DNA of 64,000 nucleotides from Amphirosellinia nigrospora (taxonomy: Eukaryota; Ascomycota; Sordariomycetes; Xylariales; Xylariaceae), in the NCBI GenBank assembly GCA_004123355.1, contig SCHM01000002.1, positions 10,451,569 through 10,515,568 on the forward strand. Direction: 5' to 3'. The position numbers and the translations under genes were made by a program. Shown here one piece after another: positions 1-64,000 of the stretch (position 1 is the stretch's first letter; every line of letters starts with the position of its first letter). The notes under the pieces are model-generated. The model saw nothing but the letters and a program-made list of their open reading frames with translations, was not told the DNA's origin and made no database searches.

Positions 1-226
1 CCCTTGCCATTTGGGATTTTTGGGGGCGCGAAGTGCGCTTAATAGAACCCGACAAGGGCATACATATGGGCTAATGCTGTCCGTGTGAGCTGGCAAAAGC
101 GAGGCTGCTGACGTGAGCCGGCATACGTCCCACACGGGAGAGCAACCAACAGAGATGGGCTTTGAGGGCGAGTTTTCTTCGTTCGTATCTTCTGCACAAA
201 ATTCACAAATCCATGTAGTAGAGTAA

Positions 227-262
227 GGGGGGATGGAGGGGGAGGGGGAGGTGGAGAGGGGG
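227..262 (+). repeat. G-rich tract with four G-runs of at least five
   Basis: On the plus strand four runs of five or six G lie close together (227-232, 238-242, 244-248, 258-262), separated by loops of 1-9 bases. This meets the usual sequence rule for a potential G-quadruplex. Whether it folds or has a role is unknown; no gene start is near enough to link it to. Confidence 0.6.
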
Positions 263-680
263 TCTGGATGTTTGCTGGGATTGAAAGGTGAAATTCTCCG
301 CCTCAACCCTCCACAGTCCAGTCCTACGCCTTTTTATTTTCCCCGTATGTGATCCGCCCACTCCCTTCCCCTTCCTACGAAAGACCTACATATAAGGTAC
401 CATACCGTGCCGTGCCGAGCCGTGCCGCAGCGATGGATGGACTCGGTTCGGTCAGCCAGCCAGCCAGCTCTACACTAGAGGTGTGCGTTTGTTGTTGTTG
501 TTGGCTCAAGCCATGTCTTGTTCCTGTTCTTTGCTTTGGGGGTTTGAATCCTACTCCCGGTTCCGCGGTGTAGATAATGTTGGTGAACCGGAGAAAGGCA
601 TGACCACCCTACTACTTTTACTTTTTAAGTGCCGTGCCGCAACCGTCATCATCCAAACCGAGACTCCCTGACGCCATGTC

Positions 681-704
681 GATCTATCTCTCTATCTATC
701 TATA
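681..704. repeat. TATC/TCTA microsatellite
   Basis: Short imperfect tetranucleotide repeat of ATCT units. It lies in intergenic DNA and probably marks slippage only. Confidence 0.7.
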
Positions 705-1192
705 TGACTGTTAAGTAAGCAGAGTAGCTATCGTTACATGGAAAAAAGCCACAGCGGCAAACGTCGCGACATAAGTTACCGAGGTTCTTACGAGAGCGTC
801 ACACACCACTTAGTCTTGTGTATCACGTATTAGTGAGAATTAAGTGGTGAAAAAGAATAGAAGACAACAACAAAAGTACAAAGGTGCAGAGAGGGAAAAA
901 TGACGTTGATGTAACCCTGATAGCAAGCACACCGAGTGAGAGGGAGAGGGAAATATCACAAGACAAAAACTCATCGAGGCCCTGAGAAAAACGTGACAAC
1001 CCAAAAGTATCTGCGCCTGGCTTAAATGAGCAGTTAAAACAAGCACATAAGGTTTGTCCTTCCAGTGACACGGGGTTTTCACCAGGTAACACAGCAGAAA
1101 AAAAAAGTAAGAAAAAGCAAAAAAATAGGGGAGGATCCTTTTTGCATTGCATCTCTCACATGATCTGACACTCACTCTTACCGAGGCAAGGT

Positions 1193-1222
1193 GTCTGTCT
1201 GTCTGCCTACCTACCTACCTAT
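1193..1222. repeat. TGTC then TACC tetranucleotide tract
   Basis: About three TGTC units are followed directly by about four CTAC/TACC units. TACC/GGTA units recur through the intergenic DNA of this window. Confidence 0.7.
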
Positions 1223-2219
1223 TATTCGCAAAGCCTTATGTTGGTTGCCCCCTTTTTATGAAAATGAATAAGTGAAATCAAATGAGAGAAAGACACATGT
1301 TTTCCCTCAGGACACTACGTAATGGCCTGACTGTGGCGTGGGGTAAGGGTATGGGTAGAGTAGAGCGGAATTATTTGGATAGAGAGAGCTGTAATGGCGG
1401 AATTAGGAGGATGAGGAGGCATCTCTCAAATAATGTGAGGCTAACAACGGTTTACAGTCCCTATCCTACCCGTATGCTTATCGTAAGGCTTGGCAGCTCT
1501 CGATATGTGATTGCGTAAATGTTTCAGCATCAGGCGTGTGGTTGTTGTCGTTATAAGATAGATGCTAGATTAGATAGATAGGAACTTGAAAGTCGAGTGG
1601 CTCGCTTACACCTGATGTCTTGGTGGCTTGACGTCTTGGGTTAAAGTATCGCAGATCTTGTGTGAGAGTTACTAACGAGGCAAACTAAAAGGTCACAAGT
1701 CGCGAAATGCGAATGGGAACAATTTTCACAAATTCAACACAATTTATAATGCTCACTTTTTAAGGCATATCCATAAGTGAAATGACCATGCTATCTTAAG
1801 ACGTTCGTCCAGTTGATATACATCATGTATGAACAAAAGCTACATATGCTCCAAGTCTTGTTGCCATCCCAATAGCCATCGCAAACCCCCATGCCAACCA
1901 ACAATCCTCCAGGTCCCCGTAGCATACATACATACAAAATCCGTATCTTATGATCCGTTTTTTTTTTCAAGGCCACGTTGGGTCCGCCCGTCTCAAGAAC
2001 CATCATCCATATAATCCATGCAAGTTGGTGTTGTACAAGATCGTGACAAAAGCTGTAATACGAACGAAAGAAGCGAATGCGAAGACAAAGGGGGATACAG
2101 AAAAACCTCAGGAAAAGAACTCCATGCCATGATTGCCCATTAACCAAATATGACTCGACTCATTCCTTTTCGCATATACCATGTCAACGTAAAAAAGAGG
2201 AAATCAAAAAGCGCATATA

Positions 2220-4861
2220 CTAAAACATAATCCATTCCACCTCGATGCCAGGGCCGCCGATGCACTTAGTCCAGTTGAAGGGACCTGTCCTAGCGCCTAA
2301 CTTGCTGCCAGGCGACGTGACGTCATTGGTGTGCCAAAGGCGCTCCAATACATCCATAGCAGCCATGTTGTTCATGTAGCCACTACGAGACATGATGTCG
2401 CGGCATTTATTGCGTATGATGTTCTGCTGTAGCTCGTTGACGCACTCACTGCCTGCCACGAAAAGGGGCCAGAGGAGGAATTTCTCGGCACCGCTGCCGG
2501 CTTCGAGCGAGGTGGCATAGTAGATAACTTGACTAACCAGGTTCCGGAAGTTATTGTGGTTAGAAGGGATATTCGGAGATGCTAGCCGCTCAATGTAAAG
2601 TAAAGCCGCGTATCGGAAAGCCTCTGATAGGAAGTTCACGTCACGAATTTGATTTTGGGAAGCTGTGTTGGGAAGAGAGGTAGCTAGACGCTGGGCGTCA
2701 AACTCCCAAGTCTGGAGAGCCGTATGAGCTTCTTTCCATTCTCGCCAGAAATTGGAACGATGGTTGTCGAAAGGTGGCGAACCGAGGCCGGAGGAAATAA
2801 TCTCCTCGTCGTCAAATTTTGTTGCAAATCCATTACCATCATAGCGGTGTGTCGTGCCAAAGAAGCTCCCGGGCTCCTGCTTGAGATGTGCCATTGGCGA
2901 GCCCAATGGAGAAAATGTGATTGGGGTGTCACCTCGGTCGTTAGGAGTTGTGGCCACATTCTGAACCGGTCGGTTCTGAGACAGCAGGTTTAAGCGTCCT
3001 AATTTGTGAATGATCTGGAAAAGCTCACGATCGCAGCCAACTAGATTCTCGGCACCGGGAGGGAGGAGGGTGGTTTCTGCAGAGATTCCGAGGAAGGAAG
3101 TAGTCAATTGGGCTTCTCGGTCGTTGATGCTGGCAGAAATGGAGTCAAAATAGGTAAAGATAGCTTCCATCCAAGCGGACTGGCGGGAACCCTGTAGGTT
3201 GACAGAATTTCGCATGCTCAGGATTTTCTTGACCCCCGCAAATTGAGTATGGAATTTTGCCACCCCTGACTCAACCATCCGGTAATGGCATAGGAGTAGG
3301 ATGGTGGCGAGAACAGAATCATGGCATGCTTTTGACGGGTCGTTAAGCTGCAAATTCAACAATGGACAGCAAGGTTCCGGTGATCGTGTTCTTCAGACAG
3401 AGAGCGATCGTCCGTGTGCACGTCGGAAAGATGATCAGTGCCACCATTTTCTGTCGCCGCCAACGGGGAGTTCCTGGTGTGTTGACCAAGACTTAGCCTT
3501 CGCTTCATCCTGAGATTACAGGCGGACAGTGCACAAATAGCATGTTGGAGGCTTCGGCTACTCGACGCTAGCCGCAGAATGTGTTCTCGATAGGGATTGT
3601 TGGGCCCGTCAATGAGGACGAGGGATGGGCACATGATATTTTCGTAGTAGTCCATGAAGAAGGGCAGCTTATTAATGAGATCATGGCTAACCTGTAGCGG
3701 GTGGCTCTCGTAGGAGGGGTGTGGATGGGAATTCACATCGTCGTCTCGAGAGTTCGAATGAGCCCAGAAAGGACCACCTGTGGAGTGCGGGCTGGTGCTG
3801 TAAGAGTCCATCTCCGGAACGCCTAGCAACCGTCAGTCACCGCGACTCGTTTATCACAGGGTTTAAAAGTAGCTCTTACTCAACGTGTCGCTGTCCGAGA
3901 TCAGCCTTGGGCCCATGTGAGGCTCGAAAGAGTCGTGATGTGAGCCAAGGCTGGAGCTGTGCTCGGACGGCGCATACACGAGGCTCGGGCAGGATGTTGG
4001 CGCCCGTTGGTCGATCATGATGGCAGCTGCGGGACTCTGTGGTATAGGGGGGCTCTGGCTAGTGTAGTTCTCGTAGATAAGTGTTGGACTATGCATAAAT
4101 GGCACCTCTTCCCGCGGGAAGTTGTGTGCCATTGGTGATAACGTATAATCCACATCGCTAAGAGAGTCGACTGATGAGGACAGCGGCTCGTTCATGATGG
4201 GATAATGGTTCAAGGAGGTGTTTAGCTTGTGGAATCTTGGATGCTCATGATGTGTGCTCATGTGGCCGGCGTATGCGGGAAGACTGCCCCATGCCGTGTG
4301 TGATACCGTCACAGGCGGCTCGGCCTGTGAAAATCTGGGATACTCTGGGTACGTCGCATAGGGAGTGGTAGGAACCGAAGTGCCATGATGCATGCCGATT
4401 TCGACACCGTCTCGTTGATGATGCCTCCGTACCGCCTCTTCCGGGTTATGCCACTGGCTCGGGGTCACGGCAGAGCTTGCTCTCGCCCGTGTTGCCGCCT
4501 TTTTTGTCACGGGCGCAACGGGGGGCGCCTTGGCAATAGGCAGAGAGAGACCCCGAAGCTTGCCCCGACTCGCCACCCAAACTCCCCATGTCAGCTGTGT
4601 CTTATAGCCAGAACAGTCGTTTCCTATTTCCAAACATTGCGAGCAGTACGGCCGCCGGCGATCGCATTTTTGGTTCCTCTTGATGCATGTGAAGCAATCA
4701 TCCGCAGCTCCTCCGGCGGGGGCTCTTCTTCTGCGTTTACGGGCCGCCTGTACGTCCTTGGCCGCGTTCGACTGTGGAGGGCCGGAGACAGTCATGTCTG
4801 CGCAATGTAAAGTACTATGATGGGATATTCGAGGGAATGTAACCTGCTTTCGTTCAAGCAC
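2220..4861 (-). CDS. Zn2Cys6 transcription factor
   Basis: Predicted nuclear DNA-binding regulator of about 860 residues. A Zn(II)2Cys6 cluster lies near residues 55-82 (CFTCIKRNQKCD followed by YCSQCLEIGNDC), preceded by a basic KRRRR stretch. A conserved tail with CSGYKTQLTWG and SRGKLRGLSLPI follows the cluster. The middle is Ser/Pro/His-rich. The C-terminal two thirds resembles the fungal-specific transcription factor domain 2 family, with the motif SVLATILLLCHYRMVESG. Exon 1 runs 4861-3880, then an intron 3879-3823 with GTAAGA donor and CTAG acceptor, then 3822-2220. The frame shifts by one base near 3362, between HRNLAV and LLNLQLNDP; the cause is probably a missing base, although a 74-base intron with a weak donor is possible. 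An internal Met about 22 codons in is an alternative start. The target genes are unknown. Confidence 0.85.
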
Positions 4862-5400
4862 GTGTATGGGTAAATTCGAAGGCCGGAAGGGTTGCTATCT
4901 CTGGACTCAAGCAAGGGCTAAGGAGTCTGGGCAGTCAAGGACAAGCAAATCGACTGGTGTGGGTAAATAGCATTAATATGGAAAAAGCTGGATGACAAGA
5001 CTCGAGGGCGAGAGGTCATATAGACACTGCATGAGAAGGGGCTCAAAGGCGGGATGTGAGTGCTAGGCTCGAGATATAAGTCAAGATGTGTGCCTCTCTT
5101 GCTCAACCCCCATGCCCCGTGCCCCATCCCAGGCCCCATGGACATGAACCTGGGCAGGGAATGGACATGGACATACCCATGCCGTTCAACGGTACCTGTC
5201 TTCTCACTCACAACACCACTCGGAAACAAGCAACGCCTCCATCGACAACTGCCCGCCCCACCATGTCTAGCGCGCGCAGGTTACGGCAGAGGACGAAAGA
5301 ACAGAGGTACACATGCAAGACTCATAGCTCAAGAGTGCAAGGTAGTGTAAGTTAGCGCAAGAATCGACCGTCCAGGGCCAGGATTGCCAGGACCAGCATG
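4862..5400 (-). promoter_or_regulatory. Upstream region of the Zn2Cys6 gene
   Basis: Promoter and 5' leader of the regulator by position only. CATG/CCATGG-containing and CCCC-rich stretches occur around 5100-5190. No specific binding site was identified. Confidence 0.35.
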
Positions 5401-8400
5401 GGACCCGCTAGTGCAGGAGGCGATAGCAAGGGTACCCGGTCGTTGTACCTCCAGTGGCTCACGGAAACAGACGAGACGAGATTGTTAGTGAGATGGGATA
5501 CCCGTGGTGAGCCTCTAGCAAGCTTCTGACTCTTCTTGCCCTCGATCAAGATGGGGGGTTTGCTCGGGGGGCCCGCGCTAATGAAAGGAGGGGGAGCGAA
5601 TGAGGGCGTCGGAATCCCGAGTGGATAGCCACACTCTCTGCGATCAGCGGGAATACTTTGGTGGAGAAGAACGGCGACTAGGGTGCCCTGCAGGACTACT
5701 GCGATGCAAAGACGGACGGGGGTTCTGCAGAGACTTGATCGCATGTACCTACATGGTGTTGCTTGATGGATGGATTCCAGGTATCCATCCATTCCCATTC
5801 TGCTCGACCAAGTCTCCGAGTTACCTACGAGCCAGCGAGCGAGACGGGGGCCATGTCATGTAAGTAAGTATGCCGTAGCAGTAGGTATACTTACCGACTC
5901 TCTCACTTGCACGTACCTACATATTAGTAGATAGATCTGGCGACCAGGGCTAGCGGAGACTGTTCACCCGACGTGATGATACGTCGGATAGAAATACACG
6001 ACTGGCTGGCTGACTGGCTGGTCGTTCACTGTTTATGCCAACAACTTCCACATCACGGGCGCTTGGCGCCTGCTGCCTACCCAATGTGAGCGCGTTGAGG
6101 CTTGGGGATAAACCGGAGAACGGCCTTTGAGTGGTGGTGGAGGAGGGTCAGAGGACAGAAGAATACAGCAGGCCGTAGTAGTGACGCTAGTGGTGGGAGG
6201 AACTGCGCGCTACTCCTATGGTGAGGAGCGAGCAAGATGAAAGGGTATGTGTGGCTGATGAAGCTATGCCATACTGGTACCGTACCTACGGCAAGTGATT
6301 ACAGTTGGTGTATTGTATATATGCACATCTAAGCCATTGCGCGAGGTACTTTAACGGGCACCTTGGGCCATCAGCCTGTGCTGTGCTGTATCTGCTGCCA
6401 CCAAAAGCTTGCCTTGTCGTACCGCCAATATTATGCTTCTCATTGCCCGTTGTTATGGTCTTGTCTCTCGAACTCGGACTCGAACTACATCTATGCACTA
6501 AAGATTGATTGATAACGAGACAGCGTATAAAGATCACAAAGCCAGAGAGGTACTTCAGGTGTACTAGTTAATCAAGTCGACCGTGAATCCACGACTGCTC
6601 CGCATATTTGGAATATTTTGGGCTTTTTGGACTTATTTTAGTGATGTGTACAGCAAAAGCGTTGCACACGCTATGCTGGCGCTCGCTGCTTGTTATGGCC
6701 CGTGTTACCCCTGCCTCGTTACCCCGTCAAGAATACCTAACCTACCTACTGAGTAGAGCCTGAAGACCGTCTGCGGGATGGTTAGGATCATCGTAAGGAG
6801 GGGATCGCTCTCTAGTGCAATGCATTGATATGGAAATGCACTTTTCGATCTCCCTGTTGCTTGCCATGCCCTCTCCTTTGGTCAATCGACTCGGCCTCAT
6901 CCCGGAGATTTCTTAATGCCTCGGCTGCATCTGCCTCTCATGCCACATCGCATAGCCTCACGAAGCTCAATCGCCCTGAGGATTCTACATTAAACGCTCG
7001 GTTGAACGACAAGTGAAACATCTCGCCAGCGTCTTCTTCTGCCTTGTACCCTCCTCTGGTCTCTAGATAGCGGGGCCCGCCGTTGAACTACCGACGGCGA
7101 GTCTACATGTCATGATGGAATTCTAAACGACAGGAAGAGGGTCAATCGTGGCGGTGTCGCCGTCCCGTTATCTGTTGAGCTATCATTAGAAACGGCTTTG
7201 CGCGAGAGGATTCACAAGCAGCGCAGTGGCCGCGGCAAGATTGGACCCCCCTGGCAGCCTAGATTAAACATCCGAGATCGTCGCGCTCTCGACAGACGAG
7301 GGTGGAACTGTAGAAAGGGTCCATTCCCTCGCCCCTGAAAGGCTATTAATTATCATTCGCATGACAATTGTTTAAACATATGTTGACCGATAAAGTGGCC
7401 GGGACTTGACGGAACATCACGATGACAAGACGGGACAAGAATAGGGTATCCATCCAATAGATATGCCTATCCACTACCACTACACCAGGCCACATCTCGG
7501 TGCTCACAAGCCAGTGTGCCATGATAAGCAAGTACACCACGATGTACTTAGATTTACTGGGGGTTGAGCGCCCTGCAACGTTTGATTCCGAGCTGTCACG
7601 ACCACTGACTTGCAGCGAAGATCCCAAAGCCTCATCGGTTAAGCGGCACCACAACATTATCGGCGTAGTACCCATGTATCAAAGAAGTGTGTGTTAAGTG
7701 ATCATCAGGGCACTTCTCTCAGCAGCAATTATAACAACCAGCATAGGTCGAGTATACTTACCCAACACAATCCCCCCACCGATATTTTGTGGTTAAGGTG
7801 AACGAGCTACTTACACACATTAGACTAGTATAGTTTTTAGTGTCGGCCAACTCGCTGGTCTTGGCACATCCACTCAAGAGATAACCTACTGGCTGGCTTC
7901 AAAACCGGTTGAATGTTTCTGCTTACTGTTTGCAACCCGCTGCGACTTGGGGAGAGAATGTTGTACGCCAATATATCCCAATAATGAGGGTGTTATTATG
8001 TAGGTGGGTATAGTGTACTGGCAGACAGCCATGTTAAGAAGCATTATGAGCTGTGTATTACAATCATTATAGAAGTGTGTGTCGTGAAATAGACTATAGG
8101 AGTTCTTAAAGTGTGGGTTACACCGTCATTCAGCGCCACCAACCTGTTACCCCACGACACCGATATGCAGCTATCCAAGAATTCGGACAGCCTGGATGAT
8201 GTTATGTAGGCATGCGTCTGCAGTCCTCAGCTACTAAGCTAGAGAACGGTCATTTGACATCTTCACATGGAACAGAAAGCCTGTTTGCTCTCTTGGGTTT
8301 CCATATAATAAGAGTGTGCGCAGCTTGAACCTGTTACTGCATTGCCAAGTCCTAAGTGTAGGTAAGTGTACTACTATAAATCTGTGGGAACTTCATTTCG

Positions 8401-8802
8401 ATATTGCATTCACAAGTGGCATAGATTAGTATCAGCGAAGTAAACCGTTTCCAGTGCACGTGCGTAGTCATCTGTAAGCAGGAGCATGTTGCTGTTTGCT
8501 GTCAGGAGGTCGCCAGGAGGTGTGCAATTAATATAGACCATCCACCTGAGAAGAAAACAGATGGCGTATGTCTCTGATGACAGGTTTTGATGTGTCCAAT
8601 AGCCTGGCTTCCGCGAGCTGACAAGATATTGACGTGAGGTTTAATTTATGATAATCACGCATTGCCAGTGGTCCATGGTCATCACGAGAATTCTCGAGTG
8701 CTGATCATAGAGTATATGGGTGTAGTGTAAGCCTTAATAACATTCACGAATTGCATGCAAGCTTTGGACGGGTAAGCTGGAAGCCATAAATATGTCGCAA
8801 AT

Positions 8803-8830
8803 TCGCTGCTGTGATTTGCCACAGCAGCGA
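8803..8830. repeat. Perfect 11-bp inverted repeat (hairpin)
   Basis: The arms TCGCTGCTGTG and CACAGCAGCGA are exact reverse complements separated by the 6-base loop ATTTGC. It lies in the gene-poor region. It could be a transcribed hairpin, a protein-binding palindrome or chance. Confidence 0.7.
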
Positions 8831-11800
8831 CATCAAGGTCATTCGGTGCCTTGAAGACGGCAGACGTCAGTCACACGGGAATATGAGAGAACTGAATCGG
8901 TAACGCTAAAACTACCTAATTTTCCTGATCGGACACCTTCGGCAGGCTCTCCTATTAGTCTTGACGAAACCCTGGGCTGTCCTACTCCACGCACATCAAA
9001 TAGCATATCCCTATCAACACAATCGTTGATGACGATGTGGGTTAAGTACTAGTCTACGCAGAAATGGTTTCCATCTCGCTATCGCCTGATATTGGGTACA
9101 ATACATAATTAAGTGGATGAGCGAGCGCTATGGAAACTGACCTTTAGTTGTTGTTGGTTTTCTTAGGCTTCCGTCGAGCTTCCATCGTTATCTTGGACCC
9201 CCATCGTTCTGTTCCATGCAGCTCCCGCTTTGGGACAACACCGCTGCCAGAGGGTGATGGACAAGCCACCTACATCAATGTTTTTTTCTCGACAACGATT
9301 TGGATACGGGATGGCATGGTTCATGTAGTTGCGATGAGGTTTTCGGGCATTTAGCCGTGAAAGGCAAAGCAGAGCCCATCCCAGTCTTTTGCATCCTGCA
9401 GCTAGGTTAGCTTCCTAGGCAGGGGATTTCTTGTGCCCTCGCATTCCAAACTCCAAGTCGGAGGTGATTTGCGAAACCATCAAGCGCACGAAATGAAGCT
9501 AACGGCGCCCGCCGACTCTCTAGCAACGCGGCCGGATTCCCTAAAGTATACAACCCCAAACCGTTATTACATACTTAGGCGTAGATACGGATACGAAATA
9601 CTATGTATTAATGGTAGGTGGTCCACCCGAGACAACTGTTACTCCCGACACCGAATATCACACATCTTAACCATTCTTTAACACTATTATGTACTTACAC
9701 AGAACGGTGGAATTTGGCTCTGCGAGTTGGCGCCTCTAACTCCCACAAACATGACACTACGCCACCATATTCATTCTACTCACCTCCATACCATTGATAT
9801 GCCTTGCCTAGTAGCATAGTTTGTTCTCGGCTGAGAATTTCGCAGGCTTCGGTGTTTTCACCTCGGGAGGAACGTGCCGACTTGCCAACACCTACATCGT
9901 AACTAGCATACGCCAATGCAGTATAAAGCAGGGCTCGGAGTACTACTCTAGCAAACATCTAGGCGATGTTAGATCATGCCGGCTAGTAATCCATAGATTT
10001 GTAGAATGAATCGTCTCTCACCTAGTCGACAGCCAGATTGCGTCTATAGATAGCTCGTTGCTAGGGCGCAGTTGGGCAGAAACGTGAGTGGTTCGAAACA
10101 CCACGCTTAACAGTTGCGTCTGTAATATATAAAATCGGTATATACCCCACCGACCAATCCAACACTACCCAAGTACGCTACCCACGATAATGATGCCACC
10201 TCAGGCCGGCCAACTACCAACACTAATAACACGGCACAGTGGTAGAGCCGGCGAGATCAATCACGCCAGCCCTCCGCCGAATAAGCAAGCAAACAGACCC
10301 ACGTCTTCCAGAATAAACGAGGTGCAAAGGAAGAACTCAACAATGCCGCGACAGCTCTTGGCTTGCGTTCTGCGCGGTGATGAGCAGGCCTCTTCATGCA
10401 AATCAATTCAATTGACGCGACGGCAGCGATGCGGGAGCTAAGCGATGGATGAATTGACGGCTGGCTGGCCCGCCACCGCAATGCAATAACACACTGCAGC
10501 GTGACACTGCTTTGCTGCCGCACGTTTTCTTCTCAACCTTTTTCAACCTTCTCGAAGCCTTCCACATCTGGTCACCTGGCCGTGCAAATGACCATCTCCC
10601 TTTGCGACTTCATTCCGCCCCCATACTATAGGTCGGCGACCTACCGCGCTAAGTCAGGAATTGTTTGAATTCCAGATCCCTGAGATCGGTCACTGCCGAG
10701 TGTCAACGCTAGCATTGGAGCTAGAAGATAATGGGACGACTGGGCAGCAGCACGCCTCCAACAATGCGTGTAGAGTAATATTGTAGTCAAGTATAATTGT
10801 TTCGGTATACATACCCTTATACCAGCCCGCCAACCACTTCCTACATGGTTTGGGTCGCTTATGGCGTTACGTCTACCATTAGAATTATATACTATGTAGT
10901 CTACATGCAACACAGACACATGTGCAGTAGACGACACTTACACAGGCACGCACATGCAGGCGAGCCCAGGTACGGCACGACGAACGGGCCGTAAATGCAA
11001 AAGAATGGTAGCCGGTCTAATTCAAGAGCTTCTTTATTGTTATATTGCAACTTGCTGGAATGCCTCCAATGGTAGGTAGGCATTTGCAGTTGTCATGTCC
11101 ATCTCCTCAGCAACCCTGAAAAGTATTACTAGCAATGCCCTGCATTGCTCTCTCGTAAAAATGACAAACTACAGGAGAATTGAGCGCCCAAAAAGCCCCC
11201 GTTCTGACCTTGTACATGCAGCGGTGCCGACAGTAGTACTACTAGTGTAGTAACAAGTTACAAATTAACATTGAAGAGTAGGACCCAAGGTGTAATTACT
11301 AACCTCCGTGTATACCAACTGGGCAGCAAGCCCGAAGCCACATGTAGACCAGTAGCTGCACCTGGCCAATTTTCGAGTGGCTTGGGCGATTAGGTGAGGG
11401 GTACTTCGGAGTACTTGATTCAAAGTACCGACTCCTTGGCGGTCGACGCTAGAAGAACTGAAGAAGCCTGCATAGAACCAGGCTAAGGTAGGTGGTGTGA
11501 ACGCTGTGCGGCTACACTTTACAGGGCAACTTCAGGGCTCATGCCCGGCATGTCAGTACCCGCTAACAAGCTCTGCTGGGCGACCGCCTCTCCCGCCCTC
11601 GTTGACCAATCTCATTTGCGGGAATCTCTGTAACGGGCGCCCGTTCGCTCTGGGCTAGAGCCGAGCTAAGCTGATAAGGTGGTAGCTAGTACGCTACGCT
11701 AGCCAACCGCCGGGGCCTAGGACGCGCCTAACCGTAAATGGCTCTTTTCCCTCTGTCCCTCGGCTGGATCAAATCAACCACCGAAGCTCGAAGCTCGATG

Positions 11801-14800
11801 CCCGTGCAAGTCACGATCGTCTCTAGTTGATCCATACATTTCTTGCCGCCCAGCTCTGTTGTGTTGAAAGACGCTACACGCTGTTATCGGAGAGCTTGTG
11901 TCTAGCCTTTGAATTCATTGTCAGTCTTGTGACACAGTTCCGGCCTCGAGGAAGAAGTCGTGATGCAAATTCCCCCATCCTCCCATCTCTTCAAGATGCT
12001 GGGTGCTGCATGATGCTACAACTCGCCCACAGAGAGCGCGGGCGGTGGTCGCCGAAACATGTCCCAAAGCTGATAAAGCATATCAATTTTTACCTCATCA
12101 TTTTGTCACACTATTCAGATAGCCCAAATTATACGGGGTCTGCATATGCTCACCCATCGCACAGATCTCGAGCGAGATAATTTACGAACCTTGCCCACGA
12201 CTGCGATAACACCAAAAACGCACTATATCTACTAGTAGGGATTATGCCCTGGGATTAACATGTCTTTGTCTGCACAAATCGTGGGGTGATAGTTGGTCGA
12301 GTTCTGGTCTGAGGTGTTGCGCCTTGTCTCTACACCAAACATCTCCGCTATTACTTGCCATGGACCAAAGTCTACAACCGCTGGATATACGGTTTAGCAG
12401 TTTAGCCAAGGCACATTTTCCCGTTTGGGTAATTCTGGGCCCATTTCCAGGGGTTTCCTTGGTTCTCGCCGGTTGACCGTTGAATTGCTTCTACGGTCTG
12501 CCCGCTGATGACGAGCAGCTTGGAGCACCGATTCATCCCTCTTTCGCAAACCTACTCTTCACTTCCTGCCCCCTGCCAAGCGGGCATAGTTACCATACAG
12601 CAATAGGCGGGGTAAACCATGGAATTATTTACTGTAGTGTCACCATGCGACGACAACGACACGCACGCAACGAGACTATGGATATATATCCTAACCGATG
12701 ACACAATAACGAGCATAAGAATGAATGACAACCCTCCGACTGTGTTCACAACTTGTTGGCGAATCACTACATGGAGAGAATGAGTGTCTTGATTGGCTGC
12801 TCCAACCCACCGAACACATACCAACGTGACGTTACATTTTTCAAGAAGCCTTGGCACCCTGTCCGTGTTGTCGGCAATAGGCCAATCAGCTGTCGCCGCC
12901 GACTAGCGGTCACAGGGCGGTATTCAAGTGCACTCGCTCGATCGCAGAGCAGAAACGGCTCCAGGTGAATAGGCCGAGTGATGGGCGATCCCTACTTCTT
13001 GTAGACACACCGAGCGGTCTGAGCCGCGGCTGGCTGTCCAAACCGCTGTGCACCTTACTTAGGTCAGAAACCGTACCTTATTATGTTAGGTACTAGCGGA
13101 CAATAACTTACAGCACACTACTGTACGGGAGCCTGCGCAGGATCAGCTGTCATTGTGCTCACGAAACCTACAGCATTTGCTGTAATGCAGATCATTCGAC
13201 GACTGCATGCCAAGTTGTGGATATACCACTTGTCCGCAATGGCCAGAATAAGCGTACATGGTAAACTACATGCATGGCGATACCCAAGTTAGACGAGGCA
13301 ATGAGGAAGCTATGTGACTGATGCGGCTCAACGCCAACATGCTGCAACACCATCGTACTGCACACCCGCTGTTGCCCAACAGCACAGCTACACAGTGGTA
13401 ACTTCATACAAATATGGAATTATTACTATTGAAGACACAGGTATAGTATTCCAAGAATTCGCATGTTTCACCAGATCCACGGGCCTGGGATGCATCTGTA
13501 CGCTGTCGGCTAATGGCCATGCAAGATGGGCTTCCGAAAATCTACAGAGCCTGTGTTACTCTCTGGCCCTTGTAGGTACTCTTCCATTATCCATTTTACA
13601 GTGCTCGTGAGTTAAGTGAGAAGTTGGCTCACTAACTGCGTATAGTCGTGCTCGCGCATCTGAATCGCATCCGCTATCACCCCATCAAGCTGTTCCGGCG
13701 GCCTTGTACGCATTCATGTTCCGGTTTTAACCTATCGAACAAGCATGACCGAGAAGCAAGCATCTGCTTACGATTATGTTTGTCTGCAGGTGAAACCATC
13801 ATGAACGCCACTACTTAAAACGGTCTCGGCGGCTCCGTCATCGCAAGTACATTTCCTTAATACATGCGTCGCTCGGATACGTCGGTGGGCTTTATAGTAC
13901 GACTTGTGTACAATACTCCTCTCATGGTACGGTATGCAACCGCGTTAAGTGGTAAGTTGTACCGCGTAAGGAACACACGGGCCAGCCTTATTTGTGCTCG
14001 AGACCCTTTTCGCACAAGTGGACCTCTGAGGATGCCAGTTCGGAGGGGTTGGTCTGAGATAGCCAGAGTCTGGCCAGAGTTCATATCATGCCATCGGGAA
14101 GACCGTTCGATGTACTTTTTGTCGTTCGCGGTCCACCTGATAAGCTAAAGAGAGATAAATTGTTAGGATCGGATTTCTGTCCCCTTTGTTGAAGTCTGCG
14201 GTACAAACATACTGAGGGGCAATTTGTCTCGACCCGTTCCTGATCCTTCAACCGCTCACTAAAGACGTGCGGCGCCTCTGTGGCTAGTGACTGGCTAGGA
14301 TGCAGTCGTTCGAAGTTGATTTTTTGGCATTGATCGGCATACCGGCACGGACAACCGTCCAGATTAGGTCGAAGGCTATCTAACTACACTAATTATCATA
14401 CGTGATAATAACTCATCGTTAGCAATGAGATCTTAGATATCTAGACTTCTTTTTTTGATCCGCAAAATCCGGACCCGCATTAGGCCAAACAACCCAGCGC
14501 CAACCCAACAAAGAGTAATGTTGGCTTGCTGAGTAACATGCCGAAAATGTGCCGCAGGCTTACACAACGCCTGTTCTATGAGCGTTTGTGGGCGTAAACC
14601 ATTTCCTCTCATTCCCGCATACACACCGAGTGATGTGAGGGCGCCATTACGTTTCCAACGGCAACAACACTTCGACCACCCTTTTGACCGTCGCGCATCC
14701 TACAGCCACCAAGCGCTGGCATATTACCTTTCTCTTCTCGCGCTTTCTATGAAGCTATCTCTTGGCAGTAGCAGGTGGATCTACTTACGTTAAACAGGAA

Positions 14801-17800
14801 TTTAGGTTGCCTTGCCCTATCTAACCAACTAGTTATGAAATTGCACTAGCCTCGGGAGTACCGAGGCACAAAGGAGCGTTTGGACGGCTCATCCATGCAC
14901 GCAATTTCAGGCCTCAGCCTCATCCCGCCAGGGGTAGATCGAGGTGACTGAGCGGGGGTTCTCCAAGACCCAAGATCCCCCACGTCGATCTTTACTATCT
15001 TCCTATTCTTGCCCTGTGTCAGCCACAGAGGAAAGTAGCATTACAGTGTGTCGCTACCGTATCCGATCAGGATCCGATAGGACCCTGAACACCGAGTGGA
15101 TTCGCAAGATCTTAGCTCCGAGTCGCTTCAGGGATCTCACCTCTTTGTCATTTTACCCAACTTTGCTTGACAAGTCACCTGCTGGGGTACCATCATCTTT
15201 TTTTGCCAATTAGGCCCTCTACTTGTCCATTAGTAAAAATCTGGGGAAATGGACGGCCTAACCTTGATACCGGCTAGCCTGAATGTCGACCACACCCATG
15301 TCCGAGTGCCGAGACATATCAAAAGGGACTTTCACCGATGCGGTATAAATCAATGTGAGCGAATATACTGAACGCCACATATGCATCTAGCAAAGCGGGT
15401 GACGATGAGGCAAGACAAGGCAAAACAGATCACGTCACGTCACCTCGTGTCATAAGGGCGACCTACCCAACCCGTTCTTGTTTTAACGTCCAGCCTCGCA
15501 GGCAAGGTGCCATGAAGTCATCGACGGCACCAGAGGGTTCGTTACATCTTGCTCGTTACTCTTACGGTACCGCATTCTTCCTCCTGCATTACCGAAACCG
15601 GCCACCTCCGCCCACACCAAATCAAGATCCTCCTGGTTTGTGCTGCAAGCGCTATGCCGCTAGCTTCAACCTTTTCGGCCCGTCCTCAAAAACCCGGGGT
15701 AGGACAAGGGCATCAGTAGTCCCGGTACGGCGCATCGGCGGCGAACAACAATGTACCGGTCACTCATAAGCTTATCAGGGGTAATTTTGTACGTGGGCTC
15801 TACTTTGGGGGCTAGACAACAGAAGTGGGTTTATTACTGGCGCGCAGGCGGAGCAACTGTCAAGGTACCTTGTTTCAAGTACCGCCGGCATGCAGAGTTG
15901 AGATCATCGTCATCACGGCCGAGATGCTGGACATGAAACTTGGCCTCGCTCTTTCGCCCGCTGCCTCCCTAGTGAGCCTGGCTGTGGCTGGGGGTCAATC
16001 TTAAGTCCATGTGACTTAAAAATAGTTTGGTAGTGTCGGCATCACATGCTAGATGCCGATGATGTTGTAGTTCATCCGAACTGTTTGGATACTCACTGAT
16101 TCTATGGCTCGAGACGTCGCAGTCACAGTCCTCGTTAGGCTGAGTTGTTGCTGTTTTTACCACGTACAGTTAACGAGAATGATCGACTCAAGGGTTCTTG
16201 CGACTCACCTAAAATAAATTCCGCCTTCCTATCCGAATTGAGGGCTCACACATTACCGAGAATGCGCAGACGTTTTGGACATGGCCAAATATTATCCTCG
16301 GAACCCTAGAAAGCCACGATACTGCAGGTACTGGATTGACAGGTCTCGCAGGTAATAATTACATACAGGACCGGACTGTGGCATGCACTCCACAGAAACT
16401 ACTGTACTCCAGGTTCTATTCAGATCATGGCGGTCTAGGTCCTATTCAAACTACAGGTTAATATTACGTACAGGTTTTTGCGAGACGATTTCCAGTGGTA
16501 CTTAGGCCATCTTCTACACCTACTTTTCCCTTGTCGCCCACTTCGTCGCTTTTCGCGCGCCTAACTAGCGTCAAACCTGGAGTATGGGAATCACACCTTA
16601 GTGTGAACTGTCTGATTACTTGCCTTTGATAGTACAGTAAGTGAGTATAGTAGTTTGATTATATTGCTCAACGTAATGTTCTGGAAATTTGTGGCGTCTT
16701 CGAGAATAAAAAACCGCCGGCATCAACGCTGTTGACAACCAGGACTAGGTGTCGTCTAGGCGCGGGAAGAAGAGACGAAGAAAATTTCGAAGGATCTAGA
16801 CATGCTAAGTTTCACCCAAGGTGAAGAAGCATGAGGGGCCACTTTGATGCCTTTGGACCTCCGAAAGCGCCGGTCTTCGATACTAATTTACGTTAGGTGC
16901 TTGTTCGTCAACAAGTCTAATTGAGCCCTAAAGTAAAGTGGCGGAGGACGAGGTTACTTACCTAGAATAGGAACACTAGACCAGATATCGCGAAATCCAA
17001 GAATGGCATGCCGCCTTTGACGCCATTGCCTGACCGAGGTGGTTTCCTATTTGGATTAGAGAGGCAGAGACAAGGACTAAGTGTAGAAACTAAACGGTTG
17101 CTCCCCACCTCGAATGCCGGATCGTATAATCTATAAGGGCTAGTATAGATAGACTAGTATAGGCAGACTACGATAGTATACTATGTTGAGCAGACGAGGC
17201 GCATGCGAGGGTCCCCTTCTGTCCCCTTCTGTCTGGTACTTACTGTCGAGGTAGACGCTCGCTACCTTGTTTTCTCATCCCAAGTCTTCTGCATGTGCAT
17301 GTGCGTCCGTCCCACGCATGTATGTCTAACCTAGTTATGTACGTAGGTAGGGTATCTTGGGTATGTATGCAGGAGATGTTGACGAGATTTTTTTTTTGTC
17401 CAATCTAGTCTATCAACCCGGAAAATCATCGCATTTCGGAAGCCAGCTGTTTTACTATGCTGGCGGCGCAGGGGGAATGATGGGTTTTGCGACGTTGCCG
17501 CATGACGTTCGCTGTATTCCCCGAGATTCCATCGGTCGATTCGTCGGCCAATATCCCACCATCATACATTGAGATGCGCGGGATGCCGGAGGCCAATGCG
17601 GTATTGTGGGAGGGGGGGGGGATGCGATACCGTTGTCCGTTTACCGCACACGGTGGTGGGAATCCCCTAACAGACCAGGCCGATGGATGAAATGTCTTTC
17701 GGACGAAAGGCAACTGCGCTTTTTTAGATTATCGGGTAGGTAGTCAGCAACAGCTGGATATGAAACGCGGCGAAGATAAACAAGTCAAAGCGGTCAAATT

Positions 17801-20800
17801 TCGCTTTTCGCCAAGACCGCGGTCCTGTCTGTCGGGACGAGAAACTAAAACTCCGATAGAGAAAGAAAAGGAGTCGGGACCGTCTAACAAGGTAGTAGGT
17901 AGTTAGTAAATCGTTACCAAGCATCGCCGTGATCTCTCGCGCATTGCCGACGGAGATATATTGTTTAAATTGCTGACGTTTGGGAAACCGGGATCCCCGC
18001 TGTTTAAAATAGAATGTCACACCTAACTATCTTGTCCAAGACACCACAAAGGGCCTGCCCGCCGTGATTCTTCGGAGGGCTCATCCCGGCCCGCCGGCGC
18101 AAACGCGCGCAGGCATCACGCCTGTTGCGCTGGGCCTCGCCCGGAGACACGCCACGATCGTATGACGGCCTGTCATCCCCGGACGGACGGTGAAATGAAT
18201 CGCTGCCTCCCAATCGGAAAACGACCAGACTGTGTGTGTTTTCTGGGGTTGGAAACGCTGGATCGGTTTCGTTTTAGTCTCGGCCGAAGAAAACTGGGTG
18301 AAATGTTTATTCTGTACTACATCCTTGAGTAATATCAGTATTCTGGCATCTTGACTTATGGCGTCGTCGCGGGGGTTGTCCTTGGAGGCTTTAATGTGAA
18401 CTCTACCAATGAAATGCATCTTCAGAGCAGCCTATCACGACTTGCCTTCGAGTGCCGTAAGCAAATGCAGTCATGCATGGTTGTATCTTCACATTAGATA
18501 ATAGCGCTTCTTTCTGTTAGTGAGAGGAGACGTTGTATTGGTTATCATGACACAGCTGTGTTTCCCTGTGTAGAACTTCCTGTGATATAGGGACTATTGT
18601 ACATTCAAACAATGTGATAGAACATACGTAACCTAGGTTTGTGTCTCGCAATCTGCAACTTCTCCTATATTTCTAGTCTTATGTGTGTGTGTTTGATCTA
18701 TCTATCCCTTGCCTACACGGGGTATGGAAAACATGGCATAGTTAAAGGGGGCAATTTGACTTTAGAAGTGCGTCGACTGCTTTGATAGTGTTTTTATTGT
18801 GTCGTGTAACTAAGTACTTAGGTAGGTAATAAAATATAACGACTTAACTGTCTTCCAAGAAAACGTAACAGCAGCTTCGAAACGGAAAATCGCACTTCGT
18901 CAAGCGCTTCATTTCGAGAGCATATAATACTCCGAGGCACGACAATGCAAAGTAAGCTTTGCCAATTAGCTTAAGACTGCTGCTCGTCGAATTTCTATCA
19001 CAATGCATGTAACACGTTATTGGCGTAAGCGTTTCTGTAAGTATAAAACTAAACTTGAAAGTAAGCACAGCAGGATGCAGGATATGTTCTCTTTTCACCA
19101 CCGAAATAACATCATCTCGTGACTTTTATCATATCGTCGTGTGGAGCGGGGGGTCATAACACCTTACGTATCATCGCCTTACGCAGGTACGTGCTCGCTT
19201 AAGCCCAATAACATCATAGCGCAAGTCACGCACTTGGCTTAGACCATACAATCATGAATAATACAACTACTTTCAGGCCACCGATATTGATGAGATGCAC
19301 GAGGCATGGAATAAGCATCGTGGTAGTGACTAACACATTCCTAACCCTTACCCTCTCCATGGAATACCTACACCGCCAATTCCTCGTAGATGGCATGTCT
19401 ATCCGGAAATTTACTAGATGTATTTACGTTTGCTACCATTAAAGAATACTCTGAGGGAAATACAAGCTTGCCACGTGCCGAGAACAATTCACCACCAATA
19501 CTTCCAGCGTGCCAAGGAACCCACTGTGATAATGTAGCATTGGATTGGACCTCATCCACTTGGGACGTCGGTAGATAATCAATAATGCTATTTTCTAGCT
19601 TCGGAGAGCCAGCTGAAAGTATTCGGACATGAGAAGCCAAAACCAACGATGAATAAAGTAGATGCCTCGTCCGGGCTATATCATGGGTGTATACTTGTGG
19701 TAACGAGACCGTTCTATAGGACCTGAATAAGAAATAACCCGTAGATGATGTCCTCCTGCTAACGAGACATGTGTCACGATGCCGTCTCCCCAGCTCCTCT
19801 GGGGCAAAGGAGTGCGTATGTAGCTGGGGATAGGAGACTGGCCTACGGCACAAAGGATTTTAGACCCTTTGCATAACAACAAGTATCGTAGAACACCCGT
19901 ATACGAAGATCCTGACAACATGAAAATTGGATGCAGCCCTTGAAAAGACATAAAACTAAAAGGACTTGATGAATATTCACTTATATGGATGCACGACTAT
20001 AAATGATGCCATGGAGCTGTGAAAGGGACAAGAACGTTCTACATATAAACTGACCTAGTTTACGAAGGTGTATCGGATGTGACAACACGTGCTCAAGACA
20101 TACTAGTATTAGTAGTTGATATAATTCCACGATCAAGTTCCCTCATTACTGCCCGGACAGGATTGGCACCTGCTCAGGAAAGGACAATATCCATTAATCC
20201 AGATCAAAGGCGGGCGGCCTACATCAACCTCGCAGCCTGGTATGCGTCCCATGTAAAACAGTTATCTTAAAGCGACTGAGGCAGTCAACTCGATATCCAC
20301 CTAGGCGAGTGCTACACTCGGTGACCCCCGACCAACTCAGTCGCGCGAAGTGTTGTTGAGTAGTATTGTCAATGAAGGAGTCGTCTTCGGTTCTGCTATA
20401 CTCGGTAGCAGTCATGGAGGTTACATTAGCTTCACGTCGCAGCAAATAGAAACGCAGATGGACAGAGAGAGCTTGATAGAACTTTAATTCAACGGTGATG
20501 AATCTAATATACACCCCGAAAGTTTGCTGTTGTGCGAAAGGCTCTAAAACGCGGTTATAGGTCATAGGCCTAAACATTTCTCTATTGCGCAGTCTCAAGT
20601 CTCATAACCGGGACCTGGACGTCGAAGGCTTTTTCTTATATCCAAAGAAAATGTATAAATAAATGACATAACAAGATAATTATAGAAGTTGGTGAGTAGT
20701 AAGGCAAGCCCCTTTTAAGAGGTAGTATGGTAAAGTATACTTCAACTCCCAAGGTAACAGCGGCCGCATCCGAGTTTTGGCGTAGCTGGGCTCCTTTCGC

Positions 20801-21693
20801 CCTCGTATTCGGTCGTCTTATGAAATAAAGTTCTGCGCCTCAGCTCGTCTCAACGACCGGTTTGCGGTGTTCTCGTCCGGGGCTGTTCTCGTGAACAAGG
20901 CGGGTATAGCCGTTCTCGGGCCAGCTTGGGATCTTGTCTCAGTCCTTGCAGGAAGCGTTATCGAGTGCTAAGTGCTCTACGATATTGGGGATAGGGTCGG
21001 CAGGCGTCTGACTATGGTGTCAGAGATTCTTAGACATCGCAAAGTTCAAACACATAAGGGTATGAGCACATTGGTTTGTGTTTGCTCACGATCCTGGCAA
21101 CCTTGGCGAGAGGGGATTGTTTTTAATGCCTCTATTGTTCGGATTTCAGCTAGAATTGATAAGACACAAGTATATTCCTCCTATACTACCGGTAAGCAGG
21201 TGTCAAATACTTGCCATTTCCCCTGAGTGATATGTTCTTCTATTCCCAGGTGGATGGAGTATGAATCTATGTTCTTGACAAGTTCGACGAGATGTCGACC
21301 TAACCTAGACTCTTCATCTCCCCCTCCTACTCAACGAATTACGGATAATGAATGTTTAGCAACGGTCAAGTAGGCTAGAAATCCTGGACTTCTTCCAAAA
21401 TCCAAATGTATCGATGTTAAATCTACTACATACGATAAGCCATTGCTAACGATATCCATTTTTTTTTAAAATAAATATCTCTCTTATACGAGGTCGCCTA
21501 AAACAGGGCACATATGCCGTTCAAAGACAACAGAAGATCAAGACGAATCGGACGAGTGATTGTGATCGGTAAACAATAACCCCTTGTCCTGCTTATGTCA
21601 TAACACCAGAGTCGAAATACCTACTAACTTACATGAAGAACTACCCGGCATTTCGGGAGCCAGCAGGAGTAACGAGAGTAGAATATACCCGTT

Positions 21694-21710
21694 GAGACAC
21701 TTCGTGTCTC
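21694..21710. repeat. 7-bp inverted repeat with TTC loop
   Basis: GAGACAC and GTGTCTC flank TTC. It is a small stable hairpin in DNA without a nearby supported gene; the role is unknown. Confidence 0.5.
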
Positions 21711-22259
21711 CGACACATGTCAAAGAGAGGAACGAAGAACATCACGAGGCAACGACATGACTGTTAGAATAATACTCAAAGCCGATAAACAGCCGCTACG
21801 GATAATCCGGGGCCCCTCGCACAGGTCAGCAACTCTTTTAAAAGAGATAGCTGATTAAATGAGTACCCTAATATAAGATCCCTATGCTATGTCAATCTTG
21901 TGTATACACACAAATTATTCCAGCAAGTCATAAATAACAATAGACAAGGACCATAATGGTAGTAGGGTGTCTGATCCTGTCGACCTGAAGAGCACGAGCT
22001 CGAGTCTTAGTGAAGGGACGTCGGTACATCGCAACGATCGCGCATGACCTACGGGGAAGGAAGCTGAATTGCAGTTACCAATAAGGTTCATTGATATCTC
22101 ATCTCTCATCAGCAGCAGCCTTCTTCAGCTATATTTATATCGAAACCCGTTATATAGATAGGAGCATAAGCATTTAAGATACTCTCGAGCAGTAACACTC
22201 CCGCGTAGCTAGGATTCAGCACAGCCGTAAGACGTGAAAATAGATAAGGTCAGCCCTCT

Positions 22260-22720
22260 CACCCCCAGACTTCCGGTTCGAAAGTTCTCAACATACTCAT
22301 TCAGGAACTCCCTCTGAGTATCGTTCGCAGCGTATTTCGAGGCCTTGTTCAAATTATCGCACATGCGCACCAAGTCAGCGGCATGATCGCCCTCGACTAG
22401 ATGAACCTCTACTAAGGCGTCGAGTGCGTCGAGCGGCCGCGCCACCTCGGTTGATTCTATCGAGGCTTAGTATACTTATAGAAGTCAATCAATGCTGGTT
22501 ATACCTCTTGCGATGGACTTACATAGTAGTTCCCAACGTTAGACAGGAAGGTAGCTGCGTACTGGAGAAACGTAGACACATCGTCTTCACTGACACTCTC
22601 CCATTTAGCAAGCCGCTGCCAGTCCCCGTCACAGAACTCTCGGAGCCGCATAATGAAGCCGAAAATTGCCAGCGATCTCCAACCGATATATCTGGGCTTG
22701 TGCCGCCATTTTGGTCGCTT
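22260..22720 (-). pseudogene. Dipeptidyl peptidase III relic, N-terminal part
   Basis: Reading leftward on the minus strand, pieces match the N-terminal half of DPP III (peptidase family M49, a zinc exopeptidase that removes dipeptides). One exon reads IFGFIMRLREFCDGDW and then LQYAATFLSNVGNYY, ending at 22523 with a clean GTAAGT donor. After an intron remnant the next piece reads GDHAADLVRMCDNLNKASKY and ANDTQREFLNEYVENFRTG. The stretch that normally links these two pieces is missing, and the frame also shifts upstream near 22690. The homology stops abruptly at about 22260-22266, after FRTGSL. The continuation of the protein is found 6.8 kb away on the other strand at 29025. Intron remnants argue against a retrocopy. 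It cannot encode a working enzyme. Confidence 0.85.
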
Positions 22721-23845
22721 TAACCCCCCGCACTGTCCTCAATATATAGTGTGGAGTTGTGCTATTCGACGTGATGCATTAAATGGTCAGACAGGCCTTG
22801 AAGATGAAGGCGAGGCTCCCGTTGTTGCTCAGGCGGGGGTTTGAATGATGGTGTGGAGGGTTACAGCATGTTGGTTGAATTGTGTGGCGCTCAGTCAGTT
22901 GCACTGCATGCTGTTAAGATGATAGGTAGAAAAGGCGGCAATCTTCTCATCGAAGTTCGGTGCCTCTTGAGTTGTTCGTGGGATTTAAATATATTGTCGA
23001 CCATGTGGCCTGTCAGTGGCTTCCACAGAGACGAGATGTACCGATTGGCGACGGCCAACACATGAAGACGAATAACTAGGCGTCTAGTTTTGACCCCAGC
23101 TCCTTTAATACCTAAAGAGTATTATCGGATGTCGTCGCGCGATGAGAGGTACATATGTGGGTATATGGCTACTATCGTGGTTTGAAGATATGATAGACTG
23201 GTATATAATGTATAAGCAAGTTGCTTAAAGGTTTAGATATTCTTATATTTCCCTTTGGTAAGTGTAGGTGCCCTAACACATCGTCTTTGTAGTATTCATG
23301 ATGTCGACGCTCTTTGCCCGAACGGTTGAAGCTATAATATCAATAATTGGGCATATTGGCACTGAGCCCCAACACTCTAAGGTCCGTAGGCGATAAACTT
23401 ATGCCGAAATATCAAGGCGATATTATGTATCGAGCAAAAAATAGTCATGGGATCATATCATACGTTTATAAAAGGGATCAACAGGCAACACAAGAAAACA
23501 AATCACATATCGTTAGAAGTGGACAAAAAGAGGATCGAATCGAAATAGTGGTATTGATCTAAACAAGTGGTCGTATGGCCCATACAGGCTTTTGTGGAAT
23601 GAATCTCATTCAATCCCGGGGCGATTACATCTTGGCCACCCTAGGGTATCGTCAATGCAAACATTAGAATTTGGCTCATAAACTCAGAACTTCGTCCACC
23701 ATATCCTCATCTAGAACGCATGGTTCAGCATAGAGGACTTACTCCTTCGCAGGAACAGCGACTATAGCATACCGAGTTAGCTCATGTCAAGATAATATTC
23801 AGTTTGTTCTAGAATCAGGCACACGTTCTCGGGCCGGGAGCCAAC
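22721..23845. other. Intergenic between DPP III relic and GPx gene
   Basis: No protein family was recognised in this stretch. If it once held the first exon and promoter of the DPP III gene, these are no longer recognisable. Confidence 0.45.
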
Positions 23846-24677
23846 TCAGGCAGGAAACGTCTGGGTTTGGTAGGGTAAAAAGGGTATAGGGGGTTGGGAT
23901 TGCTTACTCTGCTCCTTGATGGGCTTCTCAAGAGCCTCGGGCTTGGTGGTGGAAGCCCAGCGACCCTTGACCTTGCCGTCACGGCCGATGAGGAACTTCT
24001 CGAAATTCCACTTGACACGCTTGATGCCCAAGACACCAGCCTGCTCGTTCTTCAACCAGTTCCAGACGGGCTCCGGCTTGTCACCGTTGACCTCAACCTT
24101 GCCCAAGATGGGGAAGGTGACGCCGTAGTTGACCTGGCAGAACTCCTGGATCTCATCGATGCTGCCGGGGTCCTGGCTCGCAAACTGGTTGCAGGGGAAA
24201 CCGAGGATGACGAAATCGTCGGGGTTGGAGGCAGTGATGTCCTTGTACCTGTTTAACGAGGTTAGAATAAAAGTAAGGAGAGAATACTGGATAAAATATA
24301 TTTGTGCAAGTATGAACGGTTGCCCGCGAGAGATATTCTCGTTACACAGACGTGTCATGGCACATTGGGATGTAAAATCGAGGGCGAGGGCGAGAACTGT
24401 GATAAGGGACTTTAGGGGTTTACTTACAGCTTCTCGAGGCCAGCGAACTGGGGAGTGAAGCCGCACTTGGAGGCTGTGTTGACGACGAGGACGACCTTGC
24501 CCTTGTATTCGGACAGAGGCTTGTCAGCGCCGGTCTCTGTTCGACGGGAAAGGACGGGTTAGCGAACGGTGTCGAGTTTTTGCCTCAGCTCTCTACTGTG
24601 GCGGCATCAGGAGCTATCAGGAGCTGTTACTTACTGTCCTTGGGGGTGAAATCCCAGAAAGAGGTAGCGGAAGCCAT
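23846..24677 (-). CDS. Glutathione peroxidase family thiol peroxidase
   Basis: Cysteine-type GPx (yeast Hyr1/Gpx3-like) that reduces hydroperoxides, probably using thioredoxin. Exons: 24677-24635 (starts [14 protein letters not shown]), 24536-24428 and 24248 leftward; the introns have GTAAGT donors. The three family signatures are present: [12 protein letters not shown] with the peroxidatic Cys in place of selenocysteine; [14 protein letters not shown]; and [16 protein letters not shown] with the active-site Trp-Asn. A second Cys in [13 protein letters not shown] fits the resolving Cys. The length fits the family. The C-terminus is uncertain: the frame reads on to a stop at 23846, but a GTAAGC donor at 23907 could lead to a short last exon. 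The gene lies inside the inferred inverted block yet its frame is intact. Confidence 0.9.
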
Positions 24678-26852
24678 TGTGACTATGGATCTTGATGATG
24701 TTGCGATAAAAGCGGTGGAAGGTGTAGAGGATGGAGAAATCGGCCAGGGCGCGAAGGTTGCAGTCCGTGTCTTAATATAGGTGGGGTTGCGATGAGCGGT
24801 GGACGAAGATGATGGGCGGTGGGAGCTCTGACTTTGGTAGTGTTGAGCAAAAGGTGATCTTTTCCTCAATGACAAAAATAGTCAGCAGGGGTCCACGAGT
24901 CGTGCAGATAGTGCACGCTACCAAGATGGCCTCGGGAGGTAGTGGAGGTACTTGAATTAAACAGTCCAGGTACCTGCAGCATACCTACGACATACCTACA
25001 GCTGCATAGTACCCTGTAGCGCCTATCGTGGTATCTTAATAGGTGGGCTGGGGGGTTGGAGGGGTGGAAGCAGCAGCATTAAAAGGACATGCTTATACAG
25101 GGGACACAGAGGATACAGGGGGTAGGTAGGAGTACCAATAACGGAGGACGGAGGCTGTGTACAGCTTCTCATCCGTCGCGCAACGCCAGTCCAAAAGACC
25201 ATGGTCATAGTGTAGCGATGGTGGGATGTCAGAAACAGTAAAAAAAAGAAATGATAACGGCGGGTAGGGCGTTCTGTAGGGTTGGGTTTGCCTTGTTTCA
25301 TGGACAGTCGACCATGGATTTCTATTTCCTTCGTCTGTTGGCGCTGGGAACCCACCGAGCAACCAAGGACGATTCGAAGCTAAGCTGCACCCTTTGACAA
25401 ATCACCTCAGAAGGCGTCGAGATGAGCTCTGCCGAAGGGATGACGATTGGCGCGAACCTCCGATATTAGTCACCGCCGTGTCAATCTGTCAGTCAATCAA
25501 TCAATCAATTTGTCTGACTATAGTACCCTCGATGGTTGGCCGACCACTTATCACGCAAAAATACGGTAAATTTCCGATCCGAGGCTCATATAACGGGCTG
25601 TTATGAAACACATCTGGGATTAGAGGGAGCTGCCACCTATAAGGTATGTATATAGAGCTTTGGACGTAACAAAAATTGGAGCATTGTACCGCTGTGAAGT
25701 ATGGAGCATGACATGCATATAGTAACACATATAGATGTACTTAGATACATCCGAGTCAGTAAGCAGAAAATCAAAACAGACGAATAGGTATGGATGCTTG
25801 TGAGCAAGCTCAACTGGCTTGGAGATACATATCTACTTGGTATCTCCGATCGAGACGGGCATCACCAATAGTTAGCACGCTACCTGAGGCACAATTGACG
25901 CGACTACACCCCATGCTACCGTAACATCCATCCTAACTCGAATTAAATCCAACCTCGCAACTTTTGCACATAAGTAGGTATGTGCACATAGACGCACAGC
26001 ACACGAAGGAAGAAAGGAGGGCAGGTCCCCACCCTTGGCGTAGTAGGTAGTGTAGCTATAAGTAGTTGATGATGACAGGAAGTCGATGCTGGATGGAGAT
26101 AAGGATTAGGGAGGCAGACTTGTGGGAGTAATACGAAGAGGTTACACAATTGCACGTAAAAACTTTTGCAAGTTCTTGTCTCTAAGTTGGGTACTTTACC
26201 ATTCCCCAAAATCTTTTGTTAAAATTTTTTCAACGTTAGGTATATGCAGTGCACTTCCAAGTTTCAAATTCATGGTTCCTGCATGAGCATTAGCACGTTC
26301 GGTAGGTGAAGCACCTGCATTGTATGTACATCAGTGCCCCTCAACCCCTCGGTTATCAGTACCTTTCTACTACTACTAGGTACATCCCTTGGGCCCCTCA
26401 GATGTGCCTTCTTAACAGAGGTATCGAGGTATCTTGGTGATCCAATGTCCAATGCCCAACAACCTTGGAACCTAGGTACCTAGCGACCAGCCAATTGATA
26501 TTGTTTTAGCCATATTTGTTTATCGGTCAAAGGTGATCCGCATCCCGACTGTTCTCTTAATGTAATTCAGCATGTTATTACTTGTAGGCTTAATCCGACG
26601 CTATCCCAGCCCCCCGGGCCGTTTGCTGATCAGCCCACCCTTCATTGATTGGCTCTTCCGGATCGCCACCGATTCACCGATTCCGCAGCTCCGGCGCAAG
26701 GGTTCAACCGTCCTGTCCTGCCGGGGCACCTCAAGTATACCTCAACAGACTAGATAGCACCATACTCTAGCGTCCAGCGTCCAGCATCCGACATCTAGCA
26801 TCGGCCGTCTCACTCTCTCCAGCCTCGACCGATCGGCCATGTCAACGAGGCG
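24678..26852. other. Intergenic between GPx and FAD oxidoreductase
   Basis: Divergent upstream region of about 2.2 kb serving the minus-strand GPx gene and the plus-strand oxidoreductase. No coding region was recognised. GGTA/TACC-type tetranucleotides are common. Short AT-rich segments occur near 26160-26240. Confidence 0.5.
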
Positions 26853-28384
26853 ATGGACAGCCGAATGCCCCGACCGCGACATATCGTGATCATAGGTACG
26901 TACCCCCCAGCGAGTTTCCAGCCACTACCACCCTACAGCGCCCGCCTGCTTTGCGCGTCACCTTCATTACCCTCGAGCTAATTAGAATCCCGCTGCGCAG
27001 GGGGCGGTATAATCGGTACGACCACGGCTTACTATTTAACCCGCCATCCATCCTTCAATCCCTTAATCCACCACATTACGCTCCTCGAGGCCACGTCCAT
27101 CGCCGCTGGTGCCTCGGGCAAGCCGGAGGACTACTCGGTCTCTGGGCATATCCTACATGCATAGTCCCCCTGTCGTACCGCCTGCATGCCGAGTTGGCAG
27201 CTGAACACGATGGTGCTACTAAATGGGGATATCGCCGTCTGGAGTGCGGTCAGATTGCCGCCACCGTAAGGGGGAAAGGTTCCAGGGCTAAGGCGAAATC
27301 TAGGCGGAGGAAATCCACGGCGAGTAAAGCAAAGCGGGCGAATCTGCGGAAAAGCATGTCGACGCCCCAGCAGGACGGACAAGAAAATATTCCTGGAAGT
27401 TGTACAATGGCACGGCAACTCCTCCGCCCGACGTCCAACATTTACCGCAGTTTCAAGACCAAGCCCAAGCGCAAAACGAGGGAAGGACTGGCAGAAGCTG
27501 CCAAAGCAAGATGAGGCTGCGACAACACTAATGTGCCAATCAATACTCCCGGCAGATCTAGATTGGATCGATAGCGAGCTCGTAGAGGAGTATGCCGAAA
27601 TGGGATTAGAAGGGTATACCGAGACGGCGCAGGTACACCCCTATCAGTTCACGACATCCATGGCAGATCTAGCACACTCGGCCGGCGTAGATATCAAGCT
27701 TAATGCGAAGGTGACAAAAATAGGCCTGAGTCGTGGTAGTGTCAAAACAGTCGAGTTCCTTGACCGAGTAACACAGTCAACGCGCACGATTCTTGGAGTG
27801 ACGGATGTCGTGGTTGCAGCAGGTCCCTGGACGAGTAGTTTGCTGCCCCAGACCAAAGTAGAAGGCCTGCGTGCCCACAGCGTTGTCTTTGAGGCAGATG
27901 TGACGCCTTATGCCGTATTCACCAACATCTCGCTGCCAGGAAACTGGATACCATCACATCGGCGGCACCGAGTGCACAATGGGCACGTAGACCCGGAGAT
28001 CTATGCGCGACCGGGCGAGGTCTATGCTTGCGGGAATGTGACCCTTCTGTCCCGCTGCCTGAGACAGCAGACTTGGTCGAAGTCGACGAAGCACAGTGCG
28101 ATGACATGGTTGCCTATATCAGCACCGTAAGTACAATCCTCAAAGCCGCACCTGTCACAGCGAAACAAGCTTGCTACATGCCGCGACACATGCGCCCCGG
28201 GCAGGAGAGCACCCCTCTCGTCGGCGGGACGGCCGTCGAGGGACTCTGGGTCTCGGCAGGTCACACGTGCTGGGGTATCCAGAATGGACCGGCTAGTGGG
28301 AAGCTGATCAGCGAATTTATTTTCGAAGGTGCTGCAACGAGCGCTGATGCCACCGAGCTCGACCCTAGGCAGTTCGGGATATAA
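26853..28384 (+). CDS. FAD-dependent oxidoreductase (DAO family), frame-shifted
   Basis: Resembles fungal FAD-dependent oxidoreductases of the D-amino-acid oxidase fold (yeast Tda3-like). Exon 1 is 26853-26895 (MDSRMPRPRHIVIIG); the intron 26896-27000 splits the dinucleotide-binding motif, and exon 2 continues GGIIG. Further motifs are TLLEATSIAAGASGK, GGLLGLWAYP, LDWIDSELVEEYAEMGL, AQVHPYQFTTSMADLA, VVAAGPWTSSLLP and, near the end, GLWVSAGHTCWGIQNGPASG. The frame breaks near 27115 (GASGK to GGLLG), between about 27250 and 27490 in a Lys/Arg-rich linker, and near 28030. The pieces lie in order with all main motifs, so the gene may be intact in the organism and broken here by missing single bases, or it may be decaying. 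Nothing indicates its substrate. It lies inside the inferred inverted block. Confidence 0.75.
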
Positions 28385-29024
28385 ACTTTAGGATAAGGAA
28401 GTCATGATAGTAATAATAACTGGGTGTATATGAAATCCATCATAACATTATCTTCTAACCCCACTCGTTATGAAGTATTTGTGAACGTTAGCCTCCTACT
28501 AAATGCAGATGATTCGACTACTTAACTATAGTCTAGGTCTGTCTTTGATTTATTATAACCCAAGAAACAGTGGACTATCTAGGGAAGTATCCCAATATAT
28601 CAAACCTAGGCGACGTTCTATGCCTTATTAAGCATGCGCCAACGAAAACATTGTGAATGTCCCCCGCCAATGGCTAAAACCAGTCCTTGGAACTGTGCTG
28701 CCTTCGGAATTGGTGTTGTGTCTGTTGTAGCACTAGGGCCTCGACACTGTACACGCTTCTTATCTCCCGGCGGCACTTTGTGCATTGTTCTTAAGGTAGG
28801 TCAACATGCCCTCGTATGTTACTTATAGGGTTTGACAGAGAGAGCATTTTTCGTCATAATGACCACTCTATATAAGTCAGGATTCTCTATTACGAAAATA
28901 GCGTCCTCTTCCTCATAATCTTCAGCCCCCGCGCGTAATATAATTTAAAACTATGGCACCTCATCACGCACTGCGGCATCCGTCTCAGCCCAAGCTATCC
29001 ACGATCAGCACCTAAATACTTCCA
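28385..29024. other. Intergenic up to the inversion breakpoint
   Basis: No coding region was recognised. The stretch ends at the right breakpoint, where DPP III homology begins abruptly at about 29025. Confidence 0.45.
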
Positions 29025-29983
29025 GGGTGTCTATCGTGACTCTCAGAGAGCCTGGGTCACTGATAAGGCCCCGAAAGTTGTGAATAGGTATCTTAGCGTT
29101 CGTGAAGCTACACAGAGATCCATACGGAGTACGATGAGAATTCGAGAGACTCGTGGCTATTGCGGATGCTGAAGAAACTGCGTTGCTATCGACATTGGTT
29201 AAGCATTCGGACAAGCTCATTCGACGGCTGCTCTGGGCGTCAGGGGAAAACAATGGCATAGGGCCGTTCGAGAAATTGCTTTTCGAGCCACCCGACTTCT
29301 CGAGCATTCATGGTAAGTTTCTACTTCATCGACCAACTACTGGCTTATCACAGGACTGGCAAGGAAAGCGCTTGCTTATTGATCAAGCATCATTTCCCCA
29401 GGGATTAATCTCCCAAACGTAGGCCAACTTGACCTCCCCCCAAACTCCTGTGGCTAACACTTTAGTAGTATAACGGCATTCATCAGGGTGTCAGTTTCAA
29501 GAATGTGATTATCATCAATCGTATGTAGCAGAAAGTACCGCAATGCAATGGCTTTATCCCTGCGGAAGAAATGGAGGCATTCCAGAAGCATAAGTATCCC
29601 GAATATTATTAGTGAATAGTTCTCCGTGGATTTCTTGAGCATGTGTCCAGATTCTACATGACAGGACTAACAAGAAACTCACCGTATATATTGACCGGTC
29701 AAAGACAGTGAATCATGGCAAGAAAAGGTTGGGCGAGATGCTACTGAGACTTCATATATACCGCTTTATAGCCGGCGTGCGAGCTTGTCGGTAATACTAC
29801 GCAGACCTATCTTACGTAGACGATGAAAGGCTTCAGTGGAGGGAGAGGGTCCTTGCCAATAAGCTACCCTCTCCGTTGAATGTGCAGGCTAATACATTCG
29901 TGGAGGGGAACTCCATCATTCCTAAGGTATATGAACCGACATATGTCGGGATTATTGAGAGCTGGTGTGAACTTGCAGTATGA
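29025..29983 (+). pseudogene. Dipeptidyl peptidase III relic, C-terminal part
   Basis: On the plus strand this continues the protein left off at 22260. It reads GVYRDSQRAWVTDKAPKVVN, then LVAIADAEETALLSTLVKHS, GENNGIGPFEKLLFEPPDFS, PGINLPN, FKNVIIINRM, IPAEEMEAFQKHKYPEYY and, after a gap, VYIDRSKTVNHGKKRLGEML, LRLHIYRFIAGVRACR and VQANTFVEGN, ending GIIESWCELAV with a stop at 29981-29983. At least two intron remnants with GTAAGT- or GTAGG-type donors sit at expected kinds of places. In-frame stops interrupt it several times (for example after INRM and after ACR). The central section that carries the zinc-binding HELLGH motif is deleted near 29640-29660. It is a true relic, not a one-base error. 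Confidence 0.9.
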
Positions 29984-30116
29984 GTAAGAGATCCGTGGGA
30001 TAATGAGTCATAAGCTCGTTACATATCGACAAAGAGAACGCTTCGAAGTTTGCCAGACTTTAATAGGCTTACTTCATCCTTAAGGTTCCTAGTATACAGG
30101 TTTTGAGGTGTCTGGT

Positions 30117-31596
30117 TTAGACCAGCTTCCAGACTCCGTCCGTTATCTCAATCTTGATCTCCCTGTTTTCGTCTATATCCTCCTTCCGGCTTCGAGAATA
30201 GCCGTGGTGGCAATTGTGTTATTCAAAGTGGGCAGCCCTCGTGCATCCAAGTCAGAAGGCTTGAGAGATCCGTTATTGACCGCTTGGCAGCCGTCAACAA
30301 ACTTCTCGAATGATACGTAGCCATATCCGCTTTGGCCATTGAAGTTACCCTCCTCATCAGGAGCGCTGTGATAGCAGAGTCAGCAATAATTGCCTCGAAT
30401 AGATCTATAATAGCATGCCAAACTCGACCAAAACCGGTACGGATAATAATGGAAATCACTTACTACTTCATGTAGAACGGGTTATACCACATTAGCTGTC
30501 CAGCGGTATCATCTGCAACGTCGTACCCCCGCTTTGCTTGATTAATGCGGACCTCGCCGCCGGCAGCCATGTAATGGAAGTATTGGTTCGAGTGAACACC
30601 CGCTTTCTGCGGCGCCGTCCAAGAAGCCGTGTAGACGCCCGTGGCGATCTTGCTCGGATCGCTCTTCTTCTGCCACGTGACCAGCACCGTGATGGTGTCC
30701 TCGGTGGCGTCGACGCAGCCCAGGCTCGTCGCGATGCCCTTGGCTGCCGAGGCGGATACCTTTACGGGGACGAACCCCTGTCCGGAGACCATCGAGTCAC
30801 AGATATCCACGTGGTGGCTGTTCAGGTAATAGGAGATGTCCGAGTCAATCCCGGCCCAGGCCTTGAACGTCTCGAGCTGCGACTTGGGCTGCGACATGTA
30901 GCTGTAGAAGTAGTTGAAGTCGCCGAGCTTCTGGGCCTTGTACTTCGCGTCCGCGTACGCTGGGTCGAATCGCTTATGATGTTCGATATACACGTAAACG
31001 CCGCTCTTCTTGGCGGCGTCTATGAGCGACTGATGGTGCTCTAGAGTCTTGACGGCCGGCTTGGTGATCATGACGTGAATTTTGCGTTCAATAGCGTACA
31101 GGGCGATGGGATAGTGAGTCGTGTCCGGGGTGAATATGGTGATAGCATCACCCGGCTTCAAGGCATCTATGGCGGTCTTGTAGGAATCTGGGTCCTTGGC
31201 GTCGTTGGCTGGGTATGACTCGAAGGACGTATCGAGACCATTGTAGATTTTGGTGATGTTTGTTTCCAAATGTTGTCCTTTGGACACAAAGCATTAGCTG
31301 CGTATGACACATTAAGGGGCCCTACGGGTACGTGATTTATACTGACTTATCGCTGGGAATTTGGTTCCATTGGTACCGACCATACTCAGCTGCCCGACCT
31401 TCCCTCTCCTTCGGAGGTCAAACAGGTCAAACCTACCACTCCGACCTTCTTGTCAGAGCCCGAAGCGCCGCCGCCTACGAACCCGGTGGTGTACTCGCCG
31501 GTACCGACCTGTCACCATGTTAATTAATGGGTAGATTAAAATCACCTGAGCCATGATAGAAATTACCATTAGCACATTGAGAGGTCCAGGCGCCAT
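30117..31596 (-). CDS. Gfo/Idh/MocA family NAD(P)-dependent oxidoreductase
   Basis: Predicted sugar or polyol dehydrogenase-like enzyme of about 418 residues. Exons: 31596-31567, 31508-31347, 31277-30464 and 30365-30117. The start MAPGPLNVLM joins VGTGEYTTGFVGGGASG, a Rossmann nucleotide-binding loop. The middle has HVMITKPAVKTLEHH (the family's Lys-Pro site), YIEHHKRFDPAY and YLNSHHVDICDSM. The last exon reads YAPDEEGNFNGQSGYGYVSF and RGLPTLNNTIATTAILEAG. Two one-base shifts are needed, near 31415 and near 30180; both look like missing bases because the family motif continues at once in the next frame. It is transcribed away from the DapA-like gene at 33370, which suggests a shared substrate pathway; the substrate itself is not readable from sequence. 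Confidence 0.85.
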
Positions 31597-33369
31597 CTTG
31601 GATAACTCAAGATTCCTCGATTTAAATGTTTTGGTTGAATGTGATACTACTGTTGATATCTCCCTTGACACATAGGTCAATTAGGACAAAGTTAGCAAGA
31701 CCTAGGATTCAAACAATCAAAAGCTCCTTGTCGTGAGCAAATAGCTTTCCTATAACTAATAGCTATGGTGCCCTCATTAGTCGACGGAAGAATTGAGGGC
31801 AATTGGAGATGCGCCTCAGAGATCTGAGGCGTCGAACTATCTACCCAGTCAGTTCCTGGTAGCACAGTGACTAACAGGACAACCAACCGGGTTAAAAGGG
31901 GAATCATTGTACTAGCAATCTAAAAAGTTGTGTTGCACCATCTACTTAGATGATACCTGCGGGAGAATCATATGTCCATGAATCAAATCTCATAACGCGG
32001 CATCTTCTGGCAATAGATGTTGGATGATCTGGCTATTCATTTACAGAGCCTTTCTCTTATAGCTTTCTATGAGCATGAAGTATAATCGATAGGTTGTGTT
32101 AGTGGGGATATTCTTACTCCAATTACTCCAATTTTCCCTACCCCGCCATCTGTGAGCTTCAGCATGGGAATCTTGGTCATGTTTATTTTATTTTTATTTT
32201 TTTATATCTTGATAAATAACAAGGACTGACAACGGCAACGGCAAGTACTCATGATTTTACGGACCCTGAAACTAACTATCCACTCTAATTAGATCCGAAT
32301 TATTCATAGGGACACACCCTCGGATCCCACAACAGGCACCTTAGGTCGGGGCTATTTACGTTGTATTGTAATTGGTGGGAAAATATTTCCGGATATAGAT
32401 GATGATTTCGTCCTCAATTTGAAAAAATTCTAGGTCCTGTTCAACACGTTTGCGGAAACGACTTTACGTTAACTTTGCTACACTTTACTTACGAGGAGCT
32501 TATTAGTTCTCTGTATTCCGAGGAGCACTGTGCGAGTTCAAGAGGCTGGAGGTGATTATTAGATACTCTAAAGCCATAGGTATACTCCGCATGTTGATAC
32601 TCAAGTAGCACAGCAGACTCGACCTGGAGTTCACGGAGGGACGCCACCTAGTCTACGCCTCCAATACTATAATTTCCAAGTGCATGGAAACAAATGGCTT
32701 AGGTCTCGTTGTAAACTGATTAACTATCATTCATGTCAAGGAAGGACTAGAGAACGATCTAGGCTCGCTATAATTTCCTTGCCTTTCTTCCTCCCATCAG
32801 AATGCAACGATCCCAACCATTCACTAACTACTAGATAAGAAGCATTCCCTATCGACTATTGCGAATGTGATATGTGAACTAACCGTAGCACTCGATGTGT
32901 CCGAATCGCGGAGACTTCGTGGGGTATTAGACCATCAAGGCATTCCACTCAGCCCTCCAGTCAGCCATCACATATTAACCACTCGTCACTTACGTGGCCC
33001 GCGCATATTCTAAGCAGCGAAGTTCGGTGTCTAAGTGCCTGCCTCTTTCGGGCCAATGTCATCACGAGCACGCCGCTTGAACGAGTAGCATGGCGTCTCC
33101 GCACAACTGATGACCCACTAACAACACCGTGCTGTGGATTGAAGACTGGTAAAATCTATTAGCTGATGGGAAGCCGTTTCTTTATCATTGGAGACGCTTC
33201 GTATGCTATTACTTTATAAGACGGCGCAGGCTGCTGTCCTATTCTTGTCCTTACTCTATTTAATACTCTTTCTTTCCTTACCCTATTCGTATCAGAAACC
33301 GGCAAATTAGTCCTCTATAATTACCTATCTTTGTCTTTCTCTATACTAGAACCACCACATAGGGTAAAC
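31597..33369. promoter_or_regulatory. Shared divergent upstream region
   Basis: This 1.8 kb separates the starts of the minus-strand Gfo/Idh/MocA gene and the plus-strand DapA-like gene. It should carry both promoters. A pyrimidine-rich leader (CTTTCTTTCC type) precedes the aldolase start at 33260-33350. Direct repeats of ATTACTCCA occur near 32115-32140. No specific activator site was identified. Confidence 0.45.
31692..31907 (-). CDS. Possible small secreted protein (weak)
   Basis: A 71-codon frame starts MIPLLTRLVVLLVTVLPG, which looks like a signal peptide, followed by a short polar mature part with three Cys ending NPRSC. No family was recognised, and the small size means it could be chance. 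It lies in the region between the divergent oxidoreductase and aldolase genes. Confidence 0.2.
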   Translation of the reverse strand: MIPLLTRLVVLLVTVLPGTDWVDSSTPQISEAHLQLPSILPSTNEGTIAISYRKAICSRQGAFDCLNPRSC

Positions 33370-34346
33370 ATGGCTGCAGTTGACGGCAATGGTCACGGGC
33401 CCGCAAGGCGACCCTTGCCTTGTGGTATATATGCACCAACGATGACTTTCTTTGATCCAGAGACTGAAGAGCTCGACATTCCGGTCATCAAGAAGCATGC
33501 AGAACGTCTTGCACGAGACGGCCTAGCTGGCTTAGTGACCCTCGGCTCCAACGGAGAAGCCGTTCACTGTACGCGCGAGGAGAAGCTGGCTGTAACCCGA
33601 GCCACGAGAGAAGCACTGGATGCTGCAGGCTTTGTGGACATGCCCATCATAGTGGGAGCAACCGAAAGCAGCGTCAAGGGAACCGTCGAATTAATCAAAT
33701 TAGCTGCGGAGGCTGGTGGTGACTATGTGTTGCTTCTTCCACCTAGCTATTATAAAGCCCAGGTTGACGAAGAGATGATCGAAGGCTACTTCACCGCTGT
33801 GGCAGACGCAAGTCCCTGCCCATCGTTCTATATAACTACCCCGGCGCCGTAGCAGGCGTCGACATGGACTCGGATCTACTCATCAAACTCGGCCAACACC
33901 CAAACATCATTGGAACCAAGTTCACATGCGGTAGCACAGGCAAGCTCACACGTGTCGCCTCAGCTTTAGATGCAAAGACGCCCTCTTCAGAAGGCAGCGG
34001 CTACATGGCCTTTGGTGGTATATGTGATTTCACCGTACAAACACTGGCCTCGGGCGGAAGCGGCATCATCGCCGGCGGCGCCAACGTCATGCCGAAAGTA
34101 TGTGTGAAGGTCTGGAACCTGTACGCCGAGGGGAAGATCGACGAGGCCATCAAGCTGCAGAAGGTCCTCTCTCGGGGGGACTGGTTCCTGACCAAGCCAG
34201 CCATCGCGGGCACCAAGCAGGCGATCCAGAGCTACTTCGGCTACGGCGGATTCCCGCGCCGGCCCCTGAAGCGCCTGGACGAGGCCAAGGTCGCAGCCGT
34301 CGCTGAGGGAATCCGAGAAGTTATGGAGATCGAGAAGTCCCTGTGA
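33370..34346 (+). CDS. DapA-family class I aldolase
   Basis: Predicted lyase of the dihydrodipicolinate synthase / N-acetylneuraminate lyase fold, about 325 residues, without introns. In fungi such enzymes include 4-hydroxy-2-oxoglutarate-type and L-threo-3-deoxyhexulosonate aldolases; the exact substrate is not readable. Motifs in order are GIYAPTMTFFDPETEELD, LVTLGSNGEAVHCTREEK, IIVGATESSVKGTVELI, YVLLLPPSYYK, IVLYNYPGAVAGVD (the catalytic Tyr) and IIGTKFTCGSTGKL (the Schiff-base Lys). The start MAAVDGNGHG is chosen over an upstream in-frame ATG at 33331 because family proteins begin near here. One base appears missing near 33822 between SPCP and IVLYNYPG; the frame resumes immediately. It is divergent from the oxidoreductase at 31596. 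Confidence 0.85.
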
Positions 34347-35708
34347 GCACGTGTGCGATGCCATTGGCCTCATATAGACTCCACATCCTGCATCGGCGTC
34401 ACGTCTGGCTACCCATCCGACCGGTTATATGCAGCACCTGAACAACCGCGGGTGCCGGATTCGCTCGGCTCGGGAGAATGCGGGAGAGAATCTGGGGTCG
34501 AAGGGGATGCGGCTCTTCCTGCTGCTTCTCGACATTACTTTGGAGAACCGGTGGGAAACCATGCATCACGGCCCCTGCCCTTTGTTGTATACGTTGCCTG
34601 CCCTCCATCCACCAGGTATTCAACTGTGCATACGCACGTCATCCTCGGGTGCATTCATCCCTGCTCTGCTTGATGCTACGAAATGATACGACGCACACAT
34701 TTTCACATATGCGAAGTCGCGCGATTCTATGTGGGTTTGCTTTGGTTAGATAGTACAAGGAATGGTTTTCTAGAACAGGTCCCAGAACTTCCCATATTTC
34801 GCTACCAGTAACAGATCCTACATTCGGAATAGGGGTGCTGGCAGCGTGTAGGGAGTTAATATTTTCATATCTATATTGCTAAATGCTCGCGTAGTAGCTC
34901 GCCTACTTCATCCCCTTAATACACGATATCATACGACAATCTGCAATTGCTACAAAGGTATTGTCTCGTGATATCTGGTCACATGTGAATCGCAAACGTG
35001 CATGATAGCCCCCAACTTCAAACCTAATATTGTTCAGGGCCACTCTTCGCGTAGAAGCTTGGTTGCTTGTAGGTATAAGTGTAGCCTTTATTTCTGTTCT
35101 CGAGATATAATTGGCTAATATTTCCTCGTTTGTCGGCAAGTGCTGGTTTGTTATGTATTGGAACGTTGGTAGTTGGCAAACCTATGGCTTAGCTGCTTGA
35201 ATAATCCACTCGTGATACTTTCTCGTCGTGTTAAGAAGCTGGGCTCCCAGTATCGATATTTTCTTTAACAATTATATATAGAAGCATAATTATATCAAGT
35301 AAGGAAAAAGAAAGGCGTGAAGTATCGGGTTGAAGCATTCAGGGAGAAATGGGTAGGGACCCTTAAGATAGGAGGCGATGATAAGATCTGTAAATGGAAA
35401 GCGGCGAACAGTTTTGTGGTCTGTGCGCTAACCCCACGTTGATTTCTGCCATCTCGGCGAGCGCCATATCGATAGGCGGGGCATTGGAGTATGCGCATTC
35501 TACCTACCTCTTAATGTTATTGAGTGCTTTTTATACTATCATTCTTCCCGCCCCTTAAAAAGCTAAGACACATGGATACCTAGTGTCTCTCGTAGATACC
35601 GAATTGGCAAGTTCTTGCGACTTGTCTGGCTAGCCGATCGGCTTGTTTGGCTAGGTTAAAACATTCAATTTGTTGAGGATTGCGACGACACAACAATAGA
35701 CCGACAAG
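34347..35708. other. Intergenic
   Basis: No supported gene. A 78-codon minus-strand frame at 34903-35139 has no recognisable features. The right end is the upstream region of the DRG2 gene. Confidence 0.5.
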
Positions 35709-37252
35709 ATGGTGAACATCACAGAAAAGATCAAGGAGTAAGTATCAAAATACTGCTATAGGGTGAAGAACAATACTAATAACCCTAGGATCGAGGATGA
35801 GATGAGGAGGACTCAGAGTAAGCACTCGGAATCCATCGCCTGGGGGACAACCTACTAGCCCTTCACGACGAATCTCGTGGCTATCAGTATGTCATCCGCC
35901 TTCGTGCCCCCCGCTATGCCACGAGGTGTTCCCGTGGAAGGGCTGGAGGGCTGCTTTCCCGAGCGATGGATAGTGAAGTGACTGATGCCGATTTCTGACA
36001 TAGTACTCGTAATATAGAGAACAAGGCAACAGGTAAGCTTCGAAATTCGGCCATGTTTGCGAGATTATTTGAAGCCATGTCATTGACATTACTCTAGAAT
36101 ATCACCTTGGACTACTAAAAGGTACAGTCTCTAGACATTGTAGTTTGAAAATTAGCTGCTAAGTTTGTTAAACAGAAAGCTCGCTCGACTCCGACTCACA
36201 GCGCTGCTCGAACCTCCTGGTGCCGGCGGCGGAGGCGGCGCTGGGTTCGATGTGAGCAAGAGCGGAGATGCGAGAATAGCGCTTGTCGGATTTCCATCCG
36301 TGGCAAGTCAACATTCCTATCCAAGGTCACCAAAACGAGATCAGAAGTAGCCTCCTACGCTTTCACGACCTTAACGGCTATTCCGGGTGTGCTCGAGTAT
36401 GGCGGCGCCGAAATCCAGTTGCTGGATCTGCCGGGAATCATCGAGGGTGCCGCGGAGGGCAAGGGAAGAGGTCGACAAGTCATTTCGGCTGCTAAAACGA
36501 GCGACCTGATTCTCATGGTCCTCGACGCGACGAAGAAAGCAGAACAGCGCGCGCTGCTAGAGGCCGAATTAGAGGCGGTTGGCATTAGATTAAATAGAGA
36601 ACCACCGTATGAAACATGCCTCTAGCGTCTTTCCAATCACATGAACAACTAACGCTGACCAATTTAGGAACATCTACCTGAAAGCTAAAAAGGCTGGCGG
36701 CATGAAGATAACCTTCCAGAACCCGCCAAAAAGGCTCGACGAGAAGATGGTCTTCAACATCTTACGCGACTACAAGATACTAAACTGCGAGGTGTTGGTC
36801 CGTGACGAAGACGCAACAGTCGACGATCTAATCGACGTTATCATGAAGGATCACCGCAAGTACATTAAGTGTCTGTATGTGTATAATAAGATCGACAGCG
36901 TGTCGCTCGACTTCTTAGACCGCCTCGCGCGTGAGCCACAAACCGCCGTCATGAGTTGCGAGCTCGATCTTGGCGTTCAGGATGTTGTCGAGCGTTGCTG
37001 GCAGGAACTCCGGCTTATCCGTATCTACACTAAACGCAAAGGCGTTGATCCAACTTTAGCGAGGCTCTTATTGTTCGAAGCGGCAGCACTGTCGAGGATG
37101 TCTGCGATCGAATCCACCGTACATTGAAGGAGACCTATAAGTATGCGTTAGTATGGGGTGCGAGCGCACGTCACGTACCCCAGCGCGTCGGACTCGGACA
37201 TCTGGTGGCGGATGAGGATGTCGTCTACATAGTTAGTGCGTTCAAGGCTTAG
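35709..37252 (+). CDS. DRG2/Rbg2-type developmentally regulated GTPase
   Basis: Conserved OBG-class GTPase that acts with a DFRP/Gir2 partner on translating ribosomes. It matches DRG2 rather than DRG1 ([27 protein letters not shown]). Six exons: 35709-35737, 35789-35817, 36018-36032, 36098-36121, 36176-36606 and 36668-37252. G1 is the P-loop GFPSVGKSTFL, G3 is [20 protein letters not shown] and G4 is NKID. The C-terminus reads [20 protein letters not shown] in a TGS domain. The first four exons are tiny. Three one-base deletions are needed: at the exon 5 acceptor (36176), inside the P-loop (near 36300, GGG read as GG) and near 37050. Because the gene is conserved and uninterrupted otherwise, I read these as missing bases in the assembly. 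Corrected length is about 371 residues, as expected for the family. Confidence 0.9.
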
Positions 37253-37743
37253 CCTAATGGCCGTTTCTTGATAGACCGAATGCATTACTTTACCAAACTT
37301 GAACGAGCAGAGGGATGAAGGTGGGAATAGTTAATCACCAACAAAAGAGGAGTGCAGCATCATGTTCTCATGAATCATGTATGTATTCGTCATATCGAGT
37401 CATCAAAAGCCTCTCTTCCCAAGGGAGAGAGGGTAAGTTTCGCAACGGGAGCCTTTACAATATTCCCTATTAATCCACTTTCCTTGACTCCTTTCCATAT
37501 TGTGCAAAACGCCTTTAGACCATGGGCATCCTTTCTCCGTGCAAAGACATTTATCCACCCCAATCATACCGTCATCATGGAAAACTTCAATCCGCTTGGG
37601 GAAGTCCGGTCCAGTTATCAAAGGGGGGGTAGCTTAAATGACAAAAAGAGAAATAGGTTGTTGGTACAATGAATGAATGGGTCATTCGAAATCCAGAAAT
37701 CCGGATTGGACGTCATCCATCCATGGGCCGGATGATTGTCCCA

Positions 37744-38433
37744 CTAGTTGGCCTGTTGACTGTCGCTGGCCGACTGTGTCGATGAGGCCTGCTCAGCATT
37801 CCTGGCACCAAGCACGTTCTCGCCAACGAACCTCTTAGCGGACGCTTGGGCGAAGAGCGATTTTGGCTTGGCCCTGTAGCAAAGGGAAAATCAAACGCGT
37901 TAGCTAAATGTATCTGACAAAAGAATGGGCAGGGGGGAAGGGGGAACCATAGCAAGTAAATAAATAAAGGGTAGGGTGGTAAAAACTTACTTTCCGGCAT
38001 GTCGGCTCTTGAGAGCGTTGAGCTTGGCGGTGCAGGGACTCATGATGTTGTCCGATGGAGAGACGTACTTCTGTGTGGAACTACAGGCGCCAGAGGCGTT
38101 GGGGTCAGCAGGGAGTCCGGCGAGGGTCTTTCTGTACATCATCATCATCGGGGAATAGGAGGACGCCAGCAGCAGCGAGGGCTGCTGCTGCACGACGGTC
38201 GTGGTATCGAGGCCAGAGCCAGTGGATGCGCCAACGCCAGGGTTGATGGATGTGGTGGTGGTGATGGTGGTGGTGGTGGTGTGGTGGTCGTACTTCTCTT
38301 CCTCCATCTTGTTTTGAAAAACCTGGCGGTGGTACTCCATGCTCTTGATGTCGGCCTTGTTGGCTCCGGCTCCGGCTTGGTTCTTGAGGCTGTTGTTGGC
38401 GTCCTTCTCGGACAGAGCGGTGACGGGACCCAT
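37744..38433 (-). CDS. Spo12-like mitotic-exit regulator
   Basis: Small nuclear regulator of the Spo12 family, which in yeast helps release Cdc14 at mitotic exit and acts in meiosis. Two exons: 38433-37991 and 37873-37744, with GTAAGT donor and TACAG acceptor; 190 residues, frame intact. It contains SMEYHRQVFQNKMEEEK and the family signature KYVSPSDNIMSPCTAKLNAL split from KPKSLFA by the intron. Between them lies a Thr-rich and Gln-rich low-complexity part encoded by a GGT/GAT microsatellite on the plus strand. Start MGPVTALSEKD was chosen because the upstream in-frame extension is Thr-rich and not conserved-looking. It is convergent with the DRG2 gene, leaving about 490 bases between the two stops. 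Confidence 0.85.
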
Positions 38434-39316
38434 GGCGACGAGGTGGGGTGTAGTGGTTGTTGAGGTGTGTGTGAATGTCTTTTGTTCCGGATGATTCTTG
38501 CACTGAACGAGCAAGTCGGCGTGCTGATGTAGATAGTTTTGACTTTTACACCGAAGAGAATCGATTTAGAAATATTGCATGCGAAAGCTTGAGGTGCGAA
38601 ATTGTAGTACTAGCGTGAGTGGGAGTGAATGTTTTTCTGGTGGACAGCAGCTTTCTGGCAGGATATGATGGAGATAGTCTGATCTTGAATGAAGAATACT
38701 GTAAAGGTCGAGGGAGATTGTCTTTATCAATGCATCAAGAAGCGAGTTCTAGTCCACACATGACGCGGTTTCCTCCTCATAAAAAATCTCGGACTGGCCT
38801 TACCAAAGTCAACAATGCCGGTTGCTACGGGGCAACGGGCGACTTGTGCAGCGGGGCACAGCAAGGCACGGCTGTTTGCAGTAGCTCGTGCAGGGTTTAG
38901 TGGGCCGTCCCCACATCGACTCGCATTCCAGATACCTTGGCTTCATCCATTCAGTCCCTCCTGTCAAATAAGATTCTGTCGTCCTCGCAACCATGAATCA
39001 TTTCAAGAGGTCACTTCATGCATTCAATATAGAATGAGTCACACAAACCGGCATTGAACTAGTCCATGCCCCTGTCATCGGGATTTCCGGGATAAACAAT
39101 GTCTATGTCTATCCTAGAGGACTTACTGTATACACTATATGTTATCAACCTGAACTATAGCAATCGAATCATGATAGCAAGATCAACTGGTAAGAGGAGA
39201 ATATTATCCGAGTAAGAACTCTGACTATGATTCGCTATATGCTCTGCTAGATATAAGCTACATTCAATTGGTTAATAATGTACACCTTGTAATACGTGCT
39301 ACGTGTTAAACTATGT
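38434..39316. other. Intergenic
   Basis: Upstream region of the Spo12-like gene and downstream region of the acyl-CoA dehydrogenase gene. No coding region was recognised. Confidence 0.55.
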
Positions 39317-40830
39317 TTACAACTTGTGTTTGATGTTTGTGCCCGGGTGGAAGCGTTGTGCCCCATGTTGCTTCAGCAACTGATCTGTCTTTTGCTTCTG
39401 CGCTTGGATTTTCTGTGAAACCTCTGTTCCCCTCCTGTTTTCATTGCGGCCCATTTGCTGAAGATGGACCTCGTCGGGACCATCTGCCAACCTCAAGGTT
39501 CGGATTTGTGCCCACATGTTGGCAAGTGGCGTGTCCTGGCTCACACCAGCACCGCCGAATGCTTGCACGGCTCGGTCGATGACCGTCAGAGCCATCTGGG
39601 GGATGAGAACCTTGGCCTGGGCAATCTCCTTCAGACTGGCCTTTGGGCCAAGGTCATCCATTCGTACCGCCGCGTTCAACACAACCAAGCGGGCGGCATC
39701 GATCTCGATACGGGATTTCGCAACCCACTCGAGGATAACACCATGCTCCTTTAGCTGCTTGCCGAATGGTGTCTTCTTGGGGTCGTTGATCCTCATTAAC
39801 ATCCATTCTAGTGCTCTCTCGGCAGCTCCAATGCTTCGCATGGCGTGGTGAATTCGGCCAGGTCCGAGACGACCTTGAATGATCTCGAAACCTCGACCCT
39901 CACCGAGTACAAGATTGCTGGCAGGAACTCGAACGTTGTCGAAGGAGATGTGGCCATGTCCGTGGGGTGCGTCGTCATAGCCGTAGACATTCAACATCCG
40001 GTGGATCTTGATACCTTTAGTGCCGGCCGGGACAATAATAACAGATTGTTGCTTGTATGGATCTTTGTTGTCGGCGTCAGACTTGCCCATGACAATGTAA
40101 ACCTTGCATCGCGGGTCGCCGGCGCTGGACCACCATTTCTGCGACTTGGTTAGAAGTGATTAGACAGACAGGGGAGAGGGGACTAACTGAGCCATTGAGA
40201 ACATATTCATCGCCCTCCTTTCTCATACTTAATTGAATATTCCTGGCGTCGGAGGAGGCAACATCTGGCTCCGTCATGAGGAAGGCGGACCTGATTTGTC
40301 CGTCCAGCAAGGGCTTGAGCCACTTTGCCTTCTGGGCCTCGTTGCCATACTTGGCCAAAACTTCCATGTTGCCTGTATCAGGGGCGGCACAGTTGGTAGC
40401 CTCCGATCCTGTCCTCGACTTGCCCAACCACTCGGCCATCAATCCATATTCCAAATTTGTATATCCTGGTGACTCTTTGTAGTGACCCTTCGGTAAGAAC
40501 ATGTTCCAAAGCCCGAGCGCCTTCGCTTTCGCCTTCAATTCCTCGATGATGGGTGGGTGGGTTTCCCATCGTGCTGCACCCTCGCCGATCTGGGCTTCCG
40601 AAGACTGGATCTGCTCTGTATAACAGTTTAATTGTCAGAATGAATGAACGTTTAGCTGCGCAACCCAATACTTACGGATACACTCCTCCTCTACGAATTT
40701 GGCAACAAGGTCCAATTGCCTCTTTGCCTTGTCGCTAACGCGACTGGCGACCTATATCCTGTTAGTTAGCCTGGATTGGTATTGTTATGGCAGGAAGGTA
40801 GCGTACAAGATCAGGAATCTGAGCAGACAT
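39317..40830 (-). CDS. Acyl-CoA dehydrogenase (ACAD10/11-like)
   Basis: Flavin-dependent enzyme that introduces a 2,3 double bond in acyl-CoA; fungal members of this branch work in peroxisomal or mitochondrial beta-oxidation. Four exons: 40830-40807, 40751-40676, 40615-40188 and 40138-39317, giving 449 residues with no frame break. N-terminal helical domain: [19 protein letters not shown] and [20 protein letters not shown]. Middle beta domain: [18 protein letters not shown] and KWWSSGAGDPRCK. C-terminal domain: [33 protein letters not shown] and [16 protein letters not shown], which carries the ACAD10/11-type active site region. The C-terminus ends IKHKL; no canonical peroxisomal SKL is present. 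Confidence 0.9.
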
Positions 40831-41462
40831 TATGATAGATTATTCAAGACTTCTTGGATATGGTTACTAAAATAGAAGAAACCAATCTAAGAGATAGAAA
40901 TAGTTCTAACTATAGATAATCTTGATGGGCCCATTGGCGTTTAGTATAAACGGACCATCCAGCTCTGGGACAAACCAGCCGAGGCCAAGCTGTATACCGG
41001 CGTAGCCGAGTCCCACAGGCGCTACAGCGGGTAGCTTTACTGAAGTTAGCAGGAGTCCAGCGTCGTTACAGGGTTCGACAGCACTAACCATCATACGATC
41101 CAGGGGAGAGCTACCCAGGTTGGGGAAGCTTAGGTACCTACCTCAGCCCCTTTCAGGTTCGATGTGGAACTAAGATTTGACTCACATGCTAGCTGCAAAT
41201 ATTCATTAAATGCATGTAAATTGAAAGGTAAGCGCAAGTACGAGCCTATCTTTTTATCCCATATCGATGCTGCTCTCATCCAATTGGAATACCTTCCTCA
41301 GGTAGGTCGCAATTTATTCAGCCTTGCCACTCTCAATCTCCATCCCACCTCACTACCACATAACGAACAATACGCCAAAGGAACGATTATCCTTGATCAT
41401 CTCGCTAGTCGATTACCCATCACAACTCGACCGCGGTAGAACTATTAGGCCAAATCATCTAG
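40831..41462. promoter_or_regulatory. Divergent upstream region, acyl-CoA dehydrogenase and CWC2
   Basis: 632 bases separate the two divergent start codons and should hold both promoters. A 62-codon minus-strand frame at 40906-41094 shows no recognisable features. A TACCTACCTC tract occurs near 41135. Confidence 0.45.
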
Positions 41463-42952
41463 ATGTCTGAAGAAACAGCGCTGGTTCCGGCGCAATCAGG
41501 CGAGGTCGCGCCGCCAGCACCCAAAAAAGTAAAGCGAATTATCAGAAAGAAGCGGCCGGCGCGTCCGCAGGTCGACTCTGACTTCCTCAAATCAGAACCA
41601 CCGCCTCAGACAGGCACGATTTTTAACATCTGGTATAATAAATGGTCGGGTACGTAATTTTGGCAACGAAGGAATCTCCAGAAGCTCCTGGAGCCCTTAC
41701 ACATAACGGTGAAAATGGAAACTGACTCCGATTCTCATAGGGGGCGATCGAGAGGACAAGTACCTCGCCAAGACCGCAGCGAAGGGGCGCTGCAACATCC
41801 AGAAGGATAGCGGCTACACGCGCGCCGATAAAGTCACTGGTTCATATTTTTGTCTTTTCTTCGCCGTAAGCATTCAGGATATCCGGGCAGTTGTTGCAAT
41901 TACTAATTCTCGTCTTAAACAGAGAGGCATATGCCCCAAAGGACAAGACTGCGAATACTTACACCGGCTCCCTTCTATTCACGATCTGTTCAACCCGAAC
42001 GTAGATTGCTTCCAGCGCGACAAGTTCTCAGATTACAGGGATGATATGGTATGCACTCACAGTTTAGATGCGACAGACGTCAAGGCTAATACGCGTTCTA
42101 GGGCGGTACAGGAAGCTTCATGCGCACTAACCGCACAATCTACGTCGGACGGATCCATGTAACCGATGATATAGGTACGCACTCCCTGTTTACGATGTGA
42201 CATATGCCAAGGCTAATACATGTTCTAGAGGAGATCGTGAGCCGTCATTTTGCCGAATGGGGCCAGGTCGAACGCATTCGCGTACTCAGTTAGTACTTCT
42301 GGGACGTTTATTCCGGCATCAATGGTAGTTTCTAACTTGAATCTCTTACAGACACAAGAGGCGTAGCCTTTATTACGTATACAAACGAGGCCAACGCACA
42401 GTTCGCCAAAGAGGCCATGGCTCATCAGTCTCTCGACCATAACGAGATCCTCAACGTGCGCTGGGCGACAGCCGACCCCAATCCAATGGCGCAGGCGAGA
42501 GAAGCGAGACGAATCGAGGAGCAAGCCGCCGAGGCTATCCGACGGGCGTTACCAGCAGAATTTGTAGCTGAGATCGAAGGTCGGGACCCTGAGGCTCGGA
42601 AACGGAGGAAGATCGAAAGTGGGTTTGGCCTGGAAGGATATGAGGCCCCAGATGACGTCTACTTCGCACGGGGTGCGCAGGCCGTAAATCCAATCGGAAG
42701 ACAGGGCTACGAGTTAGAACATGACCAGCGGCTTATGATTGAGGGCGGTGAAGCCAGTGGTGCTGATAGTGGTGCTATATTAGGGGAAGCAAGTGGACAA
42801 CAAGGAGACGCCGAGGTCGGTGGGATATTTTCAAGCAGCACATTAGCAGCCCTGAAGACAGCTAAGGTTACAACAGCACCAGCAAAGCAAAGACAGTAGC
42901 GGCTTCGGGGCCATTGGTGGCGTATGGTAGCGATAGTGACGATGACGAATAG
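41463..42952 (+). CDS. Pre-mRNA splicing factor CWC2 (RBM22-like)
   Basis: RNA-binding protein of the Prp19/NTC complex that contacts U6 snRNA in the spliceosome core. Six exons: 41463-41649, 41741-41865, 41923-42048, 42102-42174, 42229-42288 and 42352-42952. The Torus region reads FNIWYNKWSGGDRED; the CCCH zinc finger is RGICPKGQDCEYLH; and the RRM has RTIYVGRIHV as RNP2 and TRGVAFITYTNEANAQFAKE as RNP1, ending EILNVRWATADPNP. The tail is acidic and Gln-rich. One base is missing near 42888: restoring it extends the C-terminus into TVAASGPLVAYGSDSDDDE with a stop at 42950-42952, against an early stop at 42899. Corrected length is about 390 residues. Confidence 0.9.
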
Positions 42953-43132
42953 CAGAAGCGGCTTTATTATGGCGAGCATATATACCCTAATATCGCTTGC
43001 TACCTGGCCAAAACTATATACTTCATTTGCTTCTAGGTGCCTGTCATAGTATAACTAGCGAATATCGGTACAAAGTCACATTGCCTTGCAACTAGGCCAT
43101 CAAACCAATTGACTCCTTTTATTCATCTTGTA

Positions 43133-44120
43133 TCAGCTGTTGAAAATCCTCGAATAAAGCATCTCGTGTCTCCCAATCCAGAGGTCCATGACCGGGACAC
43201 TCTGCCCGCCTCTTCCACAGGAACGTCCCACTCGCGCTGGACCATGTCCGCGATCAAGACCTGCAACTCGCCGCCCGCGAGGATCTTCTGCGCCTGGTAG
43301 GGGCCGAACATACTGGCGCGCACGGCGGCCGACACGAGGGCCTTGGCATGGCTGAAGAGGAACACGTAGGCCGTCTGCCGCAGCGAGAGCCCGAGGAGCT
43401 GCGCCACGGCGCCGAATAAGGGTGCCAGGTGCGCCGACACCGGAGGCGGGTCTGCGGCGTCCGTGTCCTCCGCGTCCTCGGCCGTGGTCGTGGTCGTGGT
43501 CTTCCTCTTCTTCGAGGCGCCGGACCGCAGCGCCGCGGAAAACGCCCCAGCGCGCCCCGCGCCTCCGCCGACACGGCGCTCGAGGGCGCGAGACTCTTCT
43601 CCCAGATTGAGAGCAGCGCGCGGCCCTGCGCCGTCGACGCCCGCCGGCCCACGGCGCAGATGATGCTGGCGTCTAGCTCGTCGTCGAGCGCCGAGGTGCG
43701 GGCCGGGGCGCGGTGCGCGGCTAGCACGAAGGGGAGGGAGGTGCTCGCGTACGAGGAGAGGGAGAGGGGCAGGAAGGAGGTGAAGGAGGGCTTGTATAGG
43801 AGTGTTGAGGCGGACGACGAGGGGGATCGCGCGTGGGCTAGGTATGATTCTAGTCCTGAGCTGAATGCGAATGAACCTAGTGGTAGGGCGGAGTCGGAGA
43901 GGAGTAAGAGGTAGTGGTGTGATGAGTCTGATATTAATGGTATTGGGCTGGGTGCTGTTGAAGGGGTCGGGCGAAAGCTTGGATCTGTGTCTGTTGCTCG
44001 TCTCTTAGTGTTTAGCCTCGCCTTCGCTTCCGCGAGTTGTGATTCCAGCTTCGCGATCTCATCTTCGAGGTTAGATGCATCGTGTTCGGTAGAAGCCTCA
44101 CTCATCGTCGCATCTTTCAT
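43133..44120 (-). CDS. Urease accessory protein UreF
   Basis: Chaperone that, with UreD and UreG, helps load nickel into urease. N-terminal coiled segment (NLEDEIAKLESQLAEAKARL) is followed by the family's conserved opening YLLLLSDSALPLGSFAFSSG and LESYLAHA. The C-terminal part reads LFGAVAQLLGLSLRQTAYVF, MFGPYQAQKILA and, in the corrected frame, VPVMDLWIGRHEMLYSRI. Two single bases appear missing in G runs: near 43548 (LG to AFSAALRSGASKKRK) and near 43197 (EEAG to SVPVMDLW). Corrected length is about 329 residues and ends FNS with the stop at 43133. No introns. It is tail to tail with CWC2, 180 bases apart, so 3' transcripts may overlap. Confidence 0.88.
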
Positions 44121-44423
44121 CGGGTAGTCTAGTCACGCTTATTACGGTCGGAAAGTGTAGTTAATTAAAAGCCAAGATTGAAGTGGCTTAAGATGTTGTT
44201 GGTATTTTCAATCTAACAAGGGCCATTGGATGAGGCCGATATTCCCCACAAACGCTGGCTAACTTTAACGCCTCGACAAATGCTGGTTGTTTTCAACAAC
44301 GATGTGAACCTCCTTCAAACAACCCCTCCCGAAATCCTATCCGTACAACAATGCAGTTCTTTCAATATGTAACATTTAACGCCAACATCTTCGATGTGCC
44401 ATCACCCTGAGCGCCCTGCCGGT

Positions 44424-46708
44424 TTAGTTCAAAACTACCGGCCTCACATTTTCCTTGTCGAGACTCTGTCCGCTTGCCTTCCGCCTCTCTAATTTCTTCC
44501 TCTCAAGGCGAGCTCGAGCCGCAGCCTGCCGATCAGCAGGCAAAGCACACCGTGTCGTATTCCCAATGGTGCTTCGATCCGCTGGAGGACCCCCAAGGCG
44601 TGAGAATCGGTCTTGTACCAGGTCAATGCCTGGTGTATCGTTGTCTGGTGACACTGGGCGTGTGTTTCTCGACAGGGGCCTCGGCCGACGGGGCGATTGA
44701 TCTGTAGAACCATACATAGTTGCCTTGCTCTCTGGGAGAGATGTTGTTCGAATGCTGCCTATCCTTCCGCCGTCGCTAACTTGGTTGCCACCCGTTGCAA
44801 AGGCGTCGTTTGTCTCTGCTTGCTGATTCCTGCGTAGTCGTCTTCTTGTTGATTCATTGACTCGATCAGAGAGCACGTCCGACGCGACTCTATGGTTGAC
44901 ATCTAGAGAACGCTGTTCTGCTCTATTAGTTGCTCGTCGAGGTGATGAAGCAGCAACGCTCTCCGTGATTGGCTTCATGTTGAGTGGCTGAGTGTCTTTT
45001 TGTTTGTTCTTGTCTTTGCCTTCAAGATCAAACGTGGGAATGTCGGCTGTCCAGTCAGTCAGAAGACCAGCGCCATGTGCGTTTTGTCGTCGAATGGAGT
45101 CCGGTGCATAATTATTCTTCTCCTTAAATGGAGAGAGCTCGGTTATGTCGAAGGTGATATCCTCAACAGACGCTGCTCGTGTTTGCCGGCTGATTGGTCG
45201 AGCTCTCTCATATCTCGACGGTTTGCTAAGTGATTCAATGTCTGATTTAAGACCCGAGTGGTCTTCCCATGCTCCGCAACTGCTGCATCGAAGCTCTCTG
45301 GTCGTTTTGAGAAATTGGCAGCTTCCAGGTCTTTTAGCTTCTTCTCCAATGCGTCGATTTTAGCATTCTTGTCCTGCAATACCTGCAGGGCTTCGGTAGT
45401 TCTAGCCTTGGCATCTCTCTTCAGGGACTCGTAGTCCCTCTTTAGGTTCCTGATGTCGGCATCCTTCTGTCGTGACTCCTCCTTGATTTCACGTAGCTGT
45501 TTCTCCAATCTCCCAACTCGTGCTGATTCAGTTGTTTCGCCCAAGGCCGTCTGGGCCTCAAGCTCTGCCACTCGCTCCCTGGATGTTGCCAAGTTGGACT
45601 TCAAGCGTTTGACTTCATCGCGAAGTGTATCTAATTGTCTCAGCTCACTTCGTGCCTTTCTAAGCTCTCGGCTGACTTCGAGAATGTTCTCTGTATGGCG
45701 TGATGTGTTGGTACGATGATTGAGGTTTGACTCGCAAGAAGCTTCCTTCAAGCGAGATTCCAGATCTTTCACCCGTTCGCGATACTCAGCAACGAGAGAT
45801 GTCTGCTGTGCAAGGTCTTTTGTCATCAAGGCGTTGTGTTTGTCGATCCCGTCTTTGCCCGTGACCGCAAGGTTAGCAGTCAATTTGGCGATTTTTGCTT
45901 CCATTTCGACCACCTTAGCTTGCTCCTCCTTCAGCTTCTGGGTCAGTCGGCTTGCCTCCATATCTTTCTTGGCCGCGTAGGACTTGGCGTTTGCCTTGTA
46001 CTTGACCAGTAGTTCGATGTCGGACTTGGCTTCTTCGCGGTACCGGGTCCATTCGGCCTTCCAGTACTTTCCGGACTCTGAGTGAGGCTCATTAAGATCC
46101 ACGGTCAGGTCGTGATTGCAACAGTTATCTTCGTCCTCCCATATTTCGTCATCTTCCGTGTCGTCCTCCTCTGGTTCTCCCACTTGTCGCTTTGTTGGGC
46201 GGGAATTCTCTAGTGCTTGCTGTAGGGTTGTTTTCTTCCGTAACCGGCCGCTACGAGCGGAGCTGGGGCTAGCGTCGACATTGTTGCCGGCCTTGACATC
46301 CCGGCCAAAGGACACACGTTTGCGACGCGTGGTCCCAGTTCCAGGTGTTAAGAGTATGCTGTTCAGTTTAGAGGGCGATCTCGCGTCCGGGAGAATGGCG
46401 CCTGTCGCGGTAGTCGCGTTTGGCGCAGATTCAACGCACTCTGACTTCTTCTCTGACTTGTTCTTTGGCTTTGTTACAGTAGGTTGACCTTCTGTCGTCG
46501 CGGCTTGGCCCCATAGGGCATTTCTGATGGCGCGTGCTGCAAATACTGGCGCAGGCGTGTCTGGTGCATCGAATTGGGTCGTGTCTTCTACGCTGTTAGC
46601 ATGCGAATAACGCGAAAATGGCAGTATGGGCGAAGTACCTCCGTCATTAGTCGCGTCTTGGAGTCCGGTGGCTCCTTGGAAGCCCTTTTTGAGGGCCCAG
46701 CCAAGCAT
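44424..46708 (-). CDS. Cut12-like spindle pole body protein
   Basis: About 760 residues without introns. The N-terminus MLGWALKKGFQGATG and the following DTPAPVFAARAIRNALWG match the Cut12 family of spindle pole body proteins, which in fission yeast help activate Polo kinase at mitotic entry. A basic TTRRKRVSFGRDVKAG stretch and an acidic EEDDTEDDEIWEDED stretch follow. Residues of roughly 215-490 form a long coiled coil with many Glu, Lys and Leu heptads. The tail is Arg/Ser/Pro-rich and ends NVRPVVLN. One base is missing near 45255: after HGKTTR the next frame continues GLKSDIESLSKPSRYERARP and reads through to 44424. Function is inferred from the N-terminal match and coiled-coil layout. 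Confidence 0.8.
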
Positions 46709-47338
46709 TGTGCTGCTGTTTTATCTGATTTGATCTGAGAAGCTAATGGGAATTACGTGTATTGACGATTGTTATGTTCTGTTGTGTTGTGTTGTTTTGA
46801 GAATATAATCGATTGATTTGGTCGAATAGGTTGTTGGTGTTTTGTCTACTCTTCAGTTGCTTCAGACCCAGGCTGCCCAGCAACTAAGTATAAGCTTCAT
46901 TGTGTGTTTACTTTTCAGAGGGGTCGTCGTCATTGAACGCGGTGCTGCCCGCGATTTATGTGGGTCTTCATTAACCTAATTTGTACTAAAACACCGGAAA
47001 GTTCAGAATCTAGGCGCTGGTTTGTGGCTGGGGTCCCCTGTAATGTGCCCACTACGGCCGCCACAGTTGCCATTCTTTGGGTACAATTCCGCATATCTGG
47101 TTGGCTCTTGTATCATCTCCTCCGCCCACCACCTTGGAAGATTATTGAGTCAAACTCAGTCAGTCACAAGCTAACCTATCCATATCCCCCAAACATAACC
47201 CTACTGTTACTGCTGCAAAATGGCCCTAGGTCAGTAAAGACGCACAGCTTCGGCTGTGATTGTCTGCTCTGTTCGCCCAACTCCTCCCGGACCGAACACT
47301 ATACTAATCCTACCTACTCACTCTGATGTTGAGTCAAC
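46709..47338. promoter_or_regulatory. Divergent upstream region, Cut12-like and GCN2
   Basis: 630 bases between two divergent start codons. The GCN2 side shows several short upstream frames and a pyrimidine-rich stretch (47180-47300). No specific site was identified. Confidence 0.45.
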
Positions 47339-50300
47339 ATGGCGTGGAAGACACCTGGACCGTGGAAAGCGCCTCAGCAGCCCAAATCCAAGAGACATGA
47401 CGACTCAGTCCCGGGCTGCCCACCCCCACCGGCCCCAAGACACACTATATTAACACTCAAAATGAAGAGATCATCGTGCTGAAAGCCATCTATGGCGATG
47501 ACTATGTCGAGCATAAAGCTGCGAATACCGCCTGGAAAAAGTCGGAGCCCTCGTTTGACATTCGTGCTAGGGCTCTCTCGAACGAGGATATAGCTGTGAC
47601 CCTGAGTGTCGTTCTCACAGCCACTTACCCCAAATCTGTGCCCCTGCTGAGCCTGAAGGATGATGCGTCACTCAACGAGTCAACTCTGTACAAGTTACAG
47701 AAGTTTATTGAAACCAAGCCGAGAGCTATAGTTGCTTCGCAGCAAGCTGAGCCCATGATCCACGAATTAGTCGAGGGTCTGCAAGACATTCTAGAAGATG
47801 CAGCTCTAATCAAGGCCCAGGGGCTCGAGTTACCCTCTCTAGAAGAGGAGCGGGCAGCCCATGAGAGCGAACTCGCCAGGCAAGCTTTAGAGCAGCAACA
47901 AGAAGAAGAGCGCAAAAGACACGACGCAATGAAGGAGGAAGAACGGGCAATGCAAGACATGCTGCAACAAGAAGTTGAGCGGCAACGACTCAAGGCCAAG
48001 GAATCCAAGAGACGTCAGAAGCCGCTGACTATATCCAGCAGCTATCCGCAAGTCACTGCCGATTATGGAGAAAGCAGGGTTGAATTCGACCAACCCAGTG
48101 AGATTACTGACTTATCTGGTAAGGTCTTTCATTTCAATGTTGTTGTTGGCAAGACCGTGTTACAAGAGGGTCCAATGTCTACTACGTACCGTGTATGGCC
48201 TGCTCTAGCCGGCGTCCATGACTGTCACGGCCTTGCCTTGAAAGAGTTCGAGCTGCGGTCCTCATCAAAGGACTCCGCCCCATTCAAAAAACAATTACAA
48301 GGATTGGAAAACCTCCTGGAATCTGTTAAAAAATATCACATCGCAACATTATAAGCTTGCTGAACTACCACATCGATCCCATGCATATTGATGATGAGTC
48401 AGCTTCGGCGGGTTGGATAGCCCGTATTTTGACACCTTTGGCTGATAAGGGTTCCCTTGGAGAACTTATCGAATTAGCTGGTCATCTTCACGTTGGCAAA
48501 GTCCGCTCATGGACCGCGGATCTCCTCAATGCATTGGGATTTCTGCATAGTCATGGAATTGTTCATCAGGATATTCATCCTAGCAATATTCTTCTCTTTC
48601 GAGAAGCTACAGGTGACATCGTGCCCAAGCTCTCCGACATCGCATATCAGAGAGAAATACATGCTATATGCCGCAAGTCTAAGTCTGTCTCTTCCGTGAA
48701 CTCAGCGAGATCCTCGTATTGGCTACCCCCCGAAGTTGCTGGCAACTCAAAGCCACACTTTACTCAAAAGTCGGATGTCTGGGATTTTGGTGTTGTATTC
48801 CTGCAGATGATCTTTGGCTTAGATGTATTTCAACGGTACCAGTCCCCGACTGCCCTTATCGAGTCTATCTGTTTATCTAGTTCTTGCCATGAGCTAGTAA
48901 CAAGGTTCTTCAAGCCAGACCCAAAGAAGCGACCACGAGCATTCGAGCTGAGTTCGAGTGAATTCCTCGCAACTGATGCGCCGGTAGTGGTAGAGGAATC
49001 TTCTTCTGCTCTACCTCGCTCGCAGTCACTAAATTCTATACCGCAAGCTACACCCTTGAAGTTAAGACGCGACTCTACTGCTCAGTACGGTACTTCCTCC
49101 CGCTATCGGGAAGATTTTGTTGAGGAAGGTCGCTTGGGTAAAGGAGGCTTTGGGGAGGTTGTCAAAGCTAGGAAGAAGCTTGACGGTCAGATATATGCTA
49201 TCAAGAAAATTACCCAACGCTCACAATCAAGTCTCACCGAGATTCTAAAGGAAGTCAGGTTACTATCTCAGCTTAGCCACCCCGCTGTCGTGAGATATTA
49301 CAATACATGGCTAGAGGAGATACCTGATTTCTCAGAAAATGATGGTGAAACATCCACCGACTATCTCGGCACTGATGGGTCTAAGGGCACCTCAACACAA
49401 GATTTAGATATTCAATTTGCCGCCAGTACTGGTGGGCTAGACTTTATTTCTTCAAGCCACCCCAATATCGAGTTTAGCTACGAAGATTCGGGAAGCGAAG
49501 AAGAGGACGAACCAGATCATAACGGGCAGAACGGAGACGACTCTGAAGACGAGTCTGATGATGATGACTCTACAAGCGATCCACTAGCGGGCATGCCATC
49601 TCCGGTTAGGGTTCGCAGCGAGCAAAGAGGGTTCAGGACTGTCATGTATATATCCATGGAATACTGTGACAAAAGAGTAAGTGATGGGATTATATACGTC
49701 ATATTTTGCGTCGTGTTGCTTGCATCTGAACTAACTTATTTTCTTTTTAGACGTTACGAGATCTAATTCAACGCAATCTTTGGAAGGAAACCGAGGAGAT
49801 TTGGCGTCTGTTTCGGCAGATTTTAGAAGGCTTGGTTCATATTCATGGCCTAAATATCGTTCACCGGGATCTGAAGCCAGAGAATGTGTTCATCGGGCTG
49901 GGGCCTGACGGTGTTAACAATGTCAAAATTGGCGACTTCGGCCTGGCTACCACGAGTCAATTTGCGGTAGACAAAGCTATTTCAGTCAATGTGGAATCGA
50001 ATGATCTAACAAGGAGTGTTGGAACATCTTATTATGTGGCACCCGAAGTTCGCCGACAGGGCGGTGGGTCATACACGTCCAAAGTCGATGTAAGTGCCAT
50101 TATCTTTTTGTTTACTTTTTTTTTCTTTGTTTTTTGCAGCTCCCGATCTTACTAATTTGCATACAGATGTATTCTCTAGGCATTATCTTTTTTGAGATGT
50201 GTTACTATAGCATTAGCGGCATGGAAAGAGCGGATAAACTAGGTAAACTAGGCCAACATGGTCAGTTGCCTGTGGATTTTCAGCCTGGCAATCCGACTCC

Positions 50301-52413
50301 TGCGGACATCGTGCAATTACTTGTGACACATGATGTTAAGACGCGTCCGTCCAGTATAGAACTCCTACGAAGTGGCAAATTACCCATTCAAATGGAGGAT
50401 GAGACGACGCGTCGAGCGCTTGCAAGCCTGACAAGTACCAGCTCCCCGTATTATCCCAAAGTGGTCTCGACGTTGTTCGCGGCGCCTTTGGAGCCAACGA
50501 AGGGTTTTGCTTGGGATATGTCTGCTCCATGCCCTACTACTGCTGAATTGCTATACCGCGGCATAGTAAAAGAAGAGTTGACGTCGATATTTCGCCAGCA
50601 TGGCGCGGTCGAGGCTCCTAGAAGCTCCCTCTATCCGCGCTCACCTCATTACTTTGCCAGCCAGAATGTTGTACAGCTTCTCGATCAGAATGGGACAGTA
50701 GTACAACTCCCGTTCGATCTCATGCTGGGCAACGCTCGTCTGTTAGCCAAACAATCCCACCCCCCAGAAACTCGTCGGTCTTTCACATTTGGGCATGTTT
50801 ATCGTGACAGACACAATGGAGGCCAACCACAAATGATTGGGGAAGTTGATTTCGATATCACCTCAGCAGACACTCTAGATTTGGCATTGAAAGAAGCCGA
50901 AGTTATTAAGGTCTTGGATGAAATCATCGATACGTTCCCAAGTACATCATCTATGTGTTTTCATCTCGGCCATTCAGACCTCTTGCAGCTGATCTTCGAT
51001 TATTGCAATATCGACTTAAGCGCGAGGCAGGCAGCAGCAGAGTCTCTTACCAAGCTAAATGTCCATTCATTTACGTTCCAAAAGATTCGGGCTGAATTAC
51101 GATCGCCTCTGATTGGGATATCAGCTCCAAGCATTGAGGATTTACGTCGTTTCGACTTCCGGGGTAAGTGTAGTCACATGTTTCGGTACATTCAAGATAC
51201 TAAATTCTACTAGATACGCCTACGAAGGCATTCGCAAAATTGAAGACACTTTTTGAAGGCACTCCGCTATACCAGCAGTTGCATGCGACTATTGCTCACC
51301 TGAAAGGGGTGATTGAATACACGAAACGTCTAGGCGTTCATGCTAAAATATATATAAACCCTTTAAGCAGCATCAAGGCCAATTTCTTTGCAGGAGGTAT
51401 CCTATTCCAATGTCTCTACGACAAGAAATTTAAGGACGTTTTTGCAGCTGGTGGTCGATACGATAGTCTGATAAGGGCGCATCGTCCTTCGATTGGTAGT
51501 CAGGGCGAAGGACCCCATGCAGTCGGTTTCAGTTTGGCCTGGGAGAAATTAGCGAGACTACCGAAGTCAGCTGGTAAAGCTTTTCTGAAGAAACCCGAGG
51601 AGGAACATCAGGGTGTTTTCAGCACTAAACGAGTAAGTCATATCTATCCTGCAATAAGACTCTTTAATAACATAATGTAGTGCGATGTACTCGTTGCAAG
51701 CTTCGATGCACACACCCTACGAACGACTGGTATTGAAATTGTGTCGGCTCTATGGAGTCACGAGATTAGTGCCGAGCTCGCTCGAGATTCTCGCTCACCA
51801 GAAGAACTCATCTCCAGAAATCGAGACGAGTCATATTCATGGATCGTTATAATCAAACATGACACCTTGAAAATCAGAACAATGGACCGTAAAGACGTCC
51901 CGGATGTAGAAATCGCAATAAGTGAGCTTCTACCTTGGCTCAGAGTTGCACTCCGTGAACGCGGCTCTCGCCTCCAAATATCTCACAAACAGGCCGAGGC
52001 AACGGGGGGCACAGCATCGCCTTCCCAAGGGGCTAGTGTTACGCCTAATCCAGGACAAGAAGTGCGCGTCCTCGTGGCCGGCACGAGGTCTAAGAAATTT
52101 AACCGTCAGACTGTGATCGAACAGGCCCAAGGTAATGCCGCGGGCTTGGTTCAAAACTTTCTAGACGGTCCAATCGCAGCTGTAGAAACATCGGACCACG
52201 TTCTCAGTCTTATCCAAGGCACTGCTCTGTCAGAGGCTGAAAGCTGGCGCAAAGCAGAACAAGCGGTGGATAAGAACGAGAGAAGATATATGCGAGATGT
52301 TCATGACATGTTAGCCGGTTGGCGGGCAACGGGAACAGAAAGGCGGAAGCCGCCATGCCTTTGTCTACAACTTCAGAACGACAAAGTGCATTTACTACGA
52401 CCTTAGCGCATGA
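47339..52413 (+). CDS. GCN2 eIF2-alpha kinase (cpc-3 type)
   Basis: Amino-acid starvation sensor that binds uncharged tRNA and phosphorylates eIF2-alpha. Five exons: 47339-49676, 49751-50089, 50167-51163, 51214-51632 and 51681-52413; corrected length about 1,609 residues, as in other fungi. Order: N-terminal RWD domain (VLKAIYGDDYVEHK), a charged coiled region, a pseudokinase (HSHGIVHQDIHPSNILL), the active kinase (EEGRLGKGGFGEVVKARKK, an acidic insert, then IVHRDLKPENVFIG, KIGDFGLATT and VGTSYYVAPEV), a HisRS-like domain (FTFGHVYRD, AAGGRYDSLI), and a C-terminal domain ending KCIYYDLSA. Frame shifts are needed near 47439, near 48328 (an A run) and near 52340. The first two equal one missing base; the third shifts the other way and may be two missing bases. 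Confidence 0.93.
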
Positions 52414-53038
52414 GCAGTCTGCTACCTAAACCAGCATGGTTGGGATAGCACGCGCAACGTAGGATAGCTGAAGCCAAAGTTTCATTTGGACGTAGATACG
52501 CAGAATGATTGATGTTTAACGAGAGATGAATAGCTTTGCAATTGAGTCAAATATCCCCTCTTGACCTGTCTCGTTTAGATGTCTATATTGGCGGTCCTTC
52601 TATTAATATGACAACCAAACGCTATTGCATAAGAGTTCCAAGATGTTAGGGGATTCCAGTCCCGTGAGCTCTGAGTTTACTCAAGTCATTGATTTTAGCA
52701 TGAGCTACACAAAACCATAGGTAGTATCCAGTCCAGACACGGAGCTTGTGACTTGTGACTGACCCTTTGAAACTCATCTGGAAACACAGAGCAACAACAC
52801 TCTTTGTTTCTCAGAGACAATCCCTTTATGTGCCTAATTTCATTGCCTGCACGATCAACATAGCTTTTTAGTAGAAGAACATACTAAACCATAGTCTATG
52901 ATTCTAGTCGAATATATCTCACATGAATCCAAGTAGATTTAGCTCATAGATTTAGGAGGTAGTAAACCAGTCACTCTGACGTTATATCTATATTTGATTT
53001 TTGAGGAATTGTTCTGTAGACTTTACGAATAGAAAAAG
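52414..53038. other. Intergenic
   Basis: No coding region was recognised. AT-rich, contains the GCN2 3' end and the upstream region of the next gene. Confidence 0.5.
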
Positions 53039-53791
53039 ATGCAAGAATCTAATAATAACAACAACACCAACAACAACGCTAGTGCGGCGTATCGGAAGAC
53101 GGTCGAAGACTTCGGCCTCTTCAGAGAGCCAACGATGTGGGAGCCCCGTGACACCTCGTTCATAGATCCATATCTCATGTACACAACAAGCCTCGCCGAA
53201 ACCACCCCATCACGCCCATCGGCTCCGGAATGGGATACCTACAAGATCACGCTCCCGCCGCGAGGAGGCTCTTCTTCGAGCCCGAAACTGCTGAACGGGT
53301 ACGCAGTCTCCCCCTCGCATCACGCGTACGTGACGTTCTGCGTCAAGCTACTAATCGACGACGCAGCCGACGACGACGACGACGCCACCTCCTCCCCCCG
53401 AAGGCTCACGACTATGCGGTACAGAGACATGATCGCGGATAACTACACTCCGCCTTATCCCCCGCGCGACGATGGCGGAGCTGCGCTGGCTGGGGGTGGC
53501 CAACGTCCTCCACGAGGGCTCGCGGGGACCTTCGCGAAACTCTTCCGTCTCGCGGGCAGGGACATCCTCTCTCGAGGGGAGATCGAGATCTACCCGGACG
53601 TCGATTTCAAACACACGCCCCAGCTCCAGAGCCTCCTCCTCAAAGACCCGTTCACACGCGGCGTGCTTGCGTTATTATATCATCGTGCAGAAGAGCTGGG
53701 CCACGCCTTCGTGAGGCGGTATCTGTTCATCAGCGAGGGATACGACGACGGCCGGCCACGCCCCAGGGAGGACCGTCGCCTCTTGAACTGA
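53039..53791 (+). CDS. Unrecognised 250-codon protein
   Basis: I do not recognise a family. The single open frame starts MQESNNNNNTNNNASAAYRK with an Asn-rich run, then DFGLFREPTMWEPRDTSFID, an Asp run (DDAADDDDDA), and a C-terminal half with EIEIYPDVDFKHTPQLQSLL and ALLYHRAEELGHAFVRRYLF that looks like a folded helical domain. Between residues about 145 and 165 the frame is Gly/Pro/Arg-rich and unconvincing. In another frame the same DNA (53472-53530) reads ELRWLGVANVLHEG, so two nearby frame shifts may be hidden here. Neighbours are GCN2 and Pet127; neither suggests a role. Codon use is GC-rich like other genes here. Confidence 0.6.
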   Translation: MQESNNNNNTNNNASAAYRKTVEDFGLFREPTMWEPRDTSFIDPYLMYTTSLAETTPSRPSAPEWDTYKITLPPRGGSSSSPKLLNGYAVSPSHHAYVTFCVKLLIDDAADDDDDATSSPRRLTTMRYRDMIADNYTPPYPPRDDGGAALAGGGQRPPRGLAGTFAKLFRLAGRDILSRGEIEIYPDVDFKHTPQLQSLLLKDPFTRGVLALLYHRAEELGHAFVRRYLFISEGYDDGRPRPREDRRLLN

Positions 53792-54699
53792 GGCTGAATC
53801 TCGTAGTAGAGCTCGCGAGCCTGGTGACCACGATGGTGATCTGAAAGCGCCTCTCGCAAACTTCTAAAAAAAGCTTTAATTGCGTTGCTTATATCTAACC
53901 CGTGTGTCCCCATTAATGAAATGCCGAGTCTTCTGTTCCTTGAAACGAACTACCGTGATATGAAATATTTAATAGCATTAAATTATACATAATAAAATTC
54001 ACCTCGCTGGACCCGTCTTCCCCGCACCTTATCTTGAAAGGATAATATGTTTCTTGCTAGAAGCAGCCCGTGAGGTTTATTCACCCTCATATAAGTAAAA
54101 ACGAGTGAATAAATTAGGAAGTAAAGCGTACTATCGGTCAAACAAAATCGAGCCCTGATAAGATTACATTACCGTCTTCGCCTTTAAAGAGAACGCCCAC
54201 ACTTTATTCTTCACCTTAGACACTAATGCTTTGTTCCCTTCCATCACGATGGTTGAGTTGAGTACATGACTTACATGGAACTAAGCGCCAAGTATTCTAA
54301 TGAGAACGCTAGTATTCTGGGAGATTGTGTGAGTTGAATGTTGTGAGGTGGGTACATGTGATAAGTGGTATCGTGATTTTATAATACATTTTACAAGAGC
54401 TGAGATACAGCCCACCCTTTTGTGAACCGTACAAGATGATCCCCTTCCCAGTGTCCAGTATGTACAGTCAGTGGCATCATAAATGTTACAAGTGCAGATT
54501 TCCTTCTGGCAGAAACTTGTAGTCTAAATACATCGCCCGTGTTCATATATTCGATAATAACATGAGGATTCGACGCTTTGCATAGGAAGAGAGGATTCAT
54601 CATAGTCGTCCCTCCCAAAGCTAGCTTCCTCCCGCTTTTCCCAGACGTGGAGCCGACGTGCCGCTTTAGCCACCAAATTCAAGGCTTCCTTGAGTTCGG
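53792..54699. other. Intergenic
   Basis: No supported gene. This stretch lies downstream of both the 250-codon gene and Pet127 (convergent). Short frames are AT-rich and featureless. Confidence 0.5.
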
Positions 54700-57600
54700 T
54701 TATTTAGTCTTCTGCTCGTCATTGGGCCCCTCATCTGAAGTCTGCATCTTTTTTGGTTGTCTGCGAAAGACGTCTGACCATTGAAGTGGCTCATTGCTAC
54801 CCACCACATACACGGGCCGGCCTTCTGACCTTTGCGACTCTTGTTCTCTGAACGCTCGCCTTTCTTGGTAAGCTTATCAAGATTCCCCTGGAACATCTTA
54901 TACCACTCAGTTTCTTTATCTCCAGTATCATAGAGGGTCTGGCGGCGTCGTTCTATGATTTGTTCATAGATTGTGTGTGCACGCGACTGTTCAATTTCTT
55001 CAATTTCATATTCGACTGTCCAGTTATCTTTTTCTTCAAGTTTGTTGGGTCGTTCACGTATTTGCCGTTGACTTTATTCTTGATGGTCAAGGTCAATGCA
55101 AGGAGCTCAGATTCTTTAGTCTTCTGACCAGGTTGAGGCCCTTCGTCGCCAGTTGGCTGAGCTCCCTCTTCTTGGAGATCTGGGGTGGATGTCATCTCAC
55201 TCGACTTAGAGTCATCAGTTGAGGCACCATCAAGAGGGACAGATTCGGAACTGTAATCTTGGCCTGATATACCATCGCCACTTTCCCTCTCAGGTTTCTC
55301 CATCCGAGATTGAGAGATAAGTCGTCCAACAATACGTTCGAATTCTTTTAATTTAGATGCATCATCCATAGGACTGACCACGTCCGTATCAGAAACAGGG
55401 CTTGCATCAATCCTTCGGGCCATGCGCATAATGAGGCTCTTCAATGGCCCTAAGGTTGAAAAACTCCGTCTTCACCGGTTTCCTTTGCTTCTATATCGTC
55501 CTCGAGCTCAGCTTCATTGGGTTCCTCCTCATCATCATCTTCCTCTTCCTCCTCCTTCAGCTCTTCCTCTGATTCTCTCAGGTCGTTGGCTAGGGAATCG
55601 GCTGTCGACGTTTCATCCTCGGGCCCACTAGTCGGAGTTGAAGGCTGTTCTGTATTATTTGCGGTAGATGTTGTCTGAGAACTATATAACTCAGTCTCGG
55701 GAGTATCCCCTAAAGTCGAGGTAGGCGTTGAGTTCTCGGCATTCTCCTGCTTTAGATGCACACTCTCGAGGCCTTCTTCTGCCTGAACCCCTTGATCTGG
55801 GGTGGAAGGGCTGTCCATTTCTGAGTGCGATGGCACACTGGGAGAAGTTTGATCCAGTTCTTCTTGCGTCTGCGGAGTGACTTGTTCTTCGAGCTCATCT
55901 TCCTCCGCGATTGTTTCCTCATTTGGATCGACGGCGGCTGTGTCTATCTGATTAGATGGTACGCGTCCTATAAGAGCTCCAAGGAGAGCATCGACATATT
56001 CGCGCGACTCCGCCAGTGATCTCGCCTGAAGGATACCGCTTTGCTCAAGTGCATCTCCAATAGCTTCTCTTACTGGTCCAACTCCTAGCTCGTCGTCGCC
56101 CATTGCCTCTTCAACCATCCGGCGGGCTTCCTGCCAGTAGTGAGAGTATCTATCTCTTGAGTGGGTGAGGGCGCAGCTTGGTCAAGCTCTTCGTTGTTTG
56201 TGATATCAACATCCATAGTGCGTTCCACATCCTCCTCGGTAGCACGTTTGACGAGCCCAAGGATGTCTCTCTCGAAAGCCTCAATAGAAGCCTTTCCAGC
56301 ATCTTGCACTGCTGCTATCTCCTCAGGGGTGGTGGGTTTGGCGAAGACATACATGAATGGCGCTCCCTTGGATGGTCTTGTCTCGAAGTGTAGTCGCAAA
56401 GATTGCTCAGGCCATTTTTTAGTAGCGCGACTAAGGAGCTCATTCAACAGCTTCAAGCTAAGCTTGAATTCAAGATCGCCTAGTCGCGTGTTATCGGTTC
56501 CATGCAGAGCTAAATCCATTTCACTGAGAGGTACATATTGAAATCCGAAGATGCGCTGGGTATTGTGAAATGCAACGAATATGCCATCCATTCGACCCAT
56601 ACGAACCTGAAGTGAGTATTTTAGAAATGCAGATCGAATCATATCGAAGTACTCTCGCTCGAAAGACTCCCATTGGCCAAATCGTTCGCGGATCTCATAG
56701 CCGAGACCTTTGTGATAGCCCTTCGCATCCATGCGAATAGATATGACGGCACGAGTCTTGAGATCAAACATGCCCGTCCCCGGAACCCTTGGATCGTAAG
56801 CGTCAAGCTGTGATCGCATCATAAAATCCTGAAAGCCCGTGTAGTGGAACGCTTCCTCTGCATTTCGCTCTTCTTCCGTAATTTGATCTGAACTACCGTG
56901 TCGATACCTCTCGTATCCGTCTTTGGAAAGAGTCAAGAGTTTCTCCATAGATTTGCCCAGCATGCTAAGAATGTTGGCGGTGTCGAATTCCTTGTCAGCA
57001 TCGATCGCATATGTACCATCTTTCCAATGCAGAAATATCGCTGCTGGTCCTCTCATGATTTTCGTGTACTGGTTTGAGTCAGGGTAAAAGCTCCTGGATA
57101 CCATAGACGCATTTACAACGCGCCATGCAGAGAGGAGGTAGTGGAAGTGAGCAAGCATCGAGGTCATGCTAGATGTTGATCCCGTAAATTTCTTTTGGTG
57201 CTCTTTTGCAATTGAGATGAGTGTCGTATCTTTCGATGATGTTACGTACGCCTTCAAAGCATTGAAGTCAAACTCATCGACGGGCATGATTTCTGAAAGA
57301 TAAGGATCAAAGTTGTAGACTCGGGAACGAGGATCTTGAAGGTGGTAGACACCGGGATTAAAGAGAACCCTTTCCAAGCCGTACGACAGTGATGGGACAT
57401 CTGGCTGGGAAGTCGGGATAGGGACCAGTTCCAAGTGGCGAGAATCAATATGATCGGGTAGTTTAGTGCCTGCGAACGGCTTTGCTATCTGCGAGTATGG
57501 TACGCCTAGATCTGCAGACTTCGCTTCCCCTTCCGAATGATGGTCCACTTGCTCCGACAAGTTGGTCGAGCGTTTAGCTTTTGACTTAGGATGAGGCTGT

Positions 57601-58342
57601 ATTTTCGCAGACACATGAGCTTTACTGGCACGTGTTTTTGTATGCACAGCTTGGGGGCGAGAGCAGAGCTACTTACCTCTGGGGAGGTAGACTTGACCTT
57701 TCTATACACGGCACGTTCTTTTGATTTAGCCATGGGCTTTGGTTTGGCCTTTGGTTTGGCCTTTGGTTTAGCCTTTGCTTTGGGCTCACTTGTAGGTTCA
57801 CCTGTGGGTTCACCCGTGGGTTCCCCCTTGGGCTCTGCTTTGGGTTCCCCCTTAGGATCTCCTTTGGCCTTCGCTTTGGCCTTCGTTTTGGCTTTGGCCT
57901 TCGGCTTGGGTTTGGACTTGGCTCCCGCCTCAGTCTCCGTCGGAGGGGCTGTAGCCGGTATCGGTATCTGGCTCACGTCTACGCCTTGCGAGGTGAGAAC
58001 ATTCTTCAAAGCCTCCACGGCACCTTGGAGTACCTTCAACTGGCGCTGGGCATCCGTTTCCTCGGGTACTTTGGGCCCCTTCTTTTTCTTCTTCTTTTTG
58101 GGCGATGGCTCGATTGTTTCTGGGCTTGGGTTTGGTTGTGGTTTTATATCGGTCGCTGCACTTGAGGCACTGGGCACGACAGCCTCCCGACATGGGACTG
58201 TGGTGCTGAGGGGTCGAGCATGATGACGAGCAATGCTACGTCGTTGGACGATGAGGGACGGTGCATGAGACGATGCGAGGCATGAGACGCAGACATACGA
58301 ACTCGGGAGCCGGCAAAGTCTACGGCGACCCAATTGAAGCAT
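54700..58342 (-). CDS. Pet127-like mitochondrial RNA processing protein
   Basis: Inner-membrane-associated protein that in yeast works in mitochondrial RNA 5' processing and turnover. Exon 1 is 58342-57677 and exon 2 is 57596-54700; corrected length about 1,190 residues. The N-terminus (MLQLGRRRLCRLPSSYVCV, Arg/Ser-rich) fits a mitochondrial presequence. Residues roughly 140-210 are a KPKAK/GEPKG repeat. The Pet127 core reads SLSYGLERVLFNPGVYHLQD, YAIDADKEFDTANIL, DAYDPRVPGTGMFDLKTRAV and FVAFHNTQRIFGFQYVPLS. An acidic Glu/Ser linker follows and the end reads TLTIKNKVNGKYV and YVVGSNEPLQWSDVFRR. Four one-base deletions are needed, near 56165, 55453, 55044 and 54855, each in a C, A or T run. 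The last changes the C-terminus to end DEQKTK. Confidence 0.88.
57730..57930 (-). repeat. Imperfect coding repeats (Lys-Pro-Lys-Ala / Gly-Glu-Pro)
   Basis: Tandem imperfect units of six to twelve bases inside Pet127 exon 1 encode KAKPKAKPKAKPK and GEPTGEPTGEPTSEPK. The units differ slightly, so the array is old or under protein-level constraint. Length variation between strains is likely. Confidence 0.75.
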
Positions 58343-58779
58343 GGTAACGCCTCAAAGCAGATGTAGCTGCTAATATCGTTGTTGAGGTGGCAGCTTCATA
58401 AAAAAAAGTTCAAAATTTTCGGAGATTATCCGGATGCAGCACTGTACGCTACAGCTAAACTACAAGTACCCAATACAGTGGCACTTAACCAAGTTATAGT
58501 GGCTTATAAACACCTAAGATTTTAACCTACAGTGAATACTGTATCTACCTGATAGGCCACCGTCAGCACCACAGAAAAAAATGCGCTGCAGTTTTGATTG
58601 GAGGTTGCGATAGGCGGTACGATAAGATATGCTCAGTTGAGGTCATCATTGCTCGTGCTAGGATAATGCCTGTCGGCTTTATGAAAACCACAACGTCACA
58701 GATACGTTACGCGCCATTAACCGTTAACCATTAAATAACAAAAAACCAAACACCAACCTTGACCATACACTCACTCCAT
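58343..58779. other. Intergenic
   Basis: Upstream region of Pet127 and the 3' end of the next minus-strand gene. A run of A/T lies near 58400 and 58730. No gene was recognised. Confidence 0.5.
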
Positions 58780-59867
58780 CTACCCCCTCCAATTGGGCAC
58801 ACTTACTCCAAACCTCGGCCTGTCTACATGACTCCTCTTCACCACGTAGGGCCTTGGTCCTTGTTTGGCACCATGTGACTGCGCTCCCTCATTCTCGTCG
58901 TCCCAGGGAAGCCAGACGTCAAACTTCCTTAGTCCGGTCATCTGCATCGGAATATCCATAAGTTCTGGCTCCCGCGCCATAAACTCATGCCGCCTATCAC
59001 CAGACGCCCACACAACGACAACGAGACTTCTGAGTTGCTTCATGCCTACTAATGCTTTGAATACAGAGTTCCAATTACACAGGGGTTCCGGAGCTGCAAT
59101 CTCAAGCGTGTAGTCCCACGCTTGCGGGTGGCTGTCGTAAAATTGCGAGTAGCCTCCGCTAAGGTGAAATCCAATCTCGAGGCTGGTCATAGCGGCAACG
59201 CACTGGGGCAGCAGCAGCGTATCGGCTTGTGTGAAGAATTGGCTGCTGCTGCTGCCGAACCCAAACGCAAACGTGTTTGCCGAGTACAGGAGGTTAATGG
59301 ACTCCAGATATCTACCCGCACGGATTAGTTGTTATAACCTTTCCAGATTCAGGGGCTAAAGATCTAGGGTCCAACTCACGATTGCCGACACAGTAGTGGT
59401 ATATTTAAAAGGCCCCTAACTCCTCGCCAATATGGATGTTGGAGATTCCCCTGCTGGGCTAGCTTTCCGTTCTTGACTGCCAGATGTATTTTCCGTCCTC
59501 CAATAACATATCGCCAGATTTGAGCTCTAATCTCGGCAGGTAGGCAGAATAGATCACTTTGTGTCTGTACCTCGGGCAACATCTCGTTCGTCGGTGTGCG
59601 TAGCGATCTTACTATCGCGGTCGTCGACGATGACGTTTCCGGCTTGGTGGCCGGGGGAGGCGGTGACAGGATTCGATGTAGCTCCTCTATCTCACGGGGC
59701 GTCAGAGGCTCATTGAACTTCCCGGATGCGCTAAGGAGAGCGCGGGCTTCTGCCGTGCTCAAAGTGTTCTCCTCGCATTTTTGGCGTAGATCCGTCAGTG
59801 TCTGGATATCATCTGGTGAGCTCTTGGCGGGTTTGCGTCGACGGAAACACCAATCTAGATAGCCCAT
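58780..59867 (-). CDS. DUF7730/2EXR-like fungal protein
   Basis: 339 residues in two exons (59867-59380 and 59311-58780), joined in frame across a GTGAGT..TAG intron. The N-terminal part is charged (FRRRKPAKSSPDDIQTLTD). The family-like segment is FCLPAEIRAQIWRYVIGGRK followed by IHLAV, the pattern of the large fungal DUF7730/2EXR group that resembles an F-box start. The second exon continues LESINLLYSANTFAFG, typical of the same group, then FDVWLPWDDENEG. Members are many in filamentous fungi and their function is unknown. No signal peptide or membrane segment is seen. Confidence 0.75.
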
Positions 59868-60810
59868 GACTATTATCTCTATCGATTGCTTGCTGTAAAT
59901 GAGGGTGAACGGACTCTCATGAAATACCCTGCTGGTGAGATGTGGCGTCAGGTTAAGATGCCTAGTCGTAGAACGAGACTCGACACGGGATGACGGGAGA
60001 GGGCCCGTCGCGGGTTAAAAGCAACCATGGCACCATCGTCACTTGCAGGGCCGCAGTAGCTCGATTACTTGGCTTCCAGCTGAACCGGTGAATCGAGCTG
60101 CAGCTAACACGCTCGACGGCTTCTGATCACACCTGGGTCCACTGCTACCTAACAAAACCCACTGAAGGTTGCATGATAACCTAACAGCATGGATAATAAA
60201 ACACTACACACGACGAAATTACATGGAGATCACAGCTGATGTAGTGGTGATGGCTAGATTCAGCTGCACGGCGCAAAAGAATAAGTAAAACATTGTGGAC
60301 AGGCCCGATGCAGCTAAAACTCGTGGCATTCTCGCATCGTTGGTGCTTTTGGTCCTTTTGTCAACAAGCAGGGTCTATTTTGGGTCCAACGTCCCGCTCC
60401 ACTCGCAGCCGCAGCAGGTACCCTAGCTCAGCCAGCACAATACGAGTACTAACTACTAGTACTACTAGTTCCCCTGGCACAGCTATCATGATACTGCTAA
60501 TAATTAAACGTGGCGGTTTTATGGTTGGACAAAAAGCAACAGCTAGACGAGTATATACTGCGGAGATTGATCTTGATCCTTTAGCGCTTATTTACAGATC
60601 CATGGCCCCATAAGTACCGTTCCACTGGGCCCAACTTTACTGCTGGCACTGTACAGTGCATCAGCCTGTTGATCCGCAAAACCTCACAAAACACCATGAA
60701 CATATGCAGCAAATTCAAATACCATCAAGTTCGCCCGTCGCGCTAAAAACTCAGCACACACGGGATCTCTCGAGGTGCCATGCCATGGAGACCAGCGACG
60801 TGCCTAAAAC
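59868..60810. promoter_or_regulatory. Divergent upstream region, DUF7730-like and WD40
   Basis: 943 bases between divergent starts. A 106-codon frame at 60293-60613 has no recognisable features and is probably chance. ACTAGTACTACTAG-type repeats occur near 60450-60470. Confidence 0.4.
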
Positions 60811-62017
60811 ATGGCATTTCCTGACAAGCCCATAGCGCACCTGTTGGGCTCAAGCGGTGAGGCACGCCCCTTCATCTCAACTCGGCCCTCAAGGGTGTGT
60901 TAGATATATATGATACTAATTAACAACCCATTGCACAGGCCCCGTTCACGCGCTCGCATATTCGGCATCTCCAGGGACATATGTACTAGCGGGGTCATCC
61001 GACCGCTCAATCCGACTCTACAACCCACAACCCAACAACAGTAGCAGCAGCAGCACAGCTAACCAGCCTCACCACCCACCCTCCTCCTCTCACCTCGCCA
61101 AGAAGAGCGCGAGTAATGGCGGTAGCCCGGTGGTGCCGGAGGGCCGCCTGATCCAGACCTACTCGGCCCATGGCTACGAGGTGCTCTCGCTGACGGTGTC
61201 GGGCGACAACGCGCGCTTCGCGTCGGCGGGCGGCGACCGCTCCGTGTTCCTCTGGGACGTGGCCAGCGCGCAGACGCTGCGGCGGTTCGGCGGCGGGAGC
61301 TCCCACGGGCACAGCGCGCGCGTCAACAGCGTCTGCTTCGCGGGCGAGGGCGACTCGCTCGTCGTCAGCGGCGGGCTGGACGCCAGCGTGCGCGTCTGGG
61401 ACGTGCGCAGCGGCGCCCCGAAGCCCGTGCAGGTGCTCGGCGAGGCCAAGGACGCCGTCTCGGCCGTCGTCGCGCACGGCCCTGAGATCGTGGCCGGCAG
61501 CGTCGACGGCCGCGTGCGCACGTACGACGTGCGGGTCGGGCGCTGCGTCACGGACGTCGTGGGCCCGAGCGTGACGAGCCTGTCTCTGACGAGAGATGGC
61601 AAGGCGGTCTTGGTCAGTGGATTGGACAGTAAACTACGACTCATGGACCGCGAGACGGGCGGCTGTCTGAAGACGTACGAGAATCCCGGGTGGCGGAACA
61701 CAGATCTTCGTATACAGTCTATCTTGGGTGGCAAGGAGCAATACGCTCTCGCCGGTGACGAGATGACGGGGGCGCCGAACCAGGGGGCTGAGGGCAGGAT
61801 CTGGGCATGGGATGTGATGACAGGCGAGTTGAAGGCTACGGTTCGCGTCCCCTGGGGTCCGCCCGGATTGGAACCCAAGAAGGTTGTCGGTAAGGATGGA
61901 AAGGAAAAGGAACGCACCAATGTCATCAGTTGTCTGGCCTGGCGTGAGGGCGGGTTTGGAGATCAGTTCTGCGTCAGTGGAACCTCTGGTGTTGTGACCG
62001 TATACGGCTACAATTAA
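60811..62017 (+). CDS. WDR83/MORG1-like WD40 protein
   Basis: A 374-residue seven-bladed beta-propeller scaffold. The animal homologue WDR83 is linked to MAPK signalling and to spliceosomes. Two exons: 60811-60856 (MAFPDKPIAHLLGSS) and 60939-62017, frame intact. WD repeats include YVLAGSSDRSIRLYNP, RFASAGGDRSVFLWDV, VSGGLDASVRVWDV, VAGSVDGRVRTYDV, VSGLDSKLRLMD, AEGRIWAWDV and a closing FCVSGTSGVVTVYGYN. A Ser/His-rich insert (about 30 residues, near 61030-61120) lies between blades 1 and 2. The first 700 bases of exon 2 are strikingly GC-rich. The link to WDR83 rests on repeat number, spacing and length. Confidence 0.8.
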
Positions 62018-62324
62018 TTAATTATTTTGGCAACTAGCCTATTACCCATTACCATGTGCCAACACCTTGATATGACTACAATTTCTATCACCTTAGCCAC
62101 GAGGTGAAGATCTCAGTATCTTGTTCAAAATTTCATTTGACATAGCATAAATCGTTCAGCAGGCAGATATATACAAGTAATTAATATCATCGTGCCTTAG
62201 TTTTTACCTAAACGCCCCTTTCTATGCGCCAAACGTCCCAGTGCCACCCTCCACACACGTCCGATTATATGACTAGCTCTTGGCGCACTACGCGACAAGG
62301 CGAGGTATCCTAATGTACAAAACA

Positions 62325-63686
62325 TTAATCCATGTGCGCATATTTGAACCAGTTCGGCCGGCAGTCTTCTTTATTCAACCACTTCTCGCCGTCTGTCAAC
62401 CGCCCAGTCTCACAACCTCGGCATTTGGGTGAGTTGGGGCAGTTGAAGAATGGAATATGCTGGTACCCAATGTCTCGGAACCTGATTTACTCGTCAATCG
62501 GTGCTCAGCTCTCGAATATTCGTCTCAACTTACCAGTGAATCTTATTCTTGTCTTCAAACAAACCTAGAGCAATACTATGTACTGGCGCGTCGCCCCAAC
62601 GTTCGTAAAAGAAGCCACCGGCTCGATCGAGATGATTGAAGTAGTCTTCGTAAACCTGACTTCGCCAGAAACTCATATCGGCGATTTCAAAGTTTGTCCA
62701 AAAGTGGCAGGTGGAGTACCCGTTGGCCATCTCATTATGAATAGGCCGACGTGTTCTGTCGGTCAGCCAGCCCTCTGCGCGGTTCGGATGGAGATAGTCG
62801 GGATGCTCCGCAATAAACTTGGTTGTCTCAGGCCACAGGGATGGGATCGATTTTGGAGCATCATATAAGGTGATGGTGAACCCATAAGTTTTGTTGTGAT
62901 CCTGCATGTAACGGAACATCGTAGTCGACATCACAAAAGAAGTGCACTTTGGGCTCAACTCGCCAATAGTACTGTATATCGGCCAGAGCAGGATGTTTGT
63001 AGAAGAGGCCACTATTCCATCGGCACATTTGGTGGTATGAGAGCATGCTCGCGTATTGGATGTCGTTCTCTTCGAGGATTTTGACGGATTCGGCGAACAA
63101 ATCATCGTTGATCCATGATGGCTTCTGCCAATGTTCTTTTGGAATCACCTCTGTCAAACTGCGTCAGTATTCAGCCCCTTTTCGCAGAGTTGTTGGCGTA
63201 CCATATCTACACTCCGCCTTTGTGGCAGCGCTCGTCTTGCGTTTAAATTCGGCGGTGAAGGGGACGTCATTGAAGAAAGTCCACGGATAGTTGAACTTGT
63301 GGTTCCATGTTCGCTCCAAATCCTCCATCGACTGCAGCATCCCCGCAAGCTCTTCGTTACGGACCAGGGCTAGTAGGGTCGCGGGGATTCGAGCGGTACC
63401 GGCTTTGCCCGGCGCATAGGCATCGGAGGCTCGTACTAGATTCCCTGGAGGCTCGCCCGTGGCTGTGTGGTTTGTCGGTCAGGGTGTCGATAGGACATAT
63501 ACAAAGCCTAGGATTACTCACGATCTAAGTTAGGATCCTCTCGATTGTGCCTTGGAAGTCGGCCTTGGTCTTGAGGCTTGTGAGGTCGTGGGCACCATCG
63601 CTCGGCCGGAATATGGTGTAGAAGCAAAAAAGGAGGACAAAGATGGCGGCAAGCGCTAAAGCGCGGACGGGCCTCGCTATGGCCAT
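62325..63686 (-). CDS. GT15 alpha-1,2-mannosyltransferase (KRE2/KTR family)
   Basis: Golgi type II membrane enzyme that adds alpha-1,2-mannose to O- and N-glycans. Exons: 63686-63522, 63462-63202, 63150-62534 and 62481-62325; corrected length about 400 residues. N-terminal anchor: MAIARPVRALALAAIFVLLF. The catalytic region reads RIPATLLALVRNEELAGMLQ, FNYPWTFFNDVPFT, YASMLSYHQMCRWNSGLFYK, YYWRVEPKVHFFCDVDYDV and YSTCHFWTNFEIADMSFW, where the Glu in NFE matches the active-site Glu of Kre2. The end has GYQHIPFFNCPNSPKCRGC and WFKYAHMD. Two frame shifts are needed: one missing base near 63536 (GG for GGG, before DPNLD) and two missing T near 62928 (before FRYMQDHNKTYG). Confidence 0.9.
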
Positions 63687-64000
63687 TGTAATGTACTATA
63701 ATCTCATACGCATGAATTCAGATATGTGGTTGAGAGGAAGACGGGCCGCCCAAAAAATCGAAATGGCAATCCGGGGATGTGATGCGAGCTGTAAAAGCAA
63801 AACTCTAAAAGATGGAGGTCGATAGGATTGGCAGCGGATGGACAAGTAGAGCCCGTACGTATCGCATAGACTAGAATGGGATAGGAAAGGTGGCAGATTC
63901 CAATGTGTACAGTTGAAATGAAGATGGAGCGTCTTGCGATCTAATCCCCAAGGCACTGAAAGATTGTCAATCAGGGATGCTCTCATCGCGCCCCGGAAAG
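63687..64000. other. Intergenic to window end
   Basis: Upstream region of the mannosyltransferase gene. No further gene was recognised before the window ends. Confidence 0.5.

Follow-up and report, generated by a model that had tools for sequence, protein, structure and literature searches.

A divergent dipeptidyl peptidase III relic in two opposite-strand pieces in Amphirosellinia nigrospora, probably separated by a local inversion

Introduction

Dipeptidyl peptidase III (DPP III) is mostly a single-copy gene in fungi. The enzyme belongs to family M49 (PF03571; yeast structure 3csk), for whose conserved regions we follow the list given in PMC5667867. As to rearrangements, PMC3516569 describes frequent intrachromosomal inversions in Dothideomycetes (mesosynteny) and, for closely related members of this class, notes that simple repeats lie within 500 bp of breakpoints.

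Here, we analyze a window of 64,000 nucleotides (C4:10451569-10515568) from the 48.1 Mb genome of A. nigrospora, which consists of 11 contigs. The fungal origin of the DNA is evident from families including Fungal_trans_2, Zn_clus, Pet127, and Cut12. The window contains a divergent DPP III (M49) gene present as two pieces on opposite strands. These pieces are homologous to the family and keep degenerate versions of conserved regions 1 and 2, but the relic differs from it in lacking the HExxGH and EExRAE zinc-binding regions and in having its halves on opposite strands. Like the small inversions of filamentous ascomycetes treated in PMC3516569, the rearrangement proposed here is local and would alter gene order and orientation within the chromosome. 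Unlike the breakpoints of Dothideomycetes described there, neither break has a tandem array near it (Tandem Repeats Finder, score of at least 50), the first array being at 38244. Among the paper titles listed in a literature search, none dealt with the locus or with an inversion that disrupts a fungal DPP III family. The locus adds one case to an already known type of event.

Results

DPP III Loci and the Two Pieces

A search of the genome with the M49 profile gave 18 matches, which fall into at least six loci (Table 1). Among the paralogs, the HExxGH string lies within one frame in L009, L010, and L012 and across a frame break in L011; it reads HDLLGH in L013, which is also relic-like. The window and the paralogs have no common neighbors: 374 window frames of at least 60 aa, compared with 23 stretches, which reach ~30 kb on each side of L009, L011, and L012 and span ~10 kb for L010 and L013, matched only in the DPP III pieces. 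This argues against segmental duplication, which we therefore rejected as the source of the ancestral order within the stretches compared.

Table 1. Features of the DPP III relic, of the DNA between its two pieces, and positions of the DPP III loci
Feature	Position	Strand	Evidence and remarks
Piece A, whole	22266..22693	-	N-terminal exon and second part
Piece A, N-terminal exon	22520..22693 (open frame 22502-22738)	-	43% identity over 58 aa to L011, E 2.7e-13
Piece A, internal gap	22434..22519	-	86 nt left where L011 has ~120 more residues
Piece A, second part, ending FRTGSL	22266..22433 (open frame 22212-22466)	-	41% over 56 aa to L011, E 4.5e-13; Pfam M49 E 9.5e-12
Left junction of the putative inversion	22265..22266		Piece A homology stops at 22266; nothing further in 21900-22262
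Putatively inverted block	22266..29025 (6,760 bp)		Deduced from the two junctions
MFS sugar-transporter relic	23264..23489 (226 bp)	+	72% DNA identity to C1:4112742-4112953
Glutathione peroxidase gene	23846..24677	-	Pfam GSHPx E 1.7e-20; 184 aa model with two introns; 3' end provisional
FAD-dependent oxidoreductase (DAO) gene	26853..28384	+	Pfam DAO E 1.2e-13 and 4.1e-07; frame breaks; start placed by eye
Right junction of the putative inversion	29025..29026		Piece B homology from 29026 (G codon, in register) or 29032 (first tblastn-aligned residue)
Piece B, whole	29026..29971	+	Five stretches match L011, one of them at E 0.02 only
Piece B, first part, degenerate conserved region 1 (HRDPYGVR, then TGA)	29026..29305	+	56% over 16 aa, 56% over 18 aa, and 46% over 52 aa to L011; Pfam M49 E 1.4e-09
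Piece B, conserved region 2 (GINLPN by eye, and YNGIHQGVSFKNVIIINRM)	29398..29594	+	Weak: 47% over 19 aa to L011 (E 0.02), 35% over 43 aa to L009 (E 0.045)
Piece B, internal gap	29595..29671	+	77 nt left; HExxGH and EECRAE regions without counterpart
Piece B, C-terminal part, one internal TAA	29672..29971	+	40% over 90 aa to L011, E 4.5e-17; Pfam M49 E 4e-12 for 29795-29980
DPP III locus L009	C6:808k		
DPP III locus L010	C1:13557k		
DPP III locus L011	C8:1071k		
DPP III locus L012	C1:2479k		
DPP III locus L013	C1:1094k		
DPP III locus of the window			This table

Within the window, PF03571 (Peptidase_M49) matches 22266-22478 on the minus strand (E 5e-10) and 29096-29311 (1.5e-13) and 29642-29971 (1.8e-23) on the plus strand, and three of the four window frames submitted to Pfam exceed the cut-off of this profile. 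These matches and the alignments with the paralogs confirm the first-pass annotation in its description of two DPP III pieces on opposite strands 6.8 kb apart. The start that it gave for the right piece, near 29025, also stands, whereas the left piece ends at 22266, its last homologous base, and not at 22260. That annotation left out the N-terminal exon of piece A, as well as the large internal gaps of both pieces. Pfam recognizes no family in the frame of this exon or in its counterpart in L011; the exon is assigned by its likeness to L011, L012, and L010.

The nearest paralog by score is L011 for both pieces, at ~40% identity. Its lead is clear for piece A and for the C-terminal part of piece B. 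It is slight for the first part of B, where L011 scores 49.7 bits against 47.4 for L009 in one comparison and 58 against 57 in another. DNA searches of the genome gave no second copy of the pieces.

The Break Point

Piece A reads ...NEYVENFRTGSL up to its last homologous base, and piece B starts with GVYRDSQRAWVTDKAPKVV. If the end of A (FRTGSL) is put together with the start of B (GVYRDSQRAW), nine residues separate the L of GSL from the W, and nine residues are also found at the corresponding place in L009, L010, L011, and L012, as well as in the human and yeast chains. The break corresponds to a position between residues 299 and 300 of yeast chain 3csk_A. Hence, the opposite-strand pieces are complementary and meet at one point, as expected from an inversion.

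Overlap between the pieces was assessed by taking paralog sequence from beyond the break and scoring it against 200 base-shuffled DNAs. Past the end of piece A, shuffles scored as high in 189 (L009), 176 (L011), 165 (L010), and 181 (L012) cases out of 200; ahead of piece B, the corresponding numbers were 7, 36, 192, and 83. The low value of L009 ahead of B was reproduced neither by the nearest paralog L011 nor by the other two. In all eight controls, with segments on the pieces' own sides, none of the 200 shuffles scored as high. There is no convincing overlap of the pieces at the break.

The longest string common to the surroundings of both breaks is GGGTG, from which a microhomology-mediated event had been proposed. 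This string is at chance level, since, out of 2000 random pairs, 10.7% share as much over 8 nt on each side, 17.7% over 10, 39.4% over 15, and 60.1% over 20. Furthermore, when the breaks are aligned by reading frame, the two GGGTG strings are shifted by 2 nt relative to each other and only GGG is common (by eye), so the proposal is not supported. A repeat-mediated inversion was likewise rejected: none of the seven inverted pairs of at least 14 nt in 21000-30600 joins the breaks, the nearest lying 473 and 655 nt away.

Missing Segments and Frame Breaks

Large parts of the gene are missing. For piece A, the L011_mid1 segment and residues 1-52 of L011_mid2 have no significant match anywhere in the window. 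For piece B, the same is true of the L009 and L011 parts that carry the zinc motif HExxGH (region 3), of those that carry the second zinc motif EExR(K)AE(D) (region 4), and of the stretch of both paralogs between this second motif and the C-terminal part, in which region 5 may lie. Regions 1 and 2 are kept in piece B in degenerate form and with stops (HRDPYGVR...EFERLVAI and GINLPN...FKNVIIIN). The in-frame stops of piece B are the TGA of region 1 and the TAA of the C-terminal part, and two TAA were counted at the upstream end of the profile match of piece A. Single in-frame stops could in principle also be base errors.

Frame breaks were set aside as evidence of decay, because such breaks are also found in conserved genes of this assembly. 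This is the case for the HSP70 genes (on C5, C7, and C8), in which matches continue in another frame without room for an intron. Ten frame breaks were inspected, five in HSP70, two each in L009 and L011, and one in a window gene of the DHDPS family at ~33.8 kb (33768-33852); counted by eye, a run of at least three G or C occurs at seven of these ten, and at three of the five in HSP70. The assembly probably contains many small base errors. Frame breaks in this genome are thus poor evidence and should not be taken for signs of pseudogenes, and the case for a relic rests on the large missing segments.

Repeat-induced point mutation was considered as a cause of the decay and rejected, as it left no clear sign: TpA/ApT is 0.90 in piece A and 0.82 in piece B against 0.84 in the window, and (CpA+TpG)/(ApC+GpT) is 1.04 and 1.22, respectively, against 1.15.

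Genes between the Breaks

A single glutathione peroxidase gene was found in the genome, and it lies in the block between the pieces; the two PF00255 matches of the whole genome correspond to two of its exons. There are 54 splice models with the family motifs, those listed having 184 or 186 residues, and the conserved part reads through in them. The earlier description of this gene as frame-intact is thus borne out. The frames of the DAO gene cover profile positions 115-234 and 265-352 of 353, reaching the profile end. The transporter relic has a fuller copy on C1, where an upstream frame belongs to Pfam MFS_2; Pfam gives no hit for the frame that matches the relic.

Discussion

The pieces are best explained as the remains of one divergent DPP III (M49) paralog, apparently a worn-out spare copy. 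A single inversion of about 22266-29025 is the simplest explanation of their position, order, and strand, and, as read from this one genome, we consider it very probable. The local inversion of the first-pass annotation, with a break inside the DPP III gene, thereby stands as the simplest fit, because the ends meet in register and because strand and order agree with one flip. It is also supported by the lack of convincing overlap at the break, by L011 being the best paralog for both pieces, and by the failure of the DNA searches to give a second copy of them. Of the two breaks, one would lie within DPP III and the second in DNA without a recognized gene. The inversion, of ~6.76 kb, would have turned the 5' half of DPP III together with the transporter relic, the glutathione peroxidase gene, and the FAD oxidoreductase gene. 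The loss of ~120 residues in the 5' half and of the zinc-binding core in the 3' half would be separate events, and in-frame stops would have arisen.

Some observations count against one inversion. With at least six DPP III loci in the genome, two broken copies are conceivable, and there is a weak match to L009 ahead of piece B. Moreover, at the second ancestral junction, which would unite the left flank with the right end of the block, no recognized gene confirms the flip. A second gene split at this junction was sought by submitting two left-flank frames and five frames of 26771-28387 to Pfam, and this candidate was rejected, since only the DAO frames matched. The segment 28384-29025, compared with the genome as DNA, gave no match of its own.

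Among the alternatives, a history of several steps, in which piece A was relocated and turned round while the stretch from glutathione peroxidase to DAO arrived separately, is unlikely. The surroundings contain fragments of other genes and a repeat, so several changes have taken place in this region. Nevertheless, such a history needs more breaks than one inversion, and neither piece A nor the block has a duplicate in the DNA searches, the match of the transporter relic excepted.

Two separate DPP III copies in inverted arrangement, each of which lost the complementary half, would also produce opposite-strand pieces, and the several loci of the genome, with L013 as another relic-like one, make this conceivable, as does the L009 value ahead of B. 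Yet, from two separate copies one would expect an overlap or a gap between the pieces, and the ends meet to the residue with neither. By a rough estimate for a gene of ~700 residues, two independent ends would come within one residue of each other in about 3 of 700 cases. Because the same paralog also scores best for both pieces, we regard two copies as very unlikely.

It is similarly improbable that the block was placed in the wrong orientation during assembly. The intron-less frame breaks of conserved genes do suggest a poor base quality. However, misoriented blocks tend to sit between inverted repeats, and no inverted pair of at least 14 nt in the stretch searched around the block has its arms at both breaks. 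Besides, the missing parts and the in-frame stops make the gene a relic in either orientation.

Returning to the single inversion, its role in the death of the gene is a separate matter. On the sequence at hand, the relic cannot encode a DPP III enzyme, and it is dead on more counts than the inversion, since regions 3 and 4 are gone, ~120 residues are lost in piece A, and there are in-frame stops. The gene may have been dead beforehand. That the inversion destroyed it is unproven, given the losses in both pieces and given that one genome gives no order of events; what the sequence shows is a gene relic of an ordinary sort, and not the destruction of a living gene by a flip. It is most improbable that the inversion inactivated a then-working DPP III paralog and was kept for the new regulatory neighborhood that it gave to glutathione peroxidase, with the loss of DPP III as a side effect.

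The locus looks like a pocket of relics around one alive-looking gene, and the event is an ordinary micro-inversion inside such a relic-rich pocket. Placed to the residue within a coding sequence, the break offers a clean marker for dating one small inversion, and its junction, being traceable in sister species, could tell whether the inversion or the deletions came first. Beyond its use as a marker, this is an ordinary case of a dispensable paralog decaying in a rearranged pocket.

On the left flank, 102 bp at 21142-21243 match C1:3075072-3075168 (75%), with no gene recognized. Nearby, at 20767-21021 on the plus strand, lies the relic of a gene for a CrcB-like membrane protein, presumably a fluoride exporter, with 67% DNA identity to C1:7146682-7146939. 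Farther out, at 19770-19917, lies an interspersed repeat of ~148 bp, which the genome matches at 18 other places with 70-86% identity.
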